From Rhizophagus irregularis (lineage: Eukaryota; Glomeromycota; Glomeromycetes; Glomerales; Glomeraceae), in assembly GCF_026210795.1 (NCBI RefSeq), contig NC_089434.1, positions 3,472,001 to 3,536,000 of the forward strand: a stretch of 64,000 nucleotides of DNA. Direction: 5' to 3'. Numbering within the stretch: the stretch's first letter is position 1; each line of letters begins with the position of its first letter. The notes beneath the pieces are model-generated. The model had not been told where the DNA came from. It searched no databases and saw only the letters and a list, made by a program, of their open reading frames with translations. Position numbers and translations under genes: made by a program. Positions 1 through 64,000 of the stretch are shown in pieces.

Positions 1-18
1 ATAATCCTTATTATACTG

Positions 19-3000
19 TATCACAATGTCGATCATTTTGTCGATCATTTATATTTTGATAACTTTGAATTACGCATTTTATTGGCTAGTTTTGAAATGA
101 CTTTAATTTAGCCGTATCACAGTATTTTAGCCACATTATTTACTTTTCAGATTGTTGTTAAACGGTTCGCAAAATAATTTAATAATTTAGAAGTTATAAG
201 TATACCAAAATTCTTAGTAGAAAAACAAAATATAGTGATTTTAATATTGCTTTATTCATTTTTAATACAGAAACTTATTTGACTGAAAGTTTAGATTTTA
301 AGAAATTAATTCAAAGGTATTTAAATGTATATTTTATTAAAATTTTTGTTTTTTTTTATATATTATTTAACATTAATTAACATTTAAAAATACATAGAAA
401 TGTCTAAAACTAGCAAATGTTCGTTGAGAAGTATTACAGCTTCTGTTTGTGATGACGTTACCAATGGTACAGTTCTTGTTACAGATAGAGTCAAGATTCC
501 AGAGACTAATCTTGATATGAATTTGGTTGGGAAAGAATTATGCCGTCGTCACTATAACAAGCTAATAGTGAATGAAAAACATCGCTTAATGAAAGCACAA
601 CGATGTGCTTATCCAAAACATGAGGACACAAAAAATAGTAAAAGAGGAAGACCACGAAAAAATTTTCTTAGAAAAATTCCACGGCGACTTTTACCTATTT
701 TAAATCTCTCTCCCGATTCTCTTATTTGTAATCCGTGTCTTAATAATATAGATCGTGATGAAGAAATTCAACAATCTCTTAATTATCGACCACCAATTCG
801 AAAGATCTCAAATTCAAATACAAACCCTGAATATTCATATATTTTCCGTAATGATCTTTTGTATTCACTCAAAGAATTTAAGGAATTAGAGACTGCATAT
901 AATGAAGTATGTGAAGAACTTGATCTAACTAAATTAAGTATGTAATGAATTTTTTACATTTTGTTTGATTTTGTTTGTTTTTTCAATAATAACAACAAAT
1001 GACCTTATTTTATTTTATATTTTAATGAAATTTATTTTATTTTAGCTTCTATTGTATCTTTTAGTGAAAAAATTCATTTGATGTCTAATGTTTTGTATAA
1101 GAAACAACGCAAAGATGAAGAAAAGCCAATTTATGATCCTGACGAATTCAAAAAAATTCTGGAAGAAGAGGAGCCAAAATTGCAAGGATTTTTTGATGAA
1201 CTTGTTGCTAGCACAAATCCTGAGAAGAAAAGTCCTATAACTAATCAAACAAATAGAAAAAAACTTGTTGCGATGTGTCACTTTTTGGCCAGTATTAATA
1301 ACAAATTTATTAATGGTGTAAAAACAGAAGTAGGATTTTTATTGAGTGCATCAGGGACTTCTGCGTCAGCAATAGAAATTTTAGCAAATGCTGGACTTAC
1401 AATTAGAAGGGAAACTATTCAAAGACCAGAGCATCAATTAGCTAGATCACATGAAAGAACTGTCAAAGATTATATTATTGAAAATGTAATTTTTGTATAT
1501 ATTTTATAAATATATAGAAAATTTTACGTTGTAGTAAACAATGTTTTTTTTCGTATACTGTTTATATATTATTAGATATATTAAAAAAATTTTTTAATTG
1601 TCTTTAATATTGACGATTATCATAATATATATACTATACGATATCATTTTATTACAATACTTATGAAAGCATCTACTCAAGTCTCTGCAATTCTATTTAA
1701 TATTAACGATCATCTTATAGTTTAAAATCCAAAAGTGTTGATTCTAGCAATATAATTATTCAACTTGAATGCGATATTGTACATTGTATGATTAATGAAG
1801 AATAATCTGGATCTTGCATTTAGGTGGTGGCTTTAATTAAAGAATCTATTCAAGGTCTTTTTAATAATTATAAAGATCTTGCGGCACGTATGTTTATTGA
1901 CCTTTTGGACAATACAGTTCCATTGGTTTTGGATTTCTATTCAATAATTTTTGTAGTGGATGTTGGGAAGCATCTGAAGAAGCAATGTTGCGTATATGGT
2001 CTATTTTTTATCGATAAATTACAACAAATTCTCATTGTCATTTCTTAGTGACGTCTTTTATCCAATTGCTGAAATGCTTAAGCATATCGTTAATGATTAT
2101 TATGTAGAGAATTTTTACAGTTCTGTACGATGTCAGATAACTAATATTTTATCATGTGATCATGATGATCATGCAAAACGTCTTGTTTCAATGTAAACCA
2201 AACATGTCCACACTACTATAAATATCTTCATGATGGTGTTAAGTGTCAATGCAAGGTGTTTTAAAATACATTAAGCAAAGCATTTGATCATTTTGATGAT
2301 AATGTTGATGAAGAAGATGGTGAAGACTTAGAAGATCAGGATTCAGGAAGATTCGCAGGAAAATAATGTTGATGAGATAATTTCTATGGAAGAAGATATA
2401 GACAAAAAATTAGAAGAAGCATTAAGGTTATGTCAGTAATGGAATTTGGATTTGATTGATTAATTATTTACTAATTATTATTTTTTACAGAACATATGTA
2501 TGAATTTATTTGTTGATTTCAGTTTAATTTAAAACATTTTATGCATTTTTTTAAATTAGTATTTGTTTCATAATTGTTTAATGCATGTATTATAAAAATG
2601 TTCGTCACGTCACTTGAAATTAACTTACTATCATCATGTACTTTAATTACAATCGAACAAACTGAAGTCGCACTGCACGAGTATATGATAATAGTAATTT
2701 TATTTATAAAATAATATAACTAAATAAAATAGTAACCATATTAAAAGACTTCTATTTTATTTAAAATTTTAAAATAAATGAATCGAAATATTACTATAAA
2801 TAAATCGAAACATTATTCGCTAATTTGCAAAGGTTCAAAATATGATCAAGTGTTAATAAATCGCATAAATTGTAATTATATTAAACTAAAGGATTACTTA
2901 TTTACGAAAGTTATATAATAATAATTTGCTTTTGATAAATTTAATATTCAAAACCAAAAATTAGCAAAATTTGAACAGAATTTTTAAATTAGCGTTTGAC

Positions 3001-3050
3001 GTTAATGTGATTGTGATAAAATCGACAAAATGATCGACATTTATGTGATA
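19..3050 (+). mobile_element. Decayed DNA transposon with ~27-bp inverted ends
   Basis: The left end (19-45, core TGTCGATCATTTTGTCGAT) is repeated in reverse complement at 3021-3050, apart from a 3-nt indel after TATCACA. An outer CTTATT is also shared, so the true tips may lie a few bases further out. The only long open reading frames between the ends are pieces of one plus-strand gene (400-2437). Size, inverted ends and a single broken ORF fit a cut-and-paste DNA transposon that is no longer active. I could not define a target-site duplication because the window begins too close to the left tip. Superfamily unknown. Confidence 0.6.
400..2437 (+). pseudogene. Broken multi-exon ORF of a repetitive transposon-like family
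   Basis: Exon 1 (400-937) joins in frame to exon 2 (from 1046) across an intron with GTATGT donor and TTTTAG acceptor; exon 2 stays open to a possible donor near 1486. Exon 1 has a Cys/His-rich stretch (ELCRRHYNKL, QRCAYPKH, ICNPC) that could bind zinc. Exon 2 is charged, then carries a conserved-looking segment around LLSASGTSASAIEILANAGL. Beyond 1500 the same gene continues as pieces in different frames: LNIDDYHN-like at ~1600-1630, DNTVPLVLDFYS at 1905-1940, VNDYYVENFYSSVR at 2088-2130, and an acidic tail (DDNVDEEDGEDLEDQ) ending near 2437. Several stops and frame changes separate them. I recall multi-copy Rhizophagus proteins with this order of motifs, but their biochemical role is not known to me. 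It lies wholly between the inverted ends, which suggests the element's own protein. Confidence 0.6.
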
Positions 3051-3427
3051 AAATAAGAAAGTCCGTATCTGAAGGTTTAGCCGTTCGTGGACAAAAAAAA
3101 TCACACTTCGCCGTAAGAAAGAAGAAAAGGAGTCTGATTTTCCCAAAGAACTTGTAAAACTATAAGTCTATACCGTACTATATATTATTTGTAAAGGATT
3201 AACAAAGGACATACTCAACTTGCTGGAGAAATGTTTCCTGGAATTAAGCATATGCATACTATAATTTATACGAAGGATATAGATCAAGAAATCAAGATGG
3301 TTTCAATGAAGAACGTTTGATAATTGGTATATGAGAATTATGGCATATCCCGTTTGCTAGGAAATATGGGAGTACATGTTGAATATTTTATCTATATATT
3401 TTTTTTAGAATAAAAATGACTCATTTA

Positions 3428-3591
3428 GGGCAGTTAGCTAATATTATTTTAATAGTAACGTTTACTCCCCCACCCCCAGGTAAGATTTTATGACCAATCA
3501 CAACCATTTCACATGGTTTATATTATGAGTAACCTAAGATTTTCTTTTACTCCCCCACCCCTAAAATATTAGCTAATATATGTCATTGCCC
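3428..3591. mobile_element. Short inverted-repeat element (MITE-like)
   Basis: The left side GGGCAGTTAGCTAATATTATTTT (approximately 3428-3450) and the right side (3563-3591, AATATTAGCTAATATATGTC then ATTGCCC) are imperfect reverse complements. Two copies of ACTCCCCCACCC sit inside. There is no coding potential. Fragments with similar wording occur near 20,070 and 26,640, so it may be a dispersed family. Confidence 0.4.
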
Positions 3592-4674
3592 TTATTATGT
3601 CTAAAGGAATTTTCAGATTTCTGTAATATTTGGATATTTTAATATTTTTTATCCCTTCTCAATACATCAAATTATCTGTTATATTAAAACACTGTACAAC
3701 GTTAATAAATTAGCTCCATTGCATAATACTGTATATTTTTGTTAGTGTTATTTTCAGAGGAATAACGAGTAGAACACACTTTTTTTTTATTTAAGGGTGC
3801 GATAAAATTTTGTGAGGTAATATTTTTTTGTAAAATTTCCAATTTATGTTATTATCACATTTTTCTTCTATCAATACTTGCGTCTTATAAAGAGATAAAC
3901 AATTTTTTTCCTTTTTTTTTCTTTCTTTGAAGTTTAAATTAATCACTTATTCTTTTCTTTTGAAGATTGAGTTTATAATTAAAAATTTTTTTTCATTATT
4001 ATATAACAAATAACCTTTTTTAAATGTACTCACTGTACGTCCGTGTGTTTTTTATTATAGTAATAGTTTCTTTCATAGAATTCTTCACATAATTTAAAAT
4101 ATACATTCCTTTTTTTAAAAATTAGAAATGTTTGTATAGGATTTATTGATGATGAAGATAAAGATTTTTATTTTATTTTATTTTATTTTTTTTATTTTAG
4201 AAAAAAAAATTGTAATTTTTCTTGCTTAGTTCTATTTTTTTTTCCCTTTGAGGCGAATGAAGTTTAAAGTTTTCTTTTTTTTAAAAAAAAAATGCCACAT
4301 TTTCTAAATCGAAAGCAATACGCTAAAAAATTTTTTTTTGTTAATATGAAATATGAATGTATTAAGCTTTTTTTACTTTTTGATTATCTATCCATTTAAA
4401 TTGAATCCCGCGTGCATATTCTTTTACTTTAAACCATTTTAATGTAAGCTGTTTTTTCCTTTAAAACTTTTTAATCTAAGTTGTTTAAATAAATTTTATT
4501 AATATATTTATCTAGATGAACGATACCCATATCATATATGACGAAAATGATAATGAACCCAGTGATATTGCCAATGAACTTGAAATGAAAATATCCAGGA
4601 AGAAGCTTTGGATTCCTGAAAAGAATGTAGAGTACAGTAAATTATCTTAGAGAATGATATTAATATGAGAGAGT

Positions 4675-4812
4675 ACGTGATATTATTATTGTACGATATT
4701 AAGGTTAAGATCATGCATGGTGTTATTATCAAGGGTCAGTTCGTGGTGCTATTATTGCATTAGGGTTAGGACCAGTGCGTGACGTTATTATTGCATTAGG
4801 GTTAGGGGCAGG
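4675..4812 (+). repeat. Minisatellite with telomere-like TTAGGGTTAGG core
   Basis: Two good units of about 37 bp (starting near 4747 and 4784) contain TATTATTGCATTAGGGTTAGG. One or two degraded units precede them. Degenerate CCTAA-type sequence follows in the opposite orientation at 5170-5235. The array is internal and imperfect, so this is an interstitial repeat, not a telomere. Confidence 0.6.
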
Positions 4813-5002
4813 AATCAGGATATTTGGTTTATGGGTTAGGTAAAAGTATAAATGAGGAAATTAGGGTAAAAATTGGCAAAATTAATAAAATTTATAGAAT
4901 TAAAAATTTACATAATCGCAAAATCATGTGATAGGATATATATAAAATATGATTTTCACGGAGAATAAAATAAAGTAAATAAACAAATGATCCCTCACCC
5001 TG

Positions 5003-5275
5003 TTTACCGACAATCATTTCACGGACAGGATCATTTCAACGATAATCAATTACCGACAATTAATCTCTGTTTCACCGACAATCATTTCACCAACAATTAT
5101 CTCGACAATCATTTCACAGACAGGATCATTTCACATATTTATATATATATACCGACAGTTTTGAAATCCTAATCCACTTACCCTAACCTAATACTAGCCT
5201 AATCCCAATCCTAGCCCTAACTTTACTGTAATCCTAAATTCATTTGTCGGTGAAATGATTGTCGGTGAAATGAAT
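5003..5275. repeat. Inverted cluster of ACCGACAATCATTTCAC repeats
   Basis: The word ACCGACAATCATTTCAC and variants (AACGATAATCAATT, ACAGACAGGATCATTTCAC) recur between 5003 and 5130. The reverse complement GTCGGTGAAATGATTGTCGG stands at 5246-5265. The middle is (TA)n plus CCTAA-like repeats. The 61-codon ORF across the left arm is a product of the repeat and is not a gene. Confidence 0.6.
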
Positions 5276-5390
5276 GCGACCCATATGTATATGATTTTTG
5301 ATATACAAATTTAAATAAATCACATAAAAGAAACTAATGGAAACTTTTTGTTAAAGAAGTTTCTTAAAAAAGTTTGAAAGAAAGAAGTAT

Positions 5391-5598
5391 TAGCCCTGTT
5401 CAAAATCGTTCGGTCGCATTTTTTGGTCGGTTGTGGTTTAATTAGTTTGATTGGCCGAATCTGCTTGCATTTGTTTGCGCGACCGATCTTTTAGACCAAT
5501 ATTTTTTTAGGTTTTTTGGATCGAACTTTTTCTACCAATAAGATTGCTTTATTCCTGACTGATCAAAAAATGCAACCGAACGATTTTGAACAGGGCTA
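5391..5598. mobile_element. MITE with ~38-bp terminal inverted repeats
   Basis: The left end TAGCCCTGTTCAAAATCGTT (5391 on) and the reverse complement of the right end (to 5598) match over about 38 bases with two or three differences. The flanking duplication is either TA or ATT; the two readings cannot be separated because the tips overlap these letters. No ORF. It has the form of a non-autonomous DNA transposon. Confidence 0.8.
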
Positions 5599-5599
5599 T

Positions 5600-6580
5600 T
5601 GAAACTTCTACCGCACTTTCAAAAAGAAAAAAAAAAATTGAAATATAAAATTCACCAAAACAGGAAAAAAAAGTTTAAACCATAATTTTGAGCATGATTC
5701 TAAAAGTTTAAATAGTATGCGTAGAGATTAGACAATGATAGCTAGCAATTAACTTTTCACATTATGTGTGCCACATATATTAAAAGATTTTAATTTTTTT
5801 ATCAGCGTATGTACCACAATAATTTTCCGTTTTCGAAGTTTTTAGCGCGATTCAAGTAAGAATGGTCGAGATGATTCTCTTTTAAATGTTAAGCTTTATA
5901 AAGTTAAAGTCACAATAATAATATGATTACTATTAAATATTATGAGAAAATCAATCCGTAATATATGTTAAGATTATTATTATTGAGCATCGAATGAATA
6001 TAAAATGTGAATCTGCTTTTCTAAATTATAAATAAAAATTATTTACTTTATTTTATTTATCGCCATTTTCAAAATGTTGTACGCAGTTATATTTGAATAA
6101 GAAAAAAAGACCCGAATACCGGACAAATACCGGACAAAATATGGATGAAAACCAAACGAATATTGGTATCGAATATACCTATCACAAATAAACTTATCCA
6201 CACACCATTTGCGATAACTTATTTTAGTTTATTTTATTTTAATAAATAACTAGATTAATTTACGTCAATGATAGAAATAAATTCGCTTGGCCGTATTTTA
6301 ATATCTAGTTATATAGATAGATAAATGAATTGGTTTTTAATTTATTTATTTTTTAAATCATTTCATAAACTCAAAAAAAAAAATAACGAAATTTCATCAT
6401 ATCAAGATAACTATGAAAATTCTACTTTTGACGAAAAAAATCTCTCAAAACCATTGTTAAGTGTGTTAAATAATAAATAGAAATATATAATAAATATATA
6501 TTAAATAGAAATATATAATAGGAATTAGAAACAGATTTAATTGGTTCACATCTTCAACATACTTAATAGCCAAATAAACG
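5600..6580. other. No gene seen
   Basis: A+T-rich sequence without a convincing ORF. A short imperfect repeat of ATACCGGACAAA lies at about 6116-6140. Confidence 0.5.
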
Positions 6581-6581
6581 A

Positions 6582-7012
6582 TTAACAAGTTACTTGGTCA
6601 AATTTCCAATTGTCAACATCGCCATGTATATGAAAACAGGTATCTCCAGTAAAAGGTCCTCGTTTTTTCGTTTCCTCGAAACTAGCTAAAACTTTAGCAT
6701 AAACCGTGTACGTTTGATTAGGGAAACTAAGGATTCTATGAAAATTCGAGCCATAGGAATTGTAACTACAATCATGGTAGCCTTTGCCACCAGATATGCG
6801 TTTACCATTTGAATCCTCTGCCCAAATTCTACAACTGCAAAGAGTCAAATCCAAATTTGTGTCGGAAGTATATGCTATACATTAAACCAAAAAGTCGAAT
6901 TATTAGAAAAGAGAATGGAGAACATACTGAATTTAAGAACTTTACCTTTAATGTCCATTATATAGAAACACATGAAAATGACAGTAAGGAGGTAAAAGCT
7001 TTGAAATTTCAT
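6582..7012 (-). CDS. Small secreted cysteine-containing protein (2 exons, 119 aa)
   Basis: I assembled this from two exons. Exon 1 (7012-6946) encodes a signal-peptide-like start, MKFQSFYLLTVIFMCFYIM. A 71-nt intron (6945-6875, GTAAAG...TATAG) follows, then exon 2 (6874-6582). The frame is kept exactly, giving 119 residues. An alternative GTATGT donor at 6927 also keeps frame and adds six residues. The predicted mature part has five Cys (C35, C37, C58, C102, C119, the last residue), and motifs RIWAED, GGKGYHDCS, RGPFTGD and CFHIHG. I recognise similar short proteins from mycorrhizal fungi but know no function; an extracellular role is inferred from the leader. The leader is weak after residue 19. 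A decayed coding fragment ends only 22 bp upstream, leaving little room for a normal promoter, so expression is uncertain. Confidence 0.6.
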
Positions 7013-7033
7013 ATTGGTGGTCTAATAACTCTT

Positions 7034-7220
7034 TCAGTTGGTTGATAGATCTGGAGGAGCAATAGTTTGGGTAGTTGTAGTAGAAACGGAAGTTGAATGC
7101 TTTAATGCTTCAATTTGAAAGTTTAAAGTTTTAATCTCTGCTTCTTTTTCTAAGCGTAAGTGCGTGGTTTAACTGACTAGTTAAGTTAGCGGTGCTAGAT
7201 TTATGATACTACGTTTTGTT
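7034..7220 (-). pseudogene. C-terminal relic of a coiled-coil protein
   Basis: On the minus strand a reading frame ending at 7034 encodes LEKEAEIKTLNFQIEALK followed by a Ser/Thr run and a stop. Upstream the continuing coil (LTSQLNHALTLR) is in another frame, so at least one frameshift separates them, and an earlier stop limits the fragment. The heptad-like spacing suggests a coiled coil. No complete gene is present. Confidence 0.4.
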
Positions 7221-8374
7221 ATTTTATGATGACGATTCTGTAAAAACAAAATTTTCGTGGCCATGGTAAAGTTATATATAATTTCAAACCTAGATTTTCA
7301 ATGATTCTCTGCCAGAGCTATGTCATGGCTTGACTCGCTTTGTTCGTTTAAATCAGTCTATAATTGACAAAAAAATTCGCACATCCCAATAAAAGGAGTA
7401 TTAGCGTTTTTTTTTAAAAAAAATATATTCATTCTCTTTTTTATTCTATCTTATTTTATTCATTTTGTCTTTATTATTATTTATTTTTATCTTCGGAATT
7501 AATAACCTAATATAACGAAATTTATCGAATTACCGCCTCCTATTTCTTAAAAAAAAAGAAAGAAAAAAAAAGGATCGACTTTTTTTACAGGGTCAACTTT
7601 GTCACATGGAAAAATAAGAATACTAAAAATAAAATTTCTCTTATCCATTAAAACGTTTCTTATTACTATCAAAATTCTTTTATACTCATTTAAATGATAC
7701 GATACTCTGGTCAGTACGATTTACTGACAGGTACGATTTACTGATTGCATTTTACACGACATGAAAATTACTTTAATAGTTCTTTACTGCATTTAATTTC
7801 AAATTATTCGATTACAATTAAGAAACATTCCCACAAGTATGCATATTTCACTTCGTGATTTCGAAGTTAGTTTTTTTTGTGAATTTTTAGTTTCCCATTT
7901 GGATCCGAGAAATTCTTTTGTAAAAACATATATTAGCTCTATTTTTCGTCTCCTTTTATGCTTTGATTACAAATCATGAAATAAAATGACCGTGACTTGT
8001 CGTTGTTAAACATTTATTGAGCTGCAGTATATATTACATCAAAGTATCGATATTCTAGTGTTATCAAAAAAAAATACGAAACGAAAATGGAAAAATTAAT
8101 TAGGTATGATATTTTCTATTTATATATTCGTTAAAGATTTCATTATCCGATCACTATTTAAATTCTGTACTAAAATTCAATTTTTATTATTTGTCCTTCC
8201 ATAAGGTGATCGATTATAGTAGTCTGGTCACTTCTTGAGATTACCATGTTCGAGACTTTGAGCCCCATATTGTCGATCAGGACTCAAATGATTGATCCTC
8301 TGATCCACGGAGAATATAATTGCCATGTTACAACACGATTTACGGTTTACACCTACCATCAACAAATGAAAATA
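7220..8374. other. No gene seen
   Basis: Intergenic A+T-rich sequence. A doubled TACGATTTACTGA stands at about 7716-7744. No ORF or RNA gene could be supported. Confidence 0.5.
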
Positions 8375-8815
8375 TACAGTTCACCCTCGCTATAGTGAAT
8401 CCCTCGGGCTGGAGATTAAAATCATATATTTTCTTATTTTTTATTGACTAAAAAATAGTAGGACCAATTGATATAGCAAAAAACCTGACATTCTTCTTTG
8501 TAATCATAAAAGTCTAACTCATTAAAATATGAATTTTTAACATTGTAAAAATTTTGCGTATAAGTATCATGTGATAAAAATTTATTAATGATCTGTGTAA
8601 CTCCTTAAAAAATTCGCTATAGTGAAAATCTTCACTATAGCTAGGTCATTTTGTTCGGACATTTAAATTCGAATTACAAAGTACAAAGATTTTAATATAA
8701 AAATTCACTATATCAAAAATTATTGATTATAAAAAAATCTGTATTGGAGCTTTTCTTTATTATAGCAAGTTATTCACTATACAAAAATTCGTTGTAGTAT
8801 AAAGGGTGAACTGTA
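8375..8815. mobile_element. pogo/Tc1-mariner-type MITE (441 bp)
   Basis: Both ends read TACAGTTCACCCT inward (8375-8387 and the reverse complement of 8803-8815), flanked by TA, with a second matching block GTATAGTGAAT/CTATAGTGAAT further in. CAGT tips with TA targets are typical of the Tc1/mariner/pogo superfamily. Internally there is a palindrome around CTATAGTGAAAATCTTCACTATAG (8617-8641). No ORF, so it would depend on a transposase supplied elsewhere. Confidence 0.8.
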
Positions 8816-10536
8816 ATCTGTTAATGAGCAAAATATAACTACATTACTACATTACGAAGAAATCACTTTTTTATTGATAACCGGATTTTCATCATATTTC
8901 TAAGGAATATGGTGTATATTTCGTTAGCTGTTGTTAATCCGAAATAAATAATCCCGAACGCATTTATCAAAACCAATCTATTTTTGTACATTGTGTACCA
9001 CTTGTGTACCTTAGATTGATTGTTACAATTGAAGATATTTTAGCTGCATAAATTTTATACCACCGGGTAGTGGCTTTACTTAAATGGAAAAAGAACCGAA
9101 AAACAAATATTGTGCTTAGTATATTTTTTCCTTATCTAGAATAACCATCTTGACCTCTTATAAATGTATCCAAATCCTGAAAACATTTTTACCATAATAA
9201 AATATGTTCCGGGTAACGACTAGAAGTCTTGCCAAAAACGGGTTAAAAAAGTGATAACAGTTAGGCTGTTAGAGCATTCAAAAATTTGTATGAGAAAACT
9301 AAACTGCATTGTTAAAGGAGCTTCTAGATATAATATATATATGTTCTCGATTGAAATACATCTATGTATATTTAGTTTATAATTTATGCAGTTCAATATA
9401 AATTTTTTTTTCGATTTGATCAATTGAATTTTAAATTCTTGTTTGCTGTGATTTTAACTATTTATTATGTTTATTATGTTTATATACTGTAAACTAGATC
9501 CATTATCTAGTCATAATAATTTTTTTATATCTACGTAATTTTATAATAAAAATGTCAAATTGCCTTTTTTAACAAAATCTATAAAATTAAGTTTGAAAAT
9601 ATTTGGATTTTCAAAAACAAACATTTTATGCGCATATAAGCACGTTGTATGTCTCTTGATAATAATTTACTTTTTGATGTACTTCGTTCAAATTCCAATG
9701 TAGTCCGACTCATTAAATAGTCACCCGAAGAATAACCAATTTGTTAGTGTAAAGAAACAAAGAAATTTCCCAAAAAACGTTAATAGTAATATTATAAAAA
9801 GAATAAAACTTTGCTAAGCCTCAGTTATGCGATTTAAACCTATGCACATCAAATATTTGTTCATGTCATATACAAATCGTATATATGAAGTATATATATG
9901 GTTAAAATTTATGCATATACTTTCTTTGAATGACCGTATTTGAAGTATTAAACGTCATATGATTAGCGAATAAGAAAAGAACGGGCAACATTATTATAAA
10001 TTACCACTCATCCTAAGTTTCATTCGATCTTATGTGAGAAACTATACATATGATTCTATGTACTAGCATGCACAGGACACTGCGATTTAACCTAACATAT
10101 TCCCGGTCTTATATTTGTTTTGTTCTAAATGTTTTTCATTTTCGTAACTTTTCAATAATCAACTAAAGGATTTTTAATGCTGATTAAGAATTAGTTAAGT
10201 TGAATTAGAGTTAGGCGTGGGATAAGAGATTAGACCCTATAAAAAATTTTCAGAAAAATGATCACGTGTCTGAGTTTCTTCGGAATAAAAACTAGAAAAA
10301 TGATAATTTATCGGAGTTTTTTCCGGAATTTTTTTATAGGAAGAATCAGGGCGTAGAATTAGTGTAGGATTAGAGTTCACGTAGGATTAGGGTTATTGGA
10401 AAATGTTGGTAAGTTGGTTAGACAAAAAAAACCGAATCTTCTTTATAATGAATGATTTTATTAATTTTTTTAATAAATCTTACAGGTAAGCACTATTATT
10501 TAAATTTACATTAATAAATAATTAGAATTTTCGTTT
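8816..10536. other. No gene seen; degenerate GGATTAG repeats near the right end
   Basis: No coding sequence is supported. Between 10,170 and 10,400 scattered TTAGAGTTAGG and GGATTAGGGTTA words recur, with two copies of a segment around TTTTCAGAAAAATGATCACG / ACTAGAAAAATGATAATTTA. They resemble the telomere-like minisatellite at 4.7 kb but show no regular period. Confidence 0.4.
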
Positions 10537-10946
10537 CATAAGAATAGGGATTGGAACCGTCCAAAAAAACCTTAACCGGTTAAAAACCGGTTAACCAAGG
10601 GTCTTAACCGGTTAATAACCGGTTAATATTAAAAATATTTTAAAAACTTTTTTTACTGCAAATTGTACCAATTTTTGATTTTACTTGCATATTTAGTTAT
10701 AGGATGACTATATATCACTAAAATTATTATAAATAAATAGAAAAAAATTCGGCATTAAAACTTCAAGTTTAGGAACACGTGGCCGCAATTTACATATCTC
10801 TGGGCCGCATTATATAAATCTGACTAGGATTATGATAAATATAGTTTTAACCGGTTAACCGATTTTCAAAATCCTTTAACCGGTTAACCGTCTTAACCGG
10901 TTAATTAACCGGTTAACATTAACCGGTTCCAATCCCTACATAAGAA
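10537..10946. mobile_element. Non-autonomous hAT-type element with 8-bp target duplication
   Basis: The element runs 10,545-10,938. Its ends are TAGGGATTGGAACCG and the exact reverse complement of that sequence bar one base. It is flanked by a perfect 8-bp direct repeat CATAAGAA (10,537-10,544 and 10,939-10,946). An 8-bp duplication and TAGGG tips are hallmarks of hAT transposons. Both subterminal zones carry many copies of the palindrome TTAACCGGTTAA. hAT transposases bind clustered subterminal repeats, so these are probably their binding sites (inference). No ORF. Confidence 0.9.
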
Positions 10947-11212
10947 AAGCATGATTGTATTTTTAAAATTTTATGCACCCTGCGAGTACGTCAAAACAAT
11001 GATGACATATGACCAGGTCATAAAAGCATTTCTTGTTCCCTTCAAAAAGAGACAACATATTCGAATTTTTCAAGGAAACGGAGTAGTATGTACAGTACAT
11101 AAAGCTCATCATGCACAACAGATTACTATCAATAAATCTTGTCGCATACACTAGAACTAATGTGATCACATTGCGAAGCAATACCTTGAGCGTTTTGCCG
11201 CTCAATCACGCT

Positions 11213-11275
11213 TTTTTATTCATTTTTTAACTCCCATGCACAAAATCCATTGATTATCCGAAAAGATGTATACAA
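11213..11275. repeat. Dispersed repeat, copy 1
   Basis: The segment TTAACTCCCATGCACAAAATCCATT...ATTATCCGAAAAGATGTATAC recurs with a few changes at 14,245-14,312. Downstream (11,296-11,425) are three short paragraphs ending in TTTCTCCCC/TTTCCTCCCC/TTTATCCCC that look like a local tandem duplication. Confidence 0.6.
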
Positions 11276-11859
11276 CACACCACGTTTTATTATCCTCACC
11301 TCCGAATTTGGGAATAAGAAAATAATTTCTCCCCAGTTTCGATGTCTCCTGAATTGGGGAATAAAAAAATATTTCCTCCCCTTTTCCGAATTGAGAAAAA
11401 AAATAATTTATCCCCAATCCAGAAGACATCGGGATACTGTTTTGGTATCACTTAAATGTACGTACAGGTTAAAATATACCATATTATGTGATTGAAGCGT
11501 TATTAAGACCTATCAATTTATGTGATTTATATTATTTTCATATCAGATATGCAGTTTATATATGAATGATTATGATCAATATCGATAATGCTTTATTAAA
11601 AACAAATTATATAATTCATGATGTGCGTAAACATATTTTTCTGTTGATACTTTAAAATCGGAAATTATCAAAATAATCACTAGGTACAGGTACTTTAATT
11701 GGAGAATGATAACATCATATTTTTAATTTTCAGCTTTTGAGAATTTTTTTGAGTAGCTCTACCTTGGGTAAAAGATTAGCCTCCTTGTTCACGAGATCCT
11801 ATAAGCCATATTGTTATTAGTGGCCTATAACAAATAAAGATATAATTTAATCGTAATTA

Positions 11860-12500
11860 CTTTCGGGATTGAGGTCTGCCTACCTGCACTGTGGCCATCA
11901 CCTGAAAAACATCCATGAGTTTCCCCAAGTTGTTGGGCCTTCGGGAACGTGAATTCTCCAATTAATGCCATTCTATAAATTCCAGATCCATGACATAACA
12001 TCTTCCAATATATCCTGAAAAAATATACTGGTCCCACTTACCAATGACATGTAGCCCGCAGACAATAAGATCTAACAAACAATCTTTTGATGCTCTCATT
12101 GTTTTTCTCAGAGTTATCGGATCCTGGTTTATCAGGTCTGCACGTGCTTTTGGTGGTTTTATTTCTGCATACATCAATTCGGGTAAGAACGGTGTTTGAT
12201 CCAGCAAGGCTAGGATCGAATCGTTTCTTCGTTCGAGCAGATGATCCTGACGTCCTGCTTGCCTTACGAATCAACAAACAAGTTATGCTTATTTTTTATG
12301 TTATATATTAACTTTCATATAAATATAGTTCATACCAGCCTGTAATTGTATTTTTGCCTTCGGGAAAAATGACTTAATTATAGGATCTACATAATTGTGA
12401 GAGTGTGTATCCTCAATATTGTTGTTTCTGGAAAATAAGCTTTGATAGCTGTTGGCACTAGAATACATATGATATCTCATTAGGATAAGTGCTTCAATAA
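11860..12500 (-). pseudogene. Broken gene of an 'EIKPP' family (nuclease-like motif)
   Basis: Minus-strand coding pieces run in order: NYVDPIIKSFFPKAKIQ (about 12,400-12,350); a GTATGAAC intron; KASRTSGSSARTKKRFDPSLAGSN (12,270-12,200); a frameshift; MYAEIKPPKARADLINQDP (12,172-12,115); KDCLLDLIVCGLHVIG; CYVMDLEF; a second frameshift; then YRMALIGEFTFPK (11,970-11,930). I recognise this motif order from large gene families in Glomeromycotina. The EIK within a hydrophobic-strand context resembles the E-x-K half of PD-(D/E)XK nucleases, which is an inference only. At least two frameshifts make it a pseudogene. Confidence 0.6.
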
Positions 12501-12548
12501 TAATATGCAATTTTCATGAAACATACGAACTAGAAAGAATATTATGCA

Positions 12549-13208
12549 TTATCTTTCTAATACTCCATCAGTCAAGTAATTTTTGAGAAAATTTTTAATC
12601 TCGGTCCGACGCTGTCGGAAGTCCTGTTGTTGGCATGCGATCTGAAAATATAATACACAAGTAATTAAACTGCCATTCATTGGAAACTTTAAATTCATAT
12701 ATTACCTTCAAAACGTCTCCGCACAAATTGAAGACACGTTCTGGAACGGATATTGAGCGTAAATTTCATATCTTGCCACAATTCGTCATCAAAATAATCT
12801 CGAAGCTCTTGTTGATTTTCTTCTTGATGGGGAATATGTAAATTAGGACTCTGTGATAGAGGGAAGAAAAGTATTGATATGTCATACTTCAACCATCTAG
12901 TAACAAACATGATACATACAGTTCTTCATTAGCACTTAAGATCTCCTTTGAATTGCATTTCTGAATTACAGAATCTCGGTATTCCATACAAATTACAAAA
13001 AATGTCCACTTGACTAACGATCCACTGTTAAGAGATAATAAAAAGTTACGCTGATGTATGATACAAAATAGTCAACAAAGTGTGACATCTTCCTGACCTT
13101 CGCTGATGAAATCTTCTGATACCGAAAAATCAAAAGATGGAGTGTTGGGCTACTGGAATTACTGCGTAATGAACTCTCATCAAAAGTAACTGAAAGGTGA
13201 GAAGACAT
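12549..13208 (-). pseudogene. Broken multi-exon gene, helical C-terminal domain
   Basis: It begins at ATG 13,208 (MSSHLSVTFDESSLRS), then shifts frame into TPSFDFSVSEDFISEGQED near 13,130-13,080. A later exon (about 12,830-12,706) encodes ELRDYFDDELWQDMKFTLNI and RTCLQFVRRRFE and ends at a GTAATAT donor. After an intron of about 67 nt closed by TTTTCAG, a final exon encodes RQRRTEIKNFLKNYLTDGVL and stops at 12,549, but the simple join is out of phase with it. Short Trp-containing helical segments of this type occur in other fungal multi-copy genes. Function unknown. It lies just upstream of the EIKPP relic in the same orientation. Confidence 0.45.
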
Positions 13209-13559
13209 TTTTGTTATAGGATATATGTTATACGTCAATTTTCGTCATATGACGCTGGCCTACATTATCGGCCCAATATTATAATGCCTTAAGTGGGTTG
13301 GCCAGAATTCAGTCGTCAAATATACATTAAAAAACGACATGGTAAAGAAAACCTACTTGGTATTCCGAAGCTATTATTGTGTGAATTAATAATGGTGATT
13401 AATCTTTTGATGATTTTTTCTCCACTAAAGAGCCCGAACATAAATGTTATCTTACTTTTTCATTGGGAAACAGGGATTGGTTGATGCACGTATTCGAACC
13501 GTTAGCATCTCACACTAATCAGTTAGAGAAGTGTTACATCAGGGTCTTGCATGGTGATG

Positions 13560-13979
13560 AGAAGCATTATGTACCTTGTTCACCCGATTTTCAATAGCTA
13601 GTTTTTCCACAACTCAATATTCGCAGGATCATTTTTAGAATACTTTGAAAGAAAATATCCTGTAAGTATAATTATGTCAAATTATATTTACAATATTTTT
13701 CACAGTAGATACAGTATCTAGCCACGCTTCAGGCAAAAACGCATTTTGCCCTCTCATTCGCGGGGATGGTCTTCCAAGTTAGAACAGAAAAAAAAAAATA
13801 AAAAAACCAACCTTTAAAGTCTTGCAAGGCAACTGCCTTCTGACAACTGCTTGATGTTTTATAGCTCCAGGAGTATGGTTGATGAAATATACATCCCAGT
13901 CGCTTACACTTCCCACTCTTCTAGTTCTATATTCCAGTAGTCTACAAAGAGAAAGAATTAGTGGAAATAATATAGGCAT
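13560..13979 (-). pseudogene. Coding remnants upstream of the previous broken gene
   Basis: Minus-strand pieces VSDWDVYFINHTPGAIKHQA and VVRRQLPCKTL (13,910-13,800), then RMRGQNAFLPEAWLDTVSTV (13,765-13,700) and LSKYSKNDPANIELWK (13,650-13,605), look protein-coding in composition and are separated by stops and A-runs. They may be earlier exons of the 12.5-13.2 kb gene or a separate relic. No complete model can be drawn. Confidence 0.35.
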
Positions 13980-14244
13980 GATAACATGATAGAACCTTGC
14001 CTGAGTAACGGAGAGCTTTAGTAAATTCCGGGCTGAGGTCTGAGGTCATTATTCAAAACAACGGTTATATTAATTCTCGTGATAAACCGACACCATGAAA
14101 AGACTGATGGAAACCCGATCAGTTAATCTTTTATTGATTTTTCGAAAGTGGCACAGCTGAGTGCACAAAAATTTTGATTAAAGTACATTTTAAATTAATT
14201 CTACAATGGGATTGGAATCGAATAGTATAATATTAAAATGTAAC

Positions 14245-14312
14245 TTTTTTATTCATTTTTTTTTAACTCCCATACACAAAATCCATTACGTAGATGATTA
14301 TCAGAAAAGATA
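14245..14312. repeat. Dispersed repeat, copy 2
   Basis: The counterpart of the repeat at 11,213-11,275 (TTAACTCCCATACACAAAATCC...GATTATCAGAAAAGATATATAC). The 74-codon ORF that crosses it (14,206-14,430) is not supported otherwise. Confidence 0.55.
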
Positions 14313-14675
14313 TATACGAGAAAAAAATCTCCACGATTTTCTGAGGAACGAAGAAAATTATAGAGAGGTCCTAGAAATAACGTGTTCAGAAGGAGATAGG
14401 GGTACCACGATATCTATTCTACTGTGCTAAAAACTAATTTTGACCAAAATGTCCAAACATGATAACATGAAATCTATTCCTATCTAATGACAGCTTTTTT
14501 TAAACCGTATCTTAACCTTGACGTTTGAAACTGTTGGAACTAATAATTAGTTGTATTTGAGGACAGGATGAGAATAATTGTTAAACGTTCGATGGCTTTG
14601 AAACCTGGCACAGTACAAATATGATAACGTAAAATTTCAACTCTTTGGTCTATTATCATACCCATCTTGTATTTT

Positions 14676-14990
14676 TCAGAAGAAGTCTACCATATATTTT
14701 GGAGATACTTTTATATTTTCGTTTCTATTATGGTTCTCCCCTACATCAACAATGTCATCTACAAAAAATTCGTGCTGTTTAAAACATAGTAATAATACCA
14801 TTTAATAAAATATTAAACCGCTGGTCTTACTGATTTTCTTCTCGTTTTTATCTCCAACACCAATAACAATATCAGATATGATACGACAGTATAATTGGCG
14901 TAACATTTGCTCTTTGTGCAGTCTCCAGCAACTGATACATAGTTCCGATAAATAAAATGCGTTTTGTATCTAGATTGTTTTCACTAGTAC
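14676..14990 (-). pseudogene. Possible decayed BTB/POZ-like gene
   Basis: The minus strand holds IISDIVIGVGDKNEKK (about 14,880-14,840), a candidate intron (GTAAGACC...TTTAAACAG), then HEFFVDDIVDVGENHNRNEN and VSPKYMVDFF with a stop at 14,676. The (D)DI-V-x-VG-E/D pattern recalls the start of BTB domains, a family common in these fungi. The two pieces look like copies of each other and the splice phase matches only another frame, so it is degenerate. Weak evidence. Confidence 0.25.
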
Positions 14991-15049
14991 GAAATATTTT
15001 TATCTAGAGACACTAGTCAGTCTTCCGTTTTCTATCATATTTCATCGTA

Positions 15050-16109
15050 GCAATTTAAATAGCAGGAACGTAACAAAACATCTGTTTTGGTCGTTTTGGT
15101 TCTCTATTGGTAGTATTACATTGGACCGAGACATGTTCTCAAGATTTTTGTCACGCTAATGTCAACTCATGTTGTACCGAATCAAGTAAAGATAAGTTTT
15201 TGGTCTGAAGTTCCCTTTCGCTCAAGATACACATTATTCCTTCGATCTAGTGATCAAAGCAGTATCACATGGTTTGATAATAAATTATTACCATAATACC
15301 AAACTAGAATGAGAATCAGGTATTGTGATATATTTTCCGCATTCTTACTAAAAAACTATACTATATGGAATCAATTGATATCTGTGATCGAATTATTAAT
15401 TACTTTCCCCATTCTCCATAATTTCAAAAAAAAAAACGTTTCAAGGATTCCTAGGAGTTACATGACATAACTATTACTGTTATCTACATATACATCACAT
15501 CAAAAATTTAGATCCACACAAATCACGTAACTTATTCTTGGTCGAATAATTATATTTTGATTGTATCCCCCCGCTTTCGATTATATGCTTCTCGTTCTCG
15601 ATCACTCTCAAAAAACGTTACAAAGAAATGAAAAATATTACACACATCCCGTCATCTATATTTTTTTACTACTATCCCCCTCGTTTTTCATTACCATTTT
15701 GTAGAACCTTTCTTTGAGAACAAAAGTATATTTATATTCTCTGTTGTAGATATCATACTCGTATTATTTTATGTGCAATATATTTTCATCTATTACTATT
15801 TTCTTCTTGAAATACTCCAAGTATGATTATTAAGTTCTACATATGACGAAACTACTATTATTTTTTTCTTCTGTATTCGGTTTTTTTGTCAATTAACGTC
15901 TTAAAACACTCGGGCAATCTACACGTTATACAGGTTATTTAGTGAAACTGCTGAGGCCACTTCGCACATTTTAATGTTTTGTTAGTTTTGTTATAATACA
16001 AATGCTATACACGTGCTATACACGATTTGTCTAAGGAACGAAAAAAATCGTTATTGAAATATTACGGACACGAAAAATAGCATTTGATTAATGATAGAAT
16101 TCGTGTAAC
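15050..16109. other. No gene seen
   Basis: A few charged minus-strand snippets (for example around 15,600) hint at old coding DNA, but nothing continuous could be supported. Confidence 0.4.
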
Positions 16110-16326
16110 CATAATCTGGAAAATCTTACCACACCACCCTCGGTTACACAGTGACATTTAGCGTCACATTATCACGTGATATCCGCGTTCGCATTTTTTA
16201 TATTTATCTGAGGGACTTAGTTTTTTTTTACTAGCCTGATCTCTATTTGTCACACACCTCAGACATCACACCCCAACAAATATTTGTGTAACCGAGGGTG
16301 GTGTGGTAAGACTACCCCATAATCTG
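16110..16326. mobile_element. MITE with TCTTACCACACCACC ends and 9-bp target duplication
   Basis: A perfect 26-bp inverted repeat beginning TCTTACCACACCACCCTCGG runs from 16,124 and, in reverse complement, to 16,311. Beyond it a 9-bp direct repeat CATAATCTG flanks the element (16,110-16,118 and 16,318-16,326), giving an element of about 199 bp. A 9-bp duplication is characteristic of Mutator-like elements. No ORF. A relative lies at 24,500-24,645. Confidence 0.85.
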
Positions 16327-16639
16327 TGGCTTATGTGATAGAACATGCTAGAAAGATATAGATTTTTCATTTCCTCGAGCGAAACCGTAAATCGAATGAA
16401 ATCTTTGTTCAAGCAATCATCTTTTTAACTTCACATGTCAAACATTTTAATTGGTCTGGCGGTCTGGCCTATCTGTAATATTAACAGTTTAGCATCACCT
16501 GCACCGGCTGCACGATATACTGTACATGTACTTTCTTATACTGTACGACCTATTTATTGCATCGATAAAATCTTAATCTTTTTTGTCTCTAATGACTTTC
16601 ATCACTTATCAGTTTACCCATTTATCGTCTGTTTCGAAA

Positions 16640-19600
16640 ACACTTGTTAAATGTATCTCAATTTGTTGGTTTTTTTTATTCTCTCAATATAATTTTTACT
16701 AATCAAAGAATATTTATTTTTATTTTCTTTAAAATTGAATCAAAAATTTTGTTATTTTTTTTTTTTTTTTTTGTGTTTCTTCAATAAAAAAAAAACCTAA
16801 TAAAAATTGTAAGGAAAAAATGTTCAAAAGAGAAAAGTATAACTGTTGTAACCATATGCATTCAAAAATTGGGGGGAATAGGAAAAAAAAAAATTATTTA
16901 CTTTGTATTACGCCAAGAGGTTCATTTATTTATGAGAGCAGATCTCATCTCATTATTAAAATTTTTTTTTTTTTAAATTAAATTATAATTTTAGTATTAT
17001 ATAGTATCCATTTTTAATTTTTAATTTGTAATCTTAAATGCTTAAATGCGCGTGTTTAGAAAATTGTCATACATGTCACGCCCTTTATTTTATCCTCTCA
17101 TTCATTTTACGTTTATTGATATTCACAAAAAAAAAGATTCCCAATAATAAGATCTGCGTGTTGCATGAAGCCAAGCACATACCGGCGAAAAAAATTTAAC
17201 GTAACACAGTTTCATTTAGACCGATTTTGATGCTATTTTAAACTTTTAAAAGGAAGAACTTTAAGTTAAAAATAAAAAAAAGCGCGAAACTAACTTTGTC
17301 ATAGCCTTTTCTCCTAAAAAATTTAGGATACAAGAAGATTATGGGACGTAAAGGACGTGAAAACCGACTTTTTATATGAAAAGAATATGCGTATGAAAAT
17401 AAGTGTGCCGTTTATTTATTTCTCTTTATACTTTCTCTCTCACAAAAAATGAAAACCTTTCTTCCTGTTTCATCATCTATAGAAATTTCTAATTAGTGAT
17501 AAATGAATGACTCCTTATTGCGAACATATTAATTTGTACAAAAAAGGTTATGAGTTGTATTAATAATAGTAAAAATCGCGGAAATTTATTATTTTTTTTT
17601 TTTATTTTATTTTTTTTTCGCCAAAAACCAAATAGAGAAAAGAAGAAAATTTGAAACGTATCTTAAACGGAGAGAATTGAAAAGAGTAAAGTAAAAAAAA
17701 AAAAGTTCATTGAAAAAATGAAGTGCATTAATGACGATTGGTAATACAACACTAAATTCAGTTAATTTTATAGGGTAATGTATGTTTATCACAATGCGTC
17801 ACACCTTCCAATTTTTACTTATTTATTTAAAGTCGATAAAATTAGAATTTGCCAATGATTGACATAAACAGATTTGCGTGATACTTAATTTGAAGAATTT
17901 ACGTAATAAACGAGAAAGGGAATATTAAAAATATCGAATATTATAATCATCTTTAGTTAAAATTACGTGAGCCGTTAAAAATATGATGCACGAATGGATT
18001 ATTTGAAATTTGCACAGGTAACCTTCTAAACGGAAATAATGCAGATGTTCTTTTTCTTAATAATCGTTGATTTCTACGTTTGAGAATAATACGAGAATAA
18101 TGTGACACGTAAGATTGAGCCGAAGTAGTATTATCTACAGAGAGGGGCTCTTCGAATGTGTAGGATATAGCTTTTGTATTATCATTATTAATTTCATTAG
18201 GTTTGGTCAAATCGTGATCCATTATGAAAAGTAGAAATTAAATAAAGGGCTTAAGTTGATCTCTAAATAATTTTATATAGAAAATCCTTTAACTTAGAAC
18301 TACTATTATAATGAAAATAGTAGAAAATATGATTTGGATAAGTAGAGAGAAAAAAATCAGAAATAAAATTGTCAAAAGGGTATTTTATAGCGAATTTTTT
18401 TTTCCGAATCATTAAATTCTGAGGGTATAAAATATAAATATATTTATTTTTTCTAAATGTTTATTATTACTATTTTTATACAAAGATCACCCGTATATTA
18501 TATAATTATTAAATCATTTTATTATTAATAGCAATTTGAAAGATTTTTAAACAATAATAATTTTGAAACGTACCAAGAAAAAAAGATAATCAATTCCTAA
18601 TATGAAAATAGCGGAAAAAGTTCTTATACAATCGGAATTAATCTCAAAATATGATTCGATCTTTTAAATTTCCTTTTTTATTCTTTTTATCCCCCGTTCC
18701 TAATTTTCCTATATTATACATGATGTAATTATTAGCGGGAATGTCTTAGTGTAATTATCCATAACGGTGAATAAACCGGATCAAATTTTATTTTATATTT
18801 TCGGGAAAAGGTCGTAAAGCAGCCACACATTAAATTTAATGGATTTCTCACAAAAGTATAATTCCTATACCGAATCTTGTAACTTGTATAATTGAACGAT
18901 TGACTTTATAAAAAGAAATTTTTCTAGTCATAAATAAAGTTCCTAGATTAACCAAAGATTTTTTTTATTATTATTTTATATACACGGTATTTCGTATTTC
19001 GGATGCAATTCCGTAAAAAATTTTAAAAAATAATTTATTCAAGTAATAAAATAAAAATGCATGCATAACAAAAGCATTTGTATCACAACAATTATTTTTA
19101 TACAGCCCAGATTTTAACAATAAAGGAAAGTGATGTTCCAACTTCCAATAGTATAAAAATTCAGTTGAAACTTTTGAGTTATTGGATATTTTTTGATTTA
19201 AAAAATAGACGATTCACTTTTAAATAGAATAACACGAGAAAACTTCCCAAAAAATCTTTTAGAAACTTTGATTTGATTTTAAATTTTTTGTAGATATTAT
19301 TTTTTTAAGAGTATCTTTGAGAAAATAATAATGCAAGTATTTTCGATTAGTATTGCATTATATCTTTTAAGACGCCTAACTGCAACATATGACCACTGAT
19401 GTATGCAACTGACCCAATTTCCCCAATAATGACAAATCTTTTTTAACGTGCTATTCTTTGTTCTTTTTGATGAAAGTGAGATATTTTTGTAAATTAAATA
19501 CCATATGACTATATTATAATTCATATTGTTACCTATAATATTGTTTTTTCGCGCGATTGAGGTAACTTTGATGTTTCACTTCTAATATTTATTTTGATGG

Positions 19601-20700
19601 TGTTAGTGTGTTACCAGTTACATTTGTAATTTTTCATTCGAGAGATGAAAAAAGGAAAGAATTACATGGTCAAGGAATTACAACTCCGAAGCCACTATTT
19701 AAAAAAAAAATGTAACTAAAGTGAGAAAAGATTTTTTTTTTCCTTTTTCCTGTAATAAGAAATAAATTGGGGTTACTTGAATTTTGTTTCATATTAAAAT
19801 AAATTAAGATCTTTTAATGAACTTTTATTTTTATTTTAAATATTTTTTTATTTCTAAATTTTATTCTAAAATAATAATAAAAAAAATAAGGTTTTTTTTT
19901 ATAAATTTTAATTAAGACTCGGGCTAAGCTGGGGTTCATATTTATAATAAGACTAATCTGGGTAAGAGGTTATATTAAGTTATACCACGAATAGATTAGT
20001 ATAAGATACACGAGAAAAATTTCCCATTAGTAGTCACTTTGGGGAAGTGATAATTATAACAGGTAAACTTTTACTCCCAAATACCCCTAAAATATTGTTC
20101 TAAACAATAGCCATGGGAAATTTTTTTATTAAATTCTCTCTTTTTTTTTATTTAACAAATCTTTTTTACACAGTATTTTTGAAGTGTGAAGTGCACAAAG
20201 AACTTGAAACCTTCCTAAACTATACAGCTATCTCAAAAATTGTCCGAACTTATTTTAACCACAACAATCTCACAACAATCTCGGTGGAAAAAAAATAATA
20301 ATTTCAACTATGAAACATTATCAAGAAAATAGTTTATAACGTATGTATTATTTTCGTTACTTATTTCAAACAATATAGAGATAGAGAAACCTGCTTAAGA
20401 AGCGTTTAATTTTTATGGTATCTGTGATTTTTTAAGAAGTCACAAAAGATTTTTCTTTCGAACCATCTTTTATGAAAAAAAACGTCTTATTAAGCTGGAG
20501 GTGACCAACTGTGAAGTGTGTTTAATTAGGCTATCAATACTACGTAGATTTTTGGCAATGATTTGACAATAATATTAATAAATCAAACTTTTTAATTTAT
20601 ATTAGCGGATCAAAATGTATTACGTAACCACATCATGAAAACAATTAGACTAATCCATTAGTGGTTACATATTATCCTGTATGGCTGATCAAGTTCAAAA
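16640..20700. repeat. Segmental duplicate A
   Basis: Several stretches match B (27.6-33.1 kb) and C (49.2-53.6 kb) in the same order. Anchors: CCCTTTATTTTATC (17,088 / 29,265), the GGATTATGGG(A)CGTAA stretch (17,335 / 29,560), ATGCATGCATAAC (19,057; 51,440), GCTATTCTTTGTTC followed by TTTTTCGCGCGATTGA (19,450-19,560; 31,215-31,320; 51,630-51,700), and the stretch ending ...CGAACC(A/G)(T/C)TTTTATG (20,395-20,475; 32,325-32,410; 52,310-52,395). The matches are interrupted and poorly conserved in frame, so most of the segment is non-coding. Confidence 0.6.
17953..18222 (-). CDS. Small basic protein, member 1 of a three-copy family (89 aa)
   Basis: Single-exon ORF whose first third is acidic/polar (MDHDLTKPNEINNDNTKA). 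The rest is strongly basic: YSRIILKRRNQRLLRKRTS, then FRRLPVQISNNPF and a C-terminal FNGSRNF. The order Ser-Tyr/Phe, RII/IVH, KRR-x2-R-x2-R, RRLP-x-Q, F-x-G-S-x-NF recurs in the genes at 24,143 and 47,204, so I treat it as a real, fast-diverging gene. There is no signal peptide or membrane segment; the Arg/Lys clusters would suit nuclear location or nucleic-acid binding, which is inference. The N-terminus differs from the other two copies. No domain recognised. Confidence 0.55.
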   Translation of the reverse strand: MDHDLTKPNEINNDNTKAISYTFEEPLSVDNTTSAQSYVSHYSRIILKRRNQRLLRKRTSALFPFRRLPVQISNNPFVHHIFNGSRNFN

Positions 20701-20821
20701 AAAAAACCAGATAATGTGATATGATATTACCAAAATCTGTGAAAACCTTCAAATACATAGCAAATCTTAGGGTATGGATTTCTTGTTTGCTTTTCAGTAA
20801 ATCAACTGAACGTTTAACTAA

Positions 20822-22303
20822 CTTTTGATCCTGATGATTCTCATAATTTGTACAATTCTGATATTGATGTTGCATCAGAATCTTTCATGGAATTCAAGGT
20901 TACCGTTGAGATTGAGTTTCCACATGTTAGGGTATTCAGGCGTCAGTTTGATATCACACTGGGACACTGGGTTTAAAGAATATTTCAGAATGCCAATCGT
21001 TGAAAATGCACTTTTACGACTTTAGCTAGCATACCAGAATGTTTTTGGGAGCCAAACGAAAAAGAATTTGGCAAACTAAACTCTCAGGGCAAATTATTAG
21101 AAAATATGTTGATGGAATCTCTACATCTCACATTGACCGTGATGATCATAATAAATGTGTGCCTTTATCAGGATCACGTAATATCGAAGATGAATGTTAC
21201 TTACGAACCGAAAAATTCAATTACACAATGAATATCCTAGATGAAGAACTTACTTCATTGTATAGACTATGCAGACATACCAGCGACCAACAACAAACAA
21301 CAATCAATCGATAAAAATGATTTTCTTATCCTAGAAAGTATCTAGACCAAAGCTGCAAGGCGATCGGGAAAACATCATAGAATGTTGTTCGACAAACCGG
21401 TGAAAAATCTCAGCTCCATTTTAATGGATGATTGCATGCAATCACTCTATACCATTATCCATATGAAATTCTCCTTAATTTTCAGCTTTTATATGTTGTT
21501 GGTGAAGAAACATTGGACGTAATCAAGGCTCTTAAGGGCTTATTTACATCAGCAAAAGGACACCTGAAGCATTAGAAGCCTTTAACCAATTTGTAATAGC
21601 GTTAAATAGATTTTTTAGCCTCTTAGAAAGAATTTGCAAATAATGATGTGAATTATGAAACTATATCTATTAAATGGTATTCTTTATTAAAAAAATTAAC
21701 ATCAATTGGCTATGGAATTTGTTCAGAACCTGGTCCAGTAAGAAAGTGCATTAGGATGAATCAAAATATAAAAAATAAGAAAAGAAAGCATAAGTTGGAT
21801 GATATATTTATGAAAAAATCACGATGGATGGGTAGACAAAATTTTTTCAGGACGGGTCGTCTCAAACATTTCACCACATGTACTACTGTCGCTTTCTTAA
21901 TTAGCAAACATCTGATTTACTGAGTCGCCTTTGAAAGATGATTCTGACCGAACTTTTTATTAATAAAAAATTTTATGATTGATGTTACAAATGTAACAAC
22001 CCAATTACCTAAAGGAAGATGTAAAGAAAATGGGCACGAGAATAAATTCTGTATTTATTATTAAGTCATGCAATATGAAATAGGTAACGTATTACTGAGC
22101 CTGGGGTCGAGAATGCGAAATTGTTGAAGTAAATGCCGGGCATGATGATGAGAATGCTGACTGCAGAGTTTAAAGCTGAAGTAGCAAAATTAAGGCATGA
22201 CATCAAAGAAATCAGGGTTCATTTCATGACAGGAGAAAAAAAGCTCAGATTTTGGAGTGAACCTAACAAGGCTAGTTGTTCTTATGACTTTGAGCACATG
22301 TAA
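20822..22303 (+). pseudogene. Broken multi-exon gene of a repetitive family
   Basis: Plus-strand coding snippets appear in changing frames: DITLGHW at about 20,950; IPECFWEPNEKEFGKLNSQG at 21,030-21,085; DKPVKNLSSILMDDCMQ at 21,390-21,440; then NYETISIKWYSLLKKLTSIG (21,648-21,710), KKRKHKLDDIFMKKSRWMGR (21,776-21,836) and a coil TAEFKAEVAKLRHDIKEI (22,163-22,216) closing at 22,303. Stops and shifts separate almost every piece. The first part adjoins duplicate A, where B and C have kinase-gene sequence after the same FDPDD entry point, so this may be a chimaera or a replacement. Function unknown. Confidence 0.5.
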
Positions 22304-22399
22304 GAATGGAAATGAGCGGAATAATATAGATGAGACAAATGTGGTTCTTTCACATAAATATGGATGAGCATACAAGGGTAGTTATTGTACCTGTCAACG

Positions 22400-23990
22400 A
22401 TAGAAGTAGTCTCAGCAACAGCACTAAATTATTGTATAAGTTTATTTTATGAAAAAATACAATAAAGTGATCTGCTTGATTTTTTAAATAACGTGCACAT
22501 TATGTGATTTTAATGGTGCAGTGAATGTGTAATATAATTATAATTTATATTAACAAAATAAAAAATGATCTTCATGTGGCAATGAATTTAATATAAGTGA
22601 TCATCACTATTATAATCGATGATTCTATAAATGAAATCCGCAGCGATTGGGAATATTCTATTACTAGCCGCTTTGATATGCATTACTATTTACTAGTATA
22701 TAGTACTACTATATAGTGGTATATATGTATATATATATCTTTCCTTTGTAAAAAATTAAAGGAAAAAATGTGAAGTATGCCTATAGTAATCATACTTTTA
22801 AAAGAAATGGATTTTTTTTTTTTGTTAAATACATTATATTTACTAAATAGTATATAAAAAAGAATATTAAAAGTAAGCTGTATAAATATTTAAACCATAA
22901 AATAAATTTTTAACAGGTAAATCAGGTAAATCAATAGTTGTGTTTTGTGTTTTGACAGGTGTATCATGTGGTGGATTTTCACCGAGTCAACTCCGAGTCA
23001 TCATCATCTTTCAACATTTAATAAACGGTCATTACTTTTTTGCATCAACACTAGTACATACTAGTACAAAAAAACCTTTAATCAAAGTACGAGAAACAAT
23101 TGTTTTTCTTTCTCATATTTTATTTTATTTTTATTTTATATTATTTATATTATTTAATATTATTTAGTTTTTTTAAAATCTTCGACCGAAAAAGTTGCTA
23201 ACAAAAAGGTAGATCATTATTTAATTGAAATTAATGTCTATTTGATTCTGTTGGTCAAAAAATATTTATTAGAAAATTCTAGGTGTATCCAATTAGTGAA
23301 AGAAATTTTTTTTTGAGAGGAGATATTTGGGAGATACGAGGAGGAGATACTTGGGGAGATAATAACGAGTGAGTGAATAAGAGTGAATAATAAACACAGT
23401 TCATAAGTCATAACTAAAACAAGGGAACCCCATTAAACATTCTATTAGCCGATTAAAAATCCGCCATTTTATCTAGAACATCCCTCCCCTAGTTTTACGT
23501 ATGATCATCAATTGGTAACACATTTACTTTTTTAGAATTAAAAAAGGCAAAGGATCGCTCACGAATGATTTTCTATTATTGAACAAGTCTATTATTTTAT
23601 TGAAAAATCCAAAATATATATATATAATACTTGAACATAAAAAATTTTTATGAAAAAAAAAAAAAAAAAAATTTATAAAAATTAGTAACAATTTTTTTTT
23701 TTTAATTATAATAAGTAAATTACCGTACTTAAATTTTCAAAATAAAAAAAAATAAATAAAAAAAAATAATTTATTTTCTTATATAAAATAAGTGTATGCA
23801 AAATATAATAACGGAAATTAAAAAAAAAAATATAAAGCTACGTTAAAAATAGTACTTTAAAAAAAAAAACCGAAATGTATATAAACCGAATAAAAAATGA
23901 TGTTGAGATTTGCTTGCTTAATTAATAACATAATAAAAATTCATATTATTTATTTATACATTATTATGTTGTACGACTAATTTTTAAAAA
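22400..23990. other. No gene seen
   Basis: Long A and T runs and TA-rich stretches (for example 22,690-22,740). The 75-codon ORF at 22,940 runs into a T-rich tail and has no independent support. Confidence 0.45.
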
Positions 23991-24142
23991 TGGAAAATCG
24001 GTAAATTCATTAACTCCGAGATTGTCAATGAAATATTTCGTCATAAAATTCGATTTTGTCATATAATGAAATTCATAAATTAGAAATAACGATTTCGAAA
24101 TTATTTGAATAAACGAAGTAACGAAAGCGAACGTAATCACTT

Positions 24143-24382
24143 TCAGTAGAAATTGGAACCATGAAAAAATTGGACTTCATATGGATCGGTCGTATTCTGT
24201 CTCGGTAGACGTCTAATATGGTTTAAAAATGAATTATTATCGACATGTCTTATTTGTCGAAGTTTTCTACGTTTATGAACTATACGGTTGATATATGATG
24301 GGTTGATCTTAGGATTTTTCTCAGAATCTATATCTTTTTTTTGATAGACAGAACTAATAGAAGTAATAGAAGAAAATGACAA
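24143..24382 (-). CDS. Small basic protein, member 2 (79 aa)
   Basis: The protein starts MSFSSITSISSVYQKKDIDS, nearly the same as member 3 at 47,204 (MSFSSITFNSSPYQRKDIVS). Then follow a basic stretch RIVHKRRKLRQIRH, NHIRRLPRQNT and a C-terminal FFHGSNF. Flanking sequence below the stop (23,990-24,140) also matches that at 47,080-47,200, showing duplication of the whole locus. Differences from member 3 are spread along the protein while reading frame and length are kept (79 vs 82), which argues for a maintained coding gene. No leader or membrane helix; nuclear or RNA/DNA contact is a guess from charge. A MITE sits between this gene and the next coding exon upstream. Confidence 0.6.
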   Translation of the reverse strand: MSFSSITSISSVYQKKDIDSEKNPKINPSYINRIVHKRRKLRQIRHVDNNSFLNHIRRLPRQNTTDPYEVQFFHGSNFY

Positions 24383-24499
24383 AAATTAATAAAGAGAAAT
24401 ATTGAAATATTCAAAAAAAAAAATAGTCTAATTGATGTGGCTCAAATTCAAAAAAAAGGCAATTTCATCTGATTATCTAATATTGTACGACTGGTCTTT

Positions 24500-24645
24500 G
24501 GGGAATCTTACCACACTACCTGTCACAATAGAAATAGTACTTTAAACGGGGTAGTACAGGTGACATATAATGCAGTGACAAATAGATGTCCGATGTCCTC
24601 AGTAAACAGGTCATCACGTGACGAAGTGAGTGTGGTAAGATTTTC
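24500..24645. mobile_element. Second MITE of the TCTTACCACAC family
   Basis: The left end GGGGAATCTTACCACACTAC and the reverse complement of the right end GAAAATCTTACCACACTCAC share the core AATCTTACCACACT. The right tip is the same as the left tip of the 16.1-kb copy (GAAAATCTTACCACAC). I find no target duplication here. The interior differs, as expected for a deletion-derived family. Confidence 0.7.
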
Positions 24646-24907
24646 TTGATAGATATATATATGGTGGCACCATACAAACATATCAAGACAAGATTGAATT
24701 TATTTTTTCGAATTTATCTCCGTGTGCTTCGCCTCACATTATTCTTCACAACCCCTTAAATTTTTTTGGGGTGAAAGGCTAAAATAAGGTTGGTCACAGA
24801 TGACTCATACGCCTCCTTAAAAAAAAAGAGTATTTATATCCATAGTAGTGGAGAGAAAAAAAAAATTTCTTTCTTTTCCCTTCTTCCTTTAAACTCTTAA
24901 AACTTAC

Positions 24908-25215
24908 CATTTTAAAGTTTTTGGAGAGACAAGATTGTTTCCTTTCCCAACACGACCAACTGATGGACCCATACGTCTCCATAAAGTGTTCTTCATACAA
25001 TTCTTCTCTTCTGCGCATAAAGTAGAATCTTCTTGTTGTTGGAGTTGTTTGCTAATAATTCCAATATTTCCTATCGTAACAACATTATCATTTCTTGATA
25101 GTTTCTTTTGTTCGTGTTCTTCATGTAATTTCTCTTGGCAAATATCAGGTTGTTTGTTATGAGAGGAAATATGATAGTTAACAGATGGGTTGCCAGAATA
25201 AGTGGCTGGTTCCAT
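24908..25215 (-). CDS. Hypothetical protein, first exon; paralogue at 47.7 kb
   Basis: ATG at 25,215 opens a polar, Gln/Glu-rich exon: HISSHNKQPDICQEKLHEEH, SKQLQQQEDSTLCAEE, then a Gly/Arg part and the end VSPKTLKW. Translation would stop immediately, but the end reads AAATG-GTAAGT, a good donor, so the exon probably ends at 24,908 and continues in a downstream exon I cannot fix (a TTTTAG acceptor near 24,785 is one option). The exon at 47,673-47,839 has the same ordering (QEKLREEH ... SKQLSQ ... VSPEILKW and the same donor). It lies upstream of small basic gene 2 on the same strand, as its paralogue does for gene 3. They could be one spliced gene or two. Function unknown. Confidence 0.45.
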
Positions 25216-25219
25216 TTTT

Positions 25220-27200
25220 TTTTTTTTTTTTTTTAAGAAAAAAAGGGAATTATATTTTTGTACAAAAAATTTTTAATAAAAATTTCGTTAAATAAAAAAT
25301 TTGTTTTTTTTTTAAAAAAAAAAAAAAAGCGGGAAATTATTTTAAAAATCAAAATTTTCTTTTTTTTGTTTCTGAAAAATTAGAACTTTTACCGTACTTT
25401 CAAAATAATGAAAAAATGAAAAAGGAACAAAAAAAAATTTTTAATAAAAAATTTCGTTAAATATAAAAAAAAGATTTGTTTTTTTTTTTAAAAAAAAAAA
25501 AATAACGGAAAATGTTTTTTCGTGATCGAATTATTTTAAAAAATCAAAAATTTTTTTTAAGCGTATCTCGTTTTTTTGTTTTTGAAAAATTAAAAACTTT
25601 TACCGATACTTTTAAAAAATAACGAAAAAATAAAAAAGGGATTTTAAAAAAGAAAAAAAATTCGTTAAAAACGTTAAAATCCAAAAAAAAAAAAAATGGA
25701 TTTTTTTTTCTGCTAAAAAAATTTCTCTTCGAAAAATCTTGGTATTTAAATGAAAAAAAATTTTTTTTTTTTTCCTGATCTACTGTGGTTTTCGTAAATA
25801 GTAAATAAATAAAATAAATAACGCGTAGAAAAAAAAAAAATTTTTTATTTTACAATTATACAATATACTGTGATTGTTAGGAGAATTTACTATTTTATTT
25901 TTTTTTTATTTGTATTTATTGTAAATTACAAAATATTTATGATGTGAAACCTGATGACTCAAAACCAAAAACCACTCATACACCAAATACGTACAACAAA
26001 AACGTAACAAGTGACAACAAATTACACCATTAAATCCGAGCTTATGACGAAATGACGAATTATTTTTTTCTTTGGCTAATAATATTTCGACTAAAAAAGT
26101 TTTTTTTTTTTATTCTACGATTATTTTATTTATCAAGTTATAAATTCATCACATTACTTTATTGTGAATAAATTGGGAACAAATTGGAATAAATGTGGAT
26201 ATAAATGCTTATTTATTATTCACATTATTTACGTAATGTTGTTTTTATGATTATTACAAATTCTGCGGATATAAATGTTTATTTTTTTATTCATGTAATT
26301 CATGTAATGATTATTACAAAATCTATATTTAAAATTTTTATTTCTTTTTTAATTATTAACTAATTATTTTTGAAAAAAAACGTACATATCGTATAAGGAA
26401 ATAAAAAAAAAGGGAAAACCGTAAAAGGAAAAAATTACAGATAACAATTAATAAAATGTTTCAGCTCTTTTATTATGATTTCTGACCGTTTGTTATTGTA
26501 CCATAAGTAGGGCGGGAAATTCCGTGTAATGCAAATGCAGTTTCAGTTTCAGGTGACTATCCGAGTGACTTAGTTCATTACAATTTCCTAATTAGGGATA
26601 TTAATATCATTTTACTATTAAGAGTTTTTCCCAAAATATTAGCTAAAATATGTATATTACATTTTTAGAATAAGAAAATTTTTTCATTCACGCTTATTAT
26701 TATTATTATTATTATTAGGATTGGTTTCAATTTTATTAATTTTATTAATTTTATTAATAGTATAAAGTACATTGATACATAATATACAGCCATTTGATCG
26801 GTCAGATTGTACCACGAACTTATCTAACTTATCTACATGTCAATTATCTAAGATAGAAAAGCGAACCAAGTTATACACAGACAATTAAATTTGTAAGCGA
26901 AACATAAAAGTTATTTTAGCTAAATTAAATTGGCTGAAGATATAATTATTACTAAATTCAGTTTTGTTTAAATTTCATCAAAAACTTATGGAAGAAAGGC
27001 AAATTTTCTTACAATGAAATTGATTGTCGCACGAATTTGCATTTGCATTTGCATAACCTAAATTTTAGTTCTTTATTTAACTAATATGTACATAAACAAA
27101 GATGAGAAAAAACAATGAGGTAATGAGTGATGACTTAAAGATGGCTTTGGTAATATTTGAAACGTTAAGTAATTAAATCATCTGAATTAAACGTAATCAA
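25220..27200. other. No gene seen; homopolymer-rich
   Basis: From 25,220 to 25,900 the sequence is dominated by A and T runs with two similar paragraphs (AAAATTTTTAATAAAAATTTCGTTAAAT... at about 25,264 and 25,434), a local duplication. (ATT)n lies at about 26,697-26,717. Nothing coding is supported. Confidence 0.5.
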
Positions 27201-27210
27201 CAATAAGGTG

Positions 27211-27438
27211 TTAGTACAACTTCCAAATATTAAAAAATGATTTACGGTTACAAATCGAGAAAATCGTTTTACGAGCAAATTTATAATAAAAATGTACATT
27301 ATCATGATTTCTGGTACATTCATATACGAAGAAAATTAATACCGGACTTATTAAGTTGAATTTCAATCCCTCACATGACCAGTTAATGTTATCAAAGCGA
27401 ATAACATCATGAAGACCTAAGCACCGAAAATCATACAT
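27211..27438 (-). CDS. Possible small gene or exon (75 codons)
   Basis: An ATG ORF starting MYDFRCLGLHDVIRFDNINW with unusually balanced composition for this neighbourhood. A T-rich tract with TTTTTTTAG, a plausible acceptor, lies just upstream of the ATG. It has no recognised domain, no paralogue in the window and no leader peptide. It could be chance. Confidence 0.25.
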   Translation of the reverse strand: MYDFRCLGLHDVIRFDNINWSCEGLKFNLISPVLIFFVYECTRNHDNVHFYYKFARKTIFSICNRKSFFNIWKLY

Positions 27439-27639
27439 TGAGAATGATAATTTTACTAAAAAAATATAAAAGATATTGCAAACTATTGACCTGTAAATTA
27501 TGCATATTATTGAGGAACCTCTAATTTTTATAATAAGGCTATTCCAAATAAAAAAAATATAATAAAAAAGAGATGTGAAAACTTAATAATCATCAAAAAT
27601 GTTAACTAGTTAAAATTGAGATATTCAATGCAGCAAAAC

Positions 27640-30600
27640 ATGATATAACTTAACTTTTTGGTAATAGTGACTTCATAACTTACATTCTTGTTCTCATAGT
27701 GCCATATTTGTAAATATTCTAAACTTATTCTGCCTTTTTTTCCTTTTTTTTGTTGTCATTATCCGCCTTTAATGAGAAAGTAAATTGCGTGTCACTGGAA
27801 ATCCAGATCTTTGGTATATTGTAGATGACGCTAAAATATATTGATATAATTGATGCACTCGATTATTACAGATAAGTTAGTTGTACATACCATTGAGCCG
27901 ATTGAGGTTTGTTTCCGCATCGATCATCCCAATAAAGAAAATTAATATAAAACAAAGGAGGAAGGTCACAGGGTCTGGGCAATGTCTGGGCACAATAAAT
28001 GAGGTAAAAGTTTTAAATTAAAGTTAAAAAAAAAAAAAAAAAAAATAAGGTCATATGTCGATTAAACATTCCCTTTTGAGATATCCATTTAGTATGACCT
28101 TTCAGGAAAGCATGATGCTTGTTAAAGTAGTATAGTTCTGAATTGAAAGGAGATTAATAATTGCAAAAAAAAAAAAAAAATTTTACTATGACGTTTCGTC
28201 AAATATAACTGAAAGTGAATAGTATAAACCTTAATAAAAAATAAAATCCTGCAGAATTTCGGATATAATATCGGCAAATTTTCGGATTGCTGCGAAGACA
28301 GACATATAGTCACATGTCGAAAGCTTTACTTAGAAATAAAGTATCAATATATTCGGAGAATACAGTGACATAATTTATATTTTATATTGAATCATAGTTT
28401 GTCGAATCATACCAAGTTTCTCAAGAAGTGATGTTTCGTTATTTTTTGAAATCTACTATAAGTGAAGGTTTGAATTTAATTTTTTAAAGGAAGACATTTT
28501 AGTAATAAAGAACAGATATGATGATCCATAATAATAATAATTTAAAAATTATTAGATATTATATAACAAGCGTTAAAAATATACTTGATTTTTCTTTCAA
28601 AATGAAATTGAATCAAATCTTGTGGTCTTTTTTTAGTATACGCCCTTTCTCCAACAAAGAAAAACTAGTAAAAAATAGTAAAGAAAAAAAAAATATTCGA
28701 AAGAGGTGAAGCAAAATCGTAGTAACCGTACATTTAAGAAAAAAACCAAAAAAAATGGGGAAATGGGGGAAATTTTATTTTGGTAATGCCAAAAAGAGAT
28801 TTTATTGTTTATATTTACGAGCAGATCTCTATACATATAAGCATATAAAGTTCGCTTTGGTTCACCACATACACCACATTGGAGGCCGCGTAAATAAATC
28901 GGGTAAGTATTTTTTTTATATATATATTTTTTTATATATATACATATATATATACATATACATATATAATGTATACATAAATATATATATATATATATAA
29001 ATATAAATATATACATATAATATACATATATAATGTATACATAAATATATACAGTATATATACATATATTAAATGTATACATAAATATATATATATTTTT
29101 TTTTTTAAAAAAAAAAGTTTAACTTAAACTATAATTTGTTTATGAATTATTTAAATCAATGCCCTCCATTTTTTATTTAAATGCGCGGGAACTTTTAAAA
29201 AAAGAAATATATATTTGCAGTAATTGGGTAAAAGTCATTGTTTCTTGGAAAATTTGGCACACCCTTTATTTTATCAACAATTTTAATAAATTTAATTAAA
29301 ATTTCCTTTCATCCTTCATTCATTCAAAAAATCGATTATCAATTACCAGAATTGATTATTGTTATTATTGAACTTTTATATTAACGAAATAAAAAAAAAA
29401 ATTTCCCTAAAACATATATTTTTGATAACGCAGGGATTGACAAAATTTTTAATTATGTAGCACAACTTTTTTGTTTTTGTAAAGGAGAAATTTCATGTAA
29501 AAAGAAAAAGGCGCGTAACTTTATCCTAACCTTTTCACCAATAAGAATTTAGGGTCAAGAGGATTATGGGCGTAAGGACCTGAGGCAAGCGCAAGGCAAA
29601 AAATTAATTGAACTTTATATCTGATATGGAAAAAATGGGTATAAATTTGCGATACGATTGTTACAAAGAACATTTCTTCAATTTCCTAAATAAAATTCCT
29701 TTTATTGTGATAATTTTTTACAATAAAACTTTAATATTTACATTGTAATTATTATAATTTTTAAAAAAGGACAATATTTTCTTTCCGATTCATTTATATA
29801 ATGTAAAAAGAAACTACTTAACAATAATTGGTCCGAAAATGGACGCACAAAAGATTTATCATGAATTTCTTTGGAGATTTGCCGATAAAAAGCTTTAACC
29901 ATACTCTGATATAAAATACTACAATATAACCGCAATAATGAAAACATGCGAGTGCCGAATTAATGATGAATTGTGATTATTTGTAACACACGTTAATGAT
30001 ATACTGTATATATAGTATTTTAAAAATATATTTGATATACAGTATTTGTTGTCAAAATGGCATTATTTATTATTCATGCGATAAATAATTTTTTTTTCGA
30101 TTTGATCAATTGAATTAATCGATAATTATAAAAAAAAAAAAAAATTTTCCTCTAAAAAATCTCGTTAAAGTAAGATCTCCACGTATAAATAAAAAAAAGT
30201 TATATTATTATTATTGTTGTTGTTATTATTATTATTATTATTATTTTAAAAAAAATTATTATTATGACATTCAAAATTCTTTATTATTATTATATATATA
30301 TATTTTTTTTTTTGTTATTGATGTTTCACAAAAAAATCAGTCCACTTTTTTTTTACATCATACATTGCCTCATATCGATTAGCTGTTTATAATAATTTTC
30401 CTACTTGTGCATTTATTCTAATTTTTTTTTTATTTCGGGACAAAAAAAACTAAAGTTCCGATGACAATTTCCTCCCAAAAGTGGAGTTCCCATGTCGAAT
30501 CTTGTAACCTGCATAATTGAACTAATTGAGATTGATTGACCTCCTTCTTTATGGAAAAGTTAAACAATAATAAAAAAAAAAATAAAATAAATAAAAAAAG

Positions 30601-33150
30601 AAAACTAGAAATTTTTCTTTAATTATCATAAAAAAAAAAAAAAAAAAAAAGTTCTAAGATTAGACAAACAGGTTTTTTTTTTGTTATTATTTTATTTACA
30701 TCATTAATTATGAATATGAATTCCGGTTGCAATAATTGCAAATTAAAATTACTGTATATACAAAAAAGCATGTATTACAAATACTCGCTCATCTTTAAAA
30801 GAACAATATAAATTTTTTTAACAAAGAAAAAAAGATAAAATAAAACAATTAGTAATGAATGCTCTAAAAAAAGAACGGTTTTTAAAAATAAGCAATTCAC
30901 TTTTTAAATAAAATAATACAAGGAAATCTTCCCAGGAAATCTTCCCGGAAATCTTTTAAGGAACTTTGATGATTCGATTTAAAATAAAAATCATACAAAA
31001 GTTCAATTTTTCGAACATTATAATAACACAATTAAATTCTTGTATAGATTTTTTTTAGAAGGCATAATTTTTAAATTACTAAAAGAAGAAAATAATAATC
31101 TATTTCAATTTATCATCGCATTATGCCTTTTAAGACCTAACTGCGACTTATGGTCGTCATATGAACCTGATGACACAATTCTTCACTAGACCTTATGATG
31201 ATAAATTTTTTTATCGCGCTATTCTTTGTTCCTTTAAACTAAACTATTTTTAATATTAAATATGATGTTATATTATTATTCATGTTTTCACTAATATTGT
31301 CTTTTCGCGCGATCGGTCAAACTCCGAATTGTGTGTATCATTGCTAATACCAATCAATTGAATTTTTTTTTGGTGGTGTCACCCGTTACACTTATTACAT
31401 TTATTTGAAAAATGAAAAAGGAAAGAACCGTTAATTTATGGAATTGAAATTCCGTTTTCGTTGTCTTGAAATAATAACTTATTTAAAAAAATGTGACCGA
31501 ATTTTAAAACAAAGAATTTTTTTTTTTATTAATAGATTTATTTATAATAGAAATTTCTAGAGATACTTTTTTTTTTTATTGTTATTTTTTATTTTTATTA
31601 ATATTATTAATAAAAATACGAATTTTTTTTTTTATTTTTTATTTTTTATTAAATTAGGTTGTAAATGAGTGAATAAAAACTAATTGGGTTTAAGGTTAAT
31701 TTTTTTTTTTACGGGATTAGGTCACTAATGTTACACCAATAGCTATAATAGATTAGTATCAAATACACGAGGTAAGACAAAGAAAATAGTATAACAAGTA
31801 TTTTTAATAAACGTGCTATAAAAAATGCCCAAAATGTTAAAAATTCTAAATTTCTTCTTATTATTTAACGGACTTTCTTGCACAAAATATAATTTTTTTT
31901 TTTTAAAAAAAAATGGGTGTTAATACTGAATAGTGAACAAATACAGACAAAAAGCTCGAAACATACTATACTGGACAACTATTTCAAAAAAAATTGTTTC
32001 ATCAAAAAAATATTAATACTGCTACTGTAATTATACTAGAAACATTAGCGAGCAACGCTAAGAGAATAGTATAATTCTCTGGTATTGCGAAACCTTCTTT
32101 AAGCGAAAAACGCCTTTGGTCAGATTAGGAAAGTTGTATGCAGAGGTGATACAAATCACGAGTTTTTTATTGCATTGTCAAAATGTCGTTAATATGGATA
32201 TTTATGAGGAATAAACGTTTTATGATGATGTAGTATAGATCCATTCCATCAATATCATGTATGTATATTGTATACACAGGTGGATTACAAAGTTCAAACG
32301 ACAAAGAGAACCTCCTTTGCATGTTGAGAGAAGCGTTTTAGTTTATGGTACCCGTAGTTTTCTGAGGAGTGACAAAAGATATATCTGTCGAACCGCTTTT
32401 ATTATGGTGGAGATACATTCATTAAACCAATTGTGAAGAACTGTCCTTAATATCAAAGTTTTGACAATGATTTGACGATAACATTATGAATCAATAATAA
32501 TACCAACTTTTTAAGGGTGGATCAAAATGTATTACGTGAACACTTATGAAGCAATTAGACTATAAGACTAATCCATTAGTGGCTAATAGTATTTACATAT
32601 TATCTTGTACGGCTGATCAGATTGCATCATCAATCAAAGTTTCTGGTTATTTGTCTGAATAGTTGTTTTGCTTCAAGTCTATTTATGGTACTTAGTACAA
32701 GGTCAGATAATTTATGGTAGTTAAAAACTTGTGAAATCAAAAAAAACAATGGGATGTGGAGACAAATTGGTTTATGTGTAACAGGTAACTTTTGATCCTG
32801 ATGATTCTCCATTTACTGTACAATCCTGAAGGTTTCATTAAGGTATCAGATATGATTTTTATTGTGAAAGTAAAGTATGCATTAAAGATAGTTTACCTGT
32901 TCCACTGGTTCTTCTGAAGATATAATTAAATTACGCTACGTCCAATAGCACTTTCAAACAATAACGATATTATTTCTCCTGGCCAAGTAACGCTTCAAAC
33001 AATAAACTGAAAGGTAAATATGATTAAGATCTAATATATCAAGTAGTTATCATGGTTCGTTTAATACAATTGTCAACTATAGGTCAGCTAATATTCATCC
33101 TCTTCCACAACGAAACTATAAGTAAGGATTAAAGAAAATTGGGCGATAAC
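27640..33150. repeat. Segmental duplicate B
   Basis: Collinear with C and, in part, with A and D. Left anchor TTCATAACTTACATTCTTGTTC...TTTGTAAATATTCTAAACTTATTC (27,670-27,730) matches 49,245-49,310 and 58,825-58,855. The stretch 27,820-27,935 (ending CATCCCAATA) matches 58,985-59,083. 28,350-28,690 matches 59,655-60,010. Later anchors are given under A. Conservation is patchy, often in non-coding parts. Confidence 0.65.
28900..29100. repeat. TA-rich microsatellite
   Basis: (TA)n, (ATATAC)n and a twice-repeated ATAATGTATACATAAATATATA. The long ORFs read across it (up to 149 codons on the minus strand) are Ile/Tyr-repeat artefacts. Confidence 0.85.
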
Positions 33151-33160
33151 ATCACAATTA
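32785..33160 (+). pseudogene. Remnant of the kinase-type gene in duplicate B
   Basis: From TTTGATCCTGATGATTCTCC (32,790) to about 33,160 this aligns by eye with 52,690-53,150 in duplicate C, where kinase motifs are readable. Shared words include ACCTGTTCCACTGGTTCTTC and GAAGATATAATTAA. Here frames are broken throughout and homology ends where a different sequence starts (about 33,165). Confidence 0.45.
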
Positions 33161-33164
33161 AAGG

Positions 33165-33900
33165 TGGTCTTACGTTCCCGTCGGTCCCACTCGGTCCTGA
33201 GCGGTCTTTGGAATATTTGGAAAAGTAACAGCAACTGCGCCTTAAAACTTTGTGGTACTGTAGAACAGATTGAGGACTAATAAACAGCAAATTTTGGTCT
33301 TGATCCAATAAACCGTGCAGCGTCTAAGGAATAAAATGCCATGTTTCCCGGTCTTTTATGATTTTTACCAGTAATGATCTTAGGAAAAGTAGGATCAAGC
33401 CACTTTGCGGTCTTTCACTGTGCTACAAAATTTCAAGAGTACAAATATTGTTATTTTCCCAAAGACCGGCCTGAATAAAAAAGACCGAAAAGCTACTGAT
33501 TATCTTTAATCATAATGTTTATTTGATTTAATATTATTAATTATCCATCAAATATACAAGAAGTTTTAATATGTGGGTAACTATGTTCGTTTCTATTAAA
33601 AAATTTACGTGAGTGCATATAAGAATTGATGCTCTTCATCAAGGACACATTTATGGCGTGATTTATCAGATAAAGAAAGTAGATTATTAAGCCTATATAC
33701 TGTAATCCTGCTGCTGCATTAAAATGTCTTTGTTTTTTTTATTGAGCGTAATTTTTGCTGCAATTGTAATCAAGTTTCATAGTATTCTAGTGATAGATCC
33801 ATCATCGCGTATAATTAATTTAATTAAAGTCAATTAGTAGATGCAGCTTGATACCTTTTATCAATTTAACATCATTTAAGTTGTCTTACAAAATTAAAAT
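33165..33900. other. No gene seen; G+C-richer segment of unknown nature
   Basis: 33,165-33,490 is richer in G+C than its surroundings, with repeated GGTCTTT and CGGTCCT/CCCGGTCTTT words, but no clear inverted ends or ORF. It replaces the expected second half of the kinase gene seen in duplicate C. Confidence 0.35.
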
Positions 33901-35801
33901 TTATAAAAATGGAATTCTATTTAAAAAACCATTATTACAAGAGTCATAAATCTTTTAAATCATCATTTGAATTTACATATATAGGACTAAGGGAATTATT
34001 AGTATTTTTTTATAATAACTTACTTATCTTCATTTTATATTTATTCAGAATGAAATTTTTTAGTTGTAAAAAATCTATTTTTTGCAATTAATATTATATA
34101 TCATAATAAATAAATTTACTTTATAAATAAATTACATATATGCTTACAATTAACTATTAGAAGTAATACTAATCAAACTCAAATTTTTTAACTAAAAGTT
34201 GAAAAATTCTATATTTCTACCAATATTAATCTATTTAAAATGATTTTATTACTATTTGATTTATTTTTATTAAAATAAATTTAATAATTTATTTGAATAT
34301 TTTGTTGATCCCTAATTGTTAAAATATTATTTGTTTAATTTATTATTATTAAAAATTTTAAAGATGTTTTTTTTTGATTAATTTTTTGCAAATTATCTAA
34401 TATAATAAATAATTTATTATTATACAATACAATAAACATATGTTATAAAGAAAATTTATATAATACTCATCATATTATTAACAACTAATTAAATATAATT
34501 TATTAATAAATAAATCTTATTCTTATATATAAAAATATCCTAAAAATTATGATTTTTTTTAAACAATACTAAAAAAACTCGAATCTGATTTTATATAAAC
34601 TTTATAATAAATTCTAGTTTCAAATATATAAAATTATATTAACTTTTTGGTTTTAAATTTTACTATTTTGAAAACCAGTGATTAGATTTTAATAATTTTA
34701 AACTTATTAGATTTTTTTATTAAAATAAATATTTTGATATTTATTTTTATCTTTATAGGTATAATATTATTAATCAAGGTATTTCATTTTAAAATTTTAT
34801 TATATGAAATCTGAATTATCTTAATATTATTTAGGATTTTTTTTTTATCAATCATATAATACTTATATTATAAGTATATACTGTATTTATCCAAAAATAA
34901 GCAACAACTTTTTTGCATGTAATGCAAGCCAAGATTTAGTAATGTACTAATGTAAACCAAAAATACTATCATATCTGCCGATTTGCAGAATTTGCCGATC
35001 ATCAGTTATGTGGCACAGTACCAATTAAAATCGATCAAAACCCGTTCCTACATAAGAAAAAATATCAAAAAATATATAAAAAAACTTTTAAGACCTCTTC
35101 CAAAATATTTGCCTCTTTAACCCGAAGCCAGTAGAAGGAGTTTCTAGAAAAAAAAGGAAAAAAATATTATAAAGTTAGTTTATTAAAAAAAACAAAAAAA
35201 AACTTTACAAAATTCAGAATATTTAATGATTTAACGAAAAAAAATTAACTGAAAAATAATTAATAATAAATATCAAATAAATTTTAATTAAACAACTAAT
35301 CAATACATAATCTAAATTCACTAAAACATTGTTATTAATATTTAGAGGTATTTATTTATTGAAAAGATTTTTTTTGAATAATTTTGCTTTCTAAATAAAT
35401 TTTTCTATAAACTATAAAAAAAAAATAAAAAAACAGCTTCAAGTTGTATCTAATATAAAATAATTACAAATATACTTGCAAAAATTCTCAACTTACTTGA
35501 TGTAAAAACTGTTTGAAAAGTTGATGGGGAAGTTGATGGAAAGTTTAATAGGGAGTTTACGTTTACGAAAGAAAAAAATTTTTTTAATGCTACTTTTTAT
35601 TGAAGTAATTTCTTAATATCTGTCATATGATCATGTAACACAAGCGTGATCATTTTTGCAAAACTTAATTTACCTAATTTTTATTAAATTATTGTCAAAT
35701 TCCTTAATTTAGACGAATTTTATTAATTCTGCAGATCGGTGGATATGTAATTTTGTTTATATTATTTATTTTCAGAAGTTGCTTATTTTTTGATAAATAT
35801 G

Positions 35802-35946
35802 ATATACTGTATACTTCTGATATTAAGCACCCCTGAAAATAAGCACCCCTGGCCAGAATTATGAAAATTTTGGGCTACGTTATGCTGTTGCTGGCCAGCA
35901 TTACGGTCAAAAAAGGTGCTTAATTTCAGAAGTATATGGTATATAA
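35802..35946. mobile_element. MITE with ATATAC..TATACTTCTGA ends
   Basis: The left end ATATACTGTATACTTCTGAT (35,803 on) continuing ATTAAGCACC matches the reverse complement of 35,915-35,945 with three differences. The interior holds GGCCAGAATTATG and GGCCAGCATTACGG. TA-rich tips and absence of an ORF suggest a Tc1/mariner-type MITE. Confidence 0.7.
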
Positions 35947-36783
35947 TAATATTATTAATTGTATAAAATTAACAAAAAATATAAGTATTAAAAAAATCTA
36001 AATAATTAGTAAAAATTATTAAAAATTATTTTATTTAATATTTAAATTAATAAGAATTTGCTATTAAAATCTTATATAATCAATTCTTTTATAAGTATCT
36101 TCTATATAAGAATTCTTCTTTATAAAGCACATATTTTTGGTTCTGATTTTTTTATATATAAAATACTTCTTTTATAATCATTTTATTAGTTATAAGTACA
36201 ATTACACCAATTGTTAATTCTGTATTATAATAAATAAATATAAAATTCCTCTGCATAAATATATAAACTACATAATTTTATAAAATAACCAATAAGATAT
36301 GTGTTATATAATCTGCACTTTGAATTTAATGTTAGGAAAAGTTTTTATTTTCAAAATTTCCATAATATTTTTAATAGTAAATAATTTTAAGTATATTTTA
36401 CATTATGAAATATTTTGTAATATTTACATACATAGTCATATTTATTTATATATGAAAATACTGAATTAATACCCTTACTAATATGCATATCTTATTATAA
36501 TCACACTATTGAGTAGTTCTGAAGAGTATGACAAAAAAGTTTAAATAAAAAAAATCTAAAATATAAAACTAATAATTTTAAATTTTACAAATAACTTAAT
36601 TAAAATTGATATTATTAATTACTATTTTTAAATTTTGTATGTTTTATTATATAATAAAATGACAAATTGATAAAAAAAATAATTTGTATAAATTAATATT
36701 ATTAATATTATTAAATTAGTAATAATATATTTTTTAAAACAATAAATACTTATTTATATATAAAATTTTTTTTTTATTTAATT

Positions 36784-36970
36784 TACAGTCTAACCTCAAT
36801 ATACCAATATTCGATATACTGATATACTATTAAAAATTTGATATACTGATAAAATTTTATTTTCCTACAATATGTAAGGACATATAAATATCGGTATAAC
36901 TTTAATATAACAATACTTCCTAAAAATTTTATATATGCATAATATATCATTATAAAAAGATTTGACTGTA
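36784..36970. mobile_element. pogo-like MITE (TACAGTC ends)
   Basis: The ends TACAGTCTAACCTC and the reverse complement TACAGTCAAATCTT are flanked by TA (36,784-36,785 and 36,969-36,970). The interior repeats GATATACTGATA. CAGTC tips at a TA target are typical of pogo/Tigger-derived MITEs. Confidence 0.65.
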
Positions 36971-37511
36971 TATTGAAAATAGATTTTATATTTCTAGAAA
37001 TATTTAAAATTTAAAAAAAAATATTTTTAAAAAACTTACTAAATTGAAATTTAAACTGTTTTTATAAAAAAAAATAAAAAAATATATTGTAAAAAAAATT
37101 AATTTTGTAAAACATACTAAAATTCTATTATAAATAATTAAAACTTATAGTTAGTTTTACAAAAACCAGAATTAGTTTAAATCAAATCAAATAAGACTAA
37201 AAATAATATTTTTAAAAATCTTTAAAAATCCATAGATCCTTAAAAATTTTATAAAATTTTTTTAAAAATAGAAATGATTTTTTAAAAATCCTTACAAATT
37301 TAATTAAAGAAAATCTTTAAAAATTCTAATTTTTAAAATATTACTAATATTAAATTTATTATTTGAAATAAACTTTTTTTATAAATTCAGAATTTTAGAT
37401 TTTTATTTTTTTTAAATTTAGTTCATAATTGATTTATAAATTTTCCAAAAATTAATTTTGCTAATTTTTTTTTAATTATTACTTATTTGTAAAAGTTATT
37501 TTTTCTATATG

Positions 37512-40500
37512 AATTTAATAGGACCCCGGACATCACATATATAACTCACATTTGAGTTTTAGCAAATTCAATCAAAATTAGGTTAAACTTATAATTTTAG
37601 ATAGAGCAAATTGATTGAAAATTAATTAATTGCTGATCCTCATGTGATGGGTAGAAATTTTGTGTAACTATTGCGGGGCTATGATTTATAATTAAAAACG
37701 AATACGTTCTGAATCTCGCGTTCCCCATTTTCAAAAATGTCAAAAGGACACTTTACTCCTGGAAAACTTGTTGCTATTGGTAACCTGGTGCCAGAACTTC
37801 ATTATGGCCCTTTTTCACGAGATTGGTGGTATTATTCTGACTCCCAAATTCAAGATTCTAATACCTATGCTATTCCAATAAGACTCGGCTTTCAAGTTGC
37901 TTTAAAACTCAATCAAAAACACTTCATTATTAGAATAGTTCGCAACTTAGAAAATCCAAATACACCAGGTTTTATTTGTGAAGGAGAAGGAATTAATAGT
38001 GGAGTTTGTTTTAGTTCTTCTGCTGCTATAAACACCATTTATGGACGTGTATTTGGTAATAAAAATAAAACAAAATATCCAGGAGCAACAATGTTAGGTT
38101 TTCATGATTCTTATATGATTCAACAAATGCTCAATGATGTGGATTTTCGTCCTTTTACAATTTGTTTATATAATATTACAATTTTTATAGCATCTATTCC
38201 AGATAATAATAATTACGAAGGGTTTGCAGCTAGTTTTACGTATAAATATAAACAAAAACAAAGTGTGATATGGCAGAAAATTGAGGGAGGATTATTTTCA
38301 ATTAGTATTTTTCAAAATGGTGAAATGGTAAAACAATTTCAAGACATAACAGCTTCTTCAGTTTGGAATCAAACCCAATTATTACGAAATTGTGATGGGA
38401 TCGATCTTTTTGGAATTAATCATCCACTCGTGCAGTTTAAATTTAAAGAACGATATGAAAGACTATTTTCTAAGACTTGCACTCTTGATGATTGGAATAA
38501 TAAAAGAATTATGCAATACATGTTCAAATTATATCTAAAAAAACATGTACCCGGAGATGATGAACTTTGGTATCGTATTTTAAATCGTTGGTATAATCAA
38601 AAAAGTACTATTATTGAAATAAAAAGCTTTATTCGTGATTTTTATAATGATAATCATGAAATTAACATGCGTGAGCTTCGGGCATGGAGAGTAATGCTTG
38701 AAGCAATTGGATGTAAAAATATTACTCCATTTGAAAGGGACGTATCTGATGTAAGTATTATTATAAGAAATATTACATTATTTATTTATTATCTAATTAC
38801 AAAATATCCTATAGATGGAATTTTGGAGTCGTGCTAAGGATCCTAAAGGTGATATTGAAACAATATCCAATTTGTTTTCAAATGGATTTTTTGAATACTA
38901 CGCTAAATTCAACAATTAGAAATGACGAATTTGAAAATTGTAAAGACATGCAAATGTTTTTTGGTATTCATTATGTGAAAGTCTTGATGCCAATCCTAAT
39001 GGTTCAAGTGGAAAAATTCGAATTTTATCAATAGTTGCGGAGAATTTCACTTATGAAGAATTGATGAAAAATTTACAGGTATGATAAATTATAATTGTAT
39101 AATAATACATACTAAATAAAAAATATGACTAAATACAAAATCTCACTTAGGTTTCGCCAAAAACAGTTCACGCTGCTCGTGAATATCATCATAAAAATGG
39201 TCCAGGTTGTAAGGCTCTTGATAAACCTATTATTGTTCGTAAACGAATGGCTGAAGTTAAAGAAAGAGAATTTGAATTATTTTTTGCTGATAAAGCAAAC
39301 GTGAATATGAGTTCATATCATATTGACAAAAAAACACAATTACCCGTTCTCTATCTTAAAGATCAAAAAAGTGCATTATGGGAAAGATTCTCAGCTATAT
39401 ATCCTGATGGAATGAAACGAACTTCCTTTATGGCTCGTTTGCAAAATGGAAGATTCAAATATCGTGACGACTTGGGAGGACTTTGTCTTATTTGTAATGA
39501 TTATGCTTATCAACCATTTGAAGATTTGATCAAATTAGTATCAAATAATATTACAAATATGAAAACGAAGGTAAAAAAACATTGAATTACCTTATATTAT
39601 ACTTGTTTCATAAAAATTCTAATTATAAACAGTATTATTGTTAGAATGAATTGATAACTCAATTGGAAATGCTTCGCCGTCACTTAAAAAAAAATTATGA
39701 AAACGAATTATTAGTACACGATAATGGCACAACAAAACACGTGGATTGTATAAATCACTGTTTACTGCATGCATTTGGCGAATGTGTAGAGCAACACTTT
39801 TCACGTTGTGCAGCATGTGACAAACTTTTTGAAGTTTTTGCAACTTTGTCGCATTTATTAGGACATTCATATAATACATTACTTTCAGAATATCAGGAAA
39901 AACTCACCTGCTACCTGGCTCATCAAACACGAAAAAAATATTTGAGTGCACAGTTCAATGCAGTGTTAGATGAATTAGATGATCATGGAGCTATCATAGT
40001 AGTTGATTACAAAATGCGTATTCTTCCAGCAACAGCAAGAGAAACAAAAAGCGAATTTTTCGGCAAAAGAGGCTGGACACTTCACACAACTCTTATTTTT
40101 CAAAAAAAAAACAATGAAAAAATGGATGTCCAAGCATATGACCATTGGTCTTGTGATACGAAACAAGATGCCTGGTTTACGGCATCTTGTTTTGAAGCTG
40201 TATTTAATACCATAAGTCCTCGTCCACGTTGGATTAAAATCATTTCTGATAATGGTGGCCATTATCATAATTCTGAGCTCATGGCTATTGTAAGTCATTG
40301 GTATGATTGGTATGGAGTTGAGGTACGTGGGTGGATATTTTTGGAACCTGGTGAAGCCAAAACCACTGTAGATTCACACCATGCAACGGTATGTTAGCTG
40401 TTGTTTGGTTTTTCATATTTTTTTTTTTTATTCAAAATATTTATTTTTGTAAATAAAAAAGATTGCTCATGCAATAAAACGATATGTTCGAATTGGTTGT

Positions 40501-42276
40501 GAACTTACATCAGGTCAAGATATTGAAAGAGCAATAGAAGAATTGAGTGGAACTTCAGTTGCTCAAATTGAACCTAATCGGAATAAAAATAATGAAAACA
40601 TGGTTTTAGAAAAATCATGGTATGAATATTATATTACTAAATTTGTTGGAATTCCTTACAATCACGTCATTATTCTTTATTTCTCAAATATAGCAACACT
40701 AATTATAAAAAAACTAAAACCATACCTGGCATCTCCAAATGGTTTGTGTGGGATTGGCCAATAACTGAGGAGGCTGCAGGATATGTTAGAGCAAAATCGC
40801 TTCCAAATATTGGAAAATGGACAGAATTTTCACCCGCTGACATAAATACATTTTGTGGTGAAATAAATCGTCCTAATCCTGAATATACAACACCAACAAA
40901 GCCAAAAACACCATGGTTAACATCATTGTCAATGAAAAAAGGTATGCAAAAATCACTTGAACGTGACGAAATGCAAAATTCACCAACTCCAATATCAAAT
41001 CAAATGGGGTAAGTTTGAATTTCTATATTTTATAAAAAAATAAATAAATAAAAATAAAAATACTAACAATTCAAATATTGATAGGGTTGATACAGAATTT
41101 CCACTGAAACCTGGCTGGGCATTAAAAGAAAATCAAAAAATGGGTAATAAAGGAGGAGGTAAACGCATAAGCAAGAAAGTTATACAATACTTGCAGGCTT
41201 ATTTTCATGCAGGTAATCTCAATCCAAAAGACTGATACACTGCTGAAAAAATGCATGAAAGTTTGAAAGAGTTAGCACATGAAAATGAACTTAGCGTTGA
41301 AGATATTCCGGAAGTAAAAACAATAAAGGGATGGATAGGAAGGTATAGTGCCTCCTCTAAAAAAGAAATGTCCGAAAAAGCATTGGAGCAATGTGCACTT
41401 GAAGAAAGTAGTTTAATTACGAATACTACTCACAATAGAGCCAGCAAGCGGCAAAAAAGAGGCTAAATTTAAATATTTTGAATTTTTTGAATCTCATTAT
41501 ATGTTGAAAAGTACTATGAAATCTGCCGTTCCCTTATATAAAACTTTTTAAAATAAAACGAAAAAAAAACTTTTTATTATTTTTGTGGCTTTTCGGACAT
41601 GTGATAAATGATGTAATTTAATAACTACTTTTAGTAACGAATGTGTCAAATTTTTTGGTTAGTGCAAAATGATGAAATTAGTGGTGATCTACATTAATAG
41701 CCCCACGTTTCACTATGTTAATTTCTACCCATTATATACAGATCGGCAATTAATAGTCATAATTATGAGTTTTAGCAAATTGTATTGATTTTACAAAGTC
41801 ATATTTTATATTTGAGCAAATTGGTACTTTTTTTTAAATTTAACTTATCCTTTTTTTTTAACTTTATAAATATTTTTAAAAATATTAGTTTCGGGGTCCG
41901 GGTTATATTTTGGCCAAAATTAAGTATAATTCCGGCCAAAATTAAGCATAATGCGGGCCAAAAACCATCCGTTTAGTTTCGCAACATTTTATTTTTTAAT
42001 AATTATTTATTTTTATTAATTATTATTTTATCTATAATCTACATATTTTAATTATAAAAATTGGCAGTTTAATTTATATTAATCATTTATTTTTTTATTG
42101 ATAATAAAAGAAAAAATTATTAACTCATATTTTGAGTTTTAGCAAATTAGTATAGATTTGAAATGTGATAATTTGATTTTAGCAAATTAGGTCTATTTTA
42201 GCAGGAGCAAAAAGTACTTAAATTCATGCAGATCAGTTATGAGTTATATATGTGATATCCGGGGTCCTAATTTAAT
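37512..42276 (+). mobile_element. Nearly intact DDE DNA transposon with 8-bp target duplication
   Basis: The element runs 37,520-42,268 (4749 bp). Its ends read AGGACCCCGGACATCACATA and, from the right, AGGACCCCGGATATCACATA, matching for about 28 bp. A perfect direct repeat AATTTAAT flanks it (37,512-37,519 and 42,269-42,276). Inside are further repeats: GAGTTTTAGCAAATT in direct orientation at about 37,554, 41,767 and 42,133, and an inverted pair around GGGTAGAAATT...GGGGCTAT (37,650-37,683 / 41,697-41,737). The right end carries about 290 bp of extra A+T-rich sequence (about 41,835-42,120). It encodes one multi-exon transposase. The exact target duplication and well-matched ends suggest recent insertion. 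Confidence 0.9.
37737..41466 (+). pseudogene. DDE transposase, 7 exons, ~1098 codons, three lesions
   Basis: Exons: 37737-38750, 38815-39078, 39151-39570, 39645-40388, 40462-40619, 40694-41008, 41085-41466. All introns are GT-AG and phases agree. Exon 1 is a conserved-looking N-terminal domain of unknown fold. Exon 4 begins with a possible zinc-binding array (CINHC, GEC, CAAC) and holds the probable catalytic core: D687 in IIVVDYKMRI, D768 in IISDNGGHYHN and E803 in LEPGEAKTTVDSHHA, spacing D-81-D-34-E. The C-terminus is Lys-rich and helical, perhaps DNA-binding. Lesions: an in-frame TGA at 41,233 (codon 1022, perhaps from CGA), and two opposite frameshifts in T6 runs at 38,887 and 38,957 that cancel each other. 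Without them the frame is open from ATG to stop. The superfamily is not assigned; an 8-bp duplication excludes TA-specific groups. I recognise similar proteins as multi-copy in Rhizophagus. Confidence 0.85.
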
Positions 42277-45160
42277 AATATTACAATTAATGCTTTTTTT
42301 TATAGTATTTTTTAAGTACTTTATGAAGATTTACTTTAATATTATTTATAATTAATAAGATTAAAGGTATTTACTAATATATTTATTTTTCTTTTAGCTT
42401 CAAATTCATTATCTTTATTATTTTTTTCAAACTGATATTTTTCAAATATATTATCATTTATATTTAAGTTTAAATAATTTTATTTTGTTAAATTGTTAGT
42501 TAAAATTTATTTTAAATTTAGGATTAATTTTATATTCACCAGTAATATGATAATTTTAGTTTTATAAGTTTTATATTAATTTTGTTTGTATTACGTTTTA
42601 CAATTTCATACACGTAAATAAAAATTTTTTTATGAATTTTTTTAAACTGTAACTTTTTTTCCAAACATACTATTAAACCCATACAACTCAATTTCATAAA
42701 TTAGAAATGAAATTTATAGAGAAATTTGTGTTTTTATAACACTACTAACTGTTTAACTCCTAAAGTTTTATATTTTTTATTTAATAACTTTAGAGTGTAA
42801 TTTCACTACTTTAGTCAAATGAAATCAATTTCTTTTATTAATTAAAAGTTGTTCAACAGAGCCAAAACTACTTGTATATTATTTTTTATAAGTGTAGGTA
42901 TAATACATATAAAAAAACCCATATTTTTTCATAATGGTACTAACTTTCAAAGTTGTTTTTTCATTTATTAACTTCAGAGCGTAATTTTACTACTTTAGTT
43001 AAATGAAATTGACTTTTTAAATTAATTGAAAATTGTTCAGCAAGGTCGAAACTACGTGTATATTAATTTTCATGGGTGTAGGTATAATATATATGGAGAA
43101 ACCAACATTTTTCATAATAGTACTAACTTTTGAATTTTTTTTTTCTGTTTACTAAGTTTAGAGCGTAATTTCACCACTTTAGTCAAATGAAATCGACTTA
43201 CTAAATTAATTGAAAATTGTTCAGCAAGGTCGAAACTACTTGTGTATTAATTTTCATAGGTGTAAATATAATACATATGGAGAAATCTACATTTTTCATA
43301 ACGGTACTAACTTTTGAATTTTTTTTTTTCTGTTTATTAACTTCAGCGCGTAATTTCACCACTTTAGTCAAATGAAATCGACTTTCTAACTTAATTGAAA
43401 ATTGTTCAGCAAGGTTGAAACTACTTGTATATTAATTTTCATAGGTGTAGGTATAATACATATGGAGAAATCTACATTTTTCATAACGGTACTAACTTTC
43501 AAATTTTTCTTTTTTCTATTTACTAACTTTAGAGTGTAATTTCACCACTTTAGTCAAATGAAATTTACTTCCTTTATTAATTGAAAGTTGTTTAGCAATA
43601 TAAAATCTACTTAATATTGTAGGATTTATTTATTTTTTATAATAATACTAACTTATGAATTATTGTATAATATATTATTATATTTAAACTATATATTTTA
43701 TATAAATATTTTTATTAATAAAATTATTATTTTTTTCAAAACAAAACAATTTAAATTTTAATAAATTATGTAATATAGGTGAACTTTACCTTGGGTGAAT
43801 TTCACCACTGGTGAGCGTTAAAATCACCCTTAAATTTAATAATATTTGAATATACATAACTAACTGTTACATATTTAATACCTTTAATAATTTAGTAAAA
43901 TTTTAAGTAAATCTCTTATAATATCTTATTTCTTATTAATAAAATTAATTTTTTTTAATTTTTTTGCATTTTTTTTTGTATTTTATTTTTTATTTACATT
44001 TAATAATAAAATTATAATCTCAATATATATATGATGTAAAATAATTAATTTTTCTCAAATTATAACCATTATATTTTAATATCAATTATTATTTTATAAA
44101 ATACTGATTCTTTTCTATATCCTTACTGGAATTTTTTTATATATTAATAAAATATTTATATTTTATTTTAAAGATATAAAGAAATTAATTAATTTTTAGT
44201 ATATATAATGTTATAAGTAATCCTTTATTAATAACTAATTGAATAGTATATATAAGATAATCTTTCTGTAAAAAAGTTAATCCATTTTTTTATTCCATTT
44301 TTTTTTGGTAAAAAGCTCATATTTTTAGAATTAATAGCTTTATTTAAAGATTTAGAATATTTAAAAATTTTATATTTTTTATTTAAATGATTAGATTTGA
44401 AGTTTTAATTTTTACAGTATAATTTTCATTATTATTATATTTTTAATTATACTTAAAATATATTTATTTGGATCAGTTGGATGAGTTTTTTATTTACCTT
44501 AATATATATTATATCTAATTACAAAATTTTAACCCTTTTTTTTCCTTATTTTGAATATTTAATAAATTAGAGTTACAAGATTTTTTTTTATTAAGTTTAT
44601 TAAAAAAGCATTTTCATTATTTTTTTTATATATTTAAATTTATTAAATTATAAAAAATTTTTTACATCAGCTTAAAACTATGCATATTTTTTATAAATTA
44701 TATTTTATTTAAACTAAATTTTAATGTAATGTTTAATATAGGAACTAATCTTCTATTAAAGCTTATTTTAATAAAATAAAATATATTTTTATAAAAAAAG
44801 ATAAAGTGGCTTTGATTAAGATTAATAATCAATTTAAATTTTTAAATATTAATTGGATTATCTGTAAAGATTTATAAATTTATTTATTTTTTACTTAAAT
44901 ATTGAATCTAGATATTCATTTTAAAATTAACTGGATATAGTTAAAACAATAGAATAATTCAAATAAATCCTAGGAAATTATTCATTCAAAAAAAACTTTA
45001 ATTAAACTATCTATTTTTAATAATAATATATAAGATACTAAAATTAATAAGTGTTTTTTTATTATTATATGTATTATAAATATTAGTGATTGATTTGATA
45101 CAATTGAATAGATCAATTATTTAATAAAAAAAAATAAAAATGACAAAACTGAGACTTTAT
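42277..45160. other. Extremely A+T-rich block, right part
   Basis: Continuation of the block interrupted by the transposon. Apart from the satellite at 42.7-43.7 kb I see no gene, only A/T tracts with very few G or C. Confidence 0.6.
42700..43680. repeat. Tandem satellite, ~184-bp unit, about five copies
   Basis: The word (G)TACTAACTTT recurs at about 42,938, 43,120, 43,304, 43,489 and (variant) 43,650, with a first degraded unit near 42,742: spacings 196, 182, 184, 185 and about 160. Each unit carries ACTTTAGTCAAATGAAAT, GAAAATTGTTCAGCAAGGT and CATATGGAGAAA. Middle copies are closest to each other and the outer ones more degraded, the usual pattern for unequal crossing-over. No coding frame is conserved. 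Confidence 0.9.
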
Positions 45161-45479
45161 TCTAAAAGTATATAATGGGGTTGCCAGTGTCACGTGATTT
45201 TTTAATTTTGGCCGGAATCAAGTGATCGACATAAATATATCTTTTTGAAATCTTGTGTAATTCATTTCCCATTTTTGATAAGAAACCCAAAATCGGCTTT
45301 TTTTAGATCGTGTAACGGTACTCACGTGCCAAAAAGGAAAATTTGGCATAAATGATATTGCTACACAAATAATATCCCAAAATGATTTAGATATCACTTA
45401 TATCACTTTGTGTATCATATTAGGTAATATATTTTATTGAAGCATGAAGCTTAATAATCAAAACTATGATCATATATTG

Positions 45480-45720
45480 ATTGGATCATCTTTCACCATC
45501 ATAATCACCGCAATTAGAATAGCCTCTAATCTTGCTGGTGGCATTGTTAACCAAGCATAAATAGAAAACAGAAAAATTTCATTTATCAAAAAATCCTCCT
45601 TTATTAACGACGCCCTCTCCCATTTTGTGTAGCTAAGAACCTTGAATTTGAAACTTGTTTAAAATCAAGTTTTTCCAACAAATGTATCAATATTCCACCA
45701 ATTTGACATTTAAGGGTCTA
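45480..45720 (-). pseudogene. Possible coding remnants
   Basis: Minus strand 45,717-45,604 encodes CQIGGILIHLLEKLDFKQVS, then NSRFLATQNGRGRR and a stop; a CAAATAG acceptor precedes it. Closer to 45,480 another frame reads LTMPPARLEAILIAVIMMVK. Composition is protein-like and unlike the A+T desert to the left, but no gene can be assembled. Confidence 0.3.
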
Positions 45721-47080
45721 TTTGAATATTTAAGGATCTATTAAAAATATATATTTTTTTTTTGTATAACTTTTACAATACAATGATTTGTTAACCTAAG
45801 GCATATTTATTTTTTTGTTTGTTTTGAACGCGTGAGAATAGACCAATTAATCTATTGAAGTGATTTGAATTGATGTTATTCACAATAAAATTAATTATAG
45901 AGCATTTATTTCACATCAGGAAACATTATACTGTTTTGGTTTTATTGAAAGTATAATTTGGAAAAAACTCCTAAAAATGATCGCAGTTATGATCAATTTT
46001 CTAACCCCATGCTTTTATTCGGCAATCACTCAATTCAAACAATTAATTTTATTGATAATTTGATGTGGATCGACTTTTAATGTTGTAAATAATCATTTAA
46101 ATAGCGCGAATTGAATAGGTGATAAATATAAAATCTTATTTAAAGTTTATCAATCTTTCTACAATGGAAAAAAGATGCGTAATATCCATTTAATAGCTGA
46201 TTCAAGTACTATTAGGTGACAAACAGTTTTTTTTTTAAAAAAAAAAAAAATCAAACCCGCATTTTAATTACTATTATTATTTTTTTCTTACTCGAAAAGG
46301 AATAATGAATGCAAACTTTATTTTATCTCATATGATATTATACTTTAATTTAATTGAAAAAAAAATTACATTCTATCTAAACTCTCATTGATAATCTAAA
46401 ATTATCCATAAGAAAGAATCAGGTTCTAAATCGGCCTTTTAATCAAATTTTTTAAGAGATATTTCTAATAGGAAAAAAAAGAAAGTCATTTGTCCTAGAT
46501 TTTCGCATATCATTGGTTATTTTTTTTTTTTAAAAAAAAAAAATTACCAGTTTTGAAATTATTACGGAGATTCCATTATATTGGCGGTATTATTTCCTTC
46601 TTATTCCTTTCTCATGCTGTACATCGTTGAAATTTATTAATACAATTTTGTAACTTTGACTTGGACTAATATTGTACGTAACACAAACATTTATGTTGTG
46701 CAAATATGCAAATCGTCATTCGTGCGGAACGGGGATAATTATCGATAATACATCAATTATAATTATGTAATATGTGCTTTATTAAACTTAAATCAGTTAG
46801 CTTATCATATTCGAAAATTCACTATGAATATCCTATTAAAGAAAGATAATTCTAGAACTTGCGACTAATATATATTATCGATAATAACTAATAAAAAATA
46901 AACCATATACGGTATATATAAAATAAAAATGTATATCTCCTTACATTTATAGGAAAGATAAACATTATCGAAAAATAATAACGAACTACACAAAAATAGT
47001 ACCTCATAAAATTTTACCACACTCTTAGAAAATAAAACGAATAGAACTGGTATTCCTCGAAAACAACATTATAAAATACG
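45720..47080. other. No gene seen
   Basis: A+T-rich with homopolymers (46,226-46,250; 46,510-46,545). No supported ORF or element. Confidence 0.45.
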
Positions 47081-47203
47081 CCATAATCAGATTTTGCTTA
47101 TTAACGAATTCATGAAATTAGAATAATAACGATTCGAAATATTTGACTTATTTGAAAATTAGATAATCGAAGGGAAGATATTCGAATATTAGAAGGATAT
47201 AAT

Positions 47204-47452
47204 CTAAGGGAAATTTGATCCATTATAGAATTGACTTGCGAATAGATTGTTTGTGTTTTGCCTCGAAAATCGTCTAACACGATTTAATAACAACAACGTA
47301 TAAGTATTAGCATGTCTTAGTTGTCGACGTTCTCTACGTTTACGAAGGATAAAATTTACATAGAACGATGGGTCGATCATAGAATTTTGCTCAGAAACTA
47401 TATCTTTTCTTTGATACGGAGAACTATTAAAAGTGATAGAAGAAAATGACAA
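47204..47452 (-). CDS. Small basic protein, member 3 (82 aa)
   Basis: Closest to member 2: MSFSSITFNSSPYQRKDIVS, then NFILRKRRERRQLRHANTY, LLLLNRVRRFSRQNTNN and C-terminal FYNGSNFP. The N-terminal half and the C-terminal F-x-N/H-GSNF are the most conserved, with substitutions elsewhere but no stop. The ATG is preceded in both copies by ACAAAAATTAA-like sequence on the coding side. No leader or membrane helix; very basic middle. Its upstream neighbour on the same strand (47,673-47,839) is also a paralogue of the neighbour of member 2, so this is a duplicated two-part locus. Function unknown. Confidence 0.6.
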   Translation of the reverse strand: MSFSSITFNSSPYQRKDIVSEQNSMIDPSFYVNFILRKRRERRQLRHANTYTLLLLNRVRRFSRQNTNNLFASQFYNGSNFP

Positions 47453-47467
47453 AAATTAAAAAGAGAG

Positions 47468-47839
47468 TTAGTCGACAAGAGGATTTGGTTCATAGACAAA
47501 TAATTTTTGCCGCTTCCAATTATTCTTCAAATCCCCATTTCGTGAACCTCGAAAAAGGATGAGGTCAATCCTGTATTTTATTGGACGCATCACTTGAATG
47601 TTACACACTGCTAAATATTTCTGGTTTATACGTGACTCCTTTTGTACCAAAAATAAAACGACTTTTTCTTACCACTTTAAAATCTCTGGAGAAACAATTT
47701 CGTTTTCACTATTTATTGTCTTGGCAACATTGTTACTTCTTCCGCGTTGAGATTGTCGTGATTGTTGAACAACTTTTTGAGATAGCTGTTTGGAATACGA
47801 ATGTCCGCCGTGTTCTTCACGTAATTTTTCTTGTTTCAT
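47468..47839 (-). CDS. Hypothetical protein, exon(s); paralogue of the 24.9-25.2 kb exon
   Basis: ATG 47,839 opens a Gln/Ser-rich exon: MKQEKLREEHGGHSYSKQLS, QQSRQSQRGRSNN, ending VSPEILKW at a GTAAG donor (47,673). A following open frame to 47,468 reads INQKYLAVCNIQVMRPIKYR, IDLILFRGSRNG and KRQKLFVYEPNP before a stop; the obvious joins do not keep phase, so the second exon's start is unsettled. The parallel with the 25-kb copy (QEKLxEEH, SKQL, VSPxxLKW, same donor) supports coding status. It is shorter at the N-terminus than that copy. No domain recognised. Confidence 0.4.
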
Positions 47840-48465
47840 TTCTTTTTTCTTTTTCTAAAGAATTATATTTCTGTACAAGAAATTTTTTTATTTTTAAGGT
47901 CAAAAATTTTTTTAAACGTATCTATCTCGTTTTATTCGATTTTCTCGAATTTTTTTTTTTTTCTTCAAAGAGAGAAACCTTCCTTTTATTTACTAATATA
48001 TGATATCACATAAAAGGAGAATTAGTGGAAATTTTTTGTAAGGAATGCTTGATAAAAGAAGTATCGTACTTCAAAAAATGAGTGTTTTAAGAAAAAGATC
48101 GTTAAAGGCAGGAAAAAAATTTTTTTCGTTGATAAAAAAGTGTCTGGGTTTAATGACAAAGAATCAAAGAGGGTTATATATGTGTATAATTTTTTTTTTT
48201 ATTATATAGTAACAATATAATTTATAAGCATAAACCTTTTTAAGAGTTGACTTTGAAGAGATCATTGATTCTTTATTTACTGTATTGTTTGTTGTTGCCA
48301 GCCAAAAGTAAAGTTTCACAATTATTAATTTGATTTTGTCCATAATCTTAAAAACGACGACTTTCTTTTTCTTAATAATTATCACGAATTTTTTAAGGCA
48401 AATATCGGTAAGACGGGGATAAGAAAAATTTTTATATAGATTCAAATCATAACATAAAGATTATG

Positions 48466-48537
48466 CAGGGTTGGGGACATTGTATGTACTTTACTGTACT
48501 TGTATTATATTTTATTGATATTAGTACTCCAACCCTG
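48466..48537. mobile_element. Tiny palindromic element, CAGGGTTGG ends
   Basis: CAGGGTTGGGGACATT at the left and CAGGGTTGGAGTACT reading in from the right enclose only about 72 bp. CAGGG tips recall hAT elements, but no 8-bp duplication is visible, so the origin is uncertain. Confidence 0.45.
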
Positions 48538-48539
48538 CC

Positions 48540-49190
48540 TATAAGTAAACATGGATAATAATGGAATAATCATATTATACTATAGATAATCATCGATAAA
48601 GCACTAAAAATGTGACAAATGACGACAAAATCAACATATAAAAATAAAAAATAAATAAATAATTTTTATAAATTTTTTATCCGAACATATTTATTTAAAA
48701 AAGGGTAACAAGTATCCTATAAAAAATTTCATCCGTAATTTCTGTAAAAACTCCGTGAATATGATACATTTACGGAAATAACAACTGAATAAAGAACTTC
48801 AATTTTTGTTTTAAAGACAAGAACAAAAACATATTCCTTTCTTTATTTAACGAGTGATATTTCTGTAATATTTCCAAAGTTTAAAACGTTAGAGGGGTAA
48901 GATGATTTAAAGGTGCTCGTCACGTAAATGAATAATGTAAAAACCATCATACTGTCGATAACAAGTCAAAAAAATCAAAAATATGTTTAACAAGAATTCT
49001 TATTAAGAAAAAGATGGGAAATATGAGATGAGTAAAAATTGTTTGTCGTAAAACTTCGGAAAAAAGAATATATTTTTGAAAATAGAATTTTGGGAGGAAA
49101 GGTAAATGCTAATTAATAGCATTTAATTATTATTATTATTTTTATATTATTTTAAGGAGAAGAGAATTTTTTATACAAGAATTCCTGGCC
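48540..49190. other. No gene seen
   Basis: A+T-rich; no supported ORF, RNA or element. Confidence 0.4.
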
Positions 49191-50905
49191 TAAACAATTT
49201 GTAAATTGTAATAAATTAAATTATTCAATGCGGTAAACGTAATAGTAGTGGGTTCATAACTTACATTTCTGTTCGCATTGTATCATACTTGTAAATATTT
49301 CAAACTTATTCAACTTTCTTTCTTTTTGCCGTCGTTAAAATTTTTAATTTGATATTACAAATAAAGAAATGTTGACGCAAGAAAAAAATGTCAATAGTTA
49401 CCCCTATAAAAAATTTTTATCCGAATATTTCCGTTATTTCTCCGTGTCTTCCATAAAAATTCCGTGAAATGATATATTCACGGATATCCGTGTTAGCGAG
49501 ATGAAAATTTCCATGATTTATGGCTATAAATTCCATTAAAATGATACATTCACGGAAATAACATGGAAAGATAAAACACGGATCAGATTTTTTATAGGGA
49601 TACATAAGGTATAAAACAAAGAAAAAAGGGAAAAAAGAGAAAAGGGAAAAGCAAAAAGGTACATAAATTAAATAAATACAAATATTTATTTAACGAGATT
49701 CTAAAAGGATAGGGGAATTGGAAAAAAATTTTTATTTAGTATATTTACGAGTGTCACGTCTTTTATTTTATCACAATATCGATTTAGGGAGAAGGTTTTC
49801 CCGTATAATATAATCGGCGGGTTGCATAATATCGAACTTAATGCAAAAAGCAAAAAATCAATTGAACTTTATATGTGTATAAAAATAAGTTATACGTTTG
49901 TTTACAATAAAATTTTCTAATTGGTGCATTTCTCTCATCTATATCGAAAAAAGAAATACCAAACACGTGGTGAATTTCTTACAGTATTCACTAATTTGAT
50001 ATACAGGTCTATATGTACAATGGCATCATGCTTATCAGTTATTATCTAATTATTGAATTTAAAAACTATACACGAGACATTACATTGATGTAAGATTAAC
50101 AATTAATGTTATATTAATAATTAATATCTGATATTATCTAATCTGTTGGAAAGTATGAATGAAAAGTATATTATTATGATCGTTCCGATCCGTATATTAC
50201 TTACTGTATTGCACGGAAATGATTTACCATTAAAAATCATGCCCGTGCATTAGTACAAAAATAGGTTATTAAAAAGGTAAAAAAGCACAGATCTTTTGAT
50301 TTTTAATTTTCACAAAATGACAAAAAGACCAATTATAGAATCATTTAAAAGTATTAAAAAAAGTGTCATTGAACAATTGTAACACAAAACTTTATGTAAT
50401 ATTATTTAAGGAAAATATGTTAGTTATCACAATGTGACACAACCCCCCAATTATCACCCATTGAACGATATTAAAAAGATCGTCTGATTAATAAAGATTT
50501 GCTATCATGAAAGATCCGCTCTCATTATCATTTGTTCCAAGCCATTCCATTTTTGATCACAAATTTCTTTTTTATACATGAAATGTTTCATGGAATAAAA
50601 AAAAAAACTCTTCAATCGAATTAGTTTATTTCGATTTATTTATTTATAGAGGATCAATAAAGTTGTTTTATTATTATTTTTATTTATATAATATTTAATC
50701 GAATATATTTATATTTAATAAAAATATTTTCTCATGATTTTAGGTTTTTTATTTAACTCATTCCATTTGGCCTGGCTATACGGTGCATAAAAACGATTGA
50801 TCACAAAATTTAAACAAAAGGTTTTAATGAATATAAAAATATATATATTAAAATACAATATGCGTGGTCTTTTCTTATTGAGAAGAAATACTTGTTGCAC
50901 AATAG

Positions 50906-51130
50906 GCTACTAAAATAAAAGCACGCTATTTCGAAGAATTGATAGAAGATGATTTCGTCTTCGATGAGGCTATTTTTACCAAAGAAATCAGTATATGGGG
51001 CGAAGACAACTATTTCCCGACGTACGTAAACTTTTTACGCGAGAGCCATAAAAAAAAAGATCATATTACCTACTACGCAGTAATTATTGCTAGTTGCCAT
51101 ATAAAAAAAAAAGGTATAGCGGGAAATTGA
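50906..51130 (+). CDS. Hypothetical exon (75 codons)
   Basis: An open frame begins right after AAATAG, a possible splice acceptor, and reads KARYFEELIEDDFVFDEAIF, GEDNYFPTYVNFLRESHKKK, ITYYAVIIASC, ending at a stop at 51,128-51,130. It is G+C-richer and more acidic/aromatic than chance ORFs here. No ATG-initiated upstream exon was found and no counterpart is visible in duplicates A or B. Family unknown. Confidence 0.35.
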   Translation, partial: ATKIKARYFEELIEDDFVFDEAIFTKEISIWGEDNYFPTYVNFLRESHKKKDHITYYAVIIASCHIKKKGIAGN

Positions 51131-52679
51131 ACTTCAGGAAATTAGCATTCGGTAAATGCCGTTGCTTTAAAAAGTAATTATTTTTGTTCCACAATTTGTT
51201 AAAGAATCATTACACGGAATTTTCTTACATATTTGAATTTCGCATGATGTGATATTATAAAAAAATTAAATAATGAAGTAAAAAAAAAAGAAAGAAAATT
51301 AGAATTTTTTCTTTAATCATAAAAAAAGTTCTAAAATTAGATAAACAAGTTTTTTTTGATAACATTTTGATTTTATTTACACAGCGTTAATATTATTAAA
51401 TTATGAATATAAATTTCATATGCAAAAATTGCAAAACACAAATGCATGCGTAACACATCGCACAATTTTTTCGATCACAAGCAATTGAGTTTTTTTAGGG
51501 CGTAACTTTAAATTACGTAAATAATAATGATCGTTATATGAACTGATATATGCGTCATCTCACGTAATTCTTCATTAGAACTTTCTTGAATTTTCTCAAT
51601 AACAAATTTTTTAACGCGCTATTGTTTGTTCTCTTTGAAAATTATATGTAATATTATATTATTATTCATGTTGTCACTTATCAATCTTTCGCGTGATTGA
51701 AGTAAATTAATTTTTTTTTGACGTTGTACCCATTACATTCATTACGTTTATTCGAAGAAATGAAACAAATGATTTCAATGGACAGTTATTACGTAATAAC
51801 CCCTGAATATATATTTTTTTAAGTGAATGGAGATTAATTTGGTTAAGAAAAGTTGAGGTTATACCACTGTTATACCACTATAAGTCTATAAATAGATTAG
51901 TGCAAAAATAATTTTGATCACGTGCAACAACCGTTCATAAAAAATTACCCCTAAATATTTTTTTTTAAAAAAAAAAAATTCTCGCACAAAAAAAAATTTT
52001 TTTTTCTTTTAATAAAAAAAAAAGTGAGTGTGAATAATGAACAAAAGATTCGCAAAGAACTCGAAAACATTCTAAACTAGACAACTATATCAAAAAAAAA
52101 TCGAATGTCTTTCAGCCACAGTAGACAAAAAAATAATAATAATAATTCTATTGTAGTTATAATATCATTAGCAACAACACGTAGGAGAATAATATGACAA
52201 AAGTTTTTTATGATATACAGTATAAGTTTATTCTATCAGTATCATGTATATGTATGTATGCACAGGTGGATTTTTTTGTTTCTTATTTTTCCAAAGTTCA
52301 ACGAATCTGCTTTGAGAAGATTTTAGTTTGTGGTACTCCGTAGTTTTTTAAGAATTGATAAAAGATTTATCTTTTGAACCGCTTTTTATGACCTTGTTAC
52401 GCCGGAGATGCATTTATCAAACCAAGCAATTGCAAAGTAGTTCGATTAAAAACTGTTCCTAATGCTGAAGCTTTGGATTTGAATGTTCCTTCATTTATAA
52501 AATGTATTAAACCAAAAAAAACAGGCCTTTAAACTGCAATATCACGTAAGTTTTTGGCAATTATTTTAGCATATTAACATTATGAATCAACAAAACTAAT
52601 TTTTTTAATTTATGTTAAATAGGTAAGGGCGGATCAAGATGTATTACATAAACACACTTACTCACATAATTGGTTTGCG

Positions 52680-53560
52680 TGTAACTTTGATCCTGAATGA
52701 TTTTCCATAGCTGTACAATTCTTTTGGGACTGGAGGTTGACATCAAGATATTAAACACGACTTTAATTGTAAAAGTAAGCATATTTTACCTGTTCCAGTG
52801 ATTCCTCTGAAGATATAATTAAGTGATCGTTTAAGTACGTTATTATCCTTATTTTTTGCTAATTCAGGCATTTTTACTGACCACAATAGAAGTAATTCAC
52901 GTCCAAAAGCACTTCAAGCAATAACGACTCTTGGCCATATTATCAGAGCCAATTTTCAGTGATGCTTCAAACAATGATGTTGGCCATAAGCTAAAAGAAA
53001 ATTACTTGATTTTATGATCAAAATCTTAAAATCTCAAGCATCATCGTGGGAACCATTCGCTCGTTTTTGAACATGTAAACGGTGGAACATTAAGAAATTA
53101 TTTAAGGACCAACACTATGACCTTTAAATGGGAAAGAAATTGCGGGTGCAGTTTCTGATTACATCATAATAAAGTTATTGTAAGTATAAATTATAAGTTA
53201 TATTTCATTCTTCCAAAGGAAGGTTTTACTATATCGTGTAATCAACGCGTTCTTTTTTAGAATCCCAATGATATTTTAATATATCAACGAACGATAAAAT
53301 TAGTTGATTTTGGATCTTCACGTCTGCAATTATGATATTTGATTTTAACCGAAAAATCCGACATATACAGTTTGGCATTAGTGTTCTAGGAAAGCTGTTC
53401 ACATCTTTTGATTATGAAATGAGAAAAAATGATTTGGAATTTATGCTTGAAATTCTTAATGGTGAAAGAGAGAATCCTATACCAAATACAAATAGTAAAT
53501 TTGTTGTACTTTACAAAAGTGAGTATAAAATTATTGCCAAGTTATGCTTTTGAAATTAGT
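52680..53560 (+). pseudogene. Protein-kinase pseudogene
   Basis: Kinase motifs are readable in order. SLVFEHVNGGTLRNYLRTNT (53,059-53,118) is the hinge and following helix. After an intron (53,180-53,260, GTAAGT...TTTTTTAG) NPNDILIYQRTIKLVDFGSS (53,261-53,320) is the end of the catalytic loop and the DFG motif. EKSDIYSLALVF (about 53,349-53,384) is the subdomain IX helix, and NDLEFMLEILNGERENPIPN follows in another frame. The HRD sequence expected before NPND is lost, the region after DFG has a stop, and at least one frameshift precedes NDLEF. Ser/Thr or tyrosine-kinase-like genes with this wording are hugely expanded in Rhizophagus. This copy cannot give an active enzyme. A more decayed relic lies in duplicate B. 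Confidence 0.75.
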
Positions 53561-53599
53561 AATTAAATACACTTTTATTTTCAGTATTTTCTTATCACG

Positions 53600-56500
53600 T
53601 CTAATTTTATTAATTAAATAGGATGATGAGATGAGAAATACGAACCACAGATGTAAGACCGAAGTGATTTCAATAGTATAGAGAAAAAAGTGCATCGACA
53701 AGTAATTTAGAAAATCAATTGCGAAAAAGAATGTGATTTAAATTCCAATGGATATCAAATTATAATATTATTGCGATGATTGTCAAATAATCTTACAGTT
53801 TTCGTTTATTCATATTATTAGAGTAACGGTTAGAAATTATGTTATTTCTTTTATAGATATATCTTTAATAGATTTATATGTTCTTTTTCTTTTGATTTTC
53901 TTTCGTTTATAGTTTATTTTACTTTATACAAACAATCATTTTACAGAAAATTGTTCTTTATGACTTATTGATTATTACGACGAGTAAACATGAGAATAGA
54001 AATTGGTTCCTAGTTATATGACAATGGATATTTGTATTATATAAAGTATCAAAATAATAAATTGGAAATTGAAAAAAATGTAATTTACGATTAGAATAGT
54101 GTTATTTTTTATGTTTAAGACGTCAAGTAGAAATATATATCTATTACATTTTACTCCATAATTTTTCTAAGTTAACTTTTAGTTTCACATTTTGATATTC
54201 TGCGTACAAATTTCTCCATCATAATAAATCAATTTTCAGTCTTTCAGTTGGTTAATTTTAGTTTTGAGTAGTCATTTACTGGGAATGAGCATTAAATTTA
54301 ATGAAGATCAAACTTATGATGCCAGCCAGAATTACAAATTTATCAATATAATTAATATAATTAATATAATATCACCTGATCTATTTTATTTATTGAAATT
54401 ATATAATTATTTTGGCCAGAATTATAAGATCACATGATATAATTTTAATAAATCATACCTTAAATGATCCAAAAACAATGTATTAAACTAAATAGACTAT
54501 TTGTAATATTACACTTGTATATTATTATAATTTTTTCATAGACTAATTAATTAATAGAATTTTTTTTCATTTTCTTATACTTTTATACTTTAACTTTTCA
54601 TGTTTTTTATTTTAAATGTTATTTTTAATTTTTATATTTTTTTTATTTTTAAATATAATTTTTGATTTTATTTTTTATTTTCAATTTTTATATTTCTTAT
54701 TTTAAATGTATTAATTACTTTTTAATTTTATTTTTTTTTATTTATTTTTTTATTTATTATAAATGCAATCTTATTATATTTTATTAATTTATTTTTTATT
54801 TTTTATTTTTATTTTTAATATATAATTACATTATATATATAGAAGTAAAAATATTGGTTATTTTATAGAAGTAACTAATATATTACTCCATTCTTCCTAT
54901 TTAATAACTGTATATGTTATTATATATATCATTCAAAATCATAACTATCTTAAATTGCATTAATATTGCTAAGAACAAAAGGAAGTTTTACTGTAGAATA
55001 AACAGTTTTTCTATCAAATGTAATTTATAGATATTTTATACTTTTAAATGCCAAATTTATTATATTATAATTAGAACTACTCTCAAATGAGATAAGTGCT
55101 AAGAAAGGGATCAAATCAACAAAAAAATTTTTTTTTAAAATAACAAATTTTTTTGGATTAGATGATCAGATCTATAAACTTTTTTTTAAAAAAATTTAAT
55201 TTGATCCCTTTTCCTAGTATTTAAGTATTGTTACATATGAATCAATTTATGATACGATATGACCTTAATTGATTCTAAAAGGTAACAACATTTTTTGTAA
55301 ATAACTTTTGATCTAACAGTTTAATTTTAATGATATTTTTTATTTTAATCAAATATTGATTAAAAAGATCATTAAAATTATCAGATTACTAGATTTTAAG
55401 ATAATATTTTTTGGAATTTGAATTGAGTTTAAGTTAAGTCTGAATTGAATCAAATTTTAGAGAAAAAATTTGATTTGTATAAAATACTACACTCAAGTAT
55501 AACTATAATAACTCTAATATAATTATGCTGATGTAATATAAATTTTTTTTCATGTTAAATATTTAACTTTTTTTTTTAATATACATATTGAAAAATTACT
55601 AATATTTGAAAAAAAAATAAATGCTAGTATGCTACAGATATTAAAATAGATTTAATAAATCATACTTATAATTATTAAAACAATAATTGCAATTTCAGAA
55701 AAAGTTCATTTTTTTCAGTTTTATTAAATACTTTAAAAGAATAAAATTCTATTATTAATTTTCAAAACTTATTCAGTTTGTAATTTTTATCATTAAAAAT
55801 AATCTAAAATGAAATCATTAATAAAAATAATATTACAAACAATAATATAAAAAGTATTTATATTTAATATATTTTTAAAAGGTTAACTTAAATAGGATCT
55901 CACCTACTATTAAGATATGTTACCAAAAATGTATATAGAATTTAATTTTGGAGTCTGTATAGTAGTTTTGCTAAGTTTTATTTGAAAAATAAATACATAC
56001 AATTTTCTCATTAATGGATTATCATCTATTTTTGGAAATTAATCTGCAAATTTGATCACGTGCTGGAGATTTCTTGGGAAATGATTTTTGTGGCGCATTA
56101 GCCTCATTTGCTTTCTTGTGTAATATTTATCTTGGAAAAATTTTAATTGAAATTTTTTTTCGCTTTTTGCACCTTTAAAATATTAAGAAAATTAAATTTT
56201 CATACTTTAAAGTATAAAAAATATTGATTTCATATTTTTGTTTTTAAATTAATAAAAAAAAATTATTTGCTTTCTAAAAGTTTGATATTGTTTGGGTGCT
56301 AAAAAAAAAATATAATTAGTGGACTAGTTCCTCTATATAATTTAAACAATAGGAATGTAATTACAAGATCACTTTGTACTGTATGATTCACTTTTTATTA
56401 TGTAACCATAAAGTCGCACTTGCAATCTCTCTTGCAAATCTTACTTTAAAAATATTAAGTAAATTTTTTCGCGGGTGGTTTTATTTTTTTTTCCGAAGAT

Positions 56501-57836
56501 TATACGAAATCAATCAATCAAAATTTGGGCACCACACTGTAGATTACGTGACCGAGCTTTTTTTGTTAGTTATGCTGGAGGAGTTCGCAGTAAGATTAAA
56601 ATTTTCTCGCCCCAGTCAAGTAAGTGAAGTATTCATTCCTATGGATGTTTTAAAATTTTTCTTTTTATGAGTCCGTATAAAAACATCAGCACAGATCTTT
56701 ACTATACGATCTGTATATAGTTTATATTTTTCGTTGCAAGCGATTTATCTTTATATATTATAATGCGATGAATGATATACCATTGATTTTCTTTAGATTA
56801 GTTCAACAAAACGGGTAATAATATCTAATAATACAGAGTTTTTAATATTCAACTCGAGTTTTTAATAATAAAAAACAACGTATGTCTTCTATCATTAATC
56901 TACTTTCTGTTATTATTTTTTAATTGATTCTTTACTTTATCTTTGTAGTCGAGTTTTATAAAATGGAATGGATCGATTCAGAAATTACTCTATAGAAGGA
57001 ATACAATAATAATAATTGTCTGGAGCGTTAGCGAAGGACTATTTACCGTACTGAACTAGCAAAATTTGTTTTAACCCCGGTTTTGCCCTGTCACAATAGA
57101 CAATTTTGTTTTCCTTTTTGAATATGTATCATGATTTATGTAACACTACCTATACGACCTCTGAAATATGGCACTATATGCACGTAGATCACGTAACACT
57201 TGTGAGTTATGCAACGCCGAGGACTTAAACGGTTTCCGTTTTCCTAGTTGATATTAATCAGTAATACTCATATGATGTGAATATATCTCCAGCATAACTT
57301 TTTTTCAAACTGATATCTCTATTATGGTTTTCATGAACATTAAATGAAATATAAAATATCTGTCATGTATGCCGTAAAGTTCTTTTATCTCTATGTGTAA
57401 TATTTGTATTTGAAGAATCATATACTGTGTGATTAGGCTAACCAATCTTTTTGGCATCGAAATATTTGCATGTGTAACTGATGATGCGATAATGAGAATT
57501 GCTATTGTAATTCATTATTAATAAATAAAAGATGCTGGAACATTTGGCATTAATTTTTTGCCTATATTACCATAATCAGAAGCGATTATAGTTAAATTAC
57601 AAATAATAATATATTTTATTAAGGAATTGTAAATGATCGACAGATTTCTTTAGTTAAAACCGGTTTAAACAGATAAGCTAAATCATTGTCATTTTTGTAA
57701 TTCATCCGTCGATATGCAGAATGCATGTGATAATTTTGGCGCTGCTAGATGGTTAATATGCAAATCCGGCGGAAATGATGTTATTATTTTTCACAAAAAA
57801 AGTTTATTTATATTTGCTGTTCACACTCAAATCCAG
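53600..57836. other. No gene supported; 54.4-56.3 kb is another A+T desert
   Basis: Between 54,450 and 56,350 G and C are nearly absent. A GGCCAGAATTA word occurs at 54,322 (as GCCAGAATTAC) and 54,413, similar to the MITE interior at 35.8 kb. A 98-codon ORF at 56,374-56,670 (MYCMIHFLLCNHKVALAISL start, hydrophobic, FFF/YFFF-rich) is not supported by splice sites, paralogues or motifs. 56.7-57.8 kb shows nothing I can name. Confidence 0.45.
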
Positions 57837-57949
57837 GTAAACCAAATTTGTTTGCAATAGTCTCGCGTAAGTCCTCGCTTTCTTAACATTCTGGTACATG
57901 TTTAGTTATCTGACTATTTACGTTTAAATTTGTAGGATTATTTCAAGTT

Positions 57950-58537
57950 ATGTCTAATAACAAATTTATCACATATCCGGTTAAAAGAGACCTAAATGTA
58001 GAATGGGAAAAATTTTCAAACATGATAACTCATAAAGGAGAAGTCTTTCGGAATGACTTCTCCATTGATATATACAAGCGAGATGAGCAAATTAAGAATT
58101 GGCAACTTAGATACAAACAATATGATTTGTCCGATAAATTGAATGATTGGAAGAATAGTAGACTTGACTCTAGAGAATCTAAAAATTTTCGAAGAGAGTT
58201 TATAGGGCCTCTTAAAAGAGGCAGAGAACTTAGCTGCATTTATCTAAGTATGGAAATGAATGAGTCTGCTGATGAACTGTTATGCGTTGAGCGCCATGGA
58301 AAAATCTCCATGAAAGCATTCAATCCTAGACAAAGTAAAGTTGATCTTTTTGTAACAACTGGTACCACATTTTTAAAAACATGGAGTCTGAGCGAGTCTG
58401 CGGATGAGTGGAAAAATGGATATATTGAATCGCCAGAAGAAAAAGAATGCATTCAATTCATAAAGAAGCATCCTAATGAAGCTGCTGCACTTATCTTATC
58501 CAAAAATGATAATAGTTTTAAAATAGTCTGGAGTTAA
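57950..58537 (+). CDS. Orphan 195-aa protein with a 5'UTR intron
   Basis: An uninterrupted ORF with balanced codon usage. The start is chosen as the first ATG after a well-formed intron (57,837-57,935, CAG-GTAAAC...TTTGTAG) lying in the leader. The protein is hydrophilic, rich in Lys/Glu/Asp/Ser, with no signal peptide or membrane segment, so probably cytosolic or nuclear. An internal resemblance is visible: DWKNSRLDSRES (residues 66-77) and EWKNGYIESPEE (153-164), and ESADE occurs twice (105-109 and 149-153), suggesting a degenerate repeat. The C-terminal part (KAFNPRQSKVDLFVTTGTTF, then FIKKHPNEAAALILSKND) looks like an alpha/beta fold. I do not recognise the family. It stands alone, immediately left of duplicate D. 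One of the most credible intact genes of the window. Confidence 0.75.
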   Translation: MSNNKFITYPVKRDLNVEWEKFSNMITHKGEVFRNDFSIDIYKRDEQIKNWQLRYKQYDLSDKLNDWKNSRLDSRESKNFRREFIGPLKRGRELSCIYLSMEMNESADELLCVERHGKISMKAFNPRQSKVDLFVTTGTTFLKTWSLSESADEWKNGYIESPEEKECIQFIKKHPNEAAALILSKNDNSFKIVWS

Positions 58538-58789
58538 TGTAGCATTCACTTCCTTTTCTTCTGCCCTTTTTTATTTGTATGGTATTTTTCAAATCAAAAA
58601 ATGATGAGACTTAGTTATATACCACGAAATGCAACGAAATCCACCACCTTAATTGTGATACAACTAAAAAGTTACAAATAATAATTATAATTATTTTCCG
58701 TGAGAAGTAAGAACTTTACTCATTTTTTTGGATGAATAGTTTAGGTAAAATACTTTGATAAATTAGAAATGATGGTTAACTCTAAGATA

Positions 58790-60400
58790 ATTCGGAATAA
58801 GATTGCATACAAAGCATTATATCATATTTGTAAATATTCCAAACTTATTCTACGTTTTTTTTCATTAAATTTAATAACTTGTATATCATTTAAAGTATTT
58901 TATGGATTTTCTGCTCCATTGAACTGACTGTGACCGTCTTTAATGAGAACTGAATATAACCGGAATTCCTGGCCTGTTCACGTTCTATATTAAATTGATA
59001 CAATTGGTGCACTTGTGTTATGACAACAAGCAAGATATACATACCATTGAGGATTGTTCCCACATCGGCCATCCCAATATGGTCTTTATTTTAAATAAGG
59101 AAATATTAATTCAAAAAAAAAAAAAAAAAAATGATTGAAAATAAAGAGTTAAAAAAAAATTTGGTCATATGTCGATTGTCGAAAGTTTCTTTTAAAATTA
59201 AAATTATTGAGCCGGTTATTTGAGAAGTTGAGATTGTTCCTTTTCGTTCATGAACTGTGAAATGGGATGATGATAATAGAGATAATAAAGCTTGTTGAAG
59301 TATTATCATAAAAAGGGATTATATAATTATATTATGTAAATGATCAATGTGCACTGTTAACATTTGATTATTGGACGATCATTGACTTATTTAGCAATAG
59401 TATGACGTAGTAGATGAAATGTGCTACATGACATGGATCTTATTTTGTCTCAAGCAGTTCATCCCGAAGTTTAGCCACCAAATTTCCCCCTTTTTAACTG
59501 ACGCACGCCCAGGAATAATTTTAATGATCCAACTCACAGATAAAGGTTAAACAAAATAATATAAATGAAAAATTTTTATCATAAAAATTAGTCTTACAAA
59601 AAATAAATAAGCTTTGGTCACATGTTGAGAATTTAACTCGGTAAAGTATAAATTATATCGTTATATTCGGAGAGCAGTGGCGTAATTTTTATTTTATTCT
59701 AAATTATGGTTTACAGAATCATACCAATGTTCTGATATTTTTTTGAAATCTGCGTAAGTGAAGTATTTTTAAAGAAAAACTTTTTTGTAACATTAAAGAA
59801 CAAGAAATAATTTATTGCGGTGAAAGTATATCATATAACAAACGTTAAAAATATATTAGTAACTTTTATATAACAAAATCGAAAGCACTTGTTAAATGTA
59901 CCTCATTTTGTTGTTTTATAATATTTATTTTTTCCTTTAAAATGAAATTGGATTAAAAAAAATATCTTTTCTTCTTTTTATAATCTTTTCTTCAATAAAA
60001 AAAACTAGTATAATCGAAAGAGAGTACTAGTAACCACACAGGGTTTATTGTTTTTATTTATGGGGTAGATCTCGTTATGAAATTTTTGAGTTTTATTTTT
60101 TATAATATGTACACTGTACAGCATATAAATCAGTGCACCGCCATTTTGCCATTTTTTAAAATTTGCATCGATGAACAAAAAAAAATTTTAAAATAAGATC
60201 AGCGAGTTGCATCGATAATGCGGATTGACAATAAATATTCCCATATGAAATGAACGGTTCCCGGTTTTTATAAACGTATATTCCCAATAAAAAGGTCAAG
60301 TAACCATATGTGGAACGGTCTAAGCCTTTCCTTATTTGGTAACAAACATCCTTATTTGGCAATAAATTATTTGGTAATAGATATCCTTATTTGATAATAA
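58790..60400. repeat. Segmental duplicate D (partial)
   Basis: Matches the left half of B: CATATTTGTAAATATTCCAAACTTATTC (58,827-58,854), the block ending CGGCCATCCCAATATGG (58,985-59,084) and 59,655-60,010. A minus-strand frame in the second block (MADVGTILNGMYILLVVITQ, 59,072-58,890) has a broken counterpart in B, so it is probably not a live gene. Similarity to A is seen at 59,879-59,925 (CGAAAGCACTTGTTAAATGT against 16,636). Confidence 0.6.
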
Positions 60401-61730
60401 ACAATGTTGATCTGTAAGGAACGCGTGTGATACAAAGGTATCCCGTATCCATACATGTTATAGTAGTATCCAAAAAGAGAAAAATATTCGAAGTATTATT
60501 TATACCAATTATTATTATTATTTTTTTTTTTAATTATTATTTTATCCCTTTATTAATTAAAAATATTTATTTTAAGTAATATAAATTTATTTTACCAATT
60601 ATTTATCCCTTCCCTTTATTAAGTAAAATAAATTTATTTTTACCAATTATATTATCCCTTTATTAATTAAAAATATTTCGTTTGAAAAATCATATTATAC
60701 ACATTTCAATTTTAGATTATGCAATTTAACTTACTTTTTACAACTCCAGCAAATATTTACAGATATGTAACATCGTTATCTATGTTCTTTTACGTTCATA
60801 TTGTTATATATTGTAACGTCGAAGCAAGTTTATGCATCACGAATAATAGGAGTAAAAATTAAGTTATGAGTATTAAAATTTAATTGGTAAAATAATTTGA
60901 AGTAAATATAGTAAATATGCAAATATAATTTTTGATTACTTGTTTGTGATTGGATGATCTTAACATTACCTATTATCACACCAAATAAAGGCTACTGATC
61001 GCCAAAAATAGTAAATAATTTTTAATTAAATTAAATTTAAATTTCCATAAAAATTTCAATATGCCAAAAAAAAAAGGAGAGAGTTACATATAGTTTGTTA
61101 TTTACTGAAGATAGTATAGTCATATGAAGAAAAAAGAAAAAAGTTTAATTTAAATCTAGTAAAAAATAATAATTCCTAATATGACGTTATGAAACTATTT
61201 ACGCCATACATAAAACCTCCGCAAAGATTGATGGATACCTGCTGCTACCTGTTTGATCAGCATATATTTTATGAATTTATGGGTAATTTACTTTTGAAGA
61301 AACTAATCTAGAACTCATTAGTTAACTTAGAAACCGGATGCAGGGCCAATGATATTCGGCATTTAAAATTCACAATTTATTTTTTTTCGTTCATATCATT
61401 TATTCAGATGTGTTACAAAATCGCGCATAACTAGCAAAATTTACTTTTGCTACAAAAAAAAACAAAAACTTTTATACTCATAGAATTCATCTTTTAGCGC
61501 CGTAAAATAATAATAATAATAATAATCGACCTTATCATATGGCTGGTTTACATAGCTTTCATGAACTATTTTATCTCGTAATCAATTTCATAATTTTTAT
61601 TTATATTTTTTTGCCTTACTTAAAAATATTAATATTTCTTAATTGGCGTTATTGGTTTTCGAGATATGTATTTTCGTTTTCTATTTATTTTCTTGTTACA
61701 ATAAATATATAAATATGTTACTATTTTGCA
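60400..61730. other. No gene seen; local repeats
   Basis: 60,500-60,690 holds two or three copies of TACCAATTAT...ATCCCTTTATTAATTAAAAATATTT. Otherwise nothing is supported. Confidence 0.5.
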
Positions 61731-61734
61731 TCAA

Positions 61735-62135
61735 TGACATTTTTTTCTAATATTGATGTGCACCTGTTGTGGGATCATACCGTCAGGTTCATTAAGAATA
61801 TTAAGAATACGATTTATTTAAAAGTATAAATAAATACGACTTTTATCATTGTTCTATTTTTAATCCTTTCCCTTGTTGGTTAGTTTAGTTGCTGCGATTG
61901 GATATATCGATTGGTGCATAAAAGATATTACTAGCGTTATTGTTTTTCTAACACTGATGCGCATCTGTTGTGGCAGTTTCATCGCATTAGTACAATGTAG
62001 TCCACTAAGAACGCCTAATTCACTAAAAGGTATAAATATCATACTGGTGTAGACGACTTTCATCATTACTTTTATTTGTAATTCTTTCCATTATCAATTA
62101 ATTTTAATTACTGTAATTAAATAATTTTTATTCTT
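61735..62135 (+). promoter_or_regulatory. Tandemly duplicated promoter of the secreted mucin-like gene
   Basis: Two related segments follow each other at a spacing of about 206 bp. Both contain TTTTTCTAA(T/C)A(T/C)TGATG(T/C)GCA(C/T)CTGTTGTGG, then a TATA-box-like TATAAATA (61,825-61,832 and 62,031-62,038), then ACGACTTT(T/C)ATCATT and a T/C-rich tract. The nearer TATA lies 111 bp before the ATG at 62,142. The shared GATG(T/C)GCA(C/T)CTGTTGTGG word may be an upstream control element (inference). Confidence 0.7.
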
Positions 62136-62141
62136 TTCATC

Positions 62142-62795
62142 ATGATATGGTCAAATAGAAATTTTCTTTTCATTACGACTGGTTTAGTCGTTTTGATGCT
62201 TTTTTTCTCGTCGTCAGTAGCAACTAATAACCATCATAAACACTGCGATAAAGTAGTCAAGGCACACCATTATACTAGAACCGTTTATCCATCACATTGC
62301 CCAAAAAGACACACTAAAACAACCACAACTACATCTACCGCTACCGCAACTACCACCACTACAAGCACCACCACCACCACCACCACCACCACTACCACCA
62401 CTACCACCACTACCACTTTCGTTGAGCCCACTGGACCATTTCGAAAGAGGCATAATCAAGAACATGAACATTTTAAATGTGTTCCTGATAAACATAAACA
62501 TTATACTTATAATAAACATGGCAAATGCACAGAAATCACCTATTGTACTCCAACAGTTTATAAACCATGTCCTAAAAAAAATAAAACCACAACAAAAACC
62601 GAATTTGAAACCACCACCTCCACTGCTACCGCCACTACTACTTCCACTTCCACTTCCACTTCCACCTCCGTTTTAGTAATACCCACATGTAGGGCTAGTG
62701 GCGCTTTTTGTGATTTCGCTAGTACCGGTGCATGCTGTAGCCGATGTTGTTTTTTAACTGATGCTAATCAACAACCAATTAATAAATGTTGCTAA
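62142..62795 (+). CDS. Secreted Thr-rich, Cys-rich protein (217 aa)
   Basis: Residues 1-27 form a clear signal peptide: a hydrophobic run FLFITTGLVVLMLFFSSSVA. Next come a His-rich segment with two Cys, a poly-Thr linker (about 58-92), a Lys/His-rich domain with four Cys (113, 129, 135, 143), a second Thr/Ser/Ala linker (149-176), and a C-terminal Cys module (183-217) with pattern C-x6-C-x7-CC-x2-CC-x12-CC. The Thr linkers are probable O-mannosylation stalks; the tail resembles a knottin-like disulphide domain. A cell-wall, spore-wall or symbiosis-interface role is inferred only. The Thr runs are coded by near-pure ACC/ACT/ACA repeats, prone to length change. Intronless. The start is fixed by the leader and by the duplicated promoter upstream. 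Confidence 0.85.
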   Translation: MIWSNRNFLFITTGLVVLMLFFSSSVATNNHHKHCDKVVKAHHYTRTVYPSHCPKRHTKTTTTTSTATATTTTTSTTTTTTTTTTTTTTTTTFVEPTGPFRKRHNQEHEHFKCVPDKHKHYTYNKHGKCTEITYCTPTVYKPCPKKNKTTTKTEFETTTSTATATTTSTSTSTSTSVLVIPTCRASGAFCDFASTGACCSRCCFLTDANQQPINKCC

Positions 62796-63264
62796 CAAGG
62801 TTTTTCTTATTAGAATACATAGAATCATATCTATTAGACCGGGAAAGAAAAATTTTTGTATTCTCTTAAAATTTTAATATTGAACTTATTTATATGTATT
62901 TTTTTTTTTATGGTATATCATATCATATGATATGTAATTGGTATCCAAAAATAAATTGTTTATAGAATACATTATTATAATTTTCTAAAAAATGCCCTTT
63001 TAATACGGTATTTTTTTTTTTGTGTAAAGCAATGATTTTTCAACTCAAAATAATGTTATGTCAGCGTAAAACTCGTGATTCAACTGATTCGTGTTTATTA
63101 CTAACCATCATGCAGATAATAACGGTTATACTATGCGTCTTCATTTATTTTTTTAATTCGTGCATAAACCTGATATAGACATACGTACTGTACAGTCTCG
63201 TCGGAAAGTAACGCCCGATTCACAATTACATAGTAAATTACATATATAAAATGAATTCCGTATT

Positions 63265-63599
63265 TTATAATTAAAACGGTTCTTGCATTTTGACTTTCCC
63301 AATGTTCAAATATCATTTATTTAAAAGGATATGATATTGACTTTAAAATGATATAAAATTTAGAAATAATTATTAAACGAAATATAAATATATATGCATC
63401 TTAAAATCATCTATTATTATATGTAAAATTTTTTTTCAGATCTAAAAAAAAAACTTTTTTACATTATAATTAAAATAGCTCTTGCATTTTAACTTTCCCA
63501 AAGTTTAAATATCACTTTTCTAAAAAAATATGATATTAGCTTTAAATTAATATAAAATTTAGAAATAATTATTAAAAGAAATATAAATATATAGTATAT
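63265..63599. repeat. Direct duplication, two ~135-bp copies ~199 bp apart
   Basis: TATAATTAAAAC/TGGTTCTTGCATTTTGACTTTCCCAA... (63,266-63,397) is repeated with about 10% change at 63,465-63,593. Both end ...AGAAATAATTATTAAA(C/A)GAAATATAAATATATA. Non-coding. Confidence 0.85.
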
Positions 63600-63686
63600 A
63601 CACAGGCGATCGCGATAAATCGGATCTTCGATAAACCGGATTTGGTATTATTTCGGATTTTTCTCCCGGAACCAAATCTGCCATAT

Positions 63687-63836
63687 TACAGCTGTTTTCA
63701 TAAGACCTGGGACAAACTAAATTTTTGAACCCGACTGCCGAACCGGTATTTTTAGCTGGACACGTGACGGATCGGTGGGTCGGCGGCGGTCGGGTTCAAA
63801 ATTTATTTTGTCCCAGGTCTTATGAAAACAGCTGTA
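63687..63836. mobile_element. 150-bp MITE with long inverted ends, TA-flanked
   Basis: TACAGCTGTTTTCATAAGACCTGGGACAAA and onward reads in from both sides; the arms pair over about 45 bp, leaving a short G+C-rich centre (GGATCGGTGGGTCGGCGGCG). TA flanks both tips (63,687-63,688 and 63,835-63,836). The surrounding CGATAAATCGGA / TAAACCGGA words (63,605-64,000) look like a second repeat into which this one inserted. Confidence 0.85.
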
Positions 63837-64000
63837 AAACAATCGCTATATACCGAATTTTATTAGTAAAGTCGCGATATTTCATAAGTCGGATTTGATT
63901 CTATATCAGTTATATCAAAAAAATATTGATATATCGAATTTTTCCAAATTTGGCGTTAACAATGTATCCTTTTTTAGCATACCTTTATATTATTGTAATT

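Follow-up and report, generated by a model that had tools for sequence, protein, structure and literature searches.

Target duplications left by MULE transposons range from about 8 to 11 bp, and TTAA is the target of Sola3 transposons. TTAA duplications are also made by piggyBac and by Kolobok, the latter being described with 5'-RR/YY-3' termini and a C/DxxH motif between the second D and the last E of the transposase (PMC9587614). The repeats of Rhizophagus irregularis named in PMC11075540 include Sola-1, Sola-2, CMC, MULE, hAT-19, Plavaka and others, and about two-thirds of the transposable elements of this fungus are given there as unclassified. We analysed a 64,000-nucleotide window of the R. 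irregularis genome, within which positions 37512-42276 consist of two mobile elements, the inner one inserted into the outer one. The features of this interval are as follows, with the evidence for each.

37512..37519, no strand: left 8-bp target duplication AATTTAAT of the outer MITE (sequence and 8-bp flanks of MITE copies)
37520..37629, + strand: left part of the 625-bp element best read as a MULE-derived MITE, with AGGACCCC ends, through the target TTAA (stand-alone copies L057-L068; ends common to L081)
37626..37629, no strand: left TTAA of the inner insertion (one-TTAA empty site in 12/12 fetched MITE copies; TTAA flanks in 7/7 full-length copies)
37630..41749, + strand: inner TTAA-targeting DNA transposon, 4120 bp, TTGCTGATC...GATCGGCAA (six other full-length copies; inverted-repeat pair I4)
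37737..38750, + strand: exon 1, N-terminal region (open frame; region kept across the family; weak FYRC-like resemblance in few relatives only, below cut-off)
38815..39078, + strand: exon 2, with a +1/-1 frameshift pair in the window copy (exon-by-exon comparison of copies)
39151..39570, + strand: exon 3, upstream of the putative catalytic exon (gene model)
39645..40388, + strand: exon 4, Cys/His-rich region and putative D-80-D-31-E core with D687, D768 and E800 (34-copy alignment; purifying selection)
40462..40619, + strand: exon 5 (gene model)
40694..41008, + strand: exon 6 (gene model)
41085..41466, + strand: exon 7 including the stop codon, with a premature TGA at 41233-41235 in the window copy (gene model)
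41750..41753, no strand: right TTAA of the inner insertion (MITE empty sites)
41754..42268, + strand: right part of the putative MULE-derived MITE, ending ...GGGGTCCT (MITE copies)
42269..42276, no strand: right 8-bp target duplication AATTTAAT of the MITE (sequence and MITE copies)

An inner element nested in an outer MITE

A search of the organism's own genome (146.7 Mb in 32 contigs) with the whole stretch 37512-42276 returned two kinds of repeat, an outer one of about 640 bp and a separate inner one of 4.1 kb; 40 of 348 candidates were scored, and the copy counts from this search are lower bounds. At least 30 right-hand parts of the outer repeat (offsets from about 4237) were found, and in 29 cases a left-hand part (offsets up to 119) lies immediately next to it; among the matches listed from the 40 scored candidates the outer and inner parts occurred together only in the window copy. 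Twelve stand-alone outer copies (L057-L068, hand-picked) were fetched, and every one of them carries GAAAATTAATTAATAGT uninterrupted. This empty-site sequence is what results when the two sides of the window's inner insertion are put together with one TTAA between them; the inner element is therefore placed at 37630-41749 inside a 625-bp MITE. A mechanical search for inverted repeats gave one pair (I1) corresponding to the outer ends and a second pair (I4, 37625-37659/41720-41754) that bounds the gene. Compared with the joined window MITE, the 12 copies show 94.6-96.1% identity, whereas the inner element matches its closest copy at 99.76%, as would be expected if a younger element had inserted into an older MITE.

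The inverted ends of the outer element, AGGACCCCGGACATCACATATATAACTCA, are about 28 bp long and are flanked on both sides by an exact 8-bp AATTTAAT. Direct flanks of 8 bp were likewise present in all 12 fetched copies (exact in 10, with one mismatch in 2). Allowing up to 3 mismatches, the MITE terminus occurs 109 times in forward and 114 times in reverse orientation in the genome, while its reversed control occurs 0 times. Two pairs of termini with long spacing were read. One of them, L081, has MITE termini 3.76 kb apart, can be aligned with a MITE copy in stretches of 373 and 293 columns (95.7% and 98.3% identity, respectively), is flanked on both sides by GGATCTGG and encodes a protein that matches the MULE domain PF10551 (E 5e-18), FAR1 (E 4e-7) and Mutator-family transposases. 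The other, L082, is a MITE broken by stretches of unrelated sequence, about 1.2 and 0.7 kb long, and no transposase-like ORF was seen in it by eye. Because L081 shares these ends and encodes a MULE transposase, the outer 625 bp are, on sequence grounds, best read as a MULE-derived MITE; the 8-bp duplication fits the MULE range.

The inner element has its own inverted ends, lies between duplicated TTAAs and carries the gene. Six other full-length copies (L002-L007) reside outside this MITE, and all seven, the window copy included, sit between TTAAs. The element has spread recently: full-length alignment of L002-L006 with the window copy gave identities of 96.2-99.76%, the four nearest being at 99.2-99.8%. 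L007, at 88% in the whole-stretch search, was left out of this full-length alignment. The genome-search alignment of L006 extends about 40 AT-rich bases past the element, which was taken as chance. Further partial inner copies were also found, one of them apparently split (C3, L008).

Four further, diverged subfamilies (52-62% exon-4 protein identity), represented by two elements each, are flanked by TTAA in 8/8 cases, with identities of 99.16-100% within pairs over an aligned 4.2-5.5 kb. Their ends start with TTCGTGATCCG or TTGCTA, and the termini are TT..AA in the window family as well as in the four subfamilies. The TTCGTGATCCG end occurs 199 times in the genome (6 times for the reversed control), 170 of these directly after TTAA, and at least 11 facing TTCGTGATCCG pairs lie 411-514 bp apart among the matches listed; such pairs look like short non-autonomous derivatives. 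Because the ends begin with TT and finish with AA, a 2-bp TA duplication in an obligatory TTAA would look identical, and a 4-bp TTAA duplication is the simpler reading of the flanks. The inner element appears to behave as a TTAA cut-and-paste transposon of a large family that is possibly still mobile.

The initial annotation had described a single 4.75-kb element, and the exact 8-bp duplication and inverted ends of about 28 bp that it reported are correct as sequence. If such an element were autonomous, with AGGACCCC ends, the 625-bp MITEs would be its internal deletions, and the gene is indeed enclosed by those ends and by the 8-bp duplication. However, the outer 625 bp and the inner 4120 bp each occur independently elsewhere in the genome, the six full-length 4.1-kb copies outside this MITE have TTAAs as boundaries and not AGGACCCC with an 8-bp duplication, the MITE junctions are the flanks joined with exactly one TTAA, and the same outer ends are found on a MULE element. 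Given the empty sites in all 12 MITE copies and the independent full-length inner copies, we rejected the one-element reading, whose probability we regard as practically nil: it is the host MITE that owns the AGGACCCC ends and the 8-bp duplication, and the real target duplication is TTAA. The description as a young, near-intact DDE-like transposon survives for the inner 4120 bp, with its closely similar copies and conserved acids, but not for the 4.75-kb bounds.

The interval is very probably the product of two events, the landing of a MULE-mobilised MITE followed by insertion of a TTAA transposon with its own 7-exon transposase gene. In the first, the 625-bp MITE would have landed with formation of the 8-bp duplication, presumably moved in trans by a MULE transposase. 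In the second, a 4120-bp DNA transposon of autonomous type would have recognised a TTAA within the MITE and inserted there, duplicating this site. The transposase would be the product of its gene of seven exons and 1098 codons; this protein may bind the TTGC/TTCG-type ends, cut the element out through a DDE active site of RNase-H-like type, formed by D687, D768 and, most likely, E800, and join it to staggered cuts at TTAA.

The seven-exon gene and its protein family

Splice sites define seven exons of 1014+264+420+744+158+315+382 nt, together 3297 nt or 1098 codons plus stop. The window copy differs from the five others aligned with it in exon 2, by one extra and one missing base whose shifts cancel each other, and in exon 7, by the premature TGA. 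The exon-by-exon alignment of copies thereby bears out the initial annotation of a 7-exon, 1098-codon frame with one stop and two self-cancelling frameshifts. The same check, made across the six near-identical copies (window, L002-L006), found an intact gene under this model in none of them.

The exon-4 protein has at least 154 matches in the genome. The N-terminal region was found 0.5-6 kb upstream of exon 4, in the same orientation, at 89 of 120 hand-listed exon-4 places (55 among the first 60), and therefore exon 1 belongs to the family and is not a local fusion. An exon-4 alignment of 34 proteins was made from the window copy and 33 stop-free copies out of 46 loci, with identical proteins dropped. 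D687 (exon-4 D121) is kept in 33/34 and D768 (D202) in 34/34, in agreement with the first two acids of the triad as first annotated, although 80 residues and not 81 lie between them. The third acid had been placed at E803 (E237), which is kept in 32/34 as against 34/34 for E800 (E234). We propose E800 as the better candidate, with a spacing of D-80-D-31-E, the alternative with E803 being D-80-D-34-E. Because five further acids of exon 4 (E133, D166, D171, D175 and D243) are invariant in the 34 copies, the choice of triad acids is not unique and is not settled by conservation alone. Preceding the core is a Cys/His-rich stretch in which C39, C47 and C55 are kept in 34/34 copies and C35, H38, H51 and C58 in 33/34.

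Pairwise dN/dS was 0.05-0.17 in 9 of 15 pairs, those with finite dS above 0.3, three of which have dS above 1.8 and are near saturation. Of the remaining six pairs, four were saturated and one lacked synonymous changes, while L015/L016 had a value of 0.60 based on very few differences. Judged from these codon comparisons, diverged copies have been under purifying selection, in keeping with a transposase that must function to spread. The inverted ends, the fixed short target duplication and the conserved acids in a large family together suggest a DDE mechanism.

When the inner protein was searched against Pfam, NCBIfam, PHROGs and PDB, only marginal matches with no common theme came up, and we treated them as chance; the protein thus stays as unassigned to a superfamily as it was first described. 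Across the 34 exon-4 members, the best Pfam match was zf-C2HE (E 0.0018, two members, marginal). PHROG 38067, which has no function, was likewise marginal at E 0.0012 in three members, and PHROG 157 'transposase' (E 0.029, two members) was the nearest approach to a known transposase. The 14 N-terminal members matched DUF3943 (E 0.008) and HTH_48 of Mos1 (E 0.013) marginally in one member each. FYRC was matched by one piece of the N-terminal region at E 0.2, with 12.3 bits against a cut-off of 21, and by 2 of the 14 members with a best E of 0.13. In the C16 subfamily, a piece resembling SAP or LEM (E 0.05 and 0.03) likewise stayed below the cut-off. The best PDB sequence matches had E 0.23 and 0.51, and the NCBIfam scan gave nothing under E 0.09. 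Searches for relatives yielded 32 pattern stretches in IMG/VR viral contigs and 69 in GTDB prokaryote contigs, with 0 confirmed in either, and Rfam gave no match on the window at gathering scores. AlphaFold2 models from single window sequences had a mean pLDDT of 41.7 for exon 4 (250 aa) and 43.9 for its C-terminal 143 aa; Foldseek of the 143-aa model returned no match at E <= 0.001, the best being SSB proteins at E 0.13. In this low-confidence model a strand carries the first Asp, and strands and helices follow one another in an order like that of RNase H, an observation that was given no weight.

Placement among TTAA-targeting superfamilies

The true boundaries alter the choice to be made for a repeat library or at the bench, where the putative transposase would be paired with TTAA and TTGC/TTCG ends and not with AGGACCCC. 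Some 120 hand-listed places carry this conserved putative transposase, which the domain libraries scanned have missed. The inner family combines TTAA targets with near-identical copies and probable short derivatives, and would lend itself in practice to tests of active transposition in such fungi.

A family name for the inner element was not found in the published literature searched. The curated R. irregularis library described in PMC11075540 may already contain the inner family, under one of the labels named there or as unclassified. That the family belongs to a DDE-like superfamily without a name in print is conceivable though doubtful: it is in line with the marginal matches in the four databases and with the viral and prokaryote contigs, in which none was confirmed, whereas eukaryotic transposons are catalogued in Repbase and Dfam. 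A similar motif order is also seen in proteins of animals, which speaks against it as well. Spelled out in full, such a TTAA-targeting superfamily would have a large multi-exon transposase with an N-terminal region possibly related to FYRN/FYRC (chromatin), a Cys/His-rich region, a D-80-D-31-E core with ExxEAKxxxDxHHA running from the third acid and a conserved C-terminal region, a fuller version that we hold to be rather unlikely. If the unnamed-superfamily reading were true, the inner family and its own short derivatives would account for a share of the unclassified repeats of the genome. A Sola3 or broader Sola lineage of TTAA-targeting DDE transposons is a serious possibility that still falls short of an even chance, with the TTAA duplication and the DDE-like conserved core in its favour. 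Sola-1 and Sola-2 are, moreover, reported from R. irregularis (PMC11075540).

The remaining candidates fare worse on comparison. With piggyBac the inner element has in common a TTAA duplication and inverted ends, and piggyBac relatives are present in the genome (22 PF13843 matches). However, none of these 22 places coincides with any listed exon-4 place, the inner ends are TTGC/TTCG, and DDE_Tnp_1_7 was found in 0/34 exon-4 members at E up to 10, a scan whose filters drop most matches above 0.1. We rejected piggyBac identity on these domain scans, and even a divergent piggyBac is highly improbable. A Kolobok lineage is improbable as well: the TTAA duplication is as in Kolobok (PMC9587614), but the inner ends are TT..AA and not 5'-RR..YY-3', C/DxxH between the second D and E is present in one copy (L052) and lacking in 33/34, and a THAP domain was not found in Pfam scans, such that canonical Kolobok is not supported by these features. 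MULE and its MITEs resemble the outer part, whose ends recur on an element that codes for MULE and FAR1 domains and which has 8-bp duplications, and they differ from the inner gene, whose protein has no MULE match in Pfam scans. Sola3 is like the inner element in its TTAA target and DDE-like core.

Long-spaced pairs of window-MITE ends

Of two long-spaced pairs examined in the window's own genome, one (L081) bounds a MULE element that shares its ends with the window MITE and has GGATCTGG on either side. The other (L082) is a MITE broken up by other sequence (~1.2 + ~0.7 kb), and no transposase-like ORF was seen in the 2.7 kb between its ends.

L081, MULE element, 3.76 kb: C12:1230680-1234500
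L082, 2.7-kb stretch between MITE ends: C5:2496200-2498910

Other features within the window

A tandem array (42762-43598; 4.5 copies of a ~184-bp unit) begins ~0.5 kb past the nested element. At 62121-62795 lies a 224-aa ORF whose product, judged by eye, resembles a secreted protein that is rich in Thr and contains Cys.

Subfamilies and probable short derivatives of the inner family

Among the genome-search matches listed, TTAATTCGTGATCCG occurs in facing pairs spaced ~500 bp apart, which are probably MITEs of the inner family, and TTCGTGATCCG ends bound full-length ~4.3-kb spans of one subfamily. By eye, the exon ORFs of the C16 copy appear open.

Facing TTAATTCGTGATCCG pairs, examples:
C6:414469-414963
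C6:1945945-1946444
C15:2045790-2046295

Copies of the ~4.3-kb subfamily with TTCGTGATCCG ends:
C16:253885-258213
C5:5063549-5067877
C6:1028677-1032992
C4:3158747-3163073

A related subfamily is represented by two 4172-bp copies:
C11:3477225-3481396
C15:624212-628383

These two copies are 100% identical and reside at different TTAA sites, indicating very recent movement.
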